A stretch of 64,000 nucleotides of DNA from Desulfovibrio legallii (GTDB lineage: Bacteria > Desulfobacterota > Desulfovibrionia > Desulfovibrionales > Desulfovibrionaceae), in the NCBI RefSeq assembly GCF_004309735.1, contig NZ_SIXC01000005.1, positions 124,001-188,000 on the forward strand. Direction: 5' to 3'. Under the pieces are notes generated by a model. It was not told the DNA's origin. It saw only the letters and a list, made by a program, of their open reading frames with translations, and ran no database searches. A program made the translations under genes and the position numbers. The stretch's first letter is position 1; each line of letters starts with the position of its first letter. Below are positions 1-64,000 of the stretch, one piece after another.

Positions 1-1607
1 GTGAGCAGGCAGAGCTTGCCGCGGTTCATACGCAGCAGCATGGTGGTGCTGACGATCAGGGCGCAGGCGGCCAGCAGCTGGTTGCTCATGCCAAAGAGCG
101 GCCAGATGCTGCTGATGTTGCCGGTGTAGACCAGGTAGCCCCACATGGAGGTGAAGATCAGGCTGGTAATGACCACGCCGGGGGCCCAGTTCTTATCGCC
201 AAAGGGCGCGTAGACCTTGCCCAGCATTTCCTGCAGGAAAAAGCGGCCCACGCGCGTGCCGGCGTCAATGGCGGTAAGGATGAACACCGCCTCAAACATG
301 ACGGCGAAGTTGTACCAGTAGGCCATCAGGCTGTCCATGTACGGGATTTTGTGGAAGATATGGGCCATGCCCACGGCCAGAGAAACGGCCCCGCCGGGAC
401 GGGCGTGCAGGTTCAGGCCAATTTTTTCTTCAAAAAATCCCAGGTCCACGGTATTGAGGGCCGGGTGCGCGGCTACCAGGGCGTCGAACTTGGCCGGGGT
501 AGCGTTGATGGCAAAGTAGTCGCCGGGCATGAGCGTGCAGGCGGCGATAAGGGCCATAATGGCCACAAAGCCTTCCGTCAGCATGGCGCCGTAGCCCACA
601 AACAGAATGTCGCGCTCATTGGCGATCATCTTGGGTGTGGTGCCCGTACCGATGATGGCGTGGAAGCCGGAAACGGCCCCGCAGGCAATGGTGATGAAGA
701 TGAAGGGCAGCACAGGCCCGCCGATGACGGGGCCGCCGCCGTTGATGAAGGGGGTAATGGTGGGCATGAGCAGCGTGGGCCGCACAAAGATGATGCCCAG
801 GGTCAGCATGAGGATGGTGCCGATTTTCAGATAGGTGGAAAGATAGTCGCGCGGCACCAGCAGAAACCACACCGGCAGCACCGAGGCGATGAAGCCGTAC
901 ACGGCAATGGCAATGGCCACGGTGTTGCGGTTCCAGTCAAAGGCCCAGCCCAGCACGTCCTGTTTCATAAGGTCGTGCCCGCTGAGGATGCCGATAACCA
1001 GCAAAACCACGCCCACCACGCTGGCCAGGATGACGCTGTTCTGCTTGTAGCGCATGATCAGGCCCATGAGCATGGCTATGGGCATGGTGATGACCACGAT
1101 GAACAAAGACCAGGGCGCGTTGTGCATGGCGCTGATGCAGGCCAGCGAAAGGCCCGCCAGGGTCAGAACCAGGATGCAGAGCACGGCGATGCCGGCTACG
1201 GTGCCGGTTACCGGCCCCACTTCGCGCGTGGCAATGGCCGCAAGGCTCTGCCCTTTGTGGCGCACGGAAGCAAACAGAATGACCATATCGTGCACGGCGC
1301 CGCCCAGCACGCAGCCGATCAGAATCCAGAGCGCGCCCGGCAGATAGCCGAACTGCGCGGCCAGCACCGGGCCCACCAGCGGGCCAGCGGCGGCGATGGC
1401 GGCAAAATGGTGCCCGTACAACACAAATTCATTGGTTTTGACATAGTCGTGGCCGTCGGCAAAGCGCACGGCCGGGGTGGGGCGGCTGCCGTCCAGCCGC
1501 AACACTTTGTTGGCAAGAAAAATGCCGTAAAAACGGTAGGCGATGGCAAAAACGCACAATGCCACAAAGACCAGAGTCAGGGCATTGATATGCTCCAGAG
1601 CTTCCAT
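1..1607 (-). CDS. cstA: Carbon starvation protein CstA (C-terminus cut by window edge)
   Basis: Multi-pass inner-membrane protein of the CstA family, which imports peptides or pyruvate as carbon sources during starvation. About 535 residues are visible. The N-terminus reads MEALEHINALTLVFVALCVF, and the body holds many hydrophobic helices and the family-typical stretch GHHFAAIAAAGPLVGPVLAA followed by GGAVHDMVILF. The start at 1607 is preceded on the minus strand by a GGGAGAAG ribosome-binding site. The gene continues beyond base 1, so its C-terminus and downstream neighbours are unseen. It is transcribed away from the thi genes. Family assignment is firm; the exact substrate is inference. 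Confidence 0.93.
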   Translation of the reverse strand, partial: MEALEHINALTLVFVALCVFAIAYRFYGIFLANKVLRLDGSRPTPAVRFADGHDYVKTNEFVLYGHHFAAIAAAGPLVGPVLAAQFGYLPGALWILIGCVLGGAVHDMVILFASVRHKGQSLAAIATREVGPVTGTVAGIAVLCILVLTLAGLSLACISAMHNAPWSLFIVVITMPIAMLMGLIMRYKQNSVILASVVGVVLLVIGILSGHDLMKQDVLGWAFDWNRNTVAIAIAVYGFIASVLPVWFLLVPRDYLSTYLKIGTILMLTLGIIFVRPTLLMPTITPFINGGGPVIGGPVLPFIFITIACGAVSGFHAIIGTGTTPKMIANERDILFVGYGAMLTEGFVAIMALIAACTLMPGDYFAINATPAKFDALVAAHPALNTVDLGFFEEKIGLNLHARPGGAVSLAVGMAHIFHKIPYMDSLMAYWYNFAVMFEAVFILTAIDAGTRVGRFFLQEMLGKVYAPFGDKNWAPGVVITSLIFTSMWGYLVYTGNISSIWPLFGMSNQLLAACALIVSTTMLLRMNRGKLCLL

Positions 1608-1952
1608 CTGGCTTCTCCCGTCAGAACTGTTTACGAATCCAGCGGTCACGCATCCTTGAGACCGTGATCGTGGCAATAGCCAACATACTTGAATTATTGC
1701 TTCCTTCCCCCCAAACGCCTCCTTGCTGCAAAATTGTGCGTATACACATGGGCGGGCTGTACCATGCCGAACATTCCCGCTGGTGTGCTCAGATAGTGAA
1801 GATGTACTTTTGCCTACACCAAACAAGTTTTACTGTCCATAACCCCGCACGGCGCGTGGCGCGTGGGTTGTGCGGCATACATTTCCCATTAAATACGTCA
1901 GGAATATATCCGTTGCGCGCCAAGGCCCTGCCCTCCGTCCGGCTTGCCGCCC
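1608..1952. other. Intergenic region between cstA and thi promoter
   Basis: About 345 bases between divergent transcription units. It must carry the cstA promoter on the minus strand. A candidate plus-strand reading frame crosses it (1664-2017) but has no ribosome-binding site or recognisable protein character and runs into the riboswitch, so it is not called as a gene. No other feature is seen. Confidence 0.5.
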
Positions 1953-1981
1953 TTGCATTCGCCCCGGCTCGGTACTATGGT
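1953..1981 (+). promoter_or_regulatory. Sigma-70-like promoter for the thi operon
   Basis: TTGCAT at 1953-1958, a 17-base spacer, and TATGGT at 1976-1981. Transcription would begin near 1988, immediately before the riboswitch aptamer, which is the expected arrangement. Confidence 0.6.
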
Positions 1982-1988
1982 AAGACAT

Positions 1989-2110
1989 ACCGGCTGGGGG
2001 AGCCCACACAAGGCTGAGAAAGGGTGATCGCGCCCTGACCCCTAGAACCGCGCAAACAAACGCGGTTCTGCACCTGACGCGGATAGTGCCGACGAAGGGA
2101 AGCTGGCCAG
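1989..2110 (+). promoter_or_regulatory. TPP riboswitch (THI element)
   Basis: The conserved THI-box blocks are present in order: GGGGGAGCCC near 1996, GGCTGAGAAAGGG near 2012, GACCCCTAGAACC near 2038, CACCTGACGCGGATAGTGCC near 2071 and GACGAAGGGAAGC near 2091. A variable hairpin (GAACCGCG/CGCGGTTC) separates the two halves. It lies directly upstream of thiS and should reduce expression when thiamine pyrophosphate is abundant. Confidence 0.95.
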
Positions 2111-2134
2111 CCTGCCACAACGCAGGTTTGTGCT

Positions 2135-2169
2135 CGCCCGCAGCCGTAATGGTCTGACGGGCGTTTTTT
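2135..2169 (+). terminator. Intrinsic terminator forming the riboswitch expression platform
   Basis: CGCCCG at 2135-2140 pairs with CGGGCG at 2158-2163 and is followed by six T residues (2164-2169). It lies between the TPP aptamer and thiS, so ligand-controlled termination is the likely mechanism. Confidence 0.75.
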
Positions 2170-2258
2170 GTGCCGCATGCGAGCCGTTTCGTCATGAAGC
2201 CCTGCAGCGGGGCGCCCGCCGGTCCGTTACTCACCAACCTGTAGTTTGGAGGTGCGTT

Positions 2259-2459
2259 ATGGACATCCTGGTCAACGGCGTGGCTGAGCCCCACCCGCAA
2301 GGGTGCAGTGTGGCCGACCTGCTTGCCGCGCGCGGGCACGACCCCGCGGCGGTGGTGGTGGAGCGCAACGGGCAGATCCTGCCCCGCGAGCGTTTTGCCC
2401 AGACCCGGCTTGCGGACGACGACCGTCTGGAAATTGTGCAGTTTGTGGGCGGCGGCTAA
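2259..2459 (+). CDS. thiS: Thiamine biosynthesis sulfur carrier ThiS
   Basis: 66-residue ubiquitin-like sulfur carrier ending in the diagnostic Gly-Gly (FVGGG). Its C-terminal glycine is adenylated and converted to a thiocarboxylate that supplies sulfur for the thiazole ring. The start at ATG 2259 is chosen because GGAGG lies just upstream at 2248-2252; longer upstream frames would overlap the terminator. First gene of thiS-thiG-thiH under the TPP riboswitch. No thiF, the usual adenylating partner, is in the window, so that activity must come from elsewhere. Confidence 0.92.
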   Translation: MDILVNGVAEPHPQGCSVADLLAARGHDPAAVVVERNGQILPRERFAQTRLADDDRLEIVQFVGGG

Positions 2460-2555
2460 CCGCCGCGTCCCGGCTTCGGCCGGCGGCGTTTTTCCCGGAT
2501 TCCTCTTTCCGTTGAAACCACGACCCGCAATTTTTTTGCAGACGGAGCAAACATC

Positions 2556-3353
2556 ATGGAAGATTCTTTTGTCATCAACGGCGTGACCCTCAGCAGCCGT
2601 CTTTTTATCGGCACCGGCAAGTACGGGGCGGACAGCCTTATTCCGCAGGTGGCCGCCGCCAGCGGCGCTGCCGTCATTACCGTGGCCATGCGCCGGGTGG
2701 ATCGCCAGAATCCCGCCGATGCGGCCGACCCGGCCCGACAGGGCGTTATGGCCCACATCCCCAAAAATCTGCGCCTGCTGCCCAATACGTCGGGCGCGCG
2801 CACGGCCGAAGAAGCCGTGCGTCTGGCCCGCCTGGCCCGCGCAGCCGGCTGCGGCGACTGGATCAAAATAGAAGTCATCGCCGACACGCGCCACTTGCTG
2901 CCCGACGGCTACGAAACTGCCAAGGCCACGGAAATCCTCGCCAAAGAAGGCTTCACCGTGCTGCCCTATATTAATCCCGATATCTATGTGGCCCGCGCCT
3001 GCGTTGACGCCGGAGCCGCCGCCGTCATGCCTCTGGGCGCGCCCATAGGCACCAACCGGGGCCTGCGCACCAAGGAAATGATCGGCATCCTCATTGACGA
3101 GCTGGATCTGCCCATCGTCGTGGACGCGGGCATCGGCCGGCCCTCCCAGGCCTGCGAGGCCATGGAAATGGGCGCGGCCGCCTGCCTGGTCAACACGGCC
3201 ATTGCCTCGGCCGAAGACCCTGTACGCATGGCCGCCGCCTTTGGCGCGGCGGTCAAAGCCGGGCGCGAGGCCTGGCTGGCCGGCCCCGGCGCGGTGCGCG
3301 TCCAGGCCGAAGGGGCGCAGGCGTCCTCGCCGCTGACCGGCTTTTTGCGGTAA
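2556..3353 (+). CDS. thiG: Thiazole synthase ThiG
   Basis: 265-residue TIM-barrel enzyme that condenses 1-deoxyxylulose 5-phosphate, dehydroglycine and ThiS thiocarboxylate into the thiazole phosphate. Length matches the family. The N-terminus [20 protein letters not shown] is typical, and the Schiff-base lysine is K104 in the WIKIEV strand. A phosphate-binding [10 protein letters not shown] segment lies further on. It sits 96 bases after thiS and is read from the same riboswitch leader. A family-A repeat separates it from thiH. Confidence 0.96.
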
Positions 3354-3364
3354 TGCTGCGGGAT

Positions 3365-3480
3365 AGGGCATTGCAGCGTTGCAATACCCTGGCGGTTGCC
3401 CAAGCAGCCGCCCCCTGTGGAGGCACAAGCGCAAGGTATTTGCGCGGTTAAGCGCCGGAGCGAGCGTGCCGTAAACTTTT
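3365..3480 (+). repeat. Dispersed repeat family A, copy A1
   Basis: Begins with an imperfect palindrome (AGGGCATTGCAGC.. GCAATACCCT) followed by GGCGGTTGCCCAAGCAG, GAGGCACAAGCGCAAGG, TATTTGCGCGGTTAAGCGCC and GTGCCGTAAACTTTT. The same blocks recur in the same order near 21.9 kb and 63.0 kb and partly near 4.8 and 35.8 kb. It lies between thiG and thiH, inside the operon, and is followed by a TGCCGctcCGGCA hairpin. Confidence 0.8.
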
Positions 3481-3636
3481 TGCTGCCGCTCCGGCAGGCA
3501 CGCGGTTTTTGAGGGCTTTTGCGGCAACGGCCTTTTGCCGGTCGGGAAGCCGCACACCGCGTGCGGAACTGCAGCTCTGCCCCTATGCGTGCAGGAAGCT
3601 GCGCACAATCTGCAAAGAACGTACGACAGGTGACCT

Positions 3637-4755
3637 ATGGAAACCTTTGAAGAATATCTGCAGCAATGGCCGACTGAGCGCCGCAGCGCCGGTGCGGCCC
3701 GCGCCACGGGCGATGCCGTCCTGGCCGTGCTGGAAAAGGAATCGCTCACCCCGGCCGATTTTTTAACCCTGCTCTCGCCAGCGGCCCAGCCGCATCTGGA
3801 AGCCCTGGCCCGCAGGGCGCACGGCCTCACCCAGCGGTATTTCGGCCGGGCGGTCAACATCTTCACGCCCCTTTACATCTCGGACGTCTGCACCAACCAG
3901 TGCCGCTACTGCGGCTTCAACGCCAAAAACAAACAGCCTCGCCGTCACCTCAGCGTAGACGAGGCCTGCGCCGAGGCCTTTGCCATTGCGGACAGGGGCT
4001 TCCAGCATATTCTGCTGCTCACGGGCGACGCCCGCAAGCTCTCTTCCCCGGAATACATCGCCGCCGTGGCCAGGCGCATCAAGCCGCGCTTCGCTTCTGT
4101 GGGCATTGAGGTCTACTCCCTCACCACCGAGGAATACGCCCTGATGGCGGCCGCCGGCGTGGAAAGCATGACCATGTTTCAGGAAACGTATAACCAGGAA
4201 CTCTACGCCTGGCTGCACCCGGTGGGGCCCAAGCACGATTATGCCTTCCGGCTCAATGCGCCCCAGCGCGCCGCCGAAGGCGGCATCCGCTGTCTGGGCC
4301 TGGGCGCGCTGCTGGGGCTGGAATCCTTTGAGCAGGATGCTTTTGCCACGGGCCTGCACGCCTGGTGGCTGCAACGCCGCTATCCTGGCGTGGATATGAG
4401 CGTATCCATCCCGCGCATCTGCCCCCATGAGGGCAGCTTTGAGGTGCAGCACGGCGTGGACGACCGTCATCTGGTGCAGTACGTTACAGCCCTGCGCTGC
4501 TTTTTGCCCCGTGCCGGCATCACCTGCTCCAGCCGCGAGAGCGCCTTCATGCGCGACCACCTGGTGCCCCTGGGCGTTACTCGCGTGTCTGCCGGGGTTT
4601 CCACCGCCGTGGGCGGCCGCGCCACCGCAGACCTGCACAATCCCGGCCAGTTTGAGATCACCGACCACCGCAGTCTGGATGAAATGATGGATTCCCTCGT
4701 CCGCCTGGGTTATCAGCCCGTGCTCAAGGACTGGGAACACCCCGTGGCCGTGTAG
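3637..4755 (+). CDS. thiH: 2-iminoacetate synthase ThiH (radical SAM)
   Basis: 372-residue radical SAM enzyme that cleaves tyrosine to give dehydroglycine for thiazole formation, working with ThiG. The cluster-binding CxxxCxxC is C85-C89-C92 in ISDVCTNQCRYCGF. The C-terminus carries the family's RESAFMRDHL and SAGVSTAVGGR stretches. It starts at ATG 3637 after a GACAGGTGACCT region. It stands 283 bases after thiG, with repeat A1 in the gap, so transcription from the thi promoter is likely but not proven. Confidence 0.95.
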   Translation: METFEEYLQQWPTERRSAGAARATGDAVLAVLEKESLTPADFLTLLSPAAQPHLEALARRAHGLTQRYFGRAVNIFTPLYISDVCTNQCRYCGFNAKNKQPRRHLSVDEACAEAFAIADRGFQHILLLTGDARKLSSPEYIAAVARRIKPRFASVGIEVYSLTTEEYALMAAAGVESMTMFQETYNQELYAWLHPVGPKHDYAFRLNAPQRAAEGGIRCLGLGALLGLESFEQDAFATGLHAWWLQRRYPGVDMSVSIPRICPHEGSFEVQHGVDDRHLVQYVTALRCFLPRAGITCSSRESAFMRDHLVPLGVTRVSAGVSTAVGGRATADLHNPGQFEITDHRSLDEMMDSLVRLGYQPVLKDWEHPVAV

Positions 4756-4772
4756 CCGTCCACGTCGAAGCC

Positions 4773-4830
4773 AGGGCATTGCAACCCGTTGCAATGCCCT
4801 GGCGGTTGCGTAAACAGACGCCCGGTATGT
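4773..4830 (+). repeat. Dispersed repeat family A, copy A2 (short)
   Basis: Opening palindrome of the family (AGGGCATTGCAAC with its complement GTTGCAATGCCCT, 4773-4800) followed by GGCGGTTGCGTAAACAGACG. The later blocks of the long copies are missing. It lies just after the thiH stop. Confidence 0.8.
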
Positions 4831-4840
4831 GGGGAAAAAC

Positions 4841-4867
4841 GGCGTCGGGCCGTTGGGGCCCGACGCC
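4841..4867. terminator. Hairpin between convergent thiH and EF-G-like gene
   Basis: GGCGTCGGGC (4841-4850) pairs with GCCCGACGCC (4858-4867) around a short loop. It lies between two converging genes and could terminate both, although there is no clear T tract. Confidence 0.55.
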
Positions 4868-4895
4868 GTGACAGTGTCCGCAGCGCGGCTGCAGG

Positions 4896-6956
4896 CTATT
4901 CGCCGCGGCTTTTCTGGTGCTCGGTCATGACCTTTTCGACCACGGGCTGCGGGGCCTCTTCATAGTGGTCAAATTCCATGGTGAAAAAGCCCTGGCCGCC
5001 GGTCATGGAGCGCAGGTCCGGGGCATAGCGCAGCACTTCACTCATGGGCACATGGGCCTTGATTTCCGTGGCGCCGCCCTGGGAATCGGAACCCAGCACC
5101 TTGCCGCGGCGGGAGGAAAGGTCGCCGATGACGTCGCCCATGCTTTCGTCCGGCACGGAAACGGTGAGCAGGACGATGGGTTCCAGCAGCACGGGTTTGA
5201 GGGTTTCCATGGCTTTTTTGAAGGCCAGGGACCCCGCCACTTTGAAGGCCATTTCAGAGGAGTCCACCGTGTGGTAGCTGCCGTCGTAGACCTTCACGCG
5301 AAAGTCCACCACCTGGCAGCCGGCCAGAAAGCCGCGCGCTGCGGCTTCCTGCACGCCTTTGTCAATGGCCGGGATATACTGGCGGGGGATGACGCCGCCC
5401 ACGATGGCGTCTTCAAAAATATAGCCGGAGCCGCGCGGCAGGCCTTCCATCTCAATCCAGCAGTCGCCGAACTGCCCCCGGCCGCCGGACTGTTTTTTGT
5501 GCCGCCCCTGCACCTGGCACTTGCCCCGCACGGTTTCGCGGTAGGGCACCTTGGGCGTTTTGAGCACAATATCCACCTTGAAGCGGCGTTTGGCCTTTTC
5601 TACCGAAAGCTCAATGTGCAGCTGGCCCATGCCTGAAAGCAGGATGTCGCCGGTTTCTTCATCGCGGCCCAGGCGCAGGGTGACGTCTTCGTCCAGCAGC
5701 CGCTGCATGGCGGTGTAGACTTTGTCTTCCTCGCCTTTTTCCTTGGGGGCCAGGGCGTAGGTGATGAGCTGCGGGGGCAGGTCGGGCACGGGCAGGCTGA
5801 AGGGGGCTTTTTCGTCACACAAGGTGTCGCCGGTGCGGGTATTTTTGAGCTTGGCCACAGCCACCAGCGCGCCGGGGCCCACGGCTTCCTTGCAGGGGGT
5901 CTGGGTTTTGCCCAGCAGGTAGAGCAGCCCGCCCAGGCGTTCGCCCTCGCCGCTGCGGGCGTTTTTAAGATTCATATCGCCGCCGAGCGTGCCGGAAAGC
6001 ACTCGCAGCAGGGAGAGCTGCCCGGCAAAGGGATCCGCCAGGGTTTTGAATACAAAGCAGGCCACCGGGGCTTCGGGGTCGGGCGCGCGTTCCGCGCCGT
6101 CTTCGCCCACAAAGGCCGGGCGGTCCAGGGGGGAGGGCAGCAGGGCCTCAATGGCCTCCAGCAGGGCTTTGCCGCCCTTGTTTTCCAGGGAGGAGCAGGC
6201 CAGCACCGGGGTCAGCTCGCCCTTGAGCACGCCTGCGCGCAGGCCCGTGCGCAGGTCTTCGGGGCTGAGGCTGCCTTCCTCCAGATATTTTTCCATGAGT
6301 TCTTCATCGCTTTCGGCGATGTTTTCTACGGCAACGTCGCGCAGCAGGGTTACGTCGTCAGCCAGGCCCGCGGGGATGTCCGCGTCGGCCACGTCGCCGT
6401 CGGCGCCGTACATCCGCGCCCGGCCTGCGAGCACATCAGCCATGCCCACCAGGGTCTCGCCCTGGCGTATGGGCAGCTGCAGGGCCACGGGCTTGATGCC
6501 CAAGGCGGTCAGACCGTCAAAGGCCATTTGAAAATCGGCCCGGTCGCGGTCCATTTTGTTGATGACCAGCAGGGCGGGCAGGCCGGCGGCGCGTACCATG
6601 CTCCAGAATTTTTTGGTCAGGGGGCGCACTCCGTCCACAGCGTCCAGCACAAAGACCACGCTGTCCACGCCTTTGAGCAGATATTCCATATCGCCCGTAA
6701 AATTGCCGTCACCGGGGATATCCAGCAGGAAATGGCGGTTTTTGTTCCAAAGGTAGGTGGCGCAGGCGGGCTGCACCGAACCGCGGCGGCGCACTTCTTC
6801 GGGTTCGTAGTCCAGGCAGGTGCTGCCTTCTTCGATGGCGCCCAGGCGGCTCACGGCCCCGGCGTTGAAGAGCAGCATCTCCGCCAGAGACGTTTTGCCG
6901 CAGCCGCCGGTGCCGACGAGTGCGAACGTGCGTTGCATTTCCAGTGGAGTAGGCAT
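4896..6956 (-). CDS. Elongation factor G-like translational GTPase (paralogue)
   Basis: 686 residues with full EF-G architecture: GTP-binding domain, domain II, then ribosomal-S5-like and EF-G C-terminal domains. The P-loop is GTGGCGKT (about 15-22) and NKMD is at 133-136. Two usual features differ. The G3 motif is DIPGDG (79-84) rather than DTPGH, so the catalytic histidine is absent. The switch-I RGIT motif reads RGSV. Such changes are known in EF-G2-type paralogues, so this is probably not the housekeeping translocase. The start at 6956 has AAGGGAG upstream; a longer frame to 7145 lacks support. Its exact role is unknown. Confidence 0.85.
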   Translation of the reverse strand: MPTPLEMQRTFALVGTGGCGKTSLAEMLLFNAGAVSRLGAIEEGSTCLDYEPEEVRRRGSVQPACATYLWNKNRHFLLDIPGDGNFTGDMEYLLKGVDSVVFVLDAVDGVRPLTKKFWSMVRAAGLPALLVINKMDRDRADFQMAFDGLTALGIKPVALQLPIRQGETLVGMADVLAGRARMYGADGDVADADIPAGLADDVTLLRDVAVENIAESDEELMEKYLEEGSLSPEDLRTGLRAGVLKGELTPVLACSSLENKGGKALLEAIEALLPSPLDRPAFVGEDGAERAPDPEAPVACFVFKTLADPFAGQLSLLRVLSGTLGGDMNLKNARSGEGERLGGLLYLLGKTQTPCKEAVGPGALVAVAKLKNTRTGDTLCDEKAPFSLPVPDLPPQLITYALAPKEKGEEDKVYTAMQRLLDEDVTLRLGRDEETGDILLSGMGQLHIELSVEKAKRRFKVDIVLKTPKVPYRETVRGKCQVQGRHKKQSGGRGQFGDCWIEMEGLPRGSGYIFEDAIVGGVIPRQYIPAIDKGVQEAAARGFLAGCQVVDFRVKVYDGSYHTVDSSEMAFKVAGSLAFKKAMETLKPVLLEPIVLLTVSVPDESMGDVIGDLSSRRGKVLGSDSQGGATEIKAHVPMSEVLRYAPDLRSMTGGQGFFTMEFDHYEEAPQPVVEKVMTEHQKSRGE

Positions 6957-7162
6957 GGTTTTCTCCCTTGCTAAGCGATATGGCGGGCGCGTCGGGCGCT
7001 GGCCGGATGTACGGAACAAAGGACGGGCAGTATCCTCCTGAAAAGGCGGCTCAAGCTCATGGATTGCGGCTTCTGGTCCGGCGTCGGTCCCCGTGCGGAC
7101 GGGGGCCCGGCGTCGCGGCAAAGGCGGCCGCCCCGCTTGGCCCATTGTCTTGTACCCTACAG

Positions 7163-7239
7163 GGTTGCCGTCAAAAAGGGAAGAGGGGCGGTGCGGCGGC
7201 GGGAAGGGGATGGCTCCTCTGCCCTTTTTGACGGCAACC
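7163..7239. repeat. Long inverted repeat (24-bp arms)
   Basis: The arms 7163-7186 and 7216-7239 are reverse complements with a single mismatch (core GGTTGCCGTCAAAAAGGG) around a 29-base loop. It lies between the 3' end of msrBA and the start of the EF-G-like gene. No T tract follows on either side, so an ordinary intrinsic terminator is not obvious. Confidence 0.75.
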
Positions 7240-7270
7240 TTTGTGGCGGGTGGGGACGCGCGTCGGCGGG

Positions 7271-8206
7271 TCAGTCTTCGGCCCGACGGGAAAAGCGCGG
7301 CACGGAAAGGTGACAGGCCCCGCGCCCCGTGCGCCGGGCAAAGTGCTGGTGGTAGGCCTCGGCCGGGTAGAAGGGCCCGGCGGGCAGCACCTGGGTGACC
7401 ACGGCGTAGCCCAGGCCGCGCAGCGCGTCCAGCAGCCGCAGGGCCGTGTTTTTCTGGTCTTCATCCACATAGAACACGGCGGAGCGGTATTGCTCCCCCA
7501 CATCCGGTCCCTGGCGGTCCAGTTGGGTGGGGTCGTGGATTTCAAAAAAGCGGCGCAGGATCTGTTCGTAGCTGATGCGGGCGGGGTCGAAGGTCAGGCG
7601 CACGGCTTCGGCGTGGCCCGTGAGGCCGGTGCAGACCTCTTCATAGGTCGGGTCGGGGGTGTGGCCGCCCGTGTAGCCGGACTGGGCCGAACACACGCCG
7701 GGCAGACGGCCCAGAGCGTCCTCCACGCCCCAGAAGCAGCCCCCGGCCAGCAGGGCCAGCCCCGTGCAGGCGGCGTCCGCGTCCGGCCCGGTTGCGCCGG
7801 GCTGCGGAGCGGCGGCTTTGGCCGTGGGGGCCGCCGGGTCTTTCCCGGCCGGCACAAAGTGCAGGGAAAGGGAATTGACGCAGTGCCGGGTGTTTTTGGG
7901 GGTAAAGCCTTCGCCTTCAAAAACGTGGCCCAGGTGGCCGCCGCAATGGGCGCAGACGATCTCCGTGCGGCGTCCGTCGGGGTCGGGCAGGCGGCGCACG
8001 GCCTGGGGCAGGGCGTCGTCAAAGCTGGGCCAGCCGCTGCCGGAGTCAAACTTGTCTTCGGCGCGGAACAGGGGTGTGCCGCACTGGCGGCAGAGGTAAG
8101 CTCCCGGCGTTTGGGTATGTACATAGGCTCCGCTGAAGGGCGGTTCCGTGGCCTTGTGCAGCAGGACGGCGGCTTCTTGCGGCGAAAGTGGGGGCATGGC
8201 GGGCAT
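7271..8206 (-). CDS. msrBA: Bifunctional methionine sulfoxide reductase, MsrB-MsrA fusion
   Basis: 311-residue fusion that reduces both stereoisomers of methionine sulfoxide. Residues about 8-118 form MsrB, with zinc cysteines C39, C42, C85 and C88 and catalytic C109 in RHCVNS. A Pro/Ala linker follows, then MsrA from about 150 with catalytic GGCFWG (C157) and the EVCTGLTGHAEAV segment. The start at 8206 overlaps the galE stop by one base (TGATG), indicating translational coupling, and GAGGAGG lies 7-14 bases upstream. No signal peptide is seen, so it is cytoplasmic. Confidence 0.94.
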   Translation of the reverse strand: MPAMPPLSPQEAAVLLHKATEPPFSGAYVHTQTPGAYLCRQCGTPLFRAEDKFDSGSGWPSFDDALPQAVRRLPDPDGRRTEIVCAHCGGHLGHVFEGEGFTPKNTRHCVNSLSLHFVPAGKDPAAPTAKAAAPQPGATGPDADAACTGLALLAGGCFWGVEDALGRLPGVCSAQSGYTGGHTPDPTYEEVCTGLTGHAEAVRLTFDPARISYEQILRRFFEIHDPTQLDRQGPDVGEQYRSAVFYVDEDQKNTALRLLDALRGLGYAVVTQVLPAGPFYPAEAYHQHFARRTGRGACHLSVPRFSRRAED

Positions 8207-9198
8207 CAGGAATCCTCCTCATAGCCGTGGGGATGGCTCTGGTGCCAGGCCCAGGCCGTGGCGATAATGCTTTCCAGCGGGGCGTGGGCGGTCCAGCCCA
8301 GCACCTGGCGGGCGCGCTCCGGCGCGGCTACCAGTCGGGCTGGGTCGCCGGGCCTGCGGGGGCCGATTTCGATGGGGATGTCTTTGCCGGTGACCAGGCG
8401 GGCCGCGTCAATCATTTCCCGCACGGAAAAGCCCCGTCCGTTGCCCAGGTTACAGACCACGCTCGCGCCGCCGGCGCGCAGATAGTGCAGGGCGCGGCAG
8501 TGGGCGTCGGCCAGTTCCAGTACGTCCAGATAGTCGCGTATGCAGGTGCCGTCCGGAGTGGGGTAGTCGTCGCCGAACACGGTGATGTGGGGCCGCAGGC
8601 CCAGAGGCACCTGCAGGATGAGGGGCACCAGGTGGCTTTCGGGCCGGTGGTCTTCGCCCATGCTGCCGTCGGGCCAGGCCCCGGCCACGTTGAAATAACG
8701 CAGCACTACGGCGCGGATGCCGTGGGCCCGGCCCGCCCAGTGGGCCATGCGCTCCATGATGTGTTTGCTTTCGCCGTAGGGATTGGTGGGTTCAAGAGGC
8801 GTGTCTTCGGGGATGGGCACGCTGGCGGGCTCGCCGTAGACGGCGGCGGAGGACGAGAACACGATTTTGTCCACGCCGTGGCGCAGCATGGCTTCCAGAA
8901 GAACCTGCATTCCATGGATATTGTTGTTGAAATAGGGCAGGGGCTGTTCCACGCTTTCCCCCACCAGGGACCAGGCCGCAAAGTGCAGCACGGCCTCTAT
9001 CTTATGGCGCGCAAAAATGGCGTCCAGTTGGGCCGGGTCGCGCATGTCGCCCACATACAGGGGCACGCCTGCGGGCACCGCCGCCCGGTGGCCGGTGCGC
9101 AGGTTGTCCAGCACCACGGGTTCTTCGCCGCGCGACTGCAAGAGCCGCACGTTGTGTGAGCCGATGTAGCCGGCGCCGCCGCAAACCAGTATGGACAT
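8206..9198 (-). CDS. galE: UDP-glucose 4-epimerase GalE
   Basis: 330-residue short-chain dehydrogenase fold enzyme that interconverts UDP-glucose and UDP-galactose with bound NAD. The Rossmann motif GGAGYIGS is at 7-14, the catalytic SSSAAVYG lies around 115-122, and the YxxxK pair is Y141/K145. Length is normal for GalE. It is the first gene of a two-gene operon, with its TGA overlapping the msrBA ATG. The pairing of a sugar-nucleotide epimerase with Msr has no obvious biochemical logic. Confidence 0.94.
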   Translation of the reverse strand: MSILVCGGAGYIGSHNVRLLQSRGEEPVVLDNLRTGHRAAVPAGVPLYVGDMRDPAQLDAIFARHKIEAVLHFAAWSLVGESVEQPLPYFNNNIHGMQVLLEAMLRHGVDKIVFSSSAAVYGEPASVPIPEDTPLEPTNPYGESKHIMERMAHWAGRAHGIRAVVLRYFNVAGAWPDGSMGEDHRPESHLVPLILQVPLGLRPHITVFGDDYPTPDGTCIRDYLDVLELADAHCRALHYLRAGGASVVCNLGNGRGFSVREMIDAARLVTGKDIPIEIGPRRPGDPARLVAAPERARQVLGWTAHAPLESIIATAWAWHQSHPHGYEEDS

Positions 9199-9327
9199 AC
9201 CTTTTCCTTTCGTTGGGGGTGACGGGGCCCCGGCGCAGCGGGGCCTGATTCCAGTCTGCCCCGCTGCGCCGGCTTTGACAAGAGTGCGCCGCAGCGGCCG
9301 AGACAGGAATGATTCCGAAAATTTTAC

Positions 9328-9356
9328 TTGACACAGCTTCGATCTATTCTTATTAA
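9328..9356 (+). promoter_or_regulatory. Sigma-70 promoter of the copper-efflux operon
   Basis: Perfect TTGACA at 9328-9333, a 17-base spacer and TATTAA at 9351-9356. The predicted start of transcription (about 9363) coincides with the ATG of the next gene, which has no ribosome-binding site, so a leaderless message is possible. Confidence 0.6.
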
Positions 9357-9362
9357 AAAACT

Positions 9363-9797
9363 ATGTTGAAGCGGAAAACCTCCATATGCGTCATCCTGCT
9401 CATGGCCCTGCTTGCGCTGGGCCGGGCGCAGCCCGCCTTTGCCGACGGGTGCGGTCAGGCCGCGCCCGCAGGGGCGGTCTGCGCCATGGGCGATGCTGCG
9501 CCGCTTGCGACGTGTTGCGCCACAGCCATGCACGGGGGGTGGGGTGCGTCAGCCGATGTTGACGGCGCAAGCGCCGCCAACGCGGGTCACGCCAATGACG
9601 CGCCCGCCCCTGCGGGGCAGGCCTGCTCCATGCAGCTCTGCCTGCAGTTCTCCGCTTCCATTCTGCCGCAAGCGCTCACCGTGACTGCGCCGTCGCCTTT
9701 GGCGGAGCCCCTCGCGGTTTTGGGCGAAAGCGTCCTTCCTTTCCGTCTTGTCCACGATCTCTTCCGTCCTCCCCGTTCGACCACCTTCCGGGGATAG
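9363..9797 (+). CDS. Small secreted Cys-rich protein preceding cusCFBA
   Basis: 144 residues with a clear signal peptide (MLKRKTSICVILLMALLALG, cleavage probably after AFA). The mature part is rich in Cys, Met and His: a CGQ..C..CC cluster and a later CSMQLC. No family is recognised. Its place at the head of a copper/silver efflux operon suggests a periplasmic metal-binding or sensing role, which is inference only. The start is ATG 9363; no Shine-Dalgarno is visible, and the promoter lies directly upstream. A later in-frame ATG would remove part of the signal peptide. Confidence 0.65.
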   Translation: MLKRKTSICVILLMALLALGRAQPAFADGCGQAAPAGAVCAMGDAAPLATCCATAMHGGWGASADVDGASAANAGHANDAPAPAGQACSMQLCLQFSASILPQALTVTAPSPLAEPLAVLGESVLPFRLVHDLFRPPRSTTFRG

Positions 9798-9994
9798 TGT
9801 CGGGCCTGCGGCCTTCCGTCCTTTGCGGGCGGCCTGAACGCCGGGGCCAGACCTCCCCTCCGGGCCGGTGCGGCGCGTAATGGCGCGGCGCGTCCGGCGT
9901 GCAATCCGAGATTCTGTTTTGGCAACCTTCGTGCGCGTCCGTACCTGCGGCGCGGCGGGCGGGTTGCGTGGATTGACCCCAGAGGTGGTGCCTT

Positions 9995-11431
9995 ATGGAT
10001 ACTACGCGTGTGCCGACCGTGGTGGCCCTTGTGCTGACACTGTGGCTTGCCGCCTGCTCTCTTGCGCCGGAATACCAGCGCCCGGCGGCCCCCATTCCGT
10101 CTTCGGTGACGGATGCGGGCTACGGCCCCGACGTCGTTGCTCCGGCCGCAGGGCAGCCTGCGGATGCGGCGGCCCCGGGCTGGCGCGATTTCTTCACCGA
10201 CGACCAGCTGCGGGCGCTTATTGCGGAGGGCCTGCAGCAGAACCGCGACCTGAAGCTGGCCGTGCTGGCCGTAGCCGAAGCCCGCGCCCAGTACGGCGTG
10301 CAACGGGCTGAACGCCTGCCCCAGTTGTCGCTGGACGGCAGTGATACGGTTTCCGGTTCCTTCTATGATCAGAAACCCAAAGACAAGTTTGCGCCCATGC
10401 TGACGATTCCGGCTTTTGAACTGGACTTCTTCGGCAGGGTAAAAAACCTCAGCGGCGCGGCTCTGGAACGCTACCTCGCCAGTGAGGAAGCGGCTAAAAC
10501 CGCGCAAATCAGCCTGGTGGCGCAGATCGCCCAGAGCTGGGCCGACCTGCGCCTGGCCCGCGAAAGTCTGCAGCTGGCCCGCGAAACAGCGCAAAGCTGG
10601 CAGGCTTCTTACGCCTTTATGGAAAATCGGCTGCGCTCCGGCCAGGCTTCGGTGCTGGAGCTGGAGCAGGCCCGCGGCGCGGCGGCTTCGGCCCAGGCGG
10701 CGCTGGCCCAGCAGGAGCAGGAGGCCGTGCGGGCCGCCAACGCCCTGTCCTTGCTGTTGGGCAGCTTTGAGAAGCGAAACCTGCCCCCTGCCGTACCCCT
10801 GGCCGAGCAGGTCATGGCGCCGCTGCCGTCCAGCTTGGCCTCGTCCGTGCTGCTGCGGCGGCCGGACGTGCTGGAGGCCGAGCACAAGCTCCGGGCCGCC
10901 AATGCGGACATCGGCGCGGCGCGGGCGGCCTTCTTTCCCGTCATCAGCCTGACAGGCAGCGCGGGCTACGCCAGCGGCGCGCTCACAAGCCTGTTTGACG
11001 GCGCGGCCTCGGTCTGGACTTTTGTACCGCGTCTGGTCCTGCCCATTTTTACGGCGGGACGCAACAAGGCCAACCTGGATCTGGCCACGGTGCGGAAAGA
11101 AAGCTCCGTGACAACCTATGAAAAAACCCTGCAGACGGCCTTCCGCGAAGTGGCGGACGCGCTCATGACCCGGCAGCACTACGCCGGGCAGCTGGCGGCG
11201 CAACAGGAATACCTGGCGGTTCAGCGTCGGGTGCTGGCCCTGGCCAAGGGCCGTTACGCCAGCGGAACCATCAGTTATATTGAAGTGCTGGACGCACAGC
11301 GTACGGTCTATGCCGCCGAACAGGCCCTTTTGACCATCCGGCGCAACCAGCTGGTCAACGACAGCAACCTCTACGCCGCTCTGGGCGGCGGGCAGACGGA
11401 ACACGCGCCCGCTCCCGCGGTGCGGCCCTGA
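9995..11431 (+). CDS. cusC: Outer-membrane efflux lipoprotein CusC/NodT family
   Basis: 478-residue TolC-superfamily channel. The signal peptide ends in a lipobox (LAAC, about residues 20-23), and two repeated outer-membrane efflux domains follow, with the conserved RRPDVLEAE segment near 290. It forms the outer-membrane exit of a tripartite pump with the following CusB and CusA. AGAGGTGG precedes the ATG. A 197-base gap separates it from the small secreted protein; the rest of the operon follows closely. Confidence 0.92.
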   Translation: MDTTRVPTVVALVLTLWLAACSLAPEYQRPAAPIPSSVTDAGYGPDVVAPAAGQPADAAAPGWRDFFTDDQLRALIAEGLQQNRDLKLAVLAVAEARAQYGVQRAERLPQLSLDGSDTVSGSFYDQKPKDKFAPMLTIPAFELDFFGRVKNLSGAALERYLASEEAAKTAQISLVAQIAQSWADLRLARESLQLARETAQSWQASYAFMENRLRSGQASVLELEQARGAAASAQAALAQQEQEAVRAANALSLLLGSFEKRNLPPAVPLAEQVMAPLPSSLASSVLLRRPDVLEAEHKLRAANADIGAARAAFFPVISLTGSAGYASGALTSLFDGAASVWTFVPRLVLPIFTAGRNKANLDLATVRKESSVTTYEKTLQTAFREVADALMTRQHYAGQLAAQQEYLAVQRRVLALAKGRYASGTISYIEVLDAQRTVYAAEQALLTIRRNQLVNDSNLYAALGGGQTEHAPAPAVRP

Positions 11432-11465
11432 CCAAAACCCTTATACCCATACCATGAGGAAGATC

Positions 11466-11879
11466 ATGAATACCCGTATCTTTGCTTTTGCCGCAGCCCT
11501 GGCCCTGACCCTCTCCTTTGGCCTTGTTTCCCGCAACGTTTCTGCCGCCCAGAGCCTGGACCACGCGGCCCACGGCGCGGCCCCGGCCGTCGATATGACG
11601 CAGAACGGCCCGATGGCCGGCATGAGCCACGACGCCCCCGCAGCCGACGCCGGACAGGTGTATACCGCCCAGGGGACGCTGGTGAGCGTGGACGCGACCA
11701 TGCCCAGGGCGGTCATCAAGCACGCCCCGGTGACAGCTCTGAACTGGCCGGCCATGACCATGGGCTTCGCCGTGGAGGACGCCGCCTTGCTGGATGGTCT
11801 CAAGCCCGGCGACGCGGTGCGCTTTGACTTCCGTATGGAAGGGACCAAGGCCGTCATCGTGGATCTGGAACGCCGCTAA
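11466..11879 (+). CDS. cusF: Periplasmic copper/silver-binding protein CusF
   Basis: 137 residues with a signal peptide and a His/Met-rich stretch before a small beta-barrel. The known CusF metal ligands are conserved: H86, W94, M97 and M99 (KHAPVTALNWPAMTMGF). CusF delivers Cu(I)/Ag(I) to the CusCBA pump. ATG 11466 is preferred over ATG 11454 because GAGGAAG (11456-11462) lies just upstream of it. It sits between cusC and cusB in the classical cusCFBA order. Confidence 0.92.
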   Translation: MNTRIFAFAAALALTLSFGLVSRNVSAAQSLDHAAHGAAPAVDMTQNGPMAGMSHDAPAADAGQVYTAQGTLVSVDATMPRAVIKHAPVTALNWPAMTMGFAVEDAALLDGLKPGDAVRFDFRMEGTKAVIVDLERR

Positions 11880-11933
11880 CAAAGCCAAGCCCGGCGCGCG
11901 GACGCCTGTCCGCGCGCCGCAAAGGAATACGCC

Positions 11934-13349
11934 ATGACTGCGAAACATCTGCTGCTGGCCGCTGCTCTGCTTACAGGCGGCCTGGCTTTGGGCTACGCCT
12001 TGTGGGGACACGGGGGAGCCGCGGGGGGCGAGGCCCCCGGCGGCAGCACGGCTGCCGCGCCCACGGGCGAACGCAAGGTGCTGTACTGGTACGACCCCAT
12101 GTATCCGGGCACCCACTTTGACAAACCGGGCAAATCGCCCTTTATGGATATGGACCTGGTGCCGCGCTATGCCGACGCAGGCGATGGCGCGGGCGTGCGC
12201 ATCGACCCAACCCAGGTGCAGAACCTGGCCGTGCGCACGGAAAAGGTGCGGCGCGGTCGGTTGATTTTTGCCCGGCAGCTGCCCGCCAACATCAGCTACA
12301 ACCAGTACAGTATGGCCAGGGTGCAGCCCAGGGCTGAAGGCTTTGTGGAAAAAATTCAGGCCTATGCTGTGGGCGACGCCATAGCCAAGGGCGCGTCCCT
12401 GGCGGAAATCACCGTGCCCCAGTGGGCAGCGGACCAGAGCGAATACCTGCTGCTCAAGGCGCAGAAGGGCGACCCCGCCGTGGTGCGCGGCGTGCGGGAA
12501 AAAATGCGCCTTACGGGCATGCCGGAAGAAATGCTGGCCGCCGTGGACAGGACCGGCCGGGTGCAGACCCGCATGGCCCTCAAGGCTCCGGTGGCGGGCA
12601 TCATCACCGCGCTGGACGTGTACCCCGGCATGAACGTGGGCAAGGACAAGACCATTGCCGTCATAGAGGGCGTGGACCCCGTATGGGTAACGGCCAACGT
12701 GCCGGAAAGCGACGTACACCTGCTGACAGGCCGAAGTCGCGTGCGCCTCAGCGTGGCGGCTTATCCGGACCGGGTTTTTCAGGCGGAATCTTTCACCTTG
12801 CTGCCCGACGCAGACCCGGCCACGCGCACCGTGCCCCTGCGCCTCAGCGTGCGCAATCCGGAAGGGCTGCTCCGGCCCGGCATGACCGCCACCATAAGCC
12901 TGCGCGGCAGCGGGCCGGAAAGCCTGCTCATCCCCACCCAGAGCCTCATCGACTTCGGCGAGGAGCAGCGCGTCATTGTCCGCGCGGCAGACGGCAGCTT
13001 TGTACCTCGGCGGGTAGAGGTGCTGCGCTCCTCGCGGGAGCAGACGGCCGTGGCCTCCGGCCTGGAGGAAGGGGAGGACGTGGTGGCTACAGGCCTCTTC
13101 CTCATTGATTCCGAAGCCAATCTGCGCGGCGCTCTGGAAAAGATGCGGGCAAACGTCGCCCCGGCGGAAACTGCGGCGGCCCCGGCGGCCGGTTCCGCAG
13201 TTCCGGCAGGTGCTGCGCCTTCGGGTGGACCGCAGACGGCACAGGATGCGCCGTCTGTCCCGGCGGCGCAAACGGGGGCGGGCCATGCCCCCGATCACGG
13301 CCAAAGCGGCGCGGGCGCTGCGACGTCCGGCGGGAGGCAGGGATCATGA
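11934..13349 (+). CDS. cusB: Periplasmic adaptor (membrane fusion) protein CusB
   Basis: 471-residue RND adaptor linking the inner-membrane pump to CusC. It has an N-terminal membrane anchor, then a heavy-metal-binding domain (YWYDPMYPG...[17 protein letters not shown]; a Tyr replaces the usual Cys of YxCPMHP), then lipoyl/beta-barrel parts with [15 protein letters not shown]. The last 60 residues are a low-complexity Ala/Gly/Pro tail. Its stop overlaps the cusA start by four bases (ATGA). Confidence 0.93.
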
Positions 13350-16300
13350 TCGGCGCTCTTATCCGCGCCTGCGTGCGCAACCGTTTTTTTGTGCTGCTGG
13401 GGTCCGTTCTGCTGGCCGTCTGGGGGGCCTGGGCCGTTTACCATACGCCTGTGGACGCCCTGCCCGACCTTTCGGATACCCAGGTCATCATCCGGACGTC
13501 CTATCCGGGCAAGGCCCCGCAGTTGGTGGAGGACCAGATCACCTATCCGCTGACCACGGCCATGCTTTCTGTGCCGGGGGCCACCAGCGTACGCGGCTAT
13601 TCTTCCTTCGGCGATTCGTATGTCTACGTCATTTTTGACGACAAGACAGACCTCTACTGGGCCCGCAGCCGTGTGCTGGAATACCTGAACCAGGTGCAGG
13701 GGCGGCTGCCCGATGGCGTGACGCCCGCCCTGGGGCCGGACGCCACGGGCATCGGCTGGATTTATGAATACGCCCTGGTGGACAAAAGCGGCAAACACGA
13801 CCTGGCCGAGCTGCGCTCTTTGCAGGACTGGATGCTTAAGTTTGAGCTGGCCGCCGTGCCCGGCGTGGCCGAGGTGGCTTCGGTGGGCGGCGTGGTCAAG
13901 GAATACCAGATCGTTGCGGACCCGGTGAAGCTGGCGCAGTACAACATCCCCCTGGGCGCTATTGCCAGCGCTGTGGGCAAGGCCAACCAGGAGGCCGGCG
14001 GCTCCGTCATCGAGCAGGCCGAGGCCGAATATATGGTGCGCGCGGGCGGCTATCTGCAAAGTCTGGACGATTTTCGCAAGATCGTGCTCAAAACCGCCGC
14101 CGACGGCACGCCCGTCTATCTGGAGCAGGTGGCCACGGTGCGTCTTGGCCCGGAAATGCGCCGGGGCCTGGTGGAGCTTAACGGCCAGGGCGAGGTGGCG
14201 GGCGGCATTGTGCTGCTGCGTTCGGGCGAAAACGCCCGCGCGGTCATCAACGCCGTGCGTGAAAAGCTGACCGAGCTGAAGAAAAGTCTGCCCCAGGGCG
14301 TGGAAATAGTCACTACCTATGACCGCAGCCAGCTCATCCAGCGCGCCGTGGACAACCTTACGGATAAACTTAAGGAAGAATTCCTGGTGGTGGCTGTGGT
14401 CTGCGCGCTCTTTCTGCTGCACCTGCGTTCGGCCATGGTGGCCGTGCTGGCCCTGCCCCTGGCCCTCTGCGCGGCCTTTATCACCATGTACTATCAGGGC
14501 ATCAGCGCCAACATCATGTCTTTGGGCGGCATAGCTATCGCCGTGGGGGCCATGGTGGACGCCTCGGTGGTTATGGTGGAAAACGCCCACCGCAAGCTGC
14601 GCCGCTGGGCGGACGCCTCGCCCGGCGAACCCCTGACCGAGGCGCGCCGCTGGGAAATCATCACCGATGCGGCGGTGGAACTGGGCCCGGCCCTGTTTGT
14701 GAGCCTGCTCATCATCACCCTGTCGTTCATTCCGGTCTTTGCCCTGGAAGGGCAGGAGGGCAAGATGTTCCGCCCCTTGGCCCTGACCAAGCTCTATGCC
14801 ATGGGCGCTTCGGCCATTCTGTCCGTGGTGGTCATCCCTGTGCTCACGGGCCTGTGGGTGCGCGGCAATATCCCGTCGGAGGAGAAAAACCCCATCAGCC
14901 GTTTTCTCATCCGGCTGTACAATCCGGCCATCCGGGCCGTGCTGCACAGGCCCAGGACGACGTTGGTCGTGGCCCTGCTGGTGCTGCTTTCCACCCTCTG
15001 GCCCCTTGCGCGCTTGGGCGGCGAATTTTTGCCGCATATGGACGAAGGCGATCTGCTCTACATGCCTTCCACCCTGCCGGGCGTTTCTGTGGCCGAGGTG
15101 GGCCGCATCCTGCAGCTGACGGATAAAATGATCAAAACCGTGCCGGAAGTGGATACGGTTTTCGGCAAGGCGGGCCGGGCCGAAACGGCCACAGACCCCG
15201 CACCGGTGGAAATGCTGGAAACCACCATCCGCCTCAAACCCCGCGAGCAGTGGCGCAAAGGCATGACCATTGAGAAAATCATTGAGGAGCTGGACGCGGC
15301 CGTGCGTCTGCCGGGCATGGCCAACCTTTGGGTGCCGCCCATCCGCAACCGTATTGATATGACCTCCACCGGCGTAAAAAGCCCCATAGCCGTGAAGGTG
15401 TCCGGGCCGGACATGGCGCAGATCGACGCCACGGCCCTGCAGGTGCAGCATGTGGCCGCCAGCGTGCCCGGCGTGGTTTCCGCCCTGGCCGAAAGCCTTA
15501 CCGGCGGCCGCTATGTGGACGTGCGCGTCAACCGGGAGCGTGCGGCCCGCTACGGCATGAACGTGGCGGACGTGCAGCTTTTCGTTTCTTCCGCCGTGGG
15601 TGGGGAAAAGATTGGCGAGACCGTGGAGGGCGTGGCCCGTTACCCCATCAATCTGCGCTATCCGCAGCAGTACCGCGACAGTCTGCCCGCCCTGCAGAGC
15701 CTGCCCGTGCTGACCCCCGCCGGGGAGCAGATCACCCTGGGCGACGTGGCTGACGTGCGTATGGTCTCCGGCCCCACCATGCTCAAGAGCGAGCAGGCGC
15801 GCCTGGCCGGCTGGGTATACATTGACGCGCGCGGGCGGGACATGGTTTCCGTGGTGCGTGACCTGGACAAGGCCATCCGCGAGCAGATCAGCCTGCCTGC
15901 CGGGGTGAGCGTGTCCTTCACCGGGCAGTACGCCATGCTGGAACGGGCTACGGAGCGGCTGACGCTTATGGTGCCCGCCACCCTGCTGATCATTTTTGTG
16001 CTGCTCTACATGGAGTTCAAAAGCGTACGCGAATCCCTGCTGATCATGCTCTGCCTGCCCTTCTCGCTGGTGGGCGGGGTGTGGTTCATGTACCTTAAGG
16101 GTTACGCCATGTCCGTGGCCACGGGGGTGGGCTATATTGCTTTGGCCGGGCTGGCGGCGGAGTTTGGGGTGGTCATGCTCATCTATCTCAAACACGCCGT
16201 GGCGGAACGGCCAGGTCTGGCTTCGCCCGCCACAGCCACGGCGGCAGAGCTGGACGAAGCCATCCACGACGGCGCGGTGCTGCGCGTGCGCCCCAAGGCC

Positions 16301-16501
16301 ATGACTGCCGTAACCACTGTGGCGGGCCTGCTGCCCATCTTCTGGACGGCGGGCACGGGCTCGGAAATCATGACCCGCATTGCCGCGCCCATGTTTGGCG
16401 GCATGATCAGCGCAGCGGCCCTGTCCATGTTCATTCTGCCGGCGGCCTACAAGCTGCTGCTCGCCGCCCGCCTGCTGCCGCACGGCAGGCCGCAGGCGTA
16501 G
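13346..16501 (+). CDS. cusA: Heavy-metal RND efflux pump CusA
   Basis: 1051-residue inner-membrane transporter of the HME-RND subfamily, which exports Cu(I)/Ag(I) using the proton gradient. Twelve membrane helices and two large periplasmic domains are evident. The family stretches [19 protein letters not shown] and [20 protein letters not shown] are present, and methionine-rich periplasmic segments fit a Met-shuttle. Start overlaps the cusB stop, which implies tight coupling. It is the last gene of the operon. The copper/silver assignment follows from CusF; cobalt-zinc pumps of the same subfamily are the alternative. Confidence 0.93.
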
Positions 16502-16522
16502 CGCGGCAGCGTGATACTGCGC

Positions 16523-16560
16523 CACAAGGCCGGAGAACCTGCAGGTTCTCCGGCCTTGTG
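16523..16560. terminator. 38-bp perfect palindrome between cusA and flavodoxin
   Basis: CACAAGGCCGGAGAACC, a TGCA centre, and the complementary arm form a perfect palindrome. It lies between convergent genes and is a plausible bidirectional terminator. No T tract is present. Confidence 0.65.
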
Positions 16561-16620
16561 CGTTATGAGGGGGAGGTTGTCGCGCGGGCTCGCGTGCGGC
16601 GCGCGCCCCGGCGGGACGGG

Positions 16621-17097
<477 letters not shown>

Positions 17098-17104
17098 TTA
17101 AAAT

Positions 17105-17119
17105 TGAAATCCATTTTCA
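17105..17119 (-). promoter_or_regulatory. Candidate Fur box upstream of flavodoxin
   Basis: On the minus strand the 15-mer TGAAAATGGATTTCA differs by one base from the deltaproteobacterial Fur consensus TGAAAATNATTTTCA as I recall it. It lies 37 bases upstream of the fld ATG. A TTGACA at 17153-17148 (minus) with a weak -10 would put the transcription start inside the box, the position for repression. Confidence 0.6.
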
Positions 17120-17416
17120 CAAAAGAAGTAAAGACCTTCGTCCTTGCTGTCAAGGGGATATCCCGCAGGGATTTTATCAGGGGTTGCGGACCAGTGCCGG
17201 GGCAGCCCGGTGGGGTCCGCAGACTGCCCGCGTTGGCGCAGGGTTTGGGGCTGATGCCGGGCGGATCTGTGCGGGGCCCCATGCGTCGCCCTCCGGCGCA
17301 TCTTTTTGATTCTGGTCCGAGAAGACGGCGTGGGGGCCGCGTGTCCTGCCGGGGCGCAGGCCTGCCTGCGGATACAGTGTGGAACCTGCTCTAGGAGTAA
17401 GGCGCTCAAGGGCGGT

Positions 17417-18085
17417 TCAGAAGTCCAGTTTGAACTGCATGCCCAGGCCCAGTTGGGAATCGGGCTGGCGGTTGTTGCCGGGGCGTTCGCGTTGTTCGTT
17501 TTTAAGGATGAGTTCTGGGCCCACGCCGATGCTCAGATCCTCCGAGGGGGCCATATCCGCATAGGCGCGCACCACATGGCGGCTTTCCAGGGTCAGATTT
17601 TCGTCCGGGGCGCTGTTTGGGTCGGCAGGGGATTCGCGCCAGGAGGCGCTTTCGTCCGCCACCTGTACGTTCATGCCGCCCCGTTTTTTTTCTTCCTGCT
17701 GGGCTTTGTCCAAGGCGGAATTGATGCCGGCGGCCGTGTCCACACTACCGGATTTTTTACCCACGGCCCGCTGCTGCAGATTTTCGGAGGGCAGGCCCTT
17801 TTGCCAGGCGTTGCGGCTGGAATCCGCCGGGCCAAAGGCCCACGGGCGGGCGTGCAAGCCCTGAGCCTGGCGGTGGGCAACCGGGTGACGGGGCGGGGCC
17901 TTCTTGCCCGCGTAAGATTTTTGGGGCGTGCCCGCTTTGGACGGCACAAGCCGGGCCTTAGCGCCGGTTTTGCCGGGCGCGGCAGGCTGGGGCTGGTCCG
18001 CACCTGTCGGGCCCGCAACAGCGGGCGCGGCCGCAAAAGCGACCACAAGCAGGCAGCAGAGCAAAAAAAGCCACAGTCTGACCAT
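17417..18085 (-). CDS. Secreted hypothetical protein
   Basis: 222 residues with a strong signal peptide (MVRLWLFLLCCLLVVAFAAA, then APAVAG). The mature protein is Pro/Ala/Lys-rich at first, then polar, and ends in alternating hydrophobic residues with a terminal Phe (LGLGMQFKLDF), which resembles an outer-membrane beta-strand. No known family is recognised. The start is uncertain: ATG 18085 gives the best signal peptide, a GTG lies two codons upstream, and no clear ribosome-binding site is seen. It follows rlpA in the same direction with an 89-base gap. Confidence 0.6.
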   Translation of the reverse strand: MVRLWLFLLCCLLVVAFAAAPAVAGPTGADQPQPAAPGKTGAKARLVPSKAGTPQKSYAGKKAPPRHPVAHRQAQGLHARPWAFGPADSSRNAWQKGLPSENLQQRAVGKKSGSVDTAAGINSALDKAQQEEKKRGGMNVQVADESASWRESPADPNSAPDENLTLESRHVVRAYADMAPSEDLSIGVGPELILKNEQRERPGNNRQPDSQLGLGMQFKLDF

Positions 18086-18174
18086 AGGCACAAGTGTATG
18101 CGGGGGACAGGCCCCCTGTAAAGGGTGGGCCGGCGTCCTTGCCCGGGCCCGTGGGCAATCCGCCTGGGGTTTTG

Positions 18175-18942
18175 TCAGCGTTGGGCCGCGTTGCCCAGCA
18201 CCACCACGGCTTCTGGGTGGACCTGGCGCACGGCTTCGTGCATGGCGGCAGCATCGGCAAAGGCGCGGTAGGGGCCCAGGGTCTCATCGCCCATGGCGGC
18301 CTTGTAGCGCACGTAATAGGCTTCATCGGGGCTCAGGGGGGTGCCGCTTTCGTCGCTGACAACCTCCAGGGCCACGCGCCCCACGCCCTTGTTGCCGATA
18401 TCGATCTGCTGGGCTGCGGCGTAGGAAAGATCGATGATGCGACCGCGTACAAAGGGGCCGCGGTCCGTCACACAGACCATGACACTTTTGCCGTTTTCCT
18501 GGTCCGTGACGCGCACTACAGTGCCCATGGGCAAAGTGCGGTGAGCTGCGGTGAAGGTGTACATGTCGTAGTTGAGCCCGCTGGCCGTGGGGCCGCCGTG
18601 AAAGTCGCGGCCATACCAGGAGGCCTTGCCCGTCATGATCTCGCTTTCCTGGGCGCGGCGCAGCCACACGTCACGGCTGTCCACGCTTTCGCGCGTCACA
18701 CGGCTTTGCTTTTTGCCGTTTTTGCGCTGCGTTTTCTGCTTTTGGGCGGAGGTTTTTTTGACGTTGCGCTTGGCGTTGCGCACATCTTTGGAAGCGGATT
18801 TTTTGGAGGCGGCTTTGGAAGAAGCGGAAACCTTTTTGACGGAAGCATCGCCGGAAGAAGCCGCGTCGGCTTTAAGGGGAGCGACCAGGAGCATACAGGC
18901 TGCCAGGACCGCCGGCACAAAAAGCCAGCGTGAATACTGCAT
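18175..18942 (-). CDS. rlpA: RlpA-like septal/lytic transglycosylase-type protein
   Basis: 255 residues: signal peptide, a long Lys/Ser-rich linker (about 30-85), then a double-psi beta-barrel RlpA domain containing GKASWYGRDFHGGPTASG, AHRTLPMGTVVRVTD and VCVTDRGPFVRGRIIDLS. RlpA domains act on denuded peptidoglycan glycan strands. No SPOR domain is visible, although the C-terminus (GPYRAFADAAAMHEAVRQ) could be a degenerate one. ATG 18942 is preferred over 18948 because AAGGAA at 18950-18955 is then correctly spaced. Confidence 0.88.
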   Translation of the reverse strand: MQYSRWLFVPAVLAACMLLVAPLKADAASSGDASVKKVSASSKAASKKSASKDVRNAKRNVKKTSAQKQKTQRKNGKKQSRVTRESVDSRDVWLRRAQESEIMTGKASWYGRDFHGGPTASGLNYDMYTFTAAHRTLPMGTVVRVTDQENGKSVMVCVTDRGPFVRGRIIDLSYAAAQQIDIGNKGVGRVALEVVSDESGTPLSPDEAYYVRYKAAMGDETLGPYRAFADAAAMHEAVRQVHPEAVVVLGNAAQR

Positions 18943-19095
18943 GACCATTCCTTTGTTGTTGTTCGAGGCTGGCCGGCGAATTTGCCGGACGGACCGCGCC
19001 CGCAGTCCTGACCCCAGAAACCTTCCTCTGGCGGCGGCAGCGCCTTGCGCCCCGTTCCGCCGGTTTCCCCGGGGAATGCCTTTTCTGATGCATCA

Positions 19096-19125
19096 AGTGT
19101 ACCGTAGGTAAATGGTTTGTGTCAA
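19096..19125 (-). promoter_or_regulatory. Promoter of rlpA
   Basis: On the minus strand TTGACA (19125-19120), an 18-base spacer and TACACT (19101-19096). It lies about 155 bases upstream of the rlpA start. The rest of the 18943-19286 gap is AT-rich and shows nothing else except a TGATGCATCA palindrome overlapping the promoter end. Confidence 0.55.
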
Positions 19126-19286
19126 ACTGTGAATAAACTTTTTATTTCAATGGATTAGCATGAAATTTTTTCTAAAAAAAGTCAAAAAAACGGCCGCCGT
19201 GGGTCTTGTGACGCCCGAACGTTTTGTCTGTTTTTTGTCGCCGTACCGCAGCGGCCAATGGCGTGGGGGCAGCATAAAGGTCTGGT

Positions 19287-19898
19287 TCAGGGCCGGATGA
19301 TTTTGTCCGCCAGGTCAAGGCTGGTGACAATGTCCAGCATGTTGGAAGTTTCGCCTACGGCCTTGGCTTCCAGCAGGCCGTAGTGGGTGAGGCAGGTGCC
19401 GCAGACCAGCACGGAAACGCCGTCGGCGGCCAGACGCTGCAAAGCCTCCAGGGCCGGGCCCGGTGTGGCGGCCAAGGTGACGCCGCCGTTGATGAGGATC
19501 ACCCGCCAGAGGTGGGAGCCCAGTTCCGGCAGGGTGGTCAGAAAGTTGGTCATGAGCTTGGCGCCCAGGCCGTCATCACCCCTGCCCAGGGTGGGCGTGG
19601 TGATAAGCGCCAGGGTACGCGGGCCGTTTTTTGCCGCAGAGGCAGCGGGGCGGGCTTCCGGCGCGGCGGGCGGCTGCCCTGCTGCTTCGTCGGCGCTGGC
19701 CGTAAGGCTCCAGCAGGCCGGTCCTTCCTGCGCCACACTCACGGCAAAGCCCTGGCCGCGCAGAAAGCGGCTTACATTATCCACTGCGGGTTCGTTGTCT
19801 ACCAGCAGGCGCAGGTCTTTGGCGCCCGCCCGCAGCAGGTCGCGGCAGCGCACCACCGGCAGGGGGCAGGCCAGGCCGCGGAAATCGGCTGTTTCCAT
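19287..19898 (-). CDS. yedF: YedF family sulfurtransferase-like selenium metabolism protein
   Basis: 203 residues. The N-terminal TusA-like domain has the CPxP motif (DFRGLACPLPVV). The C-terminal DsrE-like domain carries the VLVCGTCLTHYG cysteine motif. The two are joined by an Ala/Pro linker. This two-domain form is annotated as the selenium-metabolism YedF protein; its biochemical role is not settled. It is transcribed divergently from the chemoreceptor. Confidence 0.88.
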   Translation of the reverse strand: METADFRGLACPLPVVRCRDLLRAGAKDLRLLVDNEPAVDNVSRFLRGQGFAVSVAQEGPACWSLTASADEAAGQPPAAPEARPAASAAKNGPRTLALITTPTLGRGDDGLGAKLMTNFLTTLPELGSHLWRVILINGGVTLAATPGPALEALQRLAADGVSVLVCGTCLTHYGLLEAKAVGETSNMLDIVTSLDLADKIIRP

Positions 19899-20049
19899 AT
19901 GTCCTCCTCACGCTCCGCCTGGGGCGGGCCGCGTCAGTTGTGGTTTGTGCACGGCCCCTTAAGAATAGAGTTGAATCGGCCGATAAGCAAGCAAGGGCCG
20001 CGTCGGCAGATGCAACGCGCGGCCACGCGCAACATAAGGCGGGTTGGTT

Positions 20050-21744
20050 ATGGGTATTGGACTGCAGGTGTTGGTGCTGGCGATTCTGGGGGCCCTGACT
20101 TTTTACGCGGATCTTGGCGGCGACAGGCTGATTTTTGTTGGGCTCGCGGCCCTCTGCGCTCTGGCCGACATGGCCTTGTGGCTGCAGGCGCGCGCTCAAA
20201 GCCGGAAACTCTACGACTACACAGGCACGCTTATTGACGTCGGCGATAATGCCCTGCACGGCGATGCCGCACAACGCGCCCTGCACTGCCTGGAGCAGCT
20301 GCGTGCGGCCGCGGCCCGCCAACCGGAAAACGACGCCGCGCTTGTGCGGCTGCAGGAGGAAAATGCGGACCTGCACAGTCGGCTGACAGCGCTGGAGGCA
20401 GAGAAGGAAGCCTTGCGGCAAAAGACCGAGCAGGGGGGCAGCGTGCTGCACAAGGCCCACACGGTCTGCAACAAACTTTCTGAAGAGGTGCGCGGCCTTT
20501 CGCATCTGATTACGGCCGTGAACAAGGGGGTGGAGGTGCAGCGCGACCACCTGGCCGAAACAGCACAGGCCATGAAGCGGGTGGCCGCCACGGCCAGCGA
20601 GGCTTCGGTACAGGTGCGTGGACTCTCGGACAGCGCCCAGAACTCCAGCGCCAGCGCGGCCACGGGCGAGCGCGAGGTGGAGGGATCCGTGGCCTCCATT
20701 GAACGGGTCAAGGACACCATTGTGCAGCTCAAGGAAGCTATGGCCGGGCTGGGCGACAAGGCAAGCAACATCGGCCAGGTCATGTCCGTCATCAATGAAG
20801 TGGCGGATCAGACCAACCTGCTGGCGCTCAACGCGGCCATTGAGGCGGCACGGGCCGGCGAGGCCGGGCGCGGTTTTGCCGTGGTGGCCGACGAGGTGCG
20901 CAAACTGGCTGAAAAGACCATGGGCGCCACCAAGGAAGTGGAAGAGGCCGTGCGGGCCATTCAGGACGAAACCCGCCGCAACGTGCTTACGGTGGACAGG
21001 GCCGCCCAGCTTAGCGTGGACGGCGCGGAGCAGGCCTCGCGCGCCGGCAACTTCATGCGCGATATTATCCATGCCATGACGGAAACGGCCAGCAGCCTGC
21101 AGGTCATTGCCGACAACGCGGCGGAGCAGTCCAAAAACAGCGCGGGCACCAACGGCGCGCTGGAAGAAATCCGCAATGTGGCCGAAAACACGGCCACGGC
21201 CATGGAAAACTTTACCGCAGCCCTGCTTTCCTTCCAAAGCGGCATGGAAGAGCTGGACATGATCGTCAACGCCCTGGTGAGCGGCGACTACGACCAGGCC
21301 GCCACAGACCAGTTTGTGCAGTGGACGCCCAAGCTGGACCTGCACGTGCCCATGGTGGACCGGCAGCACAGGATGCTGGTGGGCTATATTAACGAGCTCT
21401 ACGAAGCCATGGCCCACAACCGCACCAGCAAGGAGCTGCAGGCCATTGTCAAAAAACTGCGCGACTACACGGCCACCCACTTCAGCGACGAAGAAAAGCT
21501 CTTTGCTCCCACCAGCTACCGGGGCACGCAGGAGCATATCAAAATCCACAGAAAATTTGTGGCCAAGCTGGACGAAGTGGAACAGGAACTGCAAAACGGC
21601 ACGGCCACGGTGAGCATGGAGCTGCTTACCTTCCTCAAAGACTGGCTTGTGCAGCACATTATGGGCACGGACCCGACCTATGTGCCCTACCTGTCGGCCG
21701 AGGACAAGGATCCGGAAGCGGACCTGAAGAGCGCGGCGGTTTAG
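20050..21744 (+). CDS. Methyl-accepting chemotaxis protein with C-terminal hemerythrin domain
   Basis: 564 residues. Two N-terminal membrane helices (about 3-45) have almost no periplasmic loop. A coiled-coil region and the MCP signalling hairpin follow ([20 protein letters not shown]). A bacteriohemerythrin domain (about 428-550) has diiron ligands in DRQH, HFSDEE, HIKIH and HIMGTD. This layout resembles Desulfovibrio DcrH, an oxygen or redox chemoreceptor, although DcrH has a periplasmic domain that is missing here. Sensing is therefore likely cytoplasmic. ATG 20050 is chosen over an upstream TTG. Confidence 0.92.
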
Positions 21745-21855
21745 CGCCGGTTTATCCTGAACGTGCGTTGGCGGTCTGACGACTTGCCCGGGCTGCACGT
21801 CCGGGCCCTTGCTTTTACCGTATTTCAGTGTTACGATTATTTTAAAGATAACTTT

Positions 21856-22066
21856 AGGGCATTGCAACGTTGCAATGCCCTAGCAGTTGCGTGAGCAGAC
21901 GCCCGCCATGGAGGCGCAAGCGCAGCTTTAGCCGTTACGTCGCAAGAGCTTGGCCCGCTACGACGAAGGAAGTTCCGGGCAAAGACAGCGGCGCTGGCTA
22001 CGGATGAAGACGGCACCGCTATGTATTTGCGCGGGTAAGCGCCGGAACTCGTGTGCCGTAAACTTT
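21856..22066 (+). repeat. Dispersed repeat family A, copy A3 (full length)
   Basis: Opens with a perfect 26-base palindrome (AGGGCATTGCAAC and complement, 21856-21881). The blocks GTTGCGTGAGCAGACGCCCG, GAGGCGCAAGCGCAGC, GGGCAAAGACAGCGGCGC, TATTTGCGCGGGTAAGCGCC and GTGCCGTAAACTTT follow. Family-B copy B1 begins 31 bases later. Confidence 0.85.
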
Positions 22067-22097
22067 GTGACTACCTCTTTTCAAAGGTAATCTGCTC

Positions 22098-22224
22098 TAG
22101 AGCATGTAACACTTGAAATGCTCGCTTACGGCAGGCAAAAGCCTGCCTTCTCGCATTTCGTGGCAAGGATTTTCAAGAAAATCCTTGCAGAGCAGTTAGC
22201 TCATTTCATTCGCTAACTGCTCTA
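22098..22224 (+). repeat. Dispersed repeat family B, copy B1 (127 bp)
   Basis: Bounded by TAGAGCA and TGCTCTA. It contains four successive palindromes, in this orientation: GAGCATGTAAC..GAAATGCTC; GGCAGGCAAAAGCCTGCC; GCAAGGATTTTCAAGAAAAT..; and GAGCAGTTAGC..GCTAACTGCTC. It is orientated opposite to copies B2 and B3. The terminal TA dinucleotides may be a target duplication. Confidence 0.85.
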
Positions 22225-22304
22225 AAAGCCGCCACATTCTGCCGCCCGCAAGGCGGGGCCGGCGCGTAACAACGCATTTGAAGGTAAGATAAGGAGTCTG
22301 CGGC

Positions 22305-23231
22305 ATGGGTCGTTCCGCGCATCCCCTCCCGCTTCCCGTCCTGACGGTTTCCGCCGTCGGCGCTCCGGCTATGGCTGCGGAGCCCGGAGTGGGCGCGTCG
22401 GAGGCGGCGGTCTTGCCTGCTCTGCCCGCGCCGGAATCCGGCGGCCGCCTCGCGTGCTGCAGAGGGGTGTTCTCTTCCCTGCTGCTGCACGCCGCTCTGG
22501 TCATCCTGGCGTTGGCGGCTCCGCTGACCGGCGGCGGGCCGCAGCCCGTCCCCTTGCTGCGGGTCACTCTGGTCAGCCTGCTGCCCGGCCCGGCGGTTTC
22601 CATGCCTGCGGCCCCTGCCGCGCCCACAGCCGCCGCGCCCGCCCCGCCGTCAACGCTGTCTGCCGCGGAAGCGGCTGCGTTGGCCCCCAAAGCCGTTACC
22701 CCGTCCCCCGTGCCCCGCAAAGGCGCCGCCCTTGCTCCCAGACCGCGCGCGCCGGCCCGGCCCGCATCCGTGCGGCCCACGCCCGTAAAGCCAAATCCTG
22801 CCCGGCCTGCCGCTGCCGGTTCCGCGCCCGTTGCCGCAAGTCCGGCCAAAGCAGCCGCCGACGCTCCGGCAACGGCCTTGGGCGCAGGCACGCCCGGCCC
22901 GACGCCCGGCGCGGCCCAGGGCGAGATTCGGGGCGAGGCCCTTTACACGCCCAGCCAGCTGGACAGGCCTCCGGCCGTCACCCGTCCGGTACGGCCCCAC
23001 TATCCGGACAGCGCCCGCAGCCGCCGCCTGGAAGGCCGGGTAGTGGTGCGGCTGGTGGTGGAATCTTCCGGCCTGCCGGGCCCCTGCGCCGTCCACGCGG
23101 CCAATCCGCGCGGCTATTTTGAGGACGCCGCCCTGGAGGCCGCGCAGCGCACGCGCTTTCGTCCCGGCAGCAAGGACGGTCGGGCCGTGCGCACGGTGGT
23201 GCTGCTGCCCTTTGATTTCCGGCTGCAATAG
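22305..23231 (+). CDS. TonB family energy transducer
   Basis: 308 residues. A short cytoplasmic leader is followed by a membrane anchor (about 48-68, VFSSLLLHAALVILALAAPL). A long Pro/Ala-rich periplasm-spanning region (70-215) follows, then a TonB C-terminal domain (VRPHYPDSARSRRLEGRVVV...FEDAALEAAQRTRFRPG). It should couple the proton motive force to an outer-membrane receptor. No ExbB/ExbD or receptor gene is adjacent. AAGGAG lies upstream of ATG 22305. The long N-terminal leader before the anchor is unusual. Confidence 0.88.
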   Translation: MGRSAHPLPLPVLTVSAVGAPAMAAEPGVGASEAAVLPALPAPESGGRLACCRGVFSSLLLHAALVILALAAPLTGGGPQPVPLLRVTLVSLLPGPAVSMPAAPAAPTAAAPAPPSTLSAAEAAALAPKAVTPSPVPRKGAALAPRPRAPARPASVRPTPVKPNPARPAAAGSAPVAASPAKAAADAPATALGAGTPGPTPGAAQGEIRGEALYTPSQLDRPPAVTRPVRPHYPDSARSRRLEGRVVVRLVVESSGLPGPCAVHAANPRGYFEDAALEAAQRTRFRPGSKDGRAVRTVVLLPFDFRLQ

Positions 23232-23283
23232 CCTGCGATAGCCCGCGGAAAAGGGGCGGGTCGCTCACCGCTCCCCAAAAAAA

Positions 23284-23315
23284 GCGGAGAAAGCCTTTGG
23301 TGCAGCTTTCTCCGC
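23284..23315. terminator. Hairpin between tonB-like gene and ttrA
   Basis: GCGGAGAAAGC (23284-23294) pairs with GCTTTCTCCGC (23305-23315). It lies between convergent genes. No T tract is seen. Confidence 0.5.
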
Positions 23316-23371
23316 CCGTGTAGGCGCATATGGAATTCCAGGCTCCAGGACCGGGAGGGCGCGTAGCGCCG

Positions 23372-26300
23372 CTACCCCCGGAGCCGTTCCACCCGGACAG
23401 GAATGCCCTGGCGCACAGCGCTGCCCGAATCGCTTTCGGTCAGGGCGGTAACGCCTTTGCGGCTGGGGTCGCCGGGCACAAGGTCATTAAGGTTCATGCC
23501 TGTGCCGCAGCCAGGTACAGCGGGGATGCGCCTTCCGTCCACCCAGACGTCGGCGGCGCCCAGGGCCTTGTGCCCAAAGCCGTGTTCTACGGCCACTACG
23601 CCGGGCATAACTGTTTCCGTCACCGTGACCTGCGCTTCAGTCGCGCCGCCGGGGCTGACCAGACGCACGCGTTCCCCTTGCAGTACGCCCAGGGCGCGGG
23701 CGTCGTGCGGGTGCAGAAGGACCATGTTCACTGGTTTGATGGTCCGCAGACGCGGCGAAACAATGGCGTAGGAATTGATCAGGTTGGATTTGAACGAAAT
23801 CATCAGTAAAGGATAGTCTCGCTCGCTCCAGTGCTGCCGCAGGGGCGTGCCGTCGCTGAATTCTCCGGTCCGCAGGGTAGGAAGGCCGCTGTAGTGCCGC
23901 CCTGTCTGCCAGTGCACAGCCTTGGCGGCGTCTTCGTTGTATACGCACAAGGCGCGGGTCCAGCGGCTGCCCAGTTTATCGCCGTCGTAGCTGGCGGCAA
24001 AGGGCGCGAAGAGGCCGCCCCGGCTGTAGATGCGGGCCACGGGGCCGCGTTCTTCGGGCGGCAGCACGGCCGTAATGTCCGGTAAAATGCGCCCGATGCC
24101 CGAAAGCCGCGTGTCTTCCGCACTGGGTGCGGCCTGAACCTGCCCCTTGCCGAAGGCCATGTTAGCGGCCAAGCGCAGATAATAGTCCTGCGGCGTGTTC
24201 AGGGGGTGCAGCGCGCCGTCCGCGCCGGGGATGGCCTTATCCCCAAAGCCGGGCAGATCCATGCGTCTGGCCACGGCAATGAGAAACTGCTCCATGCACA
24301 CGGGTTGTCCTTCGGCGGTCTTTTGCTGCGACGGGGCCACAGCAGGCCAGCGGGCCGTGGACATGCGGGTAAGCACGCCGCACCAGGCCCCGGCAAAGCC
24401 GCCCCAGCCCTCGTACATGCAGGGGTCCGGCACCAGGTAGTCGGCATAGGCGTTGGTTTCGTTGTGAAAGGCGTCGATGCCGATGATTAGGGGCAGATTT
24501 TTGGGTTCGCGCAACAGCGGGTCCATAACCTTGTGCAGCCCGCCGTGGCCGTACAGCACGTTGCCCGTCCAGTTGATCCAGGCTTTAAAGGTAAAGGGAT
24601 AGCCGTTGGCGTGGCCCAGCAGATGCTCGCCCGGCATATTGGGGGGCGTCAGCGGAAACCAGGGTGAATCTGCCGGATAAGGATTGAGGCCCGCCGCCTT
24701 CCTTTTCCGGAAGGCCGTGGATTTTTCGTAGGGGGCGCGGCAGCGGTTGGCCGGAAAGCCCTGCGGTCCCTTTTTGCCGGGAAAGTTGTTCAGATCGTAG
24801 CGCGGCCCGGTATAGGCGGCCTTATGGAAGTTCGGCGGGGGCACGGCCACGCCGCCTTTAACGTTAAGGTTGCCGATAAGCGTGTTCAGGGTCAGGGCCG
24901 CAAAGGTGGCATTCATTCCGGAAAGGCTCATCATGCCGCCGTGCACGTCCACCACGGCCCGCTTGCCGTGGGCGGTAAACTCTCGCGCCAGGTCTTCTAT
25001 GGTTGCACGCGGTACGCCGCAAAGCGCGGCATACTCGTCCAGACTGTGGGCGCAGGCTTCTTCCTTCAGCAACTGCAGGGCCGTGGCCGCTGTGGCCGTG
25101 GTTCCGTCGGGCAGCGTTACCTCGCCGCGAAAGAAAAGCGCCGCCGTGGGGCACTGCCCCGCCGGGGTCAGCTCTCCTTGAAGGCTCATGACCAGGGGCT
25201 CGCCGGGCAGGGGGGTACCGTCCGGGCCTTTTTGTCCCGTGGGGGGCAGGCGCAGTATTTTGTTTTGCTGCGGGCCGGAAAGGCAGACCAGGTGGGTGGC
25301 GTTGGAAAAGGCCGCTTCCCCGGCAGAAGTGGCGGCCTCCAGGGTGGGGTGGCTCAAAAAGGCCGCGTCGTGACGCGCGTTTTCCAGAATCCAGCGGATC
25401 ATGCCCAGGGCCAGGGCCGCGTCTGTGCCGGGCCGCACAGGCACCCAGCGGGCCCGGTCGCGCGCGGCGTCAGTGACGGAAAGGCGCAGTACCGGGTCAA
25501 TGACCACATAGTGCAGGTTGCCCAGGGTGCGGGCCTCGGCCACCATGCGGGCCGAGCGGTTGAAGGGGTTGCCCGCCTGGGCCGGGGCCGTGCCCCAGAA
25601 TAAGGCAAATTCGCAGTGCTCAAAGTCCGGCTTGGCGTGCGTGTTGGTGGCCAGATTGTTCAGGGCCATGCCGGAACCCATGCGGAAGGAAAGCCCGCAG
25701 TAAGCCCCGTGCTTGCCGAAGTTGCGCGTGCCGTAGGATTGGATGCCGAAACGCTGGAAGAAAAAGACCTCCCGCCCGTCGTCAAAGGCGTAGGTCAGAA
25801 GCAGGCGGTTGGCGTGGGGGCCGAACTCCGGGTGTTCCGGATTGGCTGGGCCGGGTGTTTCACGGATGGCGCGCAGGCCGTCCACCGGCCCCTCGCCGAA
25901 CAGGTCTCCGCCTTCCACCACCTCTTCCACCAGCTGCTCAAAAGAGATGCTCTTCCAGCGGCCTTCGCCGCGCTTGCCTACCCGTTTAAGGCACTGCCGC
26001 ACGCGAAAGGGGTTTGTTTGGGCGTCGGTCATGGCCGCGCCGCGTCCGCAAACAGCGGCCCGCCCGCTGTGCCCGGCCAGGGGGGATTCAGGCGCATCGG
26101 CTCTGGCGGAAAGGGCGCGCAGGGCTTCGCTTACGGGAGTCTGCATGGGCAAGGCGTGGGAGGACGCCAGCGGATTGTAGGGATTGCCCGCCACGCGCGT
26201 CACCTGCTCCTTGCCCGCATCAATGTGCAGACGCACGCCACAGAGCGTGGTGCAGCCCCAACAGAGGTTGAAGGCGGTGCGGACGCCCTGACCGGGACTG

Positions 26301-26497
26301 ACCTGCCCCTGGGCGTCCACCGAGTATTCGGGTTCCAGAGCGTTTTTGTTCACGGGGTCGCGCACGGGTATGCCCGCCGTGCCCCGCATAATGCCGTCCA
26401 GAACGTTCTTGCCCGCACCGGCCGAGGCGGCGGCCAGTGCCCCCGCGCCCAGCAGGGCTGCGCCTGTGCCCAGAAATTTACGTTTCTTCGCGTCCAT
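23372..26497 (-). CDS. ttrA: Tetrathionate reductase catalytic subunit TtrA
   Basis: 1041-residue molybdopterin oxidoreductase of the TtrA/ArrA branch. Near the N-terminus it has a 4Fe-4S motif (CWGCTTLCGVR ... CGRG). The probable Mo-ligand cysteine is in GTRNFGKHGAYCGLSFRMG. The molybdopterin-guanine-dinucleotide domains follow. The leader (MDAKKRKFLGTGAALLGAGA) is Tat-like but has KR instead of RR. Start 26497 is set by AAGGATAGG just upstream; it lies 4 bases after the ttrC stop. It reduces tetrathionate to thiosulfate at the periplasmic side; some relatives act on other sulfur or arsenic oxyanions. Confidence 0.88.
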   Translation of the reverse strand: MDAKKRKFLGTGAALLGAGALAAASAGAGKNVLDGIMRGTAGIPVRDPVNKNALEPEYSVDAQGQVSPGQGVRTAFNLCWGCTTLCGVRLHIDAGKEQVTRVAGNPYNPLASSHALPMQTPVSEALRALSARADAPESPLAGHSGRAAVCGRGAAMTDAQTNPFRVRQCLKRVGKRGEGRWKSISFEQLVEEVVEGGDLFGEGPVDGLRAIRETPGPANPEHPEFGPHANRLLLTYAFDDGREVFFFQRFGIQSYGTRNFGKHGAYCGLSFRMGSGMALNNLATNTHAKPDFEHCEFALFWGTAPAQAGNPFNRSARMVAEARTLGNLHYVVIDPVLRLSVTDAARDRARWVPVRPGTDAALALGMIRWILENARHDAAFLSHPTLEAATSAGEAAFSNATHLVCLSGPQQNKILRLPPTGQKGPDGTPLPGEPLVMSLQGELTPAGQCPTAALFFRGEVTLPDGTTATAATALQLLKEEACAHSLDEYAALCGVPRATIEDLAREFTAHGKRAVVDVHGGMMSLSGMNATFAALTLNTLIGNLNVKGGVAVPPPNFHKAAYTGPRYDLNNFPGKKGPQGFPANRCRAPYEKSTAFRKRKAAGLNPYPADSPWFPLTPPNMPGEHLLGHANGYPFTFKAWINWTGNVLYGHGGLHKVMDPLLREPKNLPLIIGIDAFHNETNAYADYLVPDPCMYEGWGGFAGAWCGVLTRMSTARWPAVAPSQQKTAEGQPVCMEQFLIAVARRMDLPGFGDKAIPGADGALHPLNTPQDYYLRLAANMAFGKGQVQAAPSAEDTRLSGIGRILPDITAVLPPEERGPVARIYSRGGLFAPFAASYDGDKLGSRWTRALCVYNEDAAKAVHWQTGRHYSGLPTLRTGEFSDGTPLRQHWSERDYPLLMISFKSNLINSYAIVSPRLRTIKPVNMVLLHPHDARALGVLQGERVRLVSPGGATEAQVTVTETVMPGVVAVEHGFGHKALGAADVWVDGRRIPAVPGCGTGMNLNDLVPGDPSRKGVTALTESDSGSAVRQGIPVRVERLRG

Positions 26498-26501
26498 GGT
26501 C

Positions 26502-27512
26502 CTATCCTTCCAGAGTGGGGGCGGCCGGCGGCAACAGCCGGGGCAGGAGCACGGCCACCAGCACGGCCAGCCCCGCCGTGCCGGCAAAGGCGGCCAGCGC
26601 GTCCGGCCGCAGCAGGTCAAAAAAGGCGGCACGCGCCGGATACAGCGCAGCGTTGCGCCCAAAGATTTCCCCCATGTGTACAATCTTCCACAACAAAAGT
26701 ACGCCGGACAGCAGCGCGGCAAGCCCCCAGGCCGTCCGGCCGCCGCGCCCCGTATTGTGCAGCAGCAGCAGGGCCGTCAGCCCCAGCAGGACCATGAGCG
26801 TTTCCGGCCCGTGCCACCAAGGTCCCACAAAGGGGGCAAAACCCTGGGGCGCGGGCAGCAGCAGTGCGGCCAGAGCGCAGAGCGGCACAAGGGCGGGCGC
26901 GGTGCGGCGCAGGCCTTCCGGCGGGGCGGAGCAGCGCCCCAGCACGGGCCAGAGGCGCAGGGCCAGCAACAGGGCCAGGCCTGCAGCCCCGGCGGTCCCG
27001 CCCGCCAGCAACACGGGCGTGGCCCAGAGGGCGGACCAGAGCGGACGCCCCACGCAGGCGCGCAGCTCGCCCGTGGCATAGGCCAGCACCAGTCCCCCCA
27101 AAATCAGGGCGGCCAGCGCCAGGGCAAGCCGGACCGGGGCGATCAGGCCCCCTGTGCGGACCGCAGGTTCCTTGCGCCGGTGCAGCCAGAGCAGGGCCAG
27201 GGAGCAGAGCAGGGCCAGGGGCAGAATATAGGCTCCCCAGGCCGTCCACGACGAAAAAGCCGGATGGGCCACAAATTCCCAGACGCGCAAGGGCTGTTCC
27301 AGGGGCACGAACACGCCCAAAAGGCCGCAGGCCAAGGCGCAGAGGGCCGTGAGGGCAAAGAGGTAGGCCCAGGAAGCGGCGGCGTGCCAGGCGGCCAGCC
27401 CCGCGGCCGGCAAGGCTACGCCGCCCGTCAGGATCATAGTCAGGGCCAGGGGTTCCCAGGCCCCCCACTGGGGCGGTCGGGCAAAAGGCACGAGGTCAAG
27501 AAATTCAGTCAT
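26502..27512 (-). CDS. ttrC: Tetrathionate reductase membrane anchor TtrC (NrfD family)
   Basis: 336-residue polytopic protein with about nine hydrophobic helices of the NrfD/PsrC type. It oxidises quinol and passes electrons to TtrB. The start at 27512 overlaps the end of ttrB by 8 bases; upstream frames reaching 27566 lie within ttrB. It precedes ttrA with a 4-base gap, so the order is ttrB-ttrC-ttrA. The family assignment relies on context and hydropathy more than on sharp motifs. Confidence 0.83.
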   Translation of the reverse strand: MTEFLDLVPFARPPQWGAWEPLALTMILTGGVALPAAGLAAWHAAASWAYLFALTALCALACGLLGVFVPLEQPLRVWEFVAHPAFSSWTAWGAYILPLALLCSLALLWLHRRKEPAVRTGGLIAPVRLALALAALILGGLVLAYATGELRACVGRPLWSALWATPVLLAGGTAGAAGLALLLALRLWPVLGRCSAPPEGLRRTAPALVPLCALAALLLPAPQGFAPFVGPWWHGPETLMVLLGLTALLLLHNTGRGGRTAWGLAALLSGVLLLWKIVHMGEIFGRNAALYPARAAFFDLLRPDALAAFAGTAGLAVLVAVLLPRLLPPAAPTLEG

Positions 27513-28224
27513 GGCTGGCCCTCCCTGCCGGATCCACGGGCAGCGGCTCCGGCACGCCGTTCGCATGGATGAAGCGTGCGTCCAGGCCGAGGTAGAAGAC
27601 GTGCGGCCTGGTGTCTTTTTCAGGATACAGCACGGCCACCTTGCCCGTGTAGGCGGCCAGCAGGCGGCTGACCGGACTTAGGGGGTCGTGCAGGTCGCCA
27701 AAAACGCGCGCGCCGCCCACGCAATTTTCTACACAGGCGGGCAGCAGGCCGGCGGCCATGCGGTGGGCGCAGAAGGTGCACTTGTCCGCCGTGTGGGTTT
27801 CGCGGTTCAGAAAGCGCGCGTCATACGGACAGGCCTGCACGCAAAAGCCGCAGCCGATGCAGGTGGCGGCGTTGATGAGCACCAAGCCGTCCTTCCGCTT
27901 GTAGGTGGCGCCCACCGGACATACGGGCACGCAAGGGGGATTTTCACAATGGTTGCAGAGACGCGGCAGCACGGCCAGGGCAGGGGCGTGACCGGCGGCC
28001 GGATCGCCGCCCAGAGCGTATTCGTTGACCGTGGTGCGGAACTCGCCCAGGGGTACGGCATTTTCCGCCCCGCAGGACACGGTACAGGATTGGCAGCCCA
28101 CGCAGCGGCGCAGATCCACCACCATGGCGTAACGCGGGCCTTGCGGCGCATCCGCCTGAGCCGGATCTGCAAGCAGACCGGCCGCGCTCACGCAGCAAAG
28201 GGAAAGGAAGGTTCTTCGGCGCAT
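27505..28224 (-). CDS. ttrB: Tetrathionate reductase iron-sulfur subunit TtrB
   Basis: 239-residue four-cluster ferredoxin subunit. Cysteine groups CVGCQSCTVSC, CNHCENPPCVPVCP, CIGCGFCVQACPYDARF and CTFCAHRMAAGLLPAC..C are all intact. The leader MRRRTFLSLCCVSAAGLLA is a twin-arginine signal. Start 28224 is chosen over 28236 because GGAGG lies 6 bases upstream. It transfers electrons from TtrC to TtrA. First gene of ttrBCA, with a promoter about 70 bases upstream. Confidence 0.9.
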   Translation of the reverse strand: MRRRTFLSLCCVSAAGLLADPAQADAPQGPRYAMVVDLRRCVGCQSCTVSCGAENAVPLGEFRTTVNEYALGGDPAAGHAPALAVLPRLCNHCENPPCVPVCPVGATYKRKDGLVLINAATCIGCGFCVQACPYDARFLNRETHTADKCTFCAHRMAAGLLPACVENCVGGARVFGDLHDPLSPVSRLLAAYTGKVAVLYPEKDTRPHVFYLGLDARFIHANGVPEPLPVDPAGRASHD

Positions 28225-28291
28225 CAGGCCCTCCATTAACACGATCCCGGCGAAACCGTGACTGTTGCATGTCAATCGTAATTAGACCAGT

Positions 28292-28320
28292 TTTGTAGGC
28301 TTTGGACCTCTGGCTGTCAA
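28292..28320 (-). promoter_or_regulatory. Sigma-70 promoter of ttrBCA with direct repeats
   Basis: Minus-strand TTGACA (28320-28315), a 17-base spacer and TACAAA (28297-28292). The octamer TTTGGACC (plus-strand reading) occurs twice, at 28301-28308 and 28322-28329, exactly 21 bases apart. One copy is in the spacer and the other just upstream of -35. The spacing of two helical turns suggests a dimeric regulator. Confidence 0.6.
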
Positions 28321-28332
28321 CTTTGGACCATT

Positions 28333-28350
28333 TGGCACAATCTGTTGCCA
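28333..28350. promoter_or_regulatory. Inverted repeat TGGCA-N8-TGCCA upstream of the ttr promoter
   Basis: An 18-base perfect inverted repeat with its near edge 12 bases upstream of the ttr -35 box. Its position suits an activator site. The protein that binds it is unknown. Confidence 0.45.
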
Positions 28351-28383
28351 GGCTGGAGAGGAACCGGCCCGCCGCGCGTGGAC

Positions 28384-28423
28384 AAAAAAAGGCGGGGGCA
28401 GACCGCAAAGGTCCACCCCCGCC
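28384..28423 (-). terminator. Intrinsic terminator of nrfHA
   Basis: GC-rich hairpin: GGCGGGGG (28391-28398) with CCCCCGCC (28416-28423), extended inward with two mismatches. On the minus strand seven T residues follow (28390-28384). It lies just past the nrfA stop and separates nrfHA from ttrBCA. Confidence 0.85.
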
Positions 28424-28450
28424 GCAGCGGTCAGGAAGTACGCGCGCGTG

Positions 28451-30031
28451 CTATCGGGGCGCGGCGCTGGATTCCAGGCGGTTTTGCCCGTCCCAGACCT
28501 GGTCGGCCTTGGGCAGCACGGGCAGCAGTTTGGTCCAGGGGTTCTTTTGCAGGAACTCGCCGTCCTGCTGCAGCTTGCGGCTCAGCTCCAGAATGGGCGG
28601 CACCACTTCCCTGATGTCCTTGGCCATGATCGGCGCAATGGTGAACTGCGTGGCCTCGGTGGCCAGAGCCACGGCGCGCTCGCTGCATTCCAGCGACACG
28701 GCCAGCGTGTTCATGGTCTTCACGGGGTTATGGAAGCCCATGCTGTTTTCGGCCGAAACGTAGTCCCAGAAGAGCTGGCCCTTGCGGACCATCTCGCGGG
28801 CTTCGGTCATAAGAGCGTCATAGTTGTCGGGTCGGGGGCCTTCATAGGCATTGGCCAGGCGTACGGCCTCATGGGCCTTGACCGAAAGCGCCTCGGCCCT
28901 GATGAGCTGCTTGTACGCCTTTTCCTGTGTATAGAGCACGCGGCTGCGCAGGTAGTCCGCAGTCTTGTCGGCGTGGCACTGGCGGCAGGCGCGCATTTCA
29001 GGATCCTTCATGGGCGAGGTCATCCAGTGGCTAGAAACCTTTTTGCCGTCTTCTCGCACGTACTGCATGTGGCAGTCGGCGCAGGAAACGCCCGCTGCGC
29101 CGTGGGGGCCGTCCTGGAAGGTTTCGTAATCCGGGTGCTGCATCTTGATCATGCCCACCTTGGAGGCGGCGTGCACCCAATCCACAAAGGGGCCGGGCTT
29201 GCCGTCGGGGCCCTTGGGGCCGTGGCTCTTGTAGTACTGGTACATGTCTTCGGGGTTCTTGCCGTTGTCCCAGGGGAAGACCGGACGCAGCTTGGGGCCG
29301 TTGTCCTGGTGGGTAAAGTAGTATTCTACATGGCACTGGGCGCAGACCAGGGTACGTTTTTCGTTGCGGCTGAGCTTGTTCCAGTCCTGTCCGCTGCGTT
29401 TGAGCCAGTCCTTGAGAGGCTCGGAGTAGGGGCGCAGCTCCATGGTGGCCGGGTCGTGGCAGTTGGCGCAGCCGATGGTTTCGTCTCTGGCGTCGATGGA
29501 TTCCTTGCCGCGAAATTCGTTGACGTCCTTGGACCAGAAGGAATCGCCGTACTGGGCGATCCAGTTCATCATGCGCGGCGTTTTGCAGTTCCAGCAGGTG
29601 GCGGGCATGTTGCCCTTGCCGTCCGCGCCAAAGCGGTTGAGGCGATCAATATTGACAAAGTCTTCCACCGCGTGGGTGTGCCCGCGCGTTTCATTGTATT
29701 CATACATAAAAGGGTAGCCCAGCCAGAGATTTTTAAGATAGGGCTGGGCGTGCTTGAAGCCCTTGGGCAGCGGGTTGACGCCGTCGTTCTTGTGGTAGGG
29801 CACGGAGCCTTTGTACTCCGTCATCACCTTGTCTTCGTCGTTTTTCATGTACGAAGCGTGCTGCTGCGGAAAGGCTGCCTTGAAGGCGGAAATGCGCGTT
29901 TCCGTTGCGGCAATGCCCGTCTTGTAGGTGGGGGCCTTGAGCTCGGTGGAAACATCTTCACAGCCGCCAAGCGCCAGCACGGCCAGCAGTGCGGCCCCGG
30001 CAAAAAGAGGAGAAACTACGGTCTTATTCAT
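28451..30031 (-). CDS. nrfA: Ammonia-forming cytochrome c nitrite reductase NrfA
   Basis: 526-residue pentahaem enzyme reducing nitrite to ammonium with six electrons. The catalytic haem motif CWNCK is at 146-150, with Lys as haem ligand. Four CxxCH motifs follow at 188, 230, 317 and 349. The leader carries a lipobox (LALGGC, Cys24), as in other deltaproteobacterial NrfA lipoproteins. The start overlaps the nrfH stop by 8 bases. NrfA partners NrfH on the outer face of the inner membrane. Confidence 0.97.
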   Translation of the reverse strand: MNKTVVSPLFAGAALLAVLALGGCEDVSTELKAPTYKTGIAATETRISAFKAAFPQQHASYMKNDEDKVMTEYKGSVPYHKNDGVNPLPKGFKHAQPYLKNLWLGYPFMYEYNETRGHTHAVEDFVNIDRLNRFGADGKGNMPATCWNCKTPRMMNWIAQYGDSFWSKDVNEFRGKESIDARDETIGCANCHDPATMELRPYSEPLKDWLKRSGQDWNKLSRNEKRTLVCAQCHVEYYFTHQDNGPKLRPVFPWDNGKNPEDMYQYYKSHGPKGPDGKPGPFVDWVHAASKVGMIKMQHPDYETFQDGPHGAAGVSCADCHMQYVREDGKKVSSHWMTSPMKDPEMRACRQCHADKTADYLRSRVLYTQEKAYKQLIRAEALSVKAHEAVRLANAYEGPRPDNYDALMTEAREMVRKGQLFWDYVSAENSMGFHNPVKTMNTLAVSLECSERAVALATEATQFTIAPIMAKDIREVVPPILELSRKLQQDGEFLQKNPWTKLLPVLPKADQVWDGQNRLESSAAPR

Positions 30032-30491
30032 AGGCTACCGTCCTTGTGCTGATGGGCCGCATGCGCATGTGGGCCACGTTGCGGTGACAATCCACACAGT
30101 AGGGTTTGGCGTCCATACTGGCCACGTTGACGTTGGTCTGGGCGTGGCAGGCCTTGCAGTTGGCATTGACGACGTCACGGGTGTGCAGACTGACGGGGTG
30201 CGGCACGTCCTTGCCGGTGATGTTGCCCCAAAAGTCGCGCAGGCCCTCCTGGGCCTTGAATGGCAGCTTGACCAGCAGGTTGTGCGGCGCGTGGCATTCG
30301 TTGCAGGCCAATCGCGCGTGCGTGCCTTTCTTCTGGGTGACGGCGGCCTCTTCCATGATGTGACAGGTGGAGCAAAAAGGCCGACTGTCCGTGGTCGTCA
30401 TGGCGTAGGCCAGCACGCCCAAAAGCGCCATGCCCGCCACAACGCCGCCCGCCAGCCACTTGAGCCAAGGTCCATGGCGGGGTGTTCCCAT
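30024..30491 (-). CDS. nrfH: Tetrahaem quinol dehydrogenase NrfH
   Basis: 155-residue NapC/NirT-type cytochrome c. One N-terminal membrane helix (about 11-30) is followed by four CxxCH motifs at 40, 63, 112 and 132. It oxidises menaquinol and feeds NrfA. Start 30491 is fixed by AAGGAGG 4 bases upstream; the longer frame to 30545 is not supported. Promoter candidates lie in the AT-rich stretch beyond 30530, shared with the divergent sensor kinase gene. Confidence 0.96.
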   Translation of the reverse strand: MGTPRHGPWLKWLAGGVVAGMALLGVLAYAMTTTDSRPFCSTCHIMEEAAVTQKKGTHARLACNECHAPHNLLVKLPFKAQEGLRDFWGNITGKDVPHPVSLHTRDVVNANCKACHAQTNVNVASMDAKPYCVDCHRNVAHMRMRPISTRTVAYE

Positions 30492-30708
30492 AAAGCCTCC
30501 TTGGATGCGTTGCCCGCGGCCCCCATGACCACGGTTTGGCGGCATACATCAAAAAGCATACCAGTTTCTTATTTCCATCTGTAAAAAAAATCACATTATT
30601 TTTCAAGCAAGTACAGAAAGCTACAGCATGGCGTCGGTTCGCGCTGTTGCTTTTTTCATAAAAAAAAGACAGTATTCATAAAAATCAGACAAGCCAGGTG
30701 CCATTGTC

Positions 30709-32985
30709 ATGTCCCCCATATGCCCTTTTCGCTATCCTCCCGGTCGCCTGCTCTGGCTGCCGCTGGCGGCCTGCGCGCTCTGGCTGGCCCTGGTCTTTGG
30801 GCTCTACCGTCAGGCTCTGCACGCGGAAACCGCGCACCGTCTGGAGCTGGAGCGCACCAGGCTGGCCACAGTGGCCCAGCAGCTGCTGGACGTACGCAAC
30901 TGGAACGCGGCCCACGGCGGCGTCTATGTGCGCCAAAGCCCTTACGGCCCACCCAATCCCTGGCTGCCGGAGGAAGACCGCACCCTGGCCGTTGCCGACG
31001 GCCGCACCCTGGTGCTTATGAACCCCGCCTACATGAGCCGTCAGCTGGCCGAGCGCGTGGCCGAACCGGGCCTGCGCATCAGCATCGTCAGTCCGCATCC
31101 CCTGCGTCCGGACAATCTGGCCGACGCCTGGGAAAGCGGCGCGCTTGCCCGCTGCACCGAAGGCGCACGCGAAATTTTTGCGCCGCCGCAGGCTGATGGT
31201 CAGGGGCGTCTGCGCCTGCTCAGTGTGCTTACGGCAGGGCAGGACTGCCTGCGCTGCCACCATGACCGCGCTGAAGGCGAAATCCTGGGCGGCATCAGCG
31301 TGAGTCAGGACGCCACGGATTTCCAACGCGGTCTGGCAACGCAGGTCCGCCACATGCACCTGCTCTACGGCCTGCTGGGGCTTACGGGCGTGCTGAGCGT
31401 CGGCGGCGCCAGTCTTTATCTGACCAGGCGACGCTGGCTGGCGGAGGAAACCAGCCGCCTTAAAAGCGCCCTGCTGGCCCGTCTGGGCCACGACATGCGC
31501 ACCCCGCTTTCTGCCATGCTGGGCATGGCAGAGCTTTTGCGCCGTCCGGACCTGCGCGCGCCGGAAAAAAACCGCGCCTTGGACTACCTGACCCAGGCGG
31601 GCGGGGCCCTGCTGGAAATGGTCGGCGACATCACGGACCACGCCGCTCTGGAACAGGCTGCGCCCCCCTTGCGGGAAATCCCCTTCAATCTGCGGGCTTG
31701 TCTGGAGGAATGCCTGGCCCTTTACCGTCCTGTGGCCGAGGCCAAAGGCCTTTTCCTGCGCCTGGAGGCGGCCCCGGACCTGCCCCAGACCGTGACGGGC
31801 GACTGCTTTCGCCTGCGTCAGGCTCTGGGCAACCTGGTCAGCAATGCGGTGAAATTTACGGAACTGGGCGGCGTGCAAGTGGACGTGCGCGCCCAGTCTG
31901 AGGGGGACCGGCTGCGCTGCGTCCTGGCCGTGACGGACACGGGCCCAGGTCTGCGGCCGGAAGAGCAGGAACGGGTCTTTGCCAATTTTCAGCGCGGGGA
32001 GGCCGCTTCCAGTTGCCCTGGCACGGGCCTGGGCCTGGGCATGGCCCGCCAGCTGGCCCGACGTATGGACGGCGAGGTGCGCCTTTGCTCCAGCCCTGGC
32101 CAGGGGGCGCGTTTTACTCTGGAAGTTCTTTTGCGCCCGGCCGCGACACCGGCCGCGTCCGCCGCGCTGCCGCCGGAGCCCGCAGGCCCTGCGCCCTCTT
32201 CCGGGGCCCTTGCCGCGCCGCCCCTGCCGAGGGCCGCAGGTCGGGACGCGCTGCCCGGTCTGCGCGTGCTGCTGGTGGAGGACAATCCGGCCACGGCCTA
32301 CTATCTGCAACAGATGCTGACCCGCGCCGGGGCTGCCGTGCGCGCCCTGGACGACGGCGATGCGGCCCTGGCTCTGCTGCGGGACGCCTCCCGCGGCCCT
32401 TGGGATGTGCTTTTGCTGGACGCCTGCCTGCCCGGCCGCAGCGGTCTGGACCTGCTGGAAGCCGTGCGTCAGGGCCGCACCGCCGTGCCCAGCGACCAGA
32501 AAATCCTGCTCTGCACGGCCTCGCCGGCCATGACTGAAACGGCCGAAGCCCGCCGTCGCGCGGCCCTGGCCGACGGCCTGCTGCGCAAGCCCTTTACCTT
32601 TGCGGTCCTGCGTCAGGCTCTGGCGGCCACCCTTGGCCCGGCAACACCTTTGCCGGTCTGGGACCGTCAGGCCGCCCTGGCCGCCGTGGACAACGATCCC
32701 GCCCTCCTGGCCCAACTGGCGGCCGTGGCCGCGCAGGATCTGCGGCAAAGGGCCGCTGCCCTGGCCGCGCTGCCCCTGGAGGCCGCCTGCGGCCCGGAAC
32801 TGCGCCGCCAGGCCCATGCCTGCAAAAACACTGCGGGCAGCCTGTGCCTTGAGCCCTTGCGCCGTGCCGCCGCCGCGCTGGAGCAGGCCCGCCCGCAGGA
32901 TGCGCCTGCCGCCCGCACGGCGCTGACCGCCGCCCTGGGCCATGCCCTGGAAGCCCTGGAAGCCCTGGAAGCACCGGAAGCCTGA
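30709..32985 (+). CDS. Haem-type hybrid sensor histidine kinase
   Basis: 758 residues. Membrane helices at about 14-32 and 219-237 flank a periplasmic DUF3365/Tll0287-like domain with one CxxCH haem motif (CLRCH, 180-184). Then come HisKA (H261 in ARLGHDMRTP), HATPase_c, a receiver domain (phospho-acceptor D571 in LLLDACLPG) and an Hpt domain (H703 in QAHACKNTAG). The full phosphorelay ends at a separate regulator, surely the next gene, 49 bases downstream. A periplasmic c-type haem suggests redox or ligand sensing for the adjacent nrf and ttr operons; the ligand is not known. Confidence 0.88.
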   Translation: MSPICPFRYPPGRLLWLPLAACALWLALVFGLYRQALHAETAHRLELERTRLATVAQQLLDVRNWNAAHGGVYVRQSPYGPPNPWLPEEDRTLAVADGRTLVLMNPAYMSRQLAERVAEPGLRISIVSPHPLRPDNLADAWESGALARCTEGAREIFAPPQADGQGRLRLLSVLTAGQDCLRCHHDRAEGEILGGISVSQDATDFQRGLATQVRHMHLLYGLLGLTGVLSVGGASLYLTRRRWLAEETSRLKSALLARLGHDMRTPLSAMLGMAELLRRPDLRAPEKNRALDYLTQAGGALLEMVGDITDHAALEQAAPPLREIPFNLRACLEECLALYRPVAEAKGLFLRLEAAPDLPQTVTGDCFRLRQALGNLVSNAVKFTELGGVQVDVRAQSEGDRLRCVLAVTDTGPGLRPEEQERVFANFQRGEAASSCPGTGLGLGMARQLARRMDGEVRLCSSPGQGARFTLEVLLRPAATPAASAALPPEPAGPAPSSGALAAPPLPRAAGRDALPGLRVLLVEDNPATAYYLQQMLTRAGAAVRALDDGDAALALLRDASRGPWDVLLLDACLPGRSGLDLLEAVRQGRTAVPSDQKILLCTASPAMTETAEARRRAALADGLLRKPFTFAVLRQALAATLGPATPLPVWDRQAALAAVDNDPALLAQLAAVAAQDLRQRAAALAALPLEAACGPELRRQAHACKNTAGSLCLEPLRRAAAALEQARPQDAPAARTALTAALGHALEALEALEAPEA

Positions 32986-33034
32986 ACACGGACGTCGCGG
33001 TATCCGTATGATGGCCGCGTAAAACCTGATTTGG

Positions 33035-34675
33035 ATGCCTATGGCCCGCATACTGGTGATTGACGACGAAGCGCTTATGCGCACCATGGTTACGGTGGCC
33101 TGCGCCCGGCTGGGGCATGAGGCTCTGGCGGCGGCGGACCTGCGGACAGGTCTGGAGCAAGGCCGCACCGGCGTGGACGTGGTCCTGCTGGACGTCTGGC
33201 TGCCGGACGGCAATGGCCTGGAGTGGCAGAACGACTTTGCGCATCTGCCGGGCCGCCCCGACGTGATCATTGTCACCGGCCACGGGGACGGCGACGCGGT
33301 GGAAGCGGCCCTGCGTTCCGGCGCCTGGGAGTTTTTGTGCAAGCCCTTGCACGTGCGGGATATTGAACAGTGCCTGCGCCAGGTGCTGACCTTTCGTCAG
33401 CAGCGCAACCCCGCTACGGAGGCTCTGCTCCTGGACAGCGGGCACATAGCCGGTTCCGGGCCGGAAATGTGCCGGGCCCTCAAGCTCCTGGGGCAGGCGG
33501 CGCGCAGCGAGGTCAACGTCCTGCTGCTGGGAGAAACGGGCGTGGGCAAAGAGGTTTTTGCCAAGGCCCTTTACCGCAACAGCCCGCGCGCGGCGCGGCC
33601 CCTGGTGACGGTAGACTGCGCCTCCCTGCCGGACACGTTGGTGGAAAGCCACCTCTTCGGCCACAGCCGGGGGGCCTTTACCGGGGCGGACCGGGCGCGC
33701 GAGGGCCTGTTGCTGGCGGCAGACAAGGGCACCCTGTTTCTGGACGAGGTGGGCGATCTGCCCCTGACCGTACAGGGCTCCTTTTTGCGCGCCCTGGAGC
33801 AGCGGCGTTTTCGGCCTGTGGGCGAAGTGCGCGAGGTGTCCAGCGACTTCCGCCTGGTGGCGGCCACCAACCGCGACCTGGAGGGGATGGTTCTGGAGGG
33901 GCTGTTCCGGGCTGATCTGCTCTACCGTCTGCAGGGCCTGACCATCCGGATTCCGCCGTTGCGGCGGCGGCGGGACGAGATCCCGGCCCTGGCGCGGCAG
34001 GCCGTGACGCGCTTTTGTCTGCGCAACGATCTGCCGGAAAAAGCCTTGGCGCAGCCCCTGCTGGACGTGCTTTTGCAGTATGCCTGGCCGGGCAACGTGC
34101 GGGAACTCATCCACAGCCTGGAACGCGCCTGTCTGGCCGCCGGACAGGCGGATGTGCTGTTGCCCGCGCACTTGCCGACACGCGTGCGGGTGGATGCGGC
34201 GCGCCGCCGCCTGGCTGGCGTGGATTCGCTGACCTGTTGTTGTGAAGGCCGCGCCGCCGGGCGGAACGCCAAGGGGCAGGGCCATGCCGGGCGGGATCAG
34301 GCCGGGCGGGATCAGGCCGGGCGGGACCGGAATGCAGAAGCCCAGAACGGGTGGATGTGGGACGATCGGGGCCTGGACGACTGGCCGCAGGCCTGGACGG
34401 AAGCGGACGGCACATCTCCGGCCCGGAGCGCCAGACCGGATACTCCAGAGCAGTGGGCCGCCGCAGGCCGGGAAGCGTCCGCCCCCCTGCCGGCGGCAGA
34501 CCAAACGGGCCACGCGCCCTTGCCTGGCCTGCGCCAGTGGAAGCGTCAGGCCGAGGCGGCCTATGTGCGCCGCCTCTGGGCCCAGTGCGGGGGCGACGCC
34601 CGTCGGGCCGCGGCCGCGGCCGGGGTTTCGCGCGGGCACTGGTACGAATTGCTCAAGAAGTACGTGGCCGGCTAA
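33035..34675 (+). CDS. NtrC-family sigma-54 response regulator
   Basis: 546 residues. The receiver domain has acidic residues D10/D11 and phospho-acceptor D53. The AAA+ domain has Walker A GETGVGKE (166-173) and the sigma-54 contact loop GAFTGA (213-218). A long low-complexity linker (about 400-505) with a 5-residue repeat (AGRDQ) follows, then a Fis-type helix-turn-helix (AAAAAGVSRGHWYELLKKY). ATG 33035 and 33041 are both possible; the ribosome-binding site is weak. It is probably the output of the upstream kinase. No good -24/-12 promoter was found in the window, so its targets are uncertain. Confidence 0.9.
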   Translation: MPMARILVIDDEALMRTMVTVACARLGHEALAAADLRTGLEQGRTGVDVVLLDVWLPDGNGLEWQNDFAHLPGRPDVIIVTGHGDGDAVEAALRSGAWEFLCKPLHVRDIEQCLRQVLTFRQQRNPATEALLLDSGHIAGSGPEMCRALKLLGQAARSEVNVLLLGETGVGKEVFAKALYRNSPRAARPLVTVDCASLPDTLVESHLFGHSRGAFTGADRAREGLLLAADKGTLFLDEVGDLPLTVQGSFLRALEQRRFRPVGEVREVSSDFRLVAATNRDLEGMVLEGLFRADLLYRLQGLTIRIPPLRRRRDEIPALARQAVTRFCLRNDLPEKALAQPLLDVLLQYAWPGNVRELIHSLERACLAAGQADVLLPAHLPTRVRVDAARRRLAGVDSLTCCCEGRAAGRNAKGQGHAGRDQAGRDQAGRDRNAEAQNGWMWDDRGLDDWPQAWTEADGTSPARSARPDTPEQWAAAGREASAPLPAADQTGHAPLPGLRQWKRQAEAAYVRRLWAQCGGDARRAAAAAGVSRGHWYELLKKYVAG

Positions 34676-34738
34676 GGCCTTGCCGTTTTGATAATAGACA
34701 TTTGTAACGTGGTCTAGGCATGTTGGCGTGCAAGGGCT

Positions 34739-35722
34739 TTAAATCAGCCCCAGGTACTGGAACAGCCAGACAAAGCCCGTGAGGGTAAGCAGGCTTACGC
34801 CGTTGGAAAGCACGGCGGTGAGGGCGGCCTCTTCCGGTACGGCCTTGTAAACTTCGGCTATGACTGTGACCAACAGGGCCGTGGCTGTGGCGCTGACCAG
34901 CACGCCCACTACCAGCCAGCGGCCGCCGACGCCCAGCCAGGCCAGGGCGGCCCAGCAGAGCAGGGGATGGATGAGCAGTTTGCAGCCAAGGTACCAGCAC
35001 TGCCGCAGCACGGTGTGGCCCTGGGCGCGGCGGCGGGCCAGCAGCAGCTTCTGGTGCAGGTCGAGCCCCAGGGCCAGCAGCATGCAGGGCGCTGCCGTGT
35101 AGCCTATCAGGCTGGCGGCGCGGTCCAGCGGGGTCCACAGCCCCAGGCCGGATACGGCCAGGGCCATACCCAGCAGGGTGGAGAGCAAGATGGCGTTGCC
35201 CAGGAAGAACACGCGCAGAAAACGCCCCAGCCGGACCAGCGTGCCGGATCCGTCCCGGACTGCCGCGCTGTTAAGCAGGTCCAGCCGCCCCTGGGCCAGA
35301 ATCATGACCACATTGGGCGTGAGGGTGGCAAGCCCCGCCGCGAGCATGGCCTCTTTGTCGCCGGGCAGCAGATTGGCCACAATGGGCAGGCCCACGAAGG
35401 CCGCGTTGCAGGCCGAGCAGGAAAGCCCGCTGACGACCGCCGGGCCTGTCCCTCGGCGGCAGAACAGCCTGTCCCCCGCATAGCCCAGGGCGTAGACTGC
35501 GAGCTGGGAGCCGATGACCCCCACCCAGAAGCCCCAGCGGGCCAGGTCCTGCGGGCGCGCGTCGGCCAGCAGATGCAGGATGAGCAGGGGCAGGGCCACC
35601 CGCAGCACATAAATCCCCAGTACGGCGCCGGCGCTTTCGGGCAGCACGTCCCGGCTGCGCAGGGCAACGCCCGCGAGGATGATCAGAAAAACCGGCACAA
35701 CGGCGGCAAGAGCGTAGAGCAT
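34739..35722 (-). CDS. AEC family transporter
   Basis: 327-residue integral membrane protein with about ten helices of the auxin-efflux-carrier fold, which exports or exchanges small organic anions. Characteristic helix-break regions appear as VLRVALPLLILHLL, AFVGLPIVANLL and a C-terminal VLSNGVSLLTL. Start ATG 35722 gives a normal family length; a longer frame to 36163 would read through the next gene region. It converges with the response regulator gene. Substrate unknown. Confidence 0.85.
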   Translation of the reverse strand: MLYALAAVVPVFLIILAGVALRSRDVLPESAGAVLGIYVLRVALPLLILHLLADARPQDLARWGFWVGVIGSQLAVYALGYAGDRLFCRRGTGPAVVSGLSCSACNAAFVGLPIVANLLPGDKEAMLAAGLATLTPNVVMILAQGRLDLLNSAAVRDGSGTLVRLGRFLRVFFLGNAILLSTLLGMALAVSGLGLWTPLDRAASLIGYTAAPCMLLALGLDLHQKLLLARRRAQGHTVLRQCWYLGCKLLIHPLLCWAALAWLGVGGRWLVVGVLVSATATALLVTVIAEVYKAVPEEAALTAVLSNGVSLLTLTGFVWLFQYLGLI

Positions 35723-35808
35723 GAGAATACGGCGACGATTGTTTGGCCCGCCTGCGACCGCCGGGCATATGCCGACGCCGCGGGCGGGCCGTGTAGTGTT
35801 TGCGGTAG

Positions 35809-35885
35809 GGGCCTTGCAACGTTGCAACGCCTTGGCGGTTGCGTAAGCAGGCGTCCGCCGTGCACGGTTAAGCGCCGGAACGGGC
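35809..35885 (+). repeat. Dispersed repeat family A, copy A4 (short)
   Basis: Degenerate opening palindrome (GGCCTTGCAACGTTGCAACG), then GGCGGTTGCGTAAGCAGGCG, a deletion, and GGTTAAGCGCCGGAACGGGC. It lies upstream of the AEC transporter gene, between it and the OmpH-like gene. Confidence 0.7.
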
Positions 35886-35936
35886 GGTCTTTGACGTTGC
35901 TCTCCGGGCGTGCCGGGGCAAGCCCCGGCAACGGCC

Positions 35937-36563
35937 TTACTTCTTGGCGGGCGCGGCCTTCTGGTCCGCGTCCTTGGGGGCCTGTTTGGCGTCCTTGCCG
36001 GCCTTCTGGTCAGCGGCGGGCGCAACGTCCTTGCCGGCGGCCTTGTCGGCGGGCGCGGCTTCCTTGGCTTCCTGGTCGGCTTCTTTGGCGGCGGGCTTGA
36101 AGTCCACCTTCTGCTTGTTGACGGCAGCCACGATGTCGGCGGTGACGTCGGCCTTGGCGTCATAGGCGGCCGCAGCCTCGCTGTTGAGGATAACGGCGTA
36201 GCCCTTTTCGGTGCGGTAGCCGTTGATGACGCGCTGAACCATATCGTAGAGCACGTTGATCACGTTCTGCTGCTCCGTCTGCATGCGCTGCTGGGCGGCC
36301 ATGTAGATGGTCTGCAGTTCTTTTTGGGCCTGGGCGTCGTTGGGGTTCTTCTGCAGTCGGGACTGGATGTCGTTAAGCGAAGACTGCATTTCGGCCTGGA
36401 TGCCTTCCAGGAATTTGACGCCGGCTTTGCCCGGTTCGCTGTCGCGCATGATGCGGGCCATGTCCACCACGGCCAGCTGGGGTTTGGCGGTATCAGCCTG
36501 TTGGCAGGCGGGAAGCAGCAGGCAAAGCCCCAGGGCCAGGGGCGCAAAGAGAGAAATTCGCAT
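35937..36563 (-). CDS. OmpH/Skp-like periplasmic chaperone lipoprotein
   Basis: 208 residues. The lipoprotein signal ends in LLPAC. An OmpH-type core follows (QLAVVDMARIMRDSEPGKAG...), with a long coiled coil (about 50-120) and a VILNSEAAAAYDAKADVTADIVAAVN tail segment of the kind found in Skp proteins. The last 50 residues are Lys/Ala/Asp-rich low complexity. Skp proteins escort unfolded outer-membrane proteins. The acylated form and charged tail are unusual for Skp. Start 36563 is preferred because it gives the signal peptide and has AAGGAG upstream. Confidence 0.8.
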   Translation of the reverse strand: MRISLFAPLALGLCLLLPACQQADTAKPQLAVVDMARIMRDSEPGKAGVKFLEGIQAEMQSSLNDIQSRLQKNPNDAQAQKELQTIYMAAQQRMQTEQQNVINVLYDMVQRVINGYRTEKGYAVILNSEAAAAYDAKADVTADIVAAVNKQKVDFKPAAKEADQEAKEAAPADKAAGKDVAPAADQKAGKDAKQAPKDADQKAAPAKK

Positions 36564-36730
36564 GGTAGTGAGCACTCCTTGTGGGATATCCCGACGGTTC
36601 TCCGGGCGGTCGGACGGGCCCGCTGCGGCGTGGGGATCAAAAGTAGCCGGCGACGCGAAGGTCCGGACCGCCGTCGGCCGTTCAGATGTACGTTGTTTTG
36701 CCGTCCGCCACAACCTTTTTCCAGGGGCAT

Positions 36731-37798
36731 TCAGCGCAGGGCCGCATAGTGGTCCTTCATGCGCCGCACCTTGGCCACATAGAACCGCGTTTCGCGCGCG
36801 GGCAGGCGGGAGGTCAGGTCGGCATAGAGCTCCGTCGCGCTCATGGTGTTGATGCGGGCCACGGCGGCCGCGTCCGTAGCTCCGTAAAGCCGTAGAAAAC
36901 GGTTGGGGCCCATGTTGTAGGCCGCCACAACGCAGTATTCCCGCGCCAGTTCGTCTTCCACTCCGGCAAAATAACGGGTCAGCAGAATGTGCAGGTAGGT
37001 GGTGCCGTAGCGGATGTTTACCTCCGGCACGCGCAGTTCGTCAAAGCCGATTTCCCCGCGATGGCCGTACAGGTAGCGGTGCACTTCGTCGCTGGCTGTG
37101 TCTGGCAGAATCTGCATGAGCCCCATGGCCGACTTGTTGCTGACCAGAGTGGGCGAAAAATCACTTTCGCTGTGAATGATGGCGTAGACCAGGTCTGTAT
37201 CCAGGTCGTAGCGGCGGGCAAAATTCTCTACCAGCCGACGGTAGCGGGCCGCGCGGGCGTGCAGGGCGGCGGGGCTTGCGTCTTCGCCCGTGAAAGGCGG
37301 GGCAACCGCTTGCGGCGCAGGGGGCTGCCAGGGGCTGTAGCCCGCCAGCGTGCCGGGCCCCGTCAGCCAGCGCAGGGGCCGTCCGCCGGTGTCCAGGGCG
37401 TCGCCGTAGAGCGGCGGCAGGCTGCCCAGCAGCAGGGGAGGGCTTGCGCCGTCCAGAGACAGCAAGGGGGCAAAGCCGCCGGGCTCGCCCACGGCGGCCC
37501 GCAACTCCGGCGGCCATGCGCCGTGCGGAGCAGCGGGTCCGGCACGGCCCTGCGCGGCACCGGCTTTGGGCGAGGCGGCCGTCACTGGTCTGCGCACAGC
37601 CCACTGGCGCGCGCCGTCCCCCAGGGGCACGATGGGCGCAGGCAGGTCTGCGGGGGTCAGGCTCACCACGCGAGGGTTGGCCCGCCGCCGCAGCTCCGGG
37701 CCTTCGGTCTGCGGTACAAAGCCCGCCAGCAGGCCCAGCACCAGCAGGGCTGTCAGCAGACCGAGCATGAGCAGTAAAAGAGCAGTACGGCGTTTCAT
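36731..37798 (-). CDS. Membrane-bound lytic murein transglycosylase (MltC-like)
   Basis: 355 residues: an N-terminal membrane anchor or signal (about 5-25), a Pro-rich spacer to about 180, and an SLT domain. The catalytic glutamate is E211 in YAIIHSESDFSPT, followed by SAMGLMQILPDTA and later CVVAAYNMGPNRFLRLYG. It cleaves peptidoglycan to 1,6-anhydro products in the periplasm. Start 37798 is preferred over 37810 because GAGG lies 7 bases upstream. The neighbouring OmpH-like gene is read in the same direction. Confidence 0.9.
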   Translation of the reverse strand: MKRRTALLLLMLGLLTALLVLGLLAGFVPQTEGPELRRRANPRVVSLTPADLPAPIVPLGDGARQWAVRRPVTAASPKAGAAQGRAGPAAPHGAWPPELRAAVGEPGGFAPLLSLDGASPPLLLGSLPPLYGDALDTGGRPLRWLTGPGTLAGYSPWQPPAPQAVAPPFTGEDASPAALHARAARYRRLVENFARRYDLDTDLVYAIIHSESDFSPTLVSNKSAMGLMQILPDTASDEVHRYLYGHRGEIGFDELRVPEVNIRYGTTYLHILLTRYFAGVEDELAREYCVVAAYNMGPNRFLRLYGATDAAAVARINTMSATELYADLTSRLPARETRFYVAKVRRMKDHYAALR

Positions 37799-38096
37799 GG
37801 CAAACCTCATTACGGGCTCTGGCGTGCAGGGCCCGCCGCAGGTAATGCAATTCTTCTGCCACTAAAAAAATAACCTTTGTTTCCGATTTGTTGCCGACAA
37901 CTTGTGAACAGTGTGACACATGCGGTCAATTTTCTGAACGGCGTTGACCGGACGGCCCCGAAGCCGTATACTTTTTTTTCGACGGAAAAGCGGTTTCAGG
38001 AAAACGCGCGTCCGGTTCCGCAGATGGGCGGGCGCGGCTGGTTCCGGACGGGCGACCGTCCTCGGGGCCGCTTTGGCCCTGTCCAGGCCTGCGGGT

Positions 38097-39221
38097 ATGG
38101 AGTTCACCGTGTCACAGCACAGTCCCGAGTATATCCGCGAAGAAATCAAGCGCCTTCTCAAGTATGCCCCGCCGGAAATGCGCGTCGCCGCGCTGGCTCT
38201 GTTGCCGGCGGCCAAAAGAACCCTCAATACGGGCTACCATCCCGCCGTACGCGGCGTGCCCATGCGCAGCTGGCGTTGCCTGCTCATGCTGCTCACCTCC
38301 GTGGCTTCCATGCAGAATGACACGGAAATGCTGCTGCGCGTGTCCAACGACCTGCTTTCCATTGCCGACCGCATGGCCCCGCCCAGCGAGGTGCTGCGCC
38401 AGAGCGCGGAAATCCTGGTTCACGCCCTGTATGCCGAAATGTACGTCTGTCGCCTGCGCACGCCCAACGGCGAGTGGGTGGTGAGCACGGCTAACCAGGT
38501 GGACGGCAAAAGCATCCCCATTGTGGCCCCCATGCTGGAAGAGGGCCTGCGCAGACACCCGGTCATGCGGGCCATCCTTGAAGGGCACACCCGCTATGTG
38601 GTTTCCAACAACCTGCACGCCCTGGACCGTGGGGGCGAATCTTTCGACTGCATTATTTATAAAGAAGGCTACCGCTCCCGCCTGGCCTTTGTGCTGCGCG
38701 AACGCAGCAACCGTCCGCCTTTCGGTCTGGTCATGCTTTACACCAAGCGGGAATACGGCTTTGAGAGTTTTGACGAACGCTTTCTGTCCAAGTGCGCCAG
38801 CATTGTTTCACTTTCCGTAGGCCGCCGCGTGGCCGTGGCCCGCGACACACTGGAAAAGGCCGCCGGGGCTATGGCCCACTACGGCAACAACGCCCTCAAC
38901 GTCATGCGCAACCAGGCGGAATATTGCGGCGAACTGGTGGAGGACATCGACGCCAACCAGGCCCGCGCCCTGCGCCTGGCCCGCGAACTTTTGGCCGAAT
39001 TTCCTGAAGACTCGCGCGGCCGCAGCCTGGCCCTGGAGCTGGAAAGCATCCTCGCCCGCACAGACCTCACCGAGCTGGCCGGTCATCTGGGCGGCGTGCT
39101 GGAAGGCAACAGGCGCATGACGCGGATCATCAATTCGTTGATGAAGTCCGCCGAGCGCCCCCGGCTTATGCACTACGCTTTGGGCCACGACGTGCTGCGT
39201 CTGGAAGACGACAATCAGTAA
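38097..39221 (+). CDS. GAF-domain protein with kinase-like helical C-terminus
   Basis: 374 residues. A helical N-terminal part leads to a GAF-like domain (about 85-235, with the strands AEMYVCRLRTPNGEWVVST and SRLAFVLRER). A helical C-terminus (ALNVMRNQAEYCGELVEDID...MTRIINSLMKSAE) resembles a histidine-kinase dimerisation helix pair, but no ATP-binding domain follows. A signalling role is inferred. The start is uncertain: ATG 38097 has a weak site, while an in-frame GTG at 38109 has GGAG six bases upstream. Not assigned to a named family. Confidence 0.65.
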   Translation: MEFTVSQHSPEYIREEIKRLLKYAPPEMRVAALALLPAAKRTLNTGYHPAVRGVPMRSWRCLLMLLTSVASMQNDTEMLLRVSNDLLSIADRMAPPSEVLRQSAEILVHALYAEMYVCRLRTPNGEWVVSTANQVDGKSIPIVAPMLEEGLRRHPVMRAILEGHTRYVVSNNLHALDRGGESFDCIIYKEGYRSRLAFVLRERSNRPPFGLVMLYTKREYGFESFDERFLSKCASIVSLSVGRRVAVARDTLEKAAGAMAHYGNNALNVMRNQAEYCGELVEDIDANQARALRLARELLAEFPEDSRGRSLALELESILARTDLTELAGHLGGVLEGNRRMTRIINSLMKSAERPRLMHYALGHDVLRLEDDNQ

Positions 39222-39260
39222 ACGGGCACGGCCTGTGCCCCCCTGACGGCTGCGTGTGCC

Positions 39261-39287
39261 GCAGACGCCGCAGACGCCGCAGACGCC
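39261..39287 (+). repeat. Tandem 9-bp repeat (GCAGACGCC x3)
   Basis: Three exact copies of GCAGACGCC lie in the leader of the SulP gene, 23 bases before its GTG start and upstream of the GAGGA ribosome-binding site. Its length could vary by slippage. Confidence 0.8.
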
Positions 39288-39309
39288 ATAGAGGACGCCG
39301 GAAACTATC

Positions 39310-41445
39310 GTGAACACGCGCGCCGCACGCTTCTTTCCCTTTCTGGAAACCCTGCGGGGCTACTCCCGCGCAGACTTCCGCGCGGACCTGCTGGCCGCCG
39401 TGACGGTGACGCCCATGGCCGTGCCTCAGGCCATGGCCTACGCCATCATCGCCGGGGTGCACCCGCAGTACGGCATCTACGCCTGCATGCTGCCCGTGGC
39501 CCTGGCCGCCCTGTGGGGCTCTTCCCGCTATATGGCGGCCGGGCCCACCAACGCCATCTCCATGGTCATCTACTCCACCTTCGCCACGGTAAGCGTGGGG
39601 GGCGTGCTTATTTCCAGCCTGCCCGAAGCAGCCCGCATGGCCTACGTTTTCGGGCTGGCCGTGCTCTGCGGGCTGATCCAGATCGGCATGGGCCTGGCCC
39701 GGCTGGGCGACCTTGCCAATTTCATTTCCCATTCGGTCATGGTGGCTTTTACCACCGGCGCGGCCCTGCTCATTGCCGTGGGGCAGATCAGCACGGTGCT
39801 GGGCCTTACCGGGCCCAAACCCGCCGGCTTTTTTAACCAGATTTTCGCCGCACTGCACGGTCTGCCCCAGGCCAACATCTGGTGCCTGGCCCTGGCCGTA
39901 CTCACCGTGGTTCTGACGCTGACCTTCCGGCGGGTCTCGCGGCGCTTTCCCGCCTCACTGGCGGCGCTGGCCGTGGTCACGGCCGTCAGCGCCCTGTTGG
40001 GCGCGGGGGAGCGCGGCGTGCCCCTGGTGGGGGCCATCCCCAGCGTGGTTCCGCCCCTTTCCCTGCCGCCCGCTTTTGATCTGGACGCCCTGCGCGATCT
40101 CTTTATGCCCGCCCTGGCCCTGGCCCTGCTGGGCACGGTAGAATCCCTGGCCATCGGCAAGCAACTGGCCAACGTCAAAAATGATTCCTTTGACGGTAGC
40201 CAGGAGCTCATCGGCCAAGGGCTGGGCAACCTGGCTGCCGGGCTTACTTCGGGCATTCCCGGTTGCGGCTCTTTCACCCGCAGCGCTCTGATGGTTTCCT
40301 CAGGCGGGCGTACGCGTATGGGCACGGTTTTTTCCGGTATTCTGGCTCTGCCCATGCTTTTCCTTCTGGCCCCGCTCATCCGCTGGCTGCCCCTGCCCGC
40401 CCTGGGGGGCATACTGCTGCTCATTTCTTTCAAAATGATCGACGTGGAGGCCATCCGCCTGTGTCTGGTGGCCACCCGCGTGGACCGTGTTGTTCTGCTG
40501 ATTACCTTTCTCTCCACCTTGTTGTTTGATCTGGAAAAAGCCATCTTCATCGGCGTGCTGCTCTCGCTGGTCCTGTTCATTTACAAGACCTCCCACCCCC
40601 GTGTGCGCCGTCTGCAGCCCGGCGACCCCCTGCTGCGCGAGGCCCCGGCCGATCTGCCCGACGGCGTGGCCGTGTACGTCATCGAAGGCACGCTCTTTTT
40701 CGGGGCCATCCATGAGCTGGAACGTCAGCTTTATGAAGAGGACCGCGAACCCGCCCGACTGGTGCTGCTGCACCTTTCGCGCGTGTTCTGGCTGGACGCA
40801 TCGGGTGCGCACGCTCTGGCCCAGTTTGTGGAGCGCTGCTATGCCCGCAGCATGCCCGTCATTCTGGTGGTGGGCAGCAGCAGCGTGCGCAATATTTTGC
40901 AGCGCACGGGCATTCTGGACTACCTCAGCAATGGCTTTGTGGCCGACACCATCAACGAGGGCCTGCGCCTGGCCGCCACCCTGCTGCGCCGCGTGAGCTG
41001 CCGCGACGGCCAGTGCGCCTTTCCCATGCCTGCCATGCCCGCTTGGCGGGACGACCAGGAGACGGATCCCCTGCTCTCGGCAGGCGAGGCCGGGGCCGCC
41101 GCAGGCCTTGCCCCCACTCAGGCGGACCAGCTGCCCGGCCCTCTGCGCTCCGCGCCCGGCAATGCGGCCGCAAACGCCGCGCAGGCCCGCTCCAACGAGC
41201 CCGCCCCGGCCCGGTCCACACCTGCAGCCGAAGCCCGCGTGACCCTTACGGGCCCGCAGCCGCCTGCGGGCGGTCCGGCGCATCCCGCATCCGAGGATGC
41301 GGCCGCAAGCGTTGTCTCGGCGGCCCCCTCCGCCGACGGCCCGGCAGGCTTTGTCCCCGCGCCCCAGCCAACGCCGTCCCCCACCGCCGCCCCCGCGCCG
41401 CCCGCGGGGCGCAAATCCGGGTCGGACCCCAAAGAACTTGCATGA
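39310..41445 (+). CDS. SulP family anion transporter with STAS domain
   Basis: 711 residues. The membrane domain (about 10-430) holds 12-14 helices with the SulP signature (VTVTPMAVPQAMAYAIIAGV, QELIGQGLGNLAAGLTSGIPGCGSFTRSA). A STAS domain follows (about 445-565). The last ~130 residues are a Pro/Ala-rich low-complexity tail. It imports sulfate or another anion. The start is GTG 39310 with GAGGA upstream. Its TGA overlaps the dus ATG (ATGA), indicating coupling. In a sulfate-reducing lineage, sulfate uptake is a natural guess, but SulP proteins also move bicarbonate and other anions. Confidence 0.92.
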   Translation: MNTRAARFFPFLETLRGYSRADFRADLLAAVTVTPMAVPQAMAYAIIAGVHPQYGIYACMLPVALAALWGSSRYMAAGPTNAISMVIYSTFATVSVGGVLISSLPEAARMAYVFGLAVLCGLIQIGMGLARLGDLANFISHSVMVAFTTGAALLIAVGQISTVLGLTGPKPAGFFNQIFAALHGLPQANIWCLALAVLTVVLTLTFRRVSRRFPASLAALAVVTAVSALLGAGERGVPLVGAIPSVVPPLSLPPAFDLDALRDLFMPALALALLGTVESLAIGKQLANVKNDSFDGSQELIGQGLGNLAAGLTSGIPGCGSFTRSALMVSSGGRTRMGTVFSGILALPMLFLLAPLIRWLPLPALGGILLLISFKMIDVEAIRLCLVATRVDRVVLLITFLSTLLFDLEKAIFIGVLLSLVLFIYKTSHPRVRRLQPGDPLLREAPADLPDGVAVYVIEGTLFFGAIHELERQLYEEDREPARLVLLHLSRVFWLDASGAHALAQFVERCYARSMPVILVVGSSSVRNILQRTGILDYLSNGFVADTINEGLRLAATLLRRVSCRDGQCAFPMPAMPAWRDDQETDPLLSAGEAGAAAGLAPTQADQLPGPLRSAPGNAAANAAQARSNEPAPARSTPAAEARVTLTGPQPPAGGPAHPASEDAAASVVSAAPSADGPAGFVPAPQPTPSPTAAPAPPAGRKSGSDPKELA

Positions 41446-42464
41446 GCCTGTCCCTGCCTTCTTGTCCCGCCAATCCCGCAGCCTTGCCTTTTGGGCGGGA
41501 ATTCCCCTGGCTGGCCCCCCTGGCTGGGTACAGCGATCTGCCCTTTCGCCTGCTCTGCCGGGAGTACGGGGCTGCCGTTTGCGTTACGGAGATGGTCAGC
41601 GCCAAGGGCCTGGCCTACCAGAGCCCCGGCACCAATGAACTGCTCCAGACCCTGCCTGAGGATCAGCCCCTGGTGGTGCAGTTGTTCGGGGCTGAGCCCG
41701 TTTTTCTGGGTCGGGCCGTAACCCTGCTGCGCGAGGCGGGCTTCGGTTGGTTTGACCTGAACATGGGCTGCTCCGTGCCCAAGGTGCTGCGTCAGGGCGC
41801 GGGGGCGGCCATGCTGGACCATGTGGACAACGCCCTGGCCGTGGCCCGGGCCATGCTGGCCGCCGCCGGGCCGGGGCGCGTGGGCTTTAAGCTGCGGCTG
41901 GGCCTGGACGCGGCCCGCCCCGTGCTGCCCGACTTGGCCCTGCGTCTGGAGGACGCCGGCGCGGGCTGGCTGACCCTGCACCCCCGCACGGCGCGTCAGG
42001 GCTTTGGCGGCACGGCGGACTGGGAGGCTCTGGCCCGGCTGGTTCCGCGTTTGTCCATCCCCCTGCTGGCCAGCGGCGACCTGTTCAGCGCGGCGGACGG
42101 CCTGGCCTGCCTGGAGCGCACGGGCGTCGCGGGTCTCATGTACGCGCGGGGCGCGCTGCACAATCCCGCTGTTTTCGCCGACCACGCAGCCCTCTGCCGC
42201 GGCTGCGTCCCTAAACCTCAGGACGCTGTCGGCCTTAAAGCCATGATTCTGCGCCATATAGCCCTGGCCCGCCGCCACTGCCCCGGCCGGGCAGCGTTGT
42301 GGAAGATGCGCTCGGTGGTGCCCCGCTATGTGCGCGCCCTGCCCGGAGCGCGTGCCCTGCGGCAGGAGCTTTGCCGCTGTGAAGACTGGGAGGCCGTGGC
42401 CGCCGCGCTGGACAAATTCCTGGACGGCTGCGACAGTGGTACGGCACAGAGCCATCTTTTTTGA
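41442..42464 (+). CDS. tRNA-dihydrouridine synthase (Dus family)
   Basis: 340-residue flavoenzyme reducing uridines in tRNA D-loops. The TIM-barrel begins LAPLAGYSDLPFRLLCREYG. The catalytic cysteine is C110 in FDLNMGCSVPKVLRQGAGAAML, and LTLHPRTARQGFGGTADW forms the FMN phosphate region. Start ATG 41442 overlaps the SulP stop. DusB-like by length, but the exact Dus class is not resolved. Confidence 0.93.
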   Translation: MSLSLPSCPANPAALPFGREFPWLAPLAGYSDLPFRLLCREYGAAVCVTEMVSAKGLAYQSPGTNELLQTLPEDQPLVVQLFGAEPVFLGRAVTLLREAGFGWFDLNMGCSVPKVLRQGAGAAMLDHVDNALAVARAMLAAAGPGRVGFKLRLGLDAARPVLPDLALRLEDAGAGWLTLHPRTARQGFGGTADWEALARLVPRLSIPLLASGDLFSAADGLACLERTGVAGLMYARGALHNPAVFADHAALCRGCVPKPQDAVGLKAMILRHIALARRHCPGRAALWKMRSVVPRYVRALPGARALRQELCRCEDWEAVAAALDKFLDGCDSGTAQSHLF

Positions 42465-42512
42465 ACACGCTTTGGAACAAACGGCTTGTCACGTTTTTGA
42501 GGAGAAATCGGT

Positions 42513-43364
42513 ATGGAGGTCATCCGCGCCGGAACCGCGGGGTTCTGCATGGGCGTAAGTCTGGCTCTGCAGAAGCTGGAGGCCGCCCTGCGGGAGCGCA
42601 CGGCGGATACGGAACGCATCTGCACCCTGGGCCCCATTATCCATAATCCGCAGGTGCAGGAAGAGTACGCGGCCAAGGGCGTGGCGCGTCTGGACGACCC
42701 AGAGCAAGCCCGCCCTGGCGATGTGGTGGTCATCCGCGCCCACGGCGTCACCCGCCAGACCGAGGAGCGCCTGCGCGCCGGCGGCGCGCGCGTACTGGAC
42801 GCCACCTGTCCCAAGGTCAAAAAGGCGCAGCTGGCCATTGCCCGCGCCACGGCCTACGGGGCGGTGCTGCTGCTCTTTGGCGAGGCAGATCACCCAGAGG
42901 TGCGGGGCCTGGTTTCCTACGCCGGGGGGCCGGCCCACGTTTTTGGCGGCATGGAAGAGCTGACGGCTCTGCCCCTGCCTGTGGACCGGCCTTATGTGCT
43001 GGCCTCGCAGACCACGCAGGACCGTGCCCTGTTCGGTACTATTGAAGCCTATCTGCTGGAGCGCCTGCGAAAACTCACGGTGCTTGCCACCATCTGTGAC
43101 GCCACGCGCGAACGCCAGGAAGAGGCCCGCAACATCGCCTCCCGCGTTGACGCCATGGTTGTGGTGGGGGGGCGCGAAAGCGGCAATACCCGCCGTCTGG
43201 CGGATGTGGCCCGGGCCGCAGGCATACCCACCTACCATGTGGAGCGCGTGGACGAGCTGCAGGCCGACCTTTTTGCGCAAAATCGGCGCGCAGGCCTAAC
43301 GGCCGGCGCATCCACGCCGAAAAGCCTCATAGATGCGGCGGAAGAACGGCTCGCGTCCTTGTAG
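42513..43364 (+). CDS. ispH: 4-hydroxy-3-methylbut-2-enyl diphosphate reductase IspH
   Basis: 283 residues. Final step of the MEP isoprenoid pathway, making IPP and DMAPP. The three iron-sulfur cysteines are C12 (TAGFCMGV), C99 (LDATCPKV) and C195 (TICDATRERQ). HGV (RAHGVTRQT) and SGNTRRLADV are also conserved. TTGAGGAG precedes the ATG. It lies 48 bases after dus in the same direction. Confidence 0.96.
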   Translation: MEVIRAGTAGFCMGVSLALQKLEAALRERTADTERICTLGPIIHNPQVQEEYAAKGVARLDDPEQARPGDVVVIRAHGVTRQTEERLRAGGARVLDATCPKVKKAQLAIARATAYGAVLLLFGEADHPEVRGLVSYAGGPAHVFGGMEELTALPLPVDRPYVLASQTTQDRALFGTIEAYLLERLRKLTVLATICDATRERQEEARNIASRVDAMVVVGGRESGNTRRLADVARAAGIPTYHVERVDELQADLFAQNRRAGLTAGASTPKSLIDAAEERLASL

Positions 43365-43456
43365 GGCGGAGGTATTTTTGTCATTGTTTCAAGGCGGGCG
43401 CAGCCCGAAACAGCCCGCAAGGCCGATCTGCGCGGGATATTTTTGCTGGAGGCAGC

Positions 43457-44458
43457 ATGGCCCAGACCAATATTTTGCTGGAAGCCGGCACCAACGAACT
43501 GGAAGTGGTGGAATTTTATCTGGACGAGGCCGTGCCCGACCAGACGGACGTTGCGGCGGACAGACCCGCTGACGCGCCTCCGCCGCCCGACCGGTACCGG
43601 GGTTACTACGGCGTCAATGTGGCCAAGGTGCTGGAAATCATCCGCATGCCCAAGGTCACGGAACTGCCTGAAGTGCAGCACCCCAGCGTGCTGGGGGCGT
43701 TTAACCTGCGTTCGCGCATCATCCCCCTGGTGGACTTGGCCATGTGGCTGGGCAAAACCCATCCGGCCTCGGAAGATCAGCCCAAGACCATTGTGACGGA
43801 ATTCAACAACGTCACCACAGCGTTTATGGTTTCGGGCGTCAACCGCATCCACCGCATCAGCTGGGAGCGGGTGGAACCGCCCAACAAATATGTGGCTGCC
43901 GTGTCCAACAATACGGTCATCGGCGTGGTTAAGCTGGAGGACCGCATCGTCTTCCTGCTGGATCTGGAAAAAGTGGTGGCAGACCTGAACCCCAAGCTGG
44001 GCCTGCGTCTGGACGACCTGGGCGCGGACTGGACCAATACGGGCTACAAAGCGCTGGTGGCGGACGACTCCGCCCTGGTGCGTGAAATGCTGCGCGACCT
44101 GCTGGAAAAGGCCGGCTTTGCCGTGGAGGTGGTTTCCAACGGACGGGCCGCCTGGGACAGGATGGAAGAATTCAAGCGCCGGGCGGAAGAAACCGGGTGC
44201 GACATCAACGATTTTGTGCACGTGATGGTTTCGGACATTGAAATGCCCGTCATGGACGGCCTCAACCTGACCCACCGCATCAAGACCGACCCGGTGCTCA
44301 AAAAACTGCCGGTGGTATTGTTTTCCTCGCTCATCACGGACAAGCTGCGCCACAAGGGCGTGAGCGTGGGCGCGGACGACCAGATTTCCAAGCCCGAAGT
44401 CACCCAGCTGGCCCAGCGGGCTTTGGCCTTGATCAAGGCGCGGGAGCATCCTGCGTAA
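43457..44458 (+). CDS. cheV: Chemotaxis coupling protein CheV
   Basis: 333 residues. A CheW-like domain (about 10-165, with YGVNVAKVLEIIRMP and VLGAFNLRSRIIPLVDLAMWLG) is fused to a receiver domain (about 190-330, acidic DDS pocket and the phospho-site in MVSDIEMPVMDG). CheV couples receptors to CheA and adapts by phosphorylation. GCTGGAGGCAGC lies upstream of ATG 43457. No other che gene is adjacent. Confidence 0.93.
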   Translation: MAQTNILLEAGTNELEVVEFYLDEAVPDQTDVAADRPADAPPPPDRYRGYYGVNVAKVLEIIRMPKVTELPEVQHPSVLGAFNLRSRIIPLVDLAMWLGKTHPASEDQPKTIVTEFNNVTTAFMVSGVNRIHRISWERVEPPNKYVAAVSNNTVIGVVKLEDRIVFLLDLEKVVADLNPKLGLRLDDLGADWTNTGYKALVADDSALVREMLRDLLEKAGFAVEVVSNGRAAWDRMEEFKRRAEETGCDINDFVHVMVSDIEMPVMDGLNLTHRIKTDPVLKKLPVVLFSSLITDKLRHKGVSVGADDQISKPEVTQLAQRALALIKAREHPA

Positions 44459-44485
44459 AGGGGGCCCGCCGGGGGCGGGGGAACT

Positions 44486-44613
44486 CTGACCGGGAGTTTT
44501 TGTCGCCCTGCGGCGACTGGAGAAAAGGGGGGCTGACCGGGAGTTTTTGTCGCCCTGCGGCGACTGGAGAAAAAGGCGTGTCCTGACCGGGACTTTTTGT
44601 TGCCCTGCGGGCA
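44486..44613. repeat. Tandem repeat of about 48 bp, 2.6 copies
   Basis: Units start at 44486, 44533 and 44583. Each begins CTGACCGGGAGTTTTTGTCG (third copy: GACTTTTTGTTG) and holds a GTCGCC-CTGC-GGCGAC hairpin followed by TGGAGAAAA. The third copy has lost the hairpin's right arm. It lies just downstream of cheV, in an 850-base stretch without genes. Confidence 0.85.
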
Positions 44614-44741
44614 TGGCGGCCTGGTTTTTTTATGGCATTTGGGCCGCCTCCGGCGAGGGCAGGGGGCCAAGGGCGGGGCTGCGCCCCCCCTTAGGCCCCC
44701 TACAACCCCCATAACCCCCCGCTTTCCCAGGGCAGCCCCAC

Positions 44742-44801
44742 CATGTTCGGCGCGGCTGGGACGCGCCGCTTGCGCGACCGCGTCCCTTATGCCGGGCGCA
44801 A
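44742..44801. repeat. Imperfect hairpin repeat, copy 1
   Basis: Stem GGGACGCG (44758-44765) / CGCGTCCC (44779-44786) around CCGCTTGCGCGAC, followed by TTATGCCGGGCGCAAC. A second copy lies 184 bases on with a changed but still complementary stem. Confidence 0.7.
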
Positions 44802-44925
44802 CAGCCGCAGGCCCTGCAGCCTAAATCTATTGTCGTGTCCCGCGGCCGGTATCCTTCGCGCCGCACAGGTTCTCCTCGCGTTTGCTCTCACCTTTCCCCT
44901 TCTGTCGGTTGGGCGTCAGCCCGAC

Positions 44926-44986
44926 TGTGCCCGGCGCGGCTGGGGTGTGCCGCTGCGCGACCACACCCCTTTATGCCGCGCGCAAC
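44926..44986. repeat. Imperfect hairpin repeat, copy 2 (covarying stem)
   Basis: Stem GGGGTGTG (44942-44949) / CACACCCC (44962-44969) around CCGCTGCGCGAC, followed by TTTATGCCGCGCGCAAC. Relative to copy 1, at least three stem pairs changed on both sides while loop and flanks stayed nearly constant. Confidence 0.7.
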
Positions 44987-45004
44987 TTCCGGGGGGAGTC
45001 CAAG

Positions 45005-45144
45005 ACGTGGATGTGGTAGCTGCGTTGAACAAAGCCGGGCTATGGCGTGTATGTAGTAGCTGCGGTGAGCAAGGACGGGCTATGGCGTGGATGTGGTAGC
45101 TGCGGTGAACAAAGTCGGGCCATGACGTGGATGTGCAGGTGCGG
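45005..45144. repeat. Tandem 40-bp repeat, about 3.5 copies
   Basis: Units at 45005-45044, 45045-45084, 45085-45124 and a partial from 45125. Consensus opens CGTGGATGTGGTAGCTGCGG and ends with a TGAACAAAG..CGGGCTATG part. No protein or RNA gene is recognised in it. Confidence 0.85.
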
Positions 45145-45252
45145 GGTGGCAAAAGCCCGCACCGTGGTCATCTGCCATGCAGAGTTGTTTCGGGCAGGGT
45201 ACGCCCGGCGTATTCCTTCGGGGAAAAAAGTTTTTTGAAGGATGGGGGGCGT

Positions 45253-45294
45253 GGGGGGAAGGGAACTTTTGTTCACAAAAGTTCCCTTCCCCCC
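45253..45294. terminator. Perfect hairpin with 19-bp arms after the PHP phosphatase gene
   Basis: GGGGGGAAGGGAACTTTTG (45253-45271), loop TTCA, then the exact complement (45276-45294). It lies 17 bases beyond the stop of the minus-strand phosphatase gene and probably ends that operon. Confidence 0.7.
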
Positions 45295-45311
45295 ACAAAA
45301 AAATCTCCCCT

Positions 45312-46139
45312 CTAAAATGTCCACTCGCTGCGGCGGCCGTGGTCGAAGACGGTGTGGCGGGTGAAGCCAAAGGCTTTGGCGTAGGAGGCCAGGCGGGCGA
45401 AGCCGTAGCCCACGTCGGCGGTGCCGTGGGCGTCGGAAGCAAAGCTGATCTGCAGGCCCAGTTCCGCTGCGGCGGCCATGATGGGGGGGGCGGGGTAGAT
45501 TTCGCGGCAGGCCTTGCGCAGTCCGGCGGAGGAAACTTCCATGCTCATGCCCGCGTCGCGCAGGGCGGTGAGGCCCTGGCGCACAAGGGCCATGCTTTCG
45601 GGTTTGGCCAGCCAGATGTGGAACTGCTCCACGGAGAAGATTTTGATCAGGTCCGGGTGGGCCGCAATGTTGAACAGGCCTGAGCGCAGCATGGCGATCC
45701 AGGCGGCGAAGTAGGCGCGGTAGTGCTGTTCGCATTCTTCCTGCGAAAAAGCCTTCCAGGGCTCTGCGCCGTCGTCAAAGCCCCAGTGCCCCACAAAATG
45801 GACGCTGCCCAGCAGGTAGTCGAAGTTGTAGGCCGCGCAGCCTTGTCGGGTATAGTCTTCCTGTCCTTCCAGCCAGTCCATTTCCATGCCGAACAGCACC
45901 CGGCAGGGGCCGTGGGCATTGGCGGTCTTGAGCTCCTGCACTTCGCGCACATAGTCCGGCAGGTGGCGGGTGAGCTGCTCGCGGTATTCGTGGGTGTAGT
46001 CAAAGCCCGCAGGCCGGGGGGAATGCTCGGAAAAGCCCAGCAGCGTAAGGCCGCGGGCCACGGCGGCCGCGTGCATGGCGGCGGGGGTGTCGCTGCCGTG
46101 GGAATAGCGGGTGTGGGTGTGCAGGTCGGCGAGAATCAT
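45312..46139 (-). CDS. PHP-family phosphatase (histidinol-phosphatase type)
   Basis: 275-residue metal-dependent PHP hydrolase. Metal-ligand motifs: DLHTHTRYSHG at the N-terminus, FSEHSP, GMEMDWLEG, NIAAHPDLIK and ASDAHGTADVGYG near the end. These match HisK-type histidinol-phosphatases. Start 46139 is chosen for AAGGAA 8 bases upstream and for the conserved N-terminus. It is the last gene of the surface-sugar operon, 72 bases after gtrA, which leaves open whether it acts on histidinol phosphate or a sugar phosphate. Confidence 0.85.
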   Translation of the reverse strand: MILADLHTHTRYSHGSDTPAAMHAAAVARGLTLLGFSEHSPRPAGFDYTHEYREQLTRHLPDYVREVQELKTANAHGPCRVLFGMEMDWLEGQEDYTRQGCAAYNFDYLLGSVHFVGHWGFDDGAEPWKAFSQEECEQHYRAYFAAWIAMLRSGLFNIAAHPDLIKIFSVEQFHIWLAKPESMALVRQGLTALRDAGMSMEVSSAGLRKACREIYPAPPIMAAAAELGLQISFASDAHGTADVGYGFARLASYAKAFGFTRHTVFDHGRRSEWTF

Positions 46140-46211
46140 GGGGCGTTCCTTATGGGGCAGGGGCGGCGCGTGCGGCGACAAAGGGGCGTGCCCAGGCGTC
46201 GGGGCCCGTGG

Positions 46212-46661
46212 TCAGGGGTTGTCGTGGGAGCGTGCCGCGGGCCTGGGGCGGAAGACCCAATATTTGCACGCCGCATAGACCACCACGGGCACCAGCAGCA
46301 GGGCAATGGGCATGGCGGTTTCGTATTTCAGCCCCAGGCTCATAAGCAGCCAGACGATGAGGGTGTTGAGCGTCAGTCCCAAAGCCTGGGTGGCGGCAAA
46401 GCGGGGCAGCATGGCGCTGTGTGCGGCTTTTGTGTGGGGGGCGCTGAAGGTCCAGAGGCTTTGCCCCAGGTAGGAGACCACAAAACTCAGCACATAGGCC
46501 AGGCCATTGCCCACCAGGGCGGGCAGGCCCAGCACGTTCACAAACAGCAGGCCCAGCAGCGCGTAGCACAGGGCCGCAGTGCCGCCGACCATGCCAAAGC
46601 GCACCCAGCGCCTGGCCAGCAGGCTGCGTACAAAACTAAAAAAAGCGTCGGTTCCGTTCAT
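46212..46661 (-). CDS. GtrA family membrane protein
   Basis: 149 residues with four membrane helices (VRFGMVGGTAALCYALLGLLF and three more). The GtrA fold is thought to flip undecaprenyl-phosphate-linked sugars across the inner membrane. It is read with a GT2, a deacetylase and a large membrane protein, as in serotype-converting and lipid A aminosugar systems. ATG 46661 is the first codon and gives normal length. Confidence 0.88.
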   Translation of the reverse strand: MNGTDAFFSFVRSLLARRWVRFGMVGGTAALCYALLGLLFVNVLGLPALVGNGLAYVLSFVVSYLGQSLWTFSAPHTKAAHSAMLPRFAATQALGLTLNTLIVWLLMSLGLKYETAMPIALLLVPVVVYAACKYWVFRPRPAARSHDNP

Positions 46662-46737
46662 GGCCTTTACCGTTCGCAGATGTAAGCGCTAAACCAGGGC
46701 ATTGGCAAGAAGTGTCCGCATGGGCGGCGGCACTGCC

Positions 46738-47682
46738 TCAGGAAGCCTTTGCCGCTGCAAAGGCGCACGGCTGGCCGTACCGCCGCAGTACGGCGCTCAG
46801 GCTGCCGTCCAGCAGCATGGTTTTTTCCACATGGCGCGCGGGGCTGTGGTAAAAAGCGCTGTGCCGCAGGCAGGGGTCGTCAGCCTTCTGGCCGCCGGGA
46901 TGACACATGATTTCCACCAGCGGGGAGGTCTGGCTTTGACGGCGGATGGCCGCGAGGGCTTTTGCCGCGCGCGTGGCGGTAAGGTTGCCGCCGGAAACCA
47001 GGCCGCAAAGAAAGTCGTTGTGCGCAATGCCGGCCTGATCCAGCAGGGAGACGAAGCGGGCCGACCACAGCGCCAGCAGGGCCCGGCGCGCGCAGCCTGT
47101 CAGCAGCTGCGCCGCAGGCAGCGGCGGCAGATGCGCGGGCTCTCTGGGCAGGCGCACATAGGCGGGCGCGCGTTCGTGGAGGAGGCCGCGCATGGTTGTC
47201 GCCAGGGCTGGAATGGTATGGACGTGCAGGTGCCCGTCCAGGTGCAGCCCGCCCCGCTGCCGCCACTGGGGAAAGGCGGTGGTGAAGGCGTCGATCTGCG
47301 CTTCAAATTCGGTGCGGATGGCGCAAAGCAAGGCTTTTTTGCGGCTGCCGACAGCGCAGGCCAGCGCGATGAGCAGCTGGCCCAGACTGTGGCGGAAGAC
47401 GCCATCGGCAGTGACCAGCGGGCGCACTTGCGGGATGGGGGCGGAGCAGCGGCCTTCAAGAAGGTTGAGGTGCAGGCAGACGCGCGTGTACGGCAGGGCA
47501 GCAAGCCGCCGCAGGCTTTCCGTAGCGTGGGAACCGCCCATGATGACGGAAACGGAATTGAGCGGGCCCTGGGCAAGGCAGGCAAAAATGTCTGCGCTGA
47601 CGGCCGGAGTCAGCCCGCAATCGTCCGCATGGACAATAAGGCGCATGGGCGACGTGTTTTCCGGGCGGGAAAAAGGCTGCAT
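46738..47682 (-). CDS. ChbG/HpnK (YdjC)-family carbohydrate deacetylase
   Basis: 314 residues. The metal and catalytic motif HADDCGLT is near residue 18, followed by SVSVIMGGSHA, HLNLLEG and HLHVHTIPAL, all typical of YdjC/ChbG deacetylases. The C-terminal EIMCHPG is also family-typical. These enzymes remove N-acetyl groups from sugars. NaxD of Francisella acts on undecaprenyl-phosphate-linked GalNAc. ATG 47682 lies 2 bases after the GT2 stop; ATG 47646 (MRLIVHADD) is an alternative start. The position next to a GT2 favours a lipid-linked substrate. Confidence 0.87.
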   Translation of the reverse strand: MQPFSRPENTSPMRLIVHADDCGLTPAVSADIFACLAQGPLNSVSVIMGGSHATESLRRLAALPYTRVCLHLNLLEGRCSAPIPQVRPLVTADGVFRHSLGQLLIALACAVGSRKKALLCAIRTEFEAQIDAFTTAFPQWRQRGGLHLDGHLHVHTIPALATTMRGLLHERAPAYVRLPREPAHLPPLPAAQLLTGCARRALLALWSARFVSLLDQAGIAHNDFLCGLVSGGNLTATRAAKALAAIRRQSQTSPLVEIMCHPGGQKADDPCLRHSAFYHSPARHVEKTMLLDGSLSAVLRRYGQPCAFAAAKAS

Positions 47683-47684
47683 GG

Positions 47685-48638
47685 TCAGAATTCCGTGGTG
47701 TCGCTTTCCAGTGTTTCCGAAAGCAGAAAACGGGGCCTGCCTTTCAGCTCGACGAAGGCGTGGTGGATGTAGGCCGAGAGGATGCAGAGGCCGGTGAGGA
47801 TGGCGCTGCCGGTGAGCAGGGTGAGCAGGATGAGCGTGGTAAAGCCTGACCGCGCCTGGCCCGTGGCATAGTTCCACAGCGCCTCGCAGCCCACAAAAAT
47901 GGACAGGGCGTAGAAGAGCAGGGTGATGCAGCCGATGAGCAGCAGGGGCTTGCCGCTGAACGAGGTCATGGAATCCACAGCCAGAGTGGCCCGGCGGGCC
48001 AGGCTCCACTTGCTGGTGCCGCCGTGGCGGGCCAGGGGCGTAAAAAAGATCTGTTCGTGGCGAAAGCCCATCCATGAGGTCAGGGCGCGGTAAAAGGGTT
48101 TGCGTTCGCCCAGGCTTTTCCAGGCCTCCACCACCTTGCGGTCCAGGAGCTTGAAGTCGCCGGAACCTTTGAGGTCATAGGAGGTCAGCGCCTGAAACAG
48201 ACGGTAGAAAGTCAGCGCGCAGAACCTGCTGAAAAAGGATTCTTTCTGTCGTTCCTGCTTGCGCACGTCAATGACGTCCACCGTGCCCGTACGCCAGCGC
48301 GCCACCATTTGGGGGATGAGCGTGGCCGGGTGCTGCATGTCGCTGTCCATAGTGATGACAACGTCGCCGCGTGCGGCTTCCAGCCCTGCGGAAAGCGCGG
48401 CGTCCTTGCCGAAATTGCGGCTCAGGCGCAGGCAGCGCAGGCGGGGATAGCGTTGCGCCAGGGCGCGCATGGCGGCCCAGGTGTCGTCAGTGGAACCGTC
48501 GTCGACCAAAATGATTTCGTAGCCCAGGCGTGTTTCCGCCCGCAGTTGGTCCAGCACGGCGATAAGGTCGGTCACAAACGCGCCCAGGCAGGCGCCTTCA
48601 CAGTATGCCGGTGCGATTACGGAAAGTGTGGACTCCAT
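47685..48638 (-). CDS. GT2 polyprenyl-phosphate glycosyltransferase (ArnC/GtrB type)
   Basis: 317 residues. A GT-A catalytic domain has VIAPAYCEG, EIILVDDGSTDDTW, RNFGKDAALSAG and the DxD-like TMDSDMQHP. Two C-terminal membrane helices follow, as in dolichol-phosphate-mannose-synthase-like enzymes. It should transfer a sugar from a nucleotide donor to undecaprenyl phosphate. Start 48638 has GAGG 7 bases upstream. It begins 8 bases after the large membrane protein and ends 2 bases before the deacetylase. Confidence 0.92.
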   Translation of the reverse strand: MESTLSVIAPAYCEGACLGAFVTDLIAVLDQLRAETRLGYEIILVDDGSTDDTWAAMRALAQRYPRLRCLRLSRNFGKDAALSAGLEAARGDVVITMDSDMQHPATLIPQMVARWRTGTVDVIDVRKQERQKESFFSRFCALTFYRLFQALTSYDLKGSGDFKLLDRKVVEAWKSLGERKPFYRALTSWMGFRHEQIFFTPLARHGGTSKWSLARRATLAVDSMTSFSGKPLLLIGCITLLFYALSIFVGCEALWNYATGQARSGFTTLILLTLLTGSAILTGLCILSAYIHHAFVELKGRPRFLLSETLESDTTEF

Positions 48639-48646
48639 GCGATGCC

Positions 48647-50290
48647 TCACTGCAGAGGGGTTTCGGGCGCAAGGTCGCGCCTGGCGATAAACCAGCGGTC
48701 ATTGCTCCAGACGATACGGCCGTGTCGGGCGATATTTTCGCTTTCTGCCATGTCGCCGCACAAAATCCATGCCGCGCCTGAGGCCAGCCATGTTGCGGTC
48801 AGCCCCAGAGTATCGCGCGTGGCGGCCAGGTCAAGCCAGCGCGCCGCCCCGCGCGGGTCTTCATTGTAGAGGTAGGAAGACCCGTCCTTGAAGGCGTAGG
48901 CCAGGGGCCGGTAAAGCTGATAGCGCACAGCCATGGCGTCGGGTTCCGCAAAAACGGGCGTCTGCGGCGGTACAATGCGCTGCAGGGCCTGCAGGGCCTG
49001 TCCGTAATCGGCGGCATTGCGCGCAAGGCGTTGTACGGCGGCCGGCTGTTGCAGCCCCAGGGCATGCCGCAAGGCGTACCGCCCCCCACAGGCCCAGCGG
49101 CCCTGATCGAAGGCCAGCACGCAGACCACCGCCGCCAGGGCGATGCCGCCGGCCCAGCGGGGGGCGCGCCGCCACAGGCAGGTAAAGGCGCAGAGGATCA
49201 TGAGCCAGCACAGAAGCACAACAAACCGGACGCCGCGCAGCAGTTCCGAGCCAAGAGGCAGCCTGTGCAGCCTTTCGGCCAGGCTTGTTTCGGCCACGGA
49301 AAGCAGTACCGCGGTGCACACGCCCAAAAACAGGGTGGGCACAATGGAGGCCAGCCTCTTCATGACCGGGGTGCCGCAACGCCGCACGATAAAAAATCCG
49401 GCTACGCCGCCCAGGAGCAGCGGAAAGCTGTCGCTGGCGTAGTGCAGATGGCTGATCAGTCTGTGCCAGCGATTGCCTTCATCTTCAAGAAAGCGCCGGC
49501 CAAAGACGTGCTGGAGCGCGGCCAGCTCTTGCGCCGAAAATGCCGAGGATGTTTTGATGGAACTGCACAGAAAGGCCAGCGTGGGGACGCTCCAGGCCAG
49601 AAGGCTGAGCAGCAGCCACAGGCAGTGCCGCCGCAGGCTGTCGTTGGGGGCCCTGTGGAAAAAAAAGACTGTAAACAGCATGCAGCTGGCCACAAGGGAG
49701 CTGATGCCGTGCAGGTACATGCCGCAGCCCGAAACAAAAAGGATGATGGGCCGCAGCTGTGGTTTATCCAGGGCGGAAAGCGTCGCCGCCAGCAGCAGGG
49801 GAAAGAGCGCCGCGTAGAAGACCCGGGGGGTGATGTCGCCCGAACCGAAACCCCAGTACGTGCCGAAGTTGACCCACACGGTCACGCCTGTAAGCAAAGC
49901 GAACAGGGCGGCGGGCAAGGGCGCGCCCAGCAGGCGGCGGCCCAGATAATAGAAGGCGGCGTAATGGAAAAAAACGCCCGCCGCGCCGGCCCGCAGCAGG
50001 CCCTGCGCAATGTCGCCGCCGGGCTGCAGCAGGCCCGCCAGCGCGGACTGAAGGTTGACGATGGAATTGGCCGTGGTGGGCACGGCCAGCAAAGGATCCT
50101 GTGCAAACAGCCCTCGGTGCAGCTCGCCCGCGATATTCTGGGCGTAGCAGCAAAGGTCGCTGCTGATGGCCAGCCCGTTGGCGGAGAGCTGCGTCACCCC
50201 CCACAGGCCAATCAGGGCGTAGCCGGCCGCGACAAGCAGGAAGGCCAGATCCCAAAGCGCATATTTTTTTGAGCAGTCAACAAATGCCAT
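48647..50290 (-). CDS. Polytopic membrane protein, candidate GT-C glycosyltransferase
   Basis: 547 residues with about 10-12 membrane helices. The first helix (WDLAFLLVAAGYALIGLWGV) is followed by an outer loop containing an acidic SSDLCCYAQN segment. The soluble C-terminal part has PVFAEPDAMAVRYQLYRPLAYAFKDGS. The layout matches GT-C enzymes such as ArnT or Gtr, which take sugars from undecaprenyl phosphate on the periplasmic side. No close family is recognised by eye. It is the first gene of the operon; the frame continues upstream to 50659, but ATG 50290 starts just before the first helix. Confidence 0.7.
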   Translation of the reverse strand: MAFVDCSKKYALWDLAFLLVAAGYALIGLWGVTQLSANGLAISSDLCCYAQNIAGELHRGLFAQDPLLAVPTTANSIVNLQSALAGLLQPGGDIAQGLLRAGAAGVFFHYAAFYYLGRRLLGAPLPAALFALLTGVTVWVNFGTYWGFGSGDITPRVFYAALFPLLLAATLSALDKPQLRPIILFVSGCGMYLHGISSLVASCMLFTVFFFHRAPNDSLRRHCLWLLLSLLAWSVPTLAFLCSSIKTSSAFSAQELAALQHVFGRRFLEDEGNRWHRLISHLHYASDSFPLLLGGVAGFFIVRRCGTPVMKRLASIVPTLFLGVCTAVLLSVAETSLAERLHRLPLGSELLRGVRFVVLLCWLMILCAFTCLWRRAPRWAGGIALAAVVCVLAFDQGRWACGGRYALRHALGLQQPAAVQRLARNAADYGQALQALQRIVPPQTPVFAEPDAMAVRYQLYRPLAYAFKDGSSYLYNEDPRGAARWLDLAATRDTLGLTATWLASGAAWILCGDMAESENIARHGRIVWSNDRWFIARRDLAPETPLQ

Positions 50291-50813
50291 GTGCGATGCC
50301 TGCGGAGCACAAAAAAAGAGTGCCCCGTCCAGAGAAGGACGGGCGAAATCGGCTACGCCGCCAGGGCGTTTTACGGATGCAATGCCTTGACGGTAGGGAT
50401 GAACATGGCGCAGGGACACCAGAATGTAAAGGCCAATTTTATAGTGAAGCTGTGCGGTTAAAATTTGTCGGCGGAAGCTGCCGCACGCGCAGGCCCCGCC
50501 GCAAGGAAAAGGTGTGGTGGTGCGGGGGGCGCGTGACGGAAAGGGCGTTTTGTGTGTTGCGTGCGCAAGAGGGCGGCCGTACGGCGTAAGGCCGCCAAGG
50601 GCGGTGAGGCCTTGCCCCCAGGCGCGAGGAGAAAGGCCGCCGATGCCTCGCAGCGGCAAGAATATGCGGGCCTTGCCACGGCCGCAGGGGAAAAACTGTC
50701 CGGGGTCAGGCTATCGAGGACGCAGAGCCCTGGCACAGCCGCGGAGAAGAAAGCCCCTGGCGGGCTTTCTTCTCCGCGGCAAAATAGCTGGTTACGCGCA
50801 GACGGCGTTTTGT
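50291..50813. other. 523-base intergenic region
   Basis: Between the convergent-side end of nfnB and the start of the sugar operon (both on the minus strand). It should carry the operon promoter. It holds a CCCGTCC/GGACGGG hairpin near 50330 and a long hairpin at 50738-50780. No gene is supported. Confidence 0.5.
50738..50780. terminator. Hairpin with 19-bp arms after nfnB
   Basis: GCCGCGGAGAAGAAAGCCC, a CTGGC loop and the exact complement. It lies 33 bases beyond the nfnB stop. No T tract follows on the minus strand. Confidence 0.6.
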
Positions 50814-52232
50814 TCAGCCCCGCAGGCGGCGGACAATCTCCTGTCCGGCGCGGCGGCCTGCGCCCATGGCCAGGATGACCGTGGCCGCGCCGGTGACGAT
50901 GTCGCCGCCGGCAAAGACGTTGGGGATGGAGGTTTCGCCTGTTTCCTCATTGACCTGGATGTAGCCGCGCTGGGTCTGGGCCAGATCGGGGGTGGCCTCC
51001 AGCAGGATGGGATTGGAGCGCGTGCCCAGGGCCACGATGGCCAGATCTGTGGACATGTCGTATTCCGATCCGGCAATGGGCACGGGGCGGCGGCGGCCTG
51101 AGGCGTCGGGTTCGCCCAGTTCCATTTTCTGCAGGGTGACGGAGGTCAGGTGCAGCTCCGCATTGCCGTTGAAGCGCAGCGGCGCGGAGAGCATGGCAAA
51201 CTGCACGCCCTCTTCTTCGGCGTGCTCCACTTCCTCCAGGCGGGCGGGCATTTCGGCCTTGGTGCGGCGGTAGACAATGTGCACGCTTTCCGCGCCCATG
51301 CGCAGGGCGGTACGGGCCGCGTCCATGGCCACGTTGCCCGCGCCGAATACGGTGACGTTTTTGCCGGGAAAGGCCGGGGTGTCCTGGGTGGGAAAGTCGT
51401 AGGCCCGGCCCAGGTTCACACGGGTCAGGTATTCATTGGCCGAGAACACGCCCACCAGGTTTTCGCCGGGCACGCCCAAAAAGGTGGGCAGGCCCGCGCC
51501 CACGCCGATGAACACGGCGTCGTAGTCCTTGCGCAGATCGGCCACGTCCACGGTGCGGCCGCCCACGCTGTTAAGGTGGAATTCCACGCCGGACTGACGC
51601 AGTCCGTCGATTTCCGTGGCCACCACGCTCTTGGGCAGACGGAAGGCGGGGATGCCGTAAATGAGCACGCCGCCCGGCTCGTGCAGGGCCTCAAACACGT
51701 CCACCCGGATGCCCGCGGCGGCGCAGACGCCCGCACAGGTGAGGGAGGAGGGACCGGAACCGATGCAGGCCACCTTTTTGCCGTCCAGCGGCAGGGAGCA
51801 GGCATTGGTGCCCGTCACCTGCTCGCAGGCCGTGGTGGCGATGTAGGTGTCGGCCACAAAACGTTCCAACCGGCCGATGGCCACGGCCTGACCCTTGGCC
51901 TTGAGCACGCACTTGCCTTCACACTGGTGTTCCTGCGGGCAGACCCGGCCGCAGACCGCCGGCAGGCTGTTGGTGCTTTTGATGATGCGGTAGGCGGCGT
52001 CCATATTGTTCTGGGCCACTTGGTGGATGAAGTCGCGGATGGGCACTTCCACCGGGCAGCCCGTGACGCAGAGGGGCTTTTTGCACTGCAGGCAACGCGC
52101 GGCCTCCTGCAGGGCCATTTCCCTGGTGTAGCCCAGGGCCACTTCCTTAAAATTGCCGCGGCGCACCGCGGCGGGCTGACAGGGCATGGGCGTCCTGGGG
52201 GCCACGGTCTTTTTGGGCTTGCTAGTTTCCAT
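50814..52232 (-). CDS. nfnB: NADH-dependent ferredoxin:NADP+ oxidoreductase large subunit NfnB
   Basis: 472 residues of the GltD-like fold. Two N-terminal 4Fe-4S cysteine groups (CLQCKKPLCVTGCP, CGRVCPQEHQCEGKC) are followed by an FAD site (CIGSGPSSLTCAG) and an NADP site (VFGAGNVAMDAA). With NfnA it bifurcates electrons between NAD(H), NADP(H) and ferredoxin. It is often annotated as glutamate synthase small subunit, but the adjacent nfnA and lack of a large glutamate synthase point to Nfn. Start 52232 overlaps the nfnA end by 11 bases. Confidence 0.9.
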   Translation of the reverse strand: METSKPKKTVAPRTPMPCQPAAVRRGNFKEVALGYTREMALQEAARCLQCKKPLCVTGCPVEVPIRDFIHQVAQNNMDAAYRIIKSTNSLPAVCGRVCPQEHQCEGKCVLKAKGQAVAIGRLERFVADTYIATTACEQVTGTNACSLPLDGKKVACIGSGPSSLTCAGVCAAAGIRVDVFEALHEPGGVLIYGIPAFRLPKSVVATEIDGLRQSGVEFHLNSVGGRTVDVADLRKDYDAVFIGVGAGLPTFLGVPGENLVGVFSANEYLTRVNLGRAYDFPTQDTPAFPGKNVTVFGAGNVAMDAARTALRMGAESVHIVYRRTKAEMPARLEEVEHAEEEGVQFAMLSAPLRFNGNAELHLTSVTLQKMELGEPDASGRRRPVPIAGSEYDMSTDLAIVALGTRSNPILLEATPDLAQTQRGYIQVNEETGETSIPNVFAGGDIVTGAATVILAMGAGRRAGQEIVRRLRG

Positions 52233-53064
52233 GTGTGGACCTCTGGTAGGCTTCAAGAGAAATGCGTTCCTGTTCCCGGTAGGCGGCCAGACGGCGGCGC
52301 AGTTCGGGAAAATCTACTTCATGCCCGTCAAATTCGGGGCCGTCCACGCAGGCAAATTTGGTCTTGCCGCCTACGCTTACGCGGCAGGCGCCGCACATAC
52401 CGATGCCGTCCACCATGATGGGGTTGAGGCTTACCGTGGTTTTGACGCCGAAAGGACGGGTGGTTTCGGCCACGGCGGCCATCATGGGTACGGGCCCCAC
52501 AGCCACCACCTCAAAGACGGCCTTGTCCTTTTCCAGTCGATCCCGCAGCAGGTCGGTGACCAGGCCCTTGTGGCCGTAGCTGCCGTCGTCTGTGGAGATG
52601 AGCAGCTCGTCCACAAAGGAGGCCAGCTCCTTTTCAAAGAGCAGCAGATCCTTGCTGCGCGCGCCGATAATGCCCACCACGCGGTTGCCCACGCGGGCGT
52701 GCCCCTTGGCGATGTGGTGCATGGCGGCAATGCCCGTGCCGCCGCCCACACAGATCACGGTGCCGTGCTTTTCAATGTGGGTGGGGTGCCCCAGGGGGCC
52801 GCAGACGTCCAGGACGGCGTCGCCCTGGTTTAGTTCTTCCAGCATGGCCGTGGTCTTGCCCATGACCAGGTAGACGATGGTGATGGTGCCCTGCGCGGGA
52901 TCGGTATCCGCTATGGTCAGGGGGATGCGTTCGCCCGTGGGGCTCACGCGCAGCATGACAAAGTGTCCGGGCCGCGCTTTTTGGGCGATTTGCGGCGCGT
53001 GGAGCACCAGCTTGCTGGTTTTGCCCGGGATCAGGCGTTCCTTGTGCAAAATGGGTGTCGGCAT
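52222..53064 (-). CDS. nfnA: Nfn small subunit NfnA (FAD/NAD and 2Fe-2S)
   Basis: 280 residues like dihydroorotate dehydrogenase electron-transfer subunits. It has an FAD domain (GERIPLTIAD), an NAD domain (VICVGGGTGIAAMHHIAKG) and a C-terminal 2Fe-2S site (DGIGMCGACRVSVGGKTKFACVDGPEFDG). It forms the bifurcating complex with NfnB. It is the first gene of the pair. GAGGAG lies upstream of ATG 53064. Confidence 0.92.
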   Translation of the reverse strand: MPTPILHKERLIPGKTSKLVLHAPQIAQKARPGHFVMLRVSPTGERIPLTIADTDPAQGTITIVYLVMGKTTAMLEELNQGDAVLDVCGPLGHPTHIEKHGTVICVGGGTGIAAMHHIAKGHARVGNRVVGIIGARSKDLLLFEKELASFVDELLISTDDGSYGHKGLVTDLLRDRLEKDKAVFEVVAVGPVPMMAAVAETTRPFGVKTTVSLNPIMVDGIGMCGACRVSVGGKTKFACVDGPEFDGHEVDFPELRRRLAAYREQERISLEAYQRSTHGN

Positions 53065-53137
53065 AGGCTCTCCTCATTCAAGCAGCATTGTTGCCGATAG
53101 TAGCCATGACGTCCACGGCTTGCAAGCGGGCCGCGAT

Positions 53138-53157
53138 TTGTAACGCTATCGCTACAA
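53138..53157. promoter_or_regulatory. Imperfect inverted repeat upstream of nfnA
   Basis: TTGTAACGCTATCGCTACAA; 8 of 10 positions are symmetric. TTGT..ACAA ends resemble Rex-type operators, but the spacing is 2 bases longer than the usual 18-mer. The rest of 53065-53531 contains no supported gene. Confidence 0.4.
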
Positions 53158-53531
53158 TTATGTTAATAGTTATACCATGAAAAAGGCAGGAAAAATCTGT
53201 CCTGCAGAGTTGCATGGTCAGCAAAAACGTCCGAACTGATGCCCTTGTTGCGCCCGGAATATTTCAGGCATGCCGAGCCCTCGGCAACTGCGCGGGCACG
53301 GCCCCGCCATGATGCGCCATCATTGCTTGGCTGTGCGCCAAAGCCCGCGGCAGCGTTCCTTTTGTTTTTGCGGATGCGCATGTCCACTGGGGATCTGCCC
53401 TAAAGAACCTTGTCGGTTTACCGATAATGAGAAGTGTTGTGGAGAAACAGGGGCCGTTACGGCGCGCCGTGGAGGCGGGCGGGCGCGCCCCCACAAACGG
53501 GAAGCAATGACCGATTCAGGGAGGAATGGTC

Positions 53532-53816
53532 ATGATGCACGACTGGTTGCGCGCGCTTCCCACGGCGGCGTCGCCGCCAGAGCCGGAATACGCGCCGGAA
53601 CAGCGCGATCTGGAGGCTCTGGAGCGCTACCTCGCCGTGTTGGAAGCGAACAAAAAGGCCGGCCGCACGGCGGTTACAGACGCGGTGCTGGCCCTGGATA
53701 TGGCTGGATTTGTGCGGGAGCGCCTGCGTGAGTCCGAGGGACGTCCTTGCGGCGCCAGCGCGGCGGTGCTGGCCTTGGCCCTGGTGCGGCGTACGGTGGA
53801 CGCCCCGGACCAATAA
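53532..53816 (+). CDS. Small hypothetical protein
   Basis: 94 residues, no signal peptide or membrane helix. Mostly helical and charged (DLEALERYLAVLEANKKAGR, FVRERLRESEG). No family is recognised. ATG 53532 is preferred over 53526 because GGGAGGA (53519-53525) then has a 6-base spacing. It stands alone; family-B copy B2 begins 22 bases after its stop. Confidence 0.6.
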   Translation: MMHDWLRALPTAASPPEPEYAPEQRDLEALERYLAVLEANKKAGRTAVTDAVLALDMAGFVRERLRESEGRPCGASAAVLALALVRRTVDAPDQ

Positions 53817-53838
53817 CACGATCATATTTCCCGCAGGC

Positions 53839-53965
53839 TAGAGCAGTTAGCGAATGAAATGATCTAACTGCTCTGCAAGGATTTTCTTGAAAATCCTTGC
53901 CACGAAATGCGAGAAAGCAGGCTTTTGCCTGCCGTAAGCGAGCATTTTAAGTGTTAAATGCTCTA
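53839..53965 (-). repeat. Dispersed repeat family B, copy B2 (127 bp)
   Basis: Same 127-base length and four-hairpin plan as B1 but in the opposite orientation. It starts TAGAGCAGTTAGCG and ends TAAATGCTCTA. On the minus strand it translates as the tail HLTLKMLAYGRQKPAFSHF and on, which also appears from copy B3. Confidence 0.85.
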
Positions 53966-54243
53966 GGGGGCCGACCCCTGAGCCTGCGGGAATCCGCCTG
54001 TGGAAGCGCCGTCGCGAAGGCATCCTGTGCCCTCGCGGCGGCGTTGTTTTTGGGGAAAAGGGCACAGCGTCCTGTGGCGGGCAACTTTTGACGTCCGCTG
54101 TGGACGCAGAGCTTACGGCCGCCGCTTTTACCCTTGCGGTTTTTGGGCTATGCTGGGCTGGTCGCCGGGGTGCGGGCCAAACGGCCTGCGGCACGTGGTG
54201 CTGGTTGGCATCCAGGCTGAAAACTTTTGCGCGGGGAGGATCT

Positions 54244-54861
54244 ATGGACGGGCAAGGCGTGTTGCGGCGGGCCATTTTTCTGGACCGGGACGGCACTCTG
54301 AACAAAGATACGGGTTATGTGCACCGCAAGGAGGACTGGCACTGGCTGCCCGGCGTGGTGGAGGCGCTCAAACGCTTCCACGCCGTGGGCTATGCCCTGG
54401 TGGTGGTCAGCAACCAGTCCGGCCTGGCGCGCGGCATGTACGACCTGGCGGCCCTGCACGAGCTGGAAGCCTGGATCAACGCCGATCTGGAGGCCAAGGG
54501 CGCGGCCATTGACGCCTGGTATTACTGCCCGCATCTGCCGGAGATCACCGGCCCCTGTTCCTGCCGCAAGCCCGCGCCGGGGCTGATTCTGCGCGCGGCG
54601 GAAGAAATGGGCCTGGACCTTGCGCGCTCCTGGATGGTGGGCGACCGGGTGCGCGACGTGGAGGCGGGCCTGGCCGCGGGCTGCCGCTGCGTGCTGTTGC
54701 GGCCGGCGCAGGGCGGTTATGAGGCCGATGCGCCTGTGCCCCCAGGCGTGGCCGTGGCGCCGCATCTGGCTGCGGCGGAAGTGCTTATTCTGGGGCCGGA
54801 GCTGCGCCGTTTGCGCACAGAGCGCGAAATCCGCTCCGGACGTTTAAAGGGAGTAGGTTAA
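54244..54861 (+). CDS. gmhB: D-glycero-beta-D-manno-heptose 1,7-bisphosphate 7-phosphatase
   Basis: 205-residue HAD phosphatase. The nucleophile/acid pair lies in FLDRDGTLN (D14/D16). VVSNQSGLARGMY and the structural zinc site CPHLPEITGPCSCRKP are diagnostic of GmhB. MVGDRVRDVEAG completes the HAD motifs. It works in ADP-heptose synthesis for LPS inner core. Start 54244 has GGGGAGG upstream. Its TAA overlaps the stop of the opposite-strand frameshifted gene. Confidence 0.9.
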   Translation: MDGQGVLRRAIFLDRDGTLNKDTGYVHRKEDWHWLPGVVEALKRFHAVGYALVVVSNQSGLARGMYDLAALHELEAWINADLEAKGAAIDAWYYCPHLPEITGPCSCRKPAPGLILRAAEEMGLDLARSWMVGDRVRDVEAGLAAGCRCVLLRPAQGGYEADAPVPPGVAVAPHLAAAEVLILGPELRRLRTEREIRSGRLKGVG

Positions 54862-55150
54862 TGACTCAGGGGAGGGAGTGCTGCCAAAAGATTTTTGGCT
54901 TGAGCAATTATCCCTGCGTCAATTTTTTTTGCTTGAAAAGCTACATAGGTAAGACATTCCCGCAGGAGGAAAGGGTTTGAAAAAATTTTGCGGGCGGCAT
55001 TAGCTCTTCGTGCAGCTCCAGCCTCATTAGAAATTCGTTTGTCTATTAGATAGTTGATTGCTGTCTTGAGATTGGGTTTCGAAGTAAAAAGCTATACTCA
55101 GTTATAAATTTTTCTATTCCGAGGCTTTGTAACTCTCGTGGAGCTGGCAT
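54858..55150 (-). pseudogene. Probable frameshifted gene downstream of fliM
   Basis: ATG 55150 is preceded by AAGGAG with good spacing and lies 20 bases after the fliM stop. The frame reads MPAPRELQSLGIEKFITEYS and then soon hits a stop. If one T is added to the T5 run (A5 at 55086-55090 on the plus strand), the frame continues about 75 more codons (SKPNLKTAINYLIDKR..., ending ALPPLSH) to TAA at 54858. The result is a helical protein of about 98 residues. No family is recognised. Either a one-base loss inactivated it, or this is a sequencing error in a homopolymer. AT content is higher than in its neighbours. Confidence 0.6.
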
Positions 55151-55170
55151 TTGTACACTCCTTGCGGGTG

Positions 55171-56151
55171 TTAGGTGTACTGCGGCTCGTTTTCCTTGAT
55201 GATCTGAAAGGCCTTCATGGCTTTGACCGTGCCGGCAATGCCCTGATATTTGCGCACGCCCGCCACAGTGCAGGGGAGCAGGTCTTCCTGGTCCGTGTCC
55301 AGCACCAGCACGTCGCCCACCTGCATGCGCAGCAGCTGGTTGCCGGTGATGGTGGTGCGGCCGAAGAGCACCTTCATCTCTACGGGCGTTTCCATGAGCC
55401 GTTCCTTGAGACGGGCCACCCAGGCGTGGTCCACCTCCAGGCGTTCGGTCTGGAAACTGGCGTGCAGTTTGGAACGGATGGGTTCGATGGTGGCATAGGG
55501 CAGGCAGATGACCATGGAGCCCAGGGCCGTGTCCAGCTCCACCTCAAAGGTGATCACCACCACCACGTCGCTGGGCGGCACAATGGCCGCGAACTGGGGG
55601 TTGATCTCGCTGCGCACCAGCTCCAGCTTCACATCGTGCACGGGCCGCCAGGATTCTTCCATGTTGTCCAGGGCGATTTTGACGATCTTGTCCACCACAG
55701 CCTGTTCAATGCGGGTGAACTCGCGGCCCTCCACCTTGGGCTGGGAGCCGGAGCCGCCGAAGACGTTTTCCACCAGGGCGAAGACCAGGCGTGAATCCAC
55801 CACCATGATGGCGTTGCCCCGCAAAGGGTCCATCTTGAAAATGTTGATGGAGGTGGGCACGGGCAGGGAGCGCATGAACTCCCCGAACTTGGTCATGTCA
55901 ATGGAAATGGGGTTCAGCTCCACCCTTTTGCGCACGGCATTGGAAAGGGCGTTGGTGCAGAGGCGTGCAAAACGGTCGTTGACGATTTCCAGCACGGGCA
56001 TGCGCCCGCGGATGATGCGGTCCTGGTTGGCCAGGTCAAAAGGCACAATGCCGGAGTCGTCCTCCGGCGCTTCGGTCTCGCTTTCAATTTCGCCGCCCGA
56101 AAGGCCCCGCAACAGGGCGTCAACTTCGTCTTGCGCCAGCACTTTGTTCAT
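55171..56151 (-). CDS. fliM: Flagellar motor switch protein FliM
   Basis: 326 residues. The N-terminal CheY-binding peptide reads VLAQDEVDALLRGLSGG, near the usual LSQxEID. The middle CheC-like domain and a C-terminal SpoA/FliN-like domain (VLFGRTTITGNQLLRMQVGDVLVLD) follow. It sits in the C-ring that sets rotation direction. Start 56151 gives the conserved N-terminus. No other flagellar gene is in the window. Confidence 0.95.
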   Translation of the reverse strand: MNKVLAQDEVDALLRGLSGGEIESETEAPEDDSGIVPFDLANQDRIIRGRMPVLEIVNDRFARLCTNALSNAVRKRVELNPISIDMTKFGEFMRSLPVPTSINIFKMDPLRGNAIMVVDSRLVFALVENVFGGSGSQPKVEGREFTRIEQAVVDKIVKIALDNMEESWRPVHDVKLELVRSEINPQFAAIVPPSDVVVVITFEVELDTALGSMVICLPYATIEPIRSKLHASFQTERLEVDHAWVARLKERLMETPVEMKVLFGRTTITGNQLLRMQVGDVLVLDTDQEDLLPCTVAGVRKYQGIAGTVKAMKAFQIIKENEPQYT

Positions 56152-56296
56152 GTCTGCCCCGAGCCCCCGCCGGAAGGTCTTGCCGCAGCACGGCGTTATT
56201 TTTTTATAATGCAAAAAAAAGGCCAGTTTGACAAGCGGCAAAGGCCCGGGCGCGGTTTCCCTTGCCTTTGCCCCGGCCTTGAGGCAGGCTGCGGAC

Positions 56297-58063
56297 ATGC
56301 GTCTGCGTCTTTTTTCTCCAGACCCGGCGGCGGGCGTTCGGCCTCTTGAGCTGGAGGCCGCGCCGGGCGTGCCCCTTTCGCAGGCCGTCTGGCTTTCGGG
56401 CCTTGTGCCGCCCCTGCCCCTCTGCGGCGGGCTGGGCCGCTGCGGCCGCTGCCGGCTGCGCTTTCGTCGCGCTGCCCCACCCCCGCTGCCCGCCGAAAGC
56501 GCCGTATTTACGCCGGAGGAACTGGCCGTCGGCTGGCGGCTCGCCTGCCGTCACACAGTACCGGAGGCCGGGGGCGATCTGGAACTGGAACTGCCGGCCG
56601 AGGATTTTTACGCCCCCGACGCGGGGGCAGGGGCGGCGGCCCCCAAAGCAGCCGCATTGAGCCCGACGGGGTTGCACGCGGGGCAGCTTGGCACGTCCGC
56701 CTTTGCAGCGGCTGCGCCCGGCTCGAAAACGGCTGCGCCTGGCTCGGAAACGGCTGCGCCTGGCTCACAGGTCGACGCGCTCCCGGATCTGGTCCTGGCC
56801 GTGGACCTGGGCACTACCTCGTTGTACTGGCAGGCCGTGGATCAGGAGGGCAGGACGGCGGCGCAGGGGCACGGGCTTAATCCTCAGGCCGGGGCCGGCG
56901 CGGACGTCATGTCCCGTCTGGCTGTGGCGCGGGAGCCGCAAGGCCGCGGCATTCTGGCGGCGCTGGTCCGCCGTGAGCTGCAGGCCGTGGCGGAAGGGCT
57001 GGCGGTGCGGGGCGTGGGCCGGATCGTGCGCTTGTGTCTGGCGGCCAACCCCGCCATGACGGCCATTTTTTTGGATCGCGACGTATCGGGCCTCTGCGCC
57101 GCGCCCTACAGGCTGGATTTTACCGGTGACGTCGTGGCGGACGTGCCGGGTCTGCCGCCCGTCTATGTGCCGCCCCAGCCCGCGCCCTTTGTGGGCGGCG
57201 ACGTGAGCGCCGGGCTGGCGGCCCTGCTGGAGCGCGGCGCGCCCCGGCCTTTTGTGCTGGCGGATATGGGCACCAATGGGGAAATGGCGCTGCTGACCGA
57301 CACGGCGCTTTGGCTTACCAGCGTGCCTTTGGGGCCGGCCCTGGAGGGCATCGGGCCCCAGTGCGGCCAGCAGGCCGGGCCCGGCGTGGTCACGGGCTTT
57401 GCCCTCACGCCCCTGGGCCTGACGGCGCGGCTTTTTGCGGAGCCTGCGGCGGCCGCGCCCCACGGCGCGGCCTGTCCTTGTTCCGCCTGTGCCGCTGTCG
57501 GGCCCGGCACGCAGCCGGAGCCTGCCGCGCGGGCGCGCGGCATCAGCGCCACGGGGTACTTGTCCCTGTTGGCCGTGCTGCTGCGCGCGGGCCTGCTGCA
57601 ATCCGATGGGCGGCTGGACCCGGCCCCGGCCATGCCTCTGACCCGCCGTCTGGCCGCCGGTCTGGAGCACGGGCGGCTGCGTCTGCCGCACGGCCTGTGG
57701 CTGGATGCCGGGGATGTGGAGGAACTGCTCAAGGTCAAGGCGGCCTTTGCCCTGGCCCTGGAGGCCCTGCTCCGGGCGGCGGATCTGCCCGTGGCCGGGG
57801 TGGCGCGTCTTTGTCTGGCCGGCAGTCTGGGGGCGCACGTTTGTCTGGAGGATCTGGAAACCCTGGGCTTTTTGCCCGCCGGGCTGGCCCGCCGCACCGA
57901 GGCCGTGGGCAACACGGCTCTGGAAGGGGCCGCCCTGCTGGCCCGTTGTCCGGAACGGGGCGCGGCTGTAGCCCGGCTCTGTTGCAAGGCCCACGTCCTG
58001 GCCCTCACCCAACAACCGGATTTTGCGCACGACTATTTGCGTCAGATGCGCTTTGGAGGTTGA
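56297..58063 (+). CDS. RACo-like ferredoxin/ASKHA protein (corrinoid activation type)
   Basis: 588 residues. The N-terminal 2Fe-2S domain has C43, C49, C52 and C84 (LCGGLGRCGRCRLRF...ACRH). A low-complexity linker with a 7-residue repeat (AAPGSxT, three copies, 56710-56769) follows. Then comes an ASKHA ATPase domain (AVDLGTTSLYWQAVD, ADMGTNGEMALL, LAGSLGAHV). This matches the reductive activators of corrinoid methyltransferases (RACo/RamA, DUF4445). No corrinoid protein or methyltransferase is adjacent. The start is ATG 56297. Its TGA abuts the next ATG. Confidence 0.87.
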   Translation: MRLRLFSPDPAAGVRPLELEAAPGVPLSQAVWLSGLVPPLPLCGGLGRCGRCRLRFRRAAPPPLPAESAVFTPEELAVGWRLACRHTVPEAGGDLELELPAEDFYAPDAGAGAAAPKAAALSPTGLHAGQLGTSAFAAAAPGSKTAAPGSETAAPGSQVDALPDLVLAVDLGTTSLYWQAVDQEGRTAAQGHGLNPQAGAGADVMSRLAVAREPQGRGILAALVRRELQAVAEGLAVRGVGRIVRLCLAANPAMTAIFLDRDVSGLCAAPYRLDFTGDVVADVPGLPPVYVPPQPAPFVGGDVSAGLAALLERGAPRPFVLADMGTNGEMALLTDTALWLTSVPLGPALEGIGPQCGQQAGPGVVTGFALTPLGLTARLFAEPAAAAPHGAACPCSACAAVGPGTQPEPAARARGISATGYLSLLAVLLRAGLLQSDGRLDPAPAMPLTRRLAAGLEHGRLRLPHGLWLDAGDVEELLKVKAAFALALEALLRAADLPVAGVARLCLAGSLGAHVCLEDLETLGFLPAGLARRTEAVGNTALEGAALLARCPERGAAVARLCCKAHVLALTQQPDFAHDYLRQMRFGG

Positions 58064-59899
58064 ATGTCCCGCTCTGCCGCCGCTCCACGCGGCGTATCGT
58101 CGTCCCCCAAATCCCGACGGGACGGTTCCCGGCCCCGTAAGCCCGCGTCCCCCGCAAACCCCGCTGCTCAGGGGCAGGGCCATTGGCCTGACCGCAAGGG
58201 TATGGGGCGGGGGGAGCCGGATGGGGAGCGCCGTCCGTCCGGGCAGTCGCGCCCGTCGCGTGCGGGTCGGGACGCGCCGCAGCCCACGGGGCCGCGTCCC
58301 CCGGCGGAACGTCCGGCCCGTCCCTCTTCCGCAGGGCGTGCGTCCCACGCGGGAGCCGCGTCCCAAAGGAAAGCGGAGGCCGGGCGTCCGTCTGTCGGCG
58401 GGCCCGGCTCTTCACTCTGGACAACGGCGGAGCGCCTGCTGCCCCCTGTGCCTGAGGCTGCGCGCCTTCTGCTGGAACGCCTGCCCGAAGCCTTGCGCCG
58501 GGTCCGTCCGCTCAGTGCGGCCCACCGGCGTTCTCTGCCCGACGATGTGGCCGCCCTGTCTCAGCTGCTCACCACGGAGCGGGCCGGGCTGCAGCGCCCG
58601 TACTGGAGCTCTCCGGCGGCGGTGAGCGCCTATCTGTATTACTTCCTGCCCTGGAATCTGCTGCGTCTGACGCGGCTTTTGGCGGCGTTGCCCCTGTCGG
58701 ACCCGCGCGCGGCAGCTCCGGCCGGGGGGCAGGCCCTGTTGCTGGACCTGGGGTCCGGGCCGCTGACCCTGCCCCTGGCCCTCTGGCTGGCCCGGCCGCA
58801 GTGGCGCAGGGCTCCCGTGCAGGTGCTGGCCGTGGATACGGCGGTGCAACCTTTGGAGTTGGGCCGGGACCTGCTGGCCGCCCTGGGCGAGCTGAGCGGC
58901 GAACCGGTCTGGCCCGTGCGCCTGGCGCGCGCCCCCCTGGAACGCGCCGCCCGCGCCGCCGCCCCGCTGCTGGCCGGGGGACGGACCCGGCCCTGGCTGG
59001 TGAGCGCGGCCAATGTGCTCAACGAACTGCGTTTTGGCGGACACGGCGGGCACGGCCCGCATGAAGATGCGGACGTGGAGGCTGAAGAACGCCCCCAGGG
59101 CTGTCGGGACGAACGGCTGGAAGCCCTGCTGGCCTCGCTGGGGCCGCTGTTCTGGGAGCGGGATGCGAACAGCGAAGCGGGCACGGCCCTGGCGGACGCG
59201 GCAGGAGGGAACAGCCCGGCGAAGCTCGGCCCGTGTCGCAGCGCGGACCGCAGCCAGGACGGCGTGTCCGTTGTGGCGTCCGGAAGCCCGTGCGGGGCGG
59301 CATCCGAACTTGTGTCCGGGCCGGACCTGCTGGTGGTGGAGCCGGGCACCAGGCTGGGCGGCGGCACGGTCATGCGCCTGCGTCGTCTGGCCCTGGAGGG
59401 CGGCCTGCGGGCCGTGGCTCCCTGCCCGCACAGTGCGGCTTGCCCTCTGCTGGAAGAACGCGGCCGGGGCTGGTGTCATTTTACCTTTGACAGCGGCGGC
59501 GCGCCTGCCTGGCTGGAGAAAATTTCTGTCCAGGCGAGGCTGGCCAAAAGCGGCTTGAGCCTTGCGCCCCTGCTGTTGACCCCGCGTGCCGCAGGGGATG
59601 CCGGAACGGTGGAGGCGCGCGGCGCGATGGCCGGAGAAGGCCCCGCCAACAGAGGGCATGGTGAGGGCGGCGCGCCGTCGGCTGTGACAAAGAGTCTGGC
59701 CAGGGTGCTTTCCGCACCTTTTGCGGTGCCGGGGCTGCGCGGCGAGGCGCGTTATGCCTGTATGGACGAAGGGCTGGCCCTGCTGGAGGATGCGGCTGGC
59801 CTGGCCAGTGGCGACCTTGTGCCCGTGCGTGTGCCGGAACGCGCGCGCCGCGACCGCAAAAGCGGGGCCGTCATCCTGCCCGCGCCGCCAAAAAAATAA
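58064..59899 (+). CDS. Rsm22-like SAM-dependent methyltransferase
   Basis: 611 residues. The first ~120 are disordered, Arg/Pro-rich. Then comes a methyltransferase fold with SAM motif LLLDLGSGPLTLPLALWL and VVEPGTRLGGGTVMRLRR. A cysteine group (CPHSAACPLLEERGRGWCHF) is typical of Rsm22 proteins linked to small ribosomal subunit assembly. Low-complexity inserts (about 330-410 and 510-550) lengthen it. GGAGG lies 6-10 bases upstream of the ATG, which directly follows the RACo-like stop. Confidence 0.8.
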   Translation: MSRSAAAPRGVSSSPKSRRDGSRPRKPASPANPAAQGQGHWPDRKGMGRGEPDGERRPSGQSRPSRAGRDAPQPTGPRPPAERPARPSSAGRASHAGAASQRKAEAGRPSVGGPGSSLWTTAERLLPPVPEAARLLLERLPEALRRVRPLSAAHRRSLPDDVAALSQLLTTERAGLQRPYWSSPAAVSAYLYYFLPWNLLRLTRLLAALPLSDPRAAAPAGGQALLLDLGSGPLTLPLALWLARPQWRRAPVQVLAVDTAVQPLELGRDLLAALGELSGEPVWPVRLARAPLERAARAAAPLLAGGRTRPWLVSAANVLNELRFGGHGGHGPHEDADVEAEERPQGCRDERLEALLASLGPLFWERDANSEAGTALADAAGGNSPAKLGPCRSADRSQDGVSVVASGSPCGAASELVSGPDLLVVEPGTRLGGGTVMRLRRLALEGGLRAVAPCPHSAACPLLEERGRGWCHFTFDSGGAPAWLEKISVQARLAKSGLSLAPLLLTPRAAGDAGTVEARGAMAGEGPANRGHGEGGAPSAVTKSLARVLSAPFAVPGLRGEARYACMDEGLALLEDAAGLASGDLVPVRVPERARRDRKSGAVILPAPPKK

Positions 59900-59945
59900 C
59901 GGCAGGACAGAGCAGGGCGCAGCCGCGCCGATGCGACGCAGGGGC

Positions 59946-59974
59946 TTGACACCCCCCGCCCGCCAATGGTTAAA
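59946..59974 (+). promoter_or_regulatory. Promoter of tRNA-Pro
   Basis: TTGACA at 59946-59951, a 17-base spacer and GTTAAA at 59969-59974. It ends about 32 bases before the tRNA. Confidence 0.5.
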
Positions 59975-60005
59975 CCAAGCCCGAAGCCGATACGGAAACC
60001 AATTT

Positions 60006-60082
<77 letters not shown>

Positions 60083-60090
60083 ATTAAATC

Positions 60091-60125
60091 AAGGGTTTAT
60101 GGTTATTCACCATAAACCCTTTTTT
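60091..60125 (+). terminator. Intrinsic terminator after tRNA-Pro
   Basis: AAGGGTTTATGGT, a short loop and its complement ACCATAAACCCTT, followed by a T tract ending at 60125. Stem 13 bp. Confidence 0.9.
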
Positions 60126-60245
60126 GTTGGGACATACAAAAGGACATACAAAATATTTTTTCGAGATGTCGATATGAAAATAAAAACAAATCATTCAAGC
60201 ATGTTATTATTTTATTGATATTAATGTCATGTGCAATCGTTGACC

Positions 60246-60398
60246 TTACCCCATTGCGTATACCACTTGTAACTTAGTGGTTCCTGTTGGGTTATGGGTT
60301 CTGTTCTGTCGGCAAAATTCTTCTGGCGTCAGCCAGCCCAAGGAGCTGTGCGGACGCTGCTGGTTGTAGTCCCCCCAGAACGTTTTCATGAACAAGGA
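60246..60398 (-). pseudogene. IS3-family transposase OrfB, C-terminal remnant
   Basis: About 50 codons: MKTFWGDYNQQRPHSSLGWL, then TPEEFCRQNR, ending at TAA 60246. The DYNxxRPHSSLGxxTPxEF signature is the C-terminal end of IS3-group integrase domains. The catalytic DDE residues are lost. Confidence 0.85.
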
Positions 60399-60454
60399 CT
60401 TTTAAAGGCAGCCTGATAAGGGTAAAACTAGCTGACAAAGCGCTATTTGCTGTC

Positions 60455-61093
60455 CGAACAATGGGGACCACCTCTCCCCCCCACTCAAAGGATTCAGGCT
60501 CTCTACAGAGATAAGCCCTATCATGGCGCTTTGGTACTCAAAAATGAGGTGGCAGATGAATTGGCAAGACTTATCAATCAACATTGGATTGAGCATTGTT
60601 ACAGGTATCATCTCTGGCGTGTATACGGGCCTTGTGATGGCTAAGTTTACCTCTTTTTGCCAAGCGCGGTTGATGATCGTGACTATCTGTCGAGGCTTTA
60701 GCGCCGGTGGCACAAACGGAGTATTAGACTGTGCCGCTTTTCCTCGCGAAGAGGAAATTGTTCAGCATGCATGCACATTGCTCTATCTGGGCCACAAGTC
60801 CGCAGGAGGCAATGCGCTACAGCTATCCAAGGAAATTGGCCGAATAAAGTATGCTGTTGAAGCATATTTTCATTGCAAGATGCTCAACCAGAAACCAGAT
60901 CCGGAAAGCCTCGCAAACATCACATTACAGGAGGTGTTCGCCCACCTTAAAACATGGCAGGAGCAAAGTATGAAGCTGCAACCGAGCATTCGCACGCTCT
61001 TGTCAATTTCACCGCGGCTCTGATTCAGTTTCAGGTTGATTAAAAAAACTGAACCTCAACGGACAGGACCTCAGAGGTGGTCCCCATTGTTCG
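60455..61093 (+). mobile_element. 639-bp element with perfect 21-bp terminal inverted repeats
   Basis: The 21 bases starting CGAACAATGGGGACCACC at 60455 are exactly reverse-complementary to 61073-61093. The element sits inside the IS3-family remnant. It carries one reading frame and no recognisable transposase, so it would need help to move. Confidence 0.75.
60556..61023 (+). CDS. Membrane-anchored hypothetical protein carried by the 639-bp element
   Basis: 155 residues. Near the N-terminus one hydrophobic helix (INIGLSIVTGIISGVYTGLVM) is followed by a soluble, mostly helical domain with several Cys and His. No family is recognised. ATG 60556 is preferred over earlier ATGs because GAGGTGG (60546-60552) is well placed. 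Base composition is lower in GC than the chromosome around it. It is the only gene in the element, so it is cargo rather than a transposase. Confidence 0.6.
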   Translation: MNWQDLSINIGLSIVTGIISGVYTGLVMAKFTSFCQARLMIVTICRGFSAGGTNGVLDCAAFPREEEIVQHACTLLYLGHKSAGGNALQLSKEIGRIKYAVEAYFHCKMLNQKPDPESLANITLQEVFAHLKTWQEQSMKLQPSIRTLLSISPRL

Positions 61094-61304
61094 CCGACAA
61101 TCCTCTTCAACCGAGTGTTTTCATCCTCCAATTGCGTAGCCGTTTGGCATCAGGGACTTGCATCCCACCGAATTTGCTGCGCTATTTATAAAATGTCGCG
61201 TCCGAGATGCCGTTCTGTCGGCACAAATCGACAACGCGCACTCCTGCCTCGGCTTGCCGCAATATCCCAATAATCTGCTCTTCGGTAAATCTGCTACGTT
61301 TCAT
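61094..61304 (-). pseudogene. IS3-family transposase OrfA remnant
   Basis: Starts MKRSRFTEEQIIGILRQAEA and continues GVRVVDLCRQNGISDATFYK, a typical OrfA helix-turn-helix. The expected Trp codon is then TAG, and a base is missing before LEDENTRLKRIV. It carries both a nonsense and a frameshift change and is cut by the inner element. Confidence 0.88.
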
Positions 61305-61471
61305 CCTTGTGCTCCTATGTCAGGAACACGAACTTTTTAATGGCATACTTTTCGGGGGGAGGGTCAAAATGTGTTTTATATATTAAAAGAGTTTTAAATG
61401 TTTTTGGTGTATTCGTTAGGTATGCGGAACCTATTTGCACATAGGCAGGTGGTATTTGTTCGCAGGGCAAC

Positions 61472-61499
61472 AGAAAAGCCGGATTGCTCCGGCTTTTCT
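61472..61499 (-). terminator. Terminator after brnA
   Basis: AGAAAAGCCGGA, loop, TCCGGCTTTTCT (12-bp arms). It lies 23 bases beyond the brnA stop and has A/T-rich ends usable in both directions. Confidence 0.75.
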
Positions 61500-61522
61500 T
61501 ATCTTCTCTGCGTGGATGAATT

Positions 61523-61774
61523 TTATCTGGCGCTGTGGGCGTCACGCGCAAGGCAGTTGGCTATCCAGACCTTGACCAGCGCCTGACGGCTCACGCCCAG
61601 GTGGCGGGCCTCCGTATCCAGCGCTTCCACCATCCAGGTGGGAAAGTCCACATTTACCCGCTGTGTCTGCTTGTTGGGCCTGCGGCCTGCTGCCCAGTCC
61701 ACATGGCCGGAAATGTCTTCGCCAGCGTCAAAACGGCGGTCAAATTCCTCTGCGGAAATATGTTCACGATCCAT
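61523..61774 (-). CDS. brnA: BrnA family antitoxin
   Basis: 83 residues. The N-terminus is acidic (MDREHISAEEFDRRFDAGED). The C-terminal ribbon-helix-helix domain reads RVNVDFPTWMVEALDTEARH then LGVSRQALVKVWIANCLA. BrnA binds the BrnT toxin and represses the operon. Start 61774 overlaps the brnT stop by 11 bases and has AGGTGG upstream. Toxin-first order is typical of BrnTA. Confidence 0.88.
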   Translation of the reverse strand: MDREHISAEEFDRRFDAGEDISGHVDWAAGRRPNKQTQRVNVDFPTWMVEALDTEARHLGVSRQALVKVWIANCLARDAHSAR

Positions 61775-62030
61775 AGTGTTCCACCTCGTCCTTGCGGGCG
61801 CGCCGTACGGAAATGATGCGCACGGCGTTGCCCCTGTATGTGATAACCCCGGTCCAGATCTTGCCCCCAATGCAGCCAATGACAAGAAAGCGCGGCTCCC
61901 CGGTGCGCAGCACGGGAACCTCCAGCAGGTTTTCGTCTTTCCACAGGGCCTTGGCCTCTTCAAAATCGAGGCCGTGTTTGGCCTTGTTGGCCGCGCTCTT
62001 GGCCGGATCGTATTCAAACTTCATACTCAT
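61764..62030 (-). CDS. brnT: BrnT family toxin
   Basis: 88 residues. Family motifs: FEYDPAKSAANKAKHGLDFE near the start and RIISVRRARKDEVEHYG at the end, with the RelE-like fold's Arg and His retained. BrnT is a ribonuclease toxin. ATG 62030 is used; ATG 62024 is possible, and neither has a clear ribosome-binding site. An operator-like palindrome lies just upstream. Confidence 0.88.
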   Translation of the reverse strand: MSMKFEYDPAKSAANKAKHGLDFEEAKALWKDENLLEVPVLRTGEPRFLVIGCIGGKIWTGVITYRGNAVRIISVRRARKDEVEHYGS

Positions 62031-62032
62031 AA

Positions 62033-62049
62033 GGTATAAAAAATATACC
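62033..62049. promoter_or_regulatory. Operator-like palindrome upstream of brnTA
   Basis: GGTATA-AAAAA-TATACC, directly in front of brnT. A TTGACA on the minus strand (62058-62053) lies beyond it. The position suits autorepression by BrnA. Confidence 0.55.
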
Positions 62050-62121
62050 GTTTGTCAATGGGCGGAGAGGGGCTGCCTGGGGGTGTTTGCATATAAAGCG
62101 GCACAGGGGTTCGCAACACCG

Positions 62122-62328
62122 TAATAAGTGTAATCGTCTGTAATTCAGGTGTGATATGGTGTAACATTTTTTAGGGCTATTTGTAATATTTGTATAAATT
62201 CAGTTAGTTAAAAGGACACAAAAATTACAGCAAAGAGTAATTTTATTACATGGAAAAGTGTAACCATATTACAAAAATATTACACTTTAATATACTGAAA
62301 TATAATGAGATTACACTTATTACACCTT
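62122..62328. repeat. AT-rich cluster of TGTAA/TTACA motifs
   Basis: At least nine TGTAA or TTACA motifs in about 200 bases, several as GTGTAA or TTACAC (for example AAGTGTAAT near 62128, AAGTGTAACC near 62256, and ATTACACTT twice near 62280-62315). Some form inverted pairs. No gene is seen from 62050 to 62434. Confidence 0.6.
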
Positions 62329-62434
62329 TCCGATGCCCCCGAAAATATTTTGCGGTTATTTTTCCAAGAGGGCCAAGTTTAGAGGCATTAAACAAACTTT
62401 TCAGCATGTTGTGCTGTTTTTGCGTTATGTCTGC

Positions 62435-62701
62435 TTATGGACAAAAAGCCCCGCGCCGGACGAGGGGTTCCGGCATGGGGCTGGACCGTGGGAAGCGACC
62501 CGGGAGGGAAAGATCAGAGGGCCAGCCGGGCCTGCCCCAGGGGGCGCCTGTTGCGGCGGCGGCAAAAATGCAGCAGATATTGCACATAAGGCGCGCGCCC
62601 TCGGCTGGGTCGCTTTGCCGAGCCGCGTAGCTCAGCAGGCGGCGGAACGCCTCGCGTTTATACGCTTCCGGCAGGCGCATGATCTGCTGCACGTCGTCCA
62701 T
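62435..62701 (-). CDS. Unrecognised reading frame, possibly a remnant
   Basis: About 88 codons from an internal ATG (MDDVQQIMRLPEAYKREAFR ...). The first half looks protein-like. The end runs through a strong terminator hairpin, which argues against this being an intact gene. The longer frame starts inside repeat A5. Not assigned. Confidence 0.25.
   Translation of the reverse strand: MDDVQQIMRLPEAYKREAFRRLLSYAARQSDPAEGARLMCNICCIFAAAATGAPWGRPGWPSDLSLPGRFPRSSPMPEPLVRRGAFCP
62443..62482 (-). terminator. Intrinsic terminator, minus strand
   Basis: AGCCCC (62447-62452) with GGGGCT (62477-62482) and an inner CCGGA/TCCGG pairing. On the minus strand five T residues follow (62447-62443 region). It ends some leftward transcript. 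Confidence 0.75.
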
Positions 62702-62937
62702 GATCAGGGGCAGGCCGTAGCAGCTGGTTTTGCGGATAGAGGGCAGCACCCCGCCATAAATCCATCTTTGAAAGGGCAGGGCTTGGGGGTTGTCGCTGCG
62801 GCCCAGAAACCAGTACAGACCAGGTTCGGCAAGGCAGGGTCTAGACCAAAGACAGGGGCAAGCCCTTTTTAAGGGTTCACTCCGAAATGCGCGTTGGCCC
62901 GCGTTTGCCTGTCCCAAGCGGGCATTTCTTTTTGAAG

Positions 62938-63120
62938 TGCCCTGGCAGGTCAGCAGCCGCCCGTCGCTGAGGCGCAAGCGTAGCTCAGACGCTGAGATGC
63001 AGGAGCCTGATCCGTTACAACGAGAAAGTTACGGGCAAAGACAGCAGCGCCAGCTGCGGATGCAGACAGCACCGCTATGTTATTTGCGCGGGTAAGTGCC
63101 GGAACAAGCGTGCCGTAACC
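62938..63120 (+). repeat. Dispersed repeat family A, copy A5
   Basis: The opening palindrome is lost (only CCCTGGCAGG remains). Then come GAGGCGCAAGCGTAGC, GTTACGGGCAAAGACAGCAG, ATTTGCGCGGGTAAGTGCCG and GTGCCGTAACC. A GTTGAGAAT/ATTCTCAAC hairpin and family-B copy B3 follow. Confidence 0.8.
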
Positions 63121-63154
63121 GTTGAGAATGCGTATTCTCAACGGAACGCTGTTC

Positions 63155-63281
63155 TAGAGCAGTTAGCGAATGAAATGAGCTAACTGCTCTGCAAGAATTT
63201 TTTTGAAAATCCTTGCCACAAAATGCGAGAAGGCAGGCTTTTGCCTGCCGTAAGCGAGCATTTCAAGTGTTAAATGCTCTA
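63155..63281 (-). repeat. Dispersed repeat family B, copy B3 (127 bp)
   Basis: Same length and hairpins as B1 and B2, orientated as B2. Its right end (CTCTA) supplies the TAG stop codon of the minus-strand amidohydrolase gene. Confidence 0.85.
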
Positions 63282-64000
63282 ATAGACCAGCGCTTCGGGC
63301 AGAACGCAGAAGTCCGCCGGGGCCCCCGGTTCCAGGCGGCCCGCGCCGCTGGCCTGCAGGTTGAGGGCAGCTACGCCGTTGACCGTGAGCAGGCGCACCA
63401 GGGCTTCGGGCGGCACGTCCAGGGTTTCGCGCAGCCACGCGGCCTCCTGGCGTACGTCCAGGTCGCGGTTGGAGGTCAGGCCGTCTGTGCCCAGGCAGAG
63501 CAGGCAGCCGCTTTCCATCAGTTCGCGCACCGGGGCCAGACCTACGTCCAGGCGGCGGTTGGAGCGGGGGCAGAGGCAGAGGGCCGCGCCGCTGGCCGCC
63601 AGCACTTCCACTTCCTGCTGGTCCAGCTGTACGCCGTGCACGGCCAGGGTCCCCGCGCACAGTAAGCCCAGGCGCAGGGCGTAGGCCAAAGGCCGCAGGC
63701 CCGGCGCGCGCCAGTCCGGCGGCAGCACCACCCCCGCATAGCAGTCCAGCAGGGGCCCCGCGCCTTCCGTGAGCAGCTGCGTTTCCTCCGGCGATTCCGC
63801 CAAGTGGAAGGAAAATACCCGCCCCATGCGGCGGCAGTTTTCGTGCGCGGTTTGCAGCACGTCCGGCCCGGTGGAGTAGAGGGCGTGTCCGCCGGGGGCG
63901 CAGCGCGCCGCCAGAAAGGGGTCTTCCTCGGCGGCCTCGCGGCAGCGCGGCGGCCAGGGGCCTTCCCCCTGGGCAAAGGGCGGGCCAAAGCCGAACCACT
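63279..64000 (-). CDS. Amidohydrolase family protein (5' end cut by window edge)
   Basis: About 240 C-terminal codons of a metal-dependent hydrolase of the cytosine-deaminase/chlorohydrolase type. Metal and catalytic motifs: FSFHLAESPEET, LAVHGVQL, CPRSNRRLDVG and LCLGTDGLTSNRDLD. The C-terminal beta-strands GRLEPGAPADFCVLPE are usual for the family. The substrate cannot be told. The start lies beyond base 64000. The stop codon is provided by the edge of repeat B3. Confidence 0.87.
   Translation of the reverse strand, partial: WFGFGPPFAQGEGPWPPRCREAAEEDPFLAARCAPGGHALYSTGPDVLQTAHENCRRMGRVFSFHLAESPEETQLLTEGAGPLLDCYAGVVLPPDWRAPGLRPLAYALRLGLLCAGTLAVHGVQLDQQEVEVLAASGAALCLCPRSNRRLDVGLAPVRELMESGCLLCLGTDGLTSNRDLDVRQEAAWLRETLDVPPEALVRLLTVNGVAALNLQASGAGRLEPGAPADFCVLPEALVY

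Follow-up and report, generated by a model that had tools for sequence, protein, structure and literature searches.

A short, TA-flanked repeat family with IS630-like ends in Desulfovibrio legallii and related sulfate reducers

The 127-nt repeat at 22098-22224 of the window (the 64,000-nucleotide stretch of Desulfovibrio legallii DNA analysed here, positions 124001-188000 of contig 5 in genome G000, which comprises 2,675,015 bases in 35 contigs) is very probably a 123-bp non-autonomous transposon, or MITE, of the IS630/Tc1/mariner kind, flanked by a TA duplication. What we consider new is the family itself, together with its distribution, a covarying core whose ends are exchanged, and copies that land in stop codons. 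It adds an IS630-type MITE family that is spread over an order of sulfate reducers.

Copies and distribution

The copies in the window, and the terminal repeats of copy 1 scored against an IS630 end of genome G247, are as follows.

22098-22224, plus strand: element copy 1, subfamily B1, TA + 123 bp + TA; its left TA is also the end of a Family A repeat
22098-22121, plus strand: left terminal repeat of copy 1, TAGAGCATGTAACACTTGAAATGC, 19/24
22201-22224, minus strand: right terminal repeat of copy 1, TAGAGCAGTTAGCGAATGAAATGA, 16/24
53839-53965, minus strand: element copy 2, 127 nt
63155-63281, minus strand: element copy 3; its right TA also belongs to an outward-facing GAACA end
63281-63279, minus strand: left end of copy 3, which provides the gene at 63279-63998 with its stop codon

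The three copies are each 127 nt long, are 95-97% alike, end in TAGAGCA...TGCTCTA and lie in both orientations, just as the first-pass annotation had described them (three near-identical 127-bp copies bounded by TA-GAGCA...TGCTC-TA). Genome-wide, the core was matched with up to three mismatches 50 times forward and 53 times in reverse, with no match to the reversed-pattern control, and the terminal repeat was matched 114 and 109 times (control, 0). From the window and 102 stretches we recovered 103 distinct copies with their flanks; extended to the query ends, 99 of them are 127 nt long, two are 126 nt and two 128 nt. The family thus has the short length (127 nt), inverted terminal repeats and multiple copies (103) by which MITEs are recognized. 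Fourteen of the 103 copies are identical to the consensus. Two subfamilies, which differ at five positions, were separated on two diagnostic bases: B1, with 79 copies at a median of 2 differences from its own consensus, and B2, with 20 copies at a median of 1 difference. The G+C content of the element consensus is 44%, compared with 65% for the window.

The element was matched in 19 of the 79 genomes of the genus and in 41 of the 297 genomes of the order, representing 11 of 55 genera, some of these matches being only partial. Among 78 sampled copies from relatives, both flanks were alike in ten pairs from different genomes, all of them from G001, G005 and G042 and at four places. None of the 103 copies in G000 shares both flanks with any of the 78, a sample that is a minority of the relative copies. 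The sampled copies thus do not show the confinement to a few conserved orthologous positions that the first-pass annotation had set against its own reading. The neighbouring genes of the copy at 53839 lie apart in relatives, and G000, G057 and G058 each have their own sequence variants. Such a distribution is consistent with long residence in one clade and later multiplication in other clades. Searches of plasmids, phages and E. coli gave no match to the element, and no report of such an element appeared among the matches listed for literature on Desulfovibrio.

The TA target and unoccupied sites

TA is present at both ends of 91 of the 103 copies. After removal of 22 copies that adjoin another element, by a crude rule, 69 non-nested copies remained, and 60 of these lie in a YTAR target, compared with 8.3% of the 1,211 TA sites in the window; CTAG is the target of 22 of the 69, compared with 0.7% of the window's TA sites. 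The preference for R to the right of the TA (94%) equals the strength of the preference for Y on the left, which makes the target symmetric. For IS630 itself, a preference for TA within CTAG is given in the title of Tenzen and Ohtsubo 1991, cited in PMC2170065; IS630 differs from the element described here in being autonomous, about 1 kb long and equipped with a transposase gene.

With [Y]TAG at the left junction and CTA[R] at the right, the duplicated part can be TA only. This bears on the idea of an IS5-kind MITE with a 4-bp YTAR duplication, as reported in excerpts of PMC3189936 for MITEPsy1, an IS5-type element of 100 bp with a CTAG or YTAA target. The YTAR/CTAG target is identical in the two cases, but the duplication of MITEPsy1 is of four bases. 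In the element, T stands on the left in 22+7 and A on the right in 19+7 of 91 cases, so that [Y]TAG and CTA[R] are unequal in most TTAG, CTAA or TTAA copies and four bases cannot have been duplicated; moreover, PF01609 was unmatched in G000 (E<=0.001). We rejected this model as very improbable.

The symmetry of the target also argues against a REPIN-like hairpin pair moved by a RAYT or another Y1 transposase, whose cleavage at YTA on the left and CTA on the right would mimic a TA duplication. Like the element, REPINs are dispersed paired hairpins in high copy number (PMC3116915); the element has stable hairpins at both ends, and Y1 transposases were found in 20 of the 30 genomes searched. However, the long inverted ends of the element match IS630, and PF01797, the Y1 transposase family, was unmatched in G000 (E<=0.001) as well as in the element-bearing genomes G057, G001, G263, G273, G112 and the single-contig G124. 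The Y1 model was set aside in view of the lack of a match in G000, and we regard it as very unlikely.

Duplication of TA on insertion, as expected of an IS630-type MITE, can be followed at unoccupied sites, several of which lie in a second repeat family, Family A.

21855-22099, plus strand: Family A repeat beside copy 1, its ends are TAGGGCATTGCAACG and TAGAGCAGATTACC, the second on the opposite strand; boundaries set by eye

Joining the two flanks of each copy gave a junction-spanning match for 13 of the 103 copies, some of these being tandem or repeat artefacts, and for three copies (L198, L171 and L008) the match is an empty site within a Family A repeat. The cleanest is that of L198, which aligns with window positions 21854-21934 and has a single TA in the window's own Family A repeat, so that the TA at 21881-21882 corresponds, in unoccupied form, to the site into which the L198 copy inserted. 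The first-pass annotation had looked to empty sites for a single TA, and the cleanest one has it, although TG instead of TA aligns at this point in the 11 other distinct unoccupied Family A places, which are diverged (11 of 12 places in all, a point against the IS630 reading), and the other two nested cases align less cleanly: L171 is similar with small gaps, and L008 needs a one-base gap. In addition, tandem copies share one TA at L173 and at L203, and 28 of the 103 copies share a TA with an outward GAGCA-like sequence (at most one mismatch; chance about 1.6% per side), some of which, on a check by eye, are not element ends. The duplication of TA is thus supported by the 91 copies with TA at both ends, by one clean empty site and by the shared-TA copies.

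Family A is about 245 bp long and has IS630-type ends, which score 17-20/24 against those of the G247 IS630. It occurs in the window at 21855-22099, at 3364 and at about 62950-63155, and at many places elsewhere in the genome, and a 28-bp palindrome bounded by TA forms its left end. Solo 28-bp palindromes of the form TAGAGCA..TGCTCTA, which are two terminal repeats with nothing between them, number 26 in 11 of the 79 genomes, compared with four in four genomes for the reversed pattern; they were found at positions 1501-1528 of both L249 and L250, in G007 and G008, and at other places.

IS630 ends and the transposase

The first-pass annotation described the element as a MITE with an IS630/mariner-type TA duplication that was not tied to a visible transposase. 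The first part of this description is borne out by the single-TA empty site, the YTAR target, the IS630 ends found in relatives and some 103 scattered copies; the second part holds for G000 but not for its relatives. In G000, a draft genome that we searched with the transposase families PF13358, PF01609 and PF01797, there was no match to PF13358 (the IS630 DDE_3 domain) at E<=0.001, and a search with an IS630 transposase found nothing at E<=10. The same IS630 search of ten element-bearing relatives returned only three weak, partial matches (E 0.004, 0.13 and 0.35). Of 19 genomes in the genus that carry the element, 13 (G000 and 12 others, including the single-contig genomes G007, G008 and G058) had no PF13358 match, which counts against the IS630 reading; in other genera, 13 of 22 element-carrying genomes had one.

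In seven genomes we identified IS630 elements that measure 988-998 bp and have ends of the TAGAGCA type, at L063 (G012), L064 (G071), L087 (G063), L088 (G024), L312 and L325 (both G195), L315 (G247) and L316 (G266); L087 and L088 each have one end that is one base off TAGAGCA. Many other IS630 loci that we examined lack ends of this type. Two of the IS630 proteins have DDE_3 and helix-turn-helix domains, and P0001, by our own count, has DD34E spacing. At L064, positions 2387-2531, there is also a 145-bp element with similar ends that abuts the IS630 element (1396-2388), the two sharing one TA.

The left end of the element agrees with one of the G247 IS630 ends at 20 of 24 bases. Its right end in G000 agrees with IS630 ends at 17 of 24 at best, which weakens the assignment. 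When the G247 IS630 end was scanned against the 2,460 TA-anchored 24-mers of the window, ten scored 16 or more, and these were the six ends of this element and four ends of Family A; a control in which the inner bases were reversed scored 15 at best. G247 carries both the IS630 element and copies of the short element, so that the matching autonomous element not found in the draft G000 is present beside element copies there. Two element copies of G247 each match the resident IS630 at 21 of 24 bases, L412 with its left end and L413 with its right, although the right end of L413 fits the G012 IS630 equally well.

Based on these observations, we propose that an IS630-family DDE transposase, supplied in trans, would bind the GAGCA-type inverted repeats and insert the element at TA, preferably within CTAG or another YTAR, presumably by cut-and-paste chemistry of the usual type. 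Each insertion would create new YTAR sites, which explains why copies nest at the ends of similar elements. That such a transposase moved the element is what we infer from the copies, their ends and target, the one clean TA duplication and the IS630 ends of relatives, that is, from comparisons of sequence. The driver of the G000 copies is probably lost or unseen, and the source transposon may have disappeared from G000 following a recent burst. Genomes that are full of near-identical copies and have no visible transposase offer a setting in which the loss of a driver could be dated with the help of additional strains.

Stems, gene context and related elements

Copy 1, taken with six flanking bases on each side, has a predicted fold of -59.8 kcal/mol on the plus strand (z -7.9) and of -62.9 kcal/mol on the minus strand (z -6.9), and none of 200 shuffles folded as well. 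The structures concerned are listed here, with the share of paired cells, where given, taken from an alignment of 45 copies from 13 genomes (42 of the 78 relative copies and three of G000).

22100-22123, plus strand: hairpin I (GAGCAT/ATGCTC), an alternative fold that overlaps stem II
22110-22162, plus strand: stem II, CAC and GAAATG with CATTTC and GTG around GGCAGGC/GCCTGCC (helices 1 and 2; 94.5% and 92.0% of cells paired)
22163-22188, plus strand: stem III, GCAAGGATTTT/AAAATCCTTGC (helix 3; 96.0% of cells paired)
22189-22223, plus strand: hairpin IV, which holds the right terminal repeat and is exchanged in other lineages (helix 4; 85.7% paired)

A 39-pair structure, drawn in part from the sequences on which it was scored, had 91.8% of its cells paired, compared with 34.8-42.0% when the partners were slid, and two-sided changes were present in 17 of the 39 pairs. 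Among 500 shuffles, none reached the observed value on four measures and 18 did so on a fifth. Stem II reaches into the left end of the element through its CAC/GTG pairs. Hairpin I was rejected as a conserved stem: only 189 of 268 cells in the 45 copies are Watson-Crick, and it overlaps stem II. Four back-to-back hairpins, as first proposed, are indeed predicted on the plus strand of copy 1, but across species the aligned sequences give good support, in the form of compensatory changes, to three stems, with the first hairpin appearing to be a weak alternative fold.

Hairpin IV has been replaced, with the core stems retained, in copies of G247, G273, G279 and G254 and in one of the two copies of G290; those of G273 run off their contigs. 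Two of the 127-nt copies in G000, L192 and L228 (both at 1501-1627), are chimeras in which the right end has been swapped for other sequence, that of L192 resembling a Family A end, and they parallel the exchanged ends seen in other genera. Covarying stems across genera, together with an exchanged end, provide a handle on whether the hairpins of MITEs are selected.

The flanking genes are codirectional for 48 of the 103 copies, convergent for 40 and divergent for 8, with one copy inside a gene and six at gene edges; these counts, and those for stop codons below, rest on a small home-made gene caller. Divergent gaps make up 3,766 of the 15,337 intergenic bases of the window. In 33 of the 103 copies a called gene terminates at the TAG of an element end. 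As the element begins with TAG, it can enter a TAA or TAG stop codon at its TA without altering the protein, and in all 33 cases the far TA is followed by A or G, so the codon of the empty site was TAA or TAG. An ortholog supports one of these cases: next to the copy at 63155 is a gene ending in ...LPEALVY, and its counterpart in G058 ends in ...LPDALTY. Stop codons account for 13-14% of non-coding YTAR sites, compared with the 33 of 103 copies found there; matched by site type, 29 of the 91 YTAR copies are at stops against 17.6 expected (p ~0.003), the other four of the 33 being at sites other than YTAR. This excess is modest, as would be expected if insertions at these sites are harmless. 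The YTAR target and the TAG terminus together turn stop codons into harmless landing sites; a narrow literature search for insertion into stop codons found no paper.

The covarying stems raise the question of whether the element is itself selected for a structure that acts at the level of DNA or of RNA, for instance as a portable 3' end for mRNAs, transposition being a mere means of spread. The pairing statistics and two-sided changes described above favour this, as do the retention of the core in different genera despite exchange of the right hairpin, the placement with respect to genes and the frequency at stop codons. Several observations stand against it. Between codirectional genes the orientation is unbiased (25 versus 23 of 48), and mismatches of the G-T type (42 cells) and the A-C type (54 cells; 25 and 26 distinct types) are similarly frequent, which favours neither strand, although decayed copies weigh in these counts. 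RNAalifold alone kept 24 pairs, omitted the inner stem and gave a covariation term of only -1.12. Template switching between the arms of a hairpin can likewise produce compensatory changes, so that those in the stems could reflect either selection or template switching. The rarity of copies at divergent promoters is already predicted by selection against harm. Finally, the element belongs to no Rfam family: at the gathering score only a tRNA was found in the window, and a permissive search added just two sub-threshold hits to microRNA models. We therefore consider a selected element rather unlikely. The suggestion of a mobile structured RNA could be addressed in part: the stems covary, but no bias of strand or orientation was seen. 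A more specific and similarly doubtful version is that the central stems may be functional cargo (a site of protein binding, for instance, or a portable 3' end for mRNAs), conserved across the order and carried between exchangeable IS630 ends, in which case landing at stop codons and rebuilding would give many genes new, protein-neutral structured 3' ends.

Returning to the IS630-type MITE, close parallels to it are ERIC, with its relative MITEPlu5, and RUP. According to excerpts of PMC2229807 and PMC6267812, ERIC (also IRU or RU-1) is, like the element, 127 bp long, flanked by TA, high in copy number and mostly intergenic, and MITEPlu5 of Photorhabdus has 123 bp between its TAs and resembles the ends of a subset of IS630. 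An excerpt of PMC2267715 gives a single long stem-loop as the predicted structure of ERIC, whereas several adjacent stems are present here. RUP of Streptococcus pneumoniae, compared here through its published description, is 107 bp long with 108 copies, and has in common with the element its TA targets, ends like those of an IS630 (IS630-Spn1) and landing near other mobile elements; it differs in that IS630 is described as common in the pneumococcus itself, whereas none was found in the host genome here. The likeness to ERIC does not extend to sequence, as the element was unmatched in 20,395 records of E. coli, a species that carries ERIC, searched in a distant mode (E<=1e-5).

Other features of the window include a sequence of about 280 nt at 61087-61369, with 82-88% matches at many places in relatives, several of them near contig ends, and tandem direct repeats at 45006-45134 and 44486-44626, with spacings of 40 and 47-50 nt.
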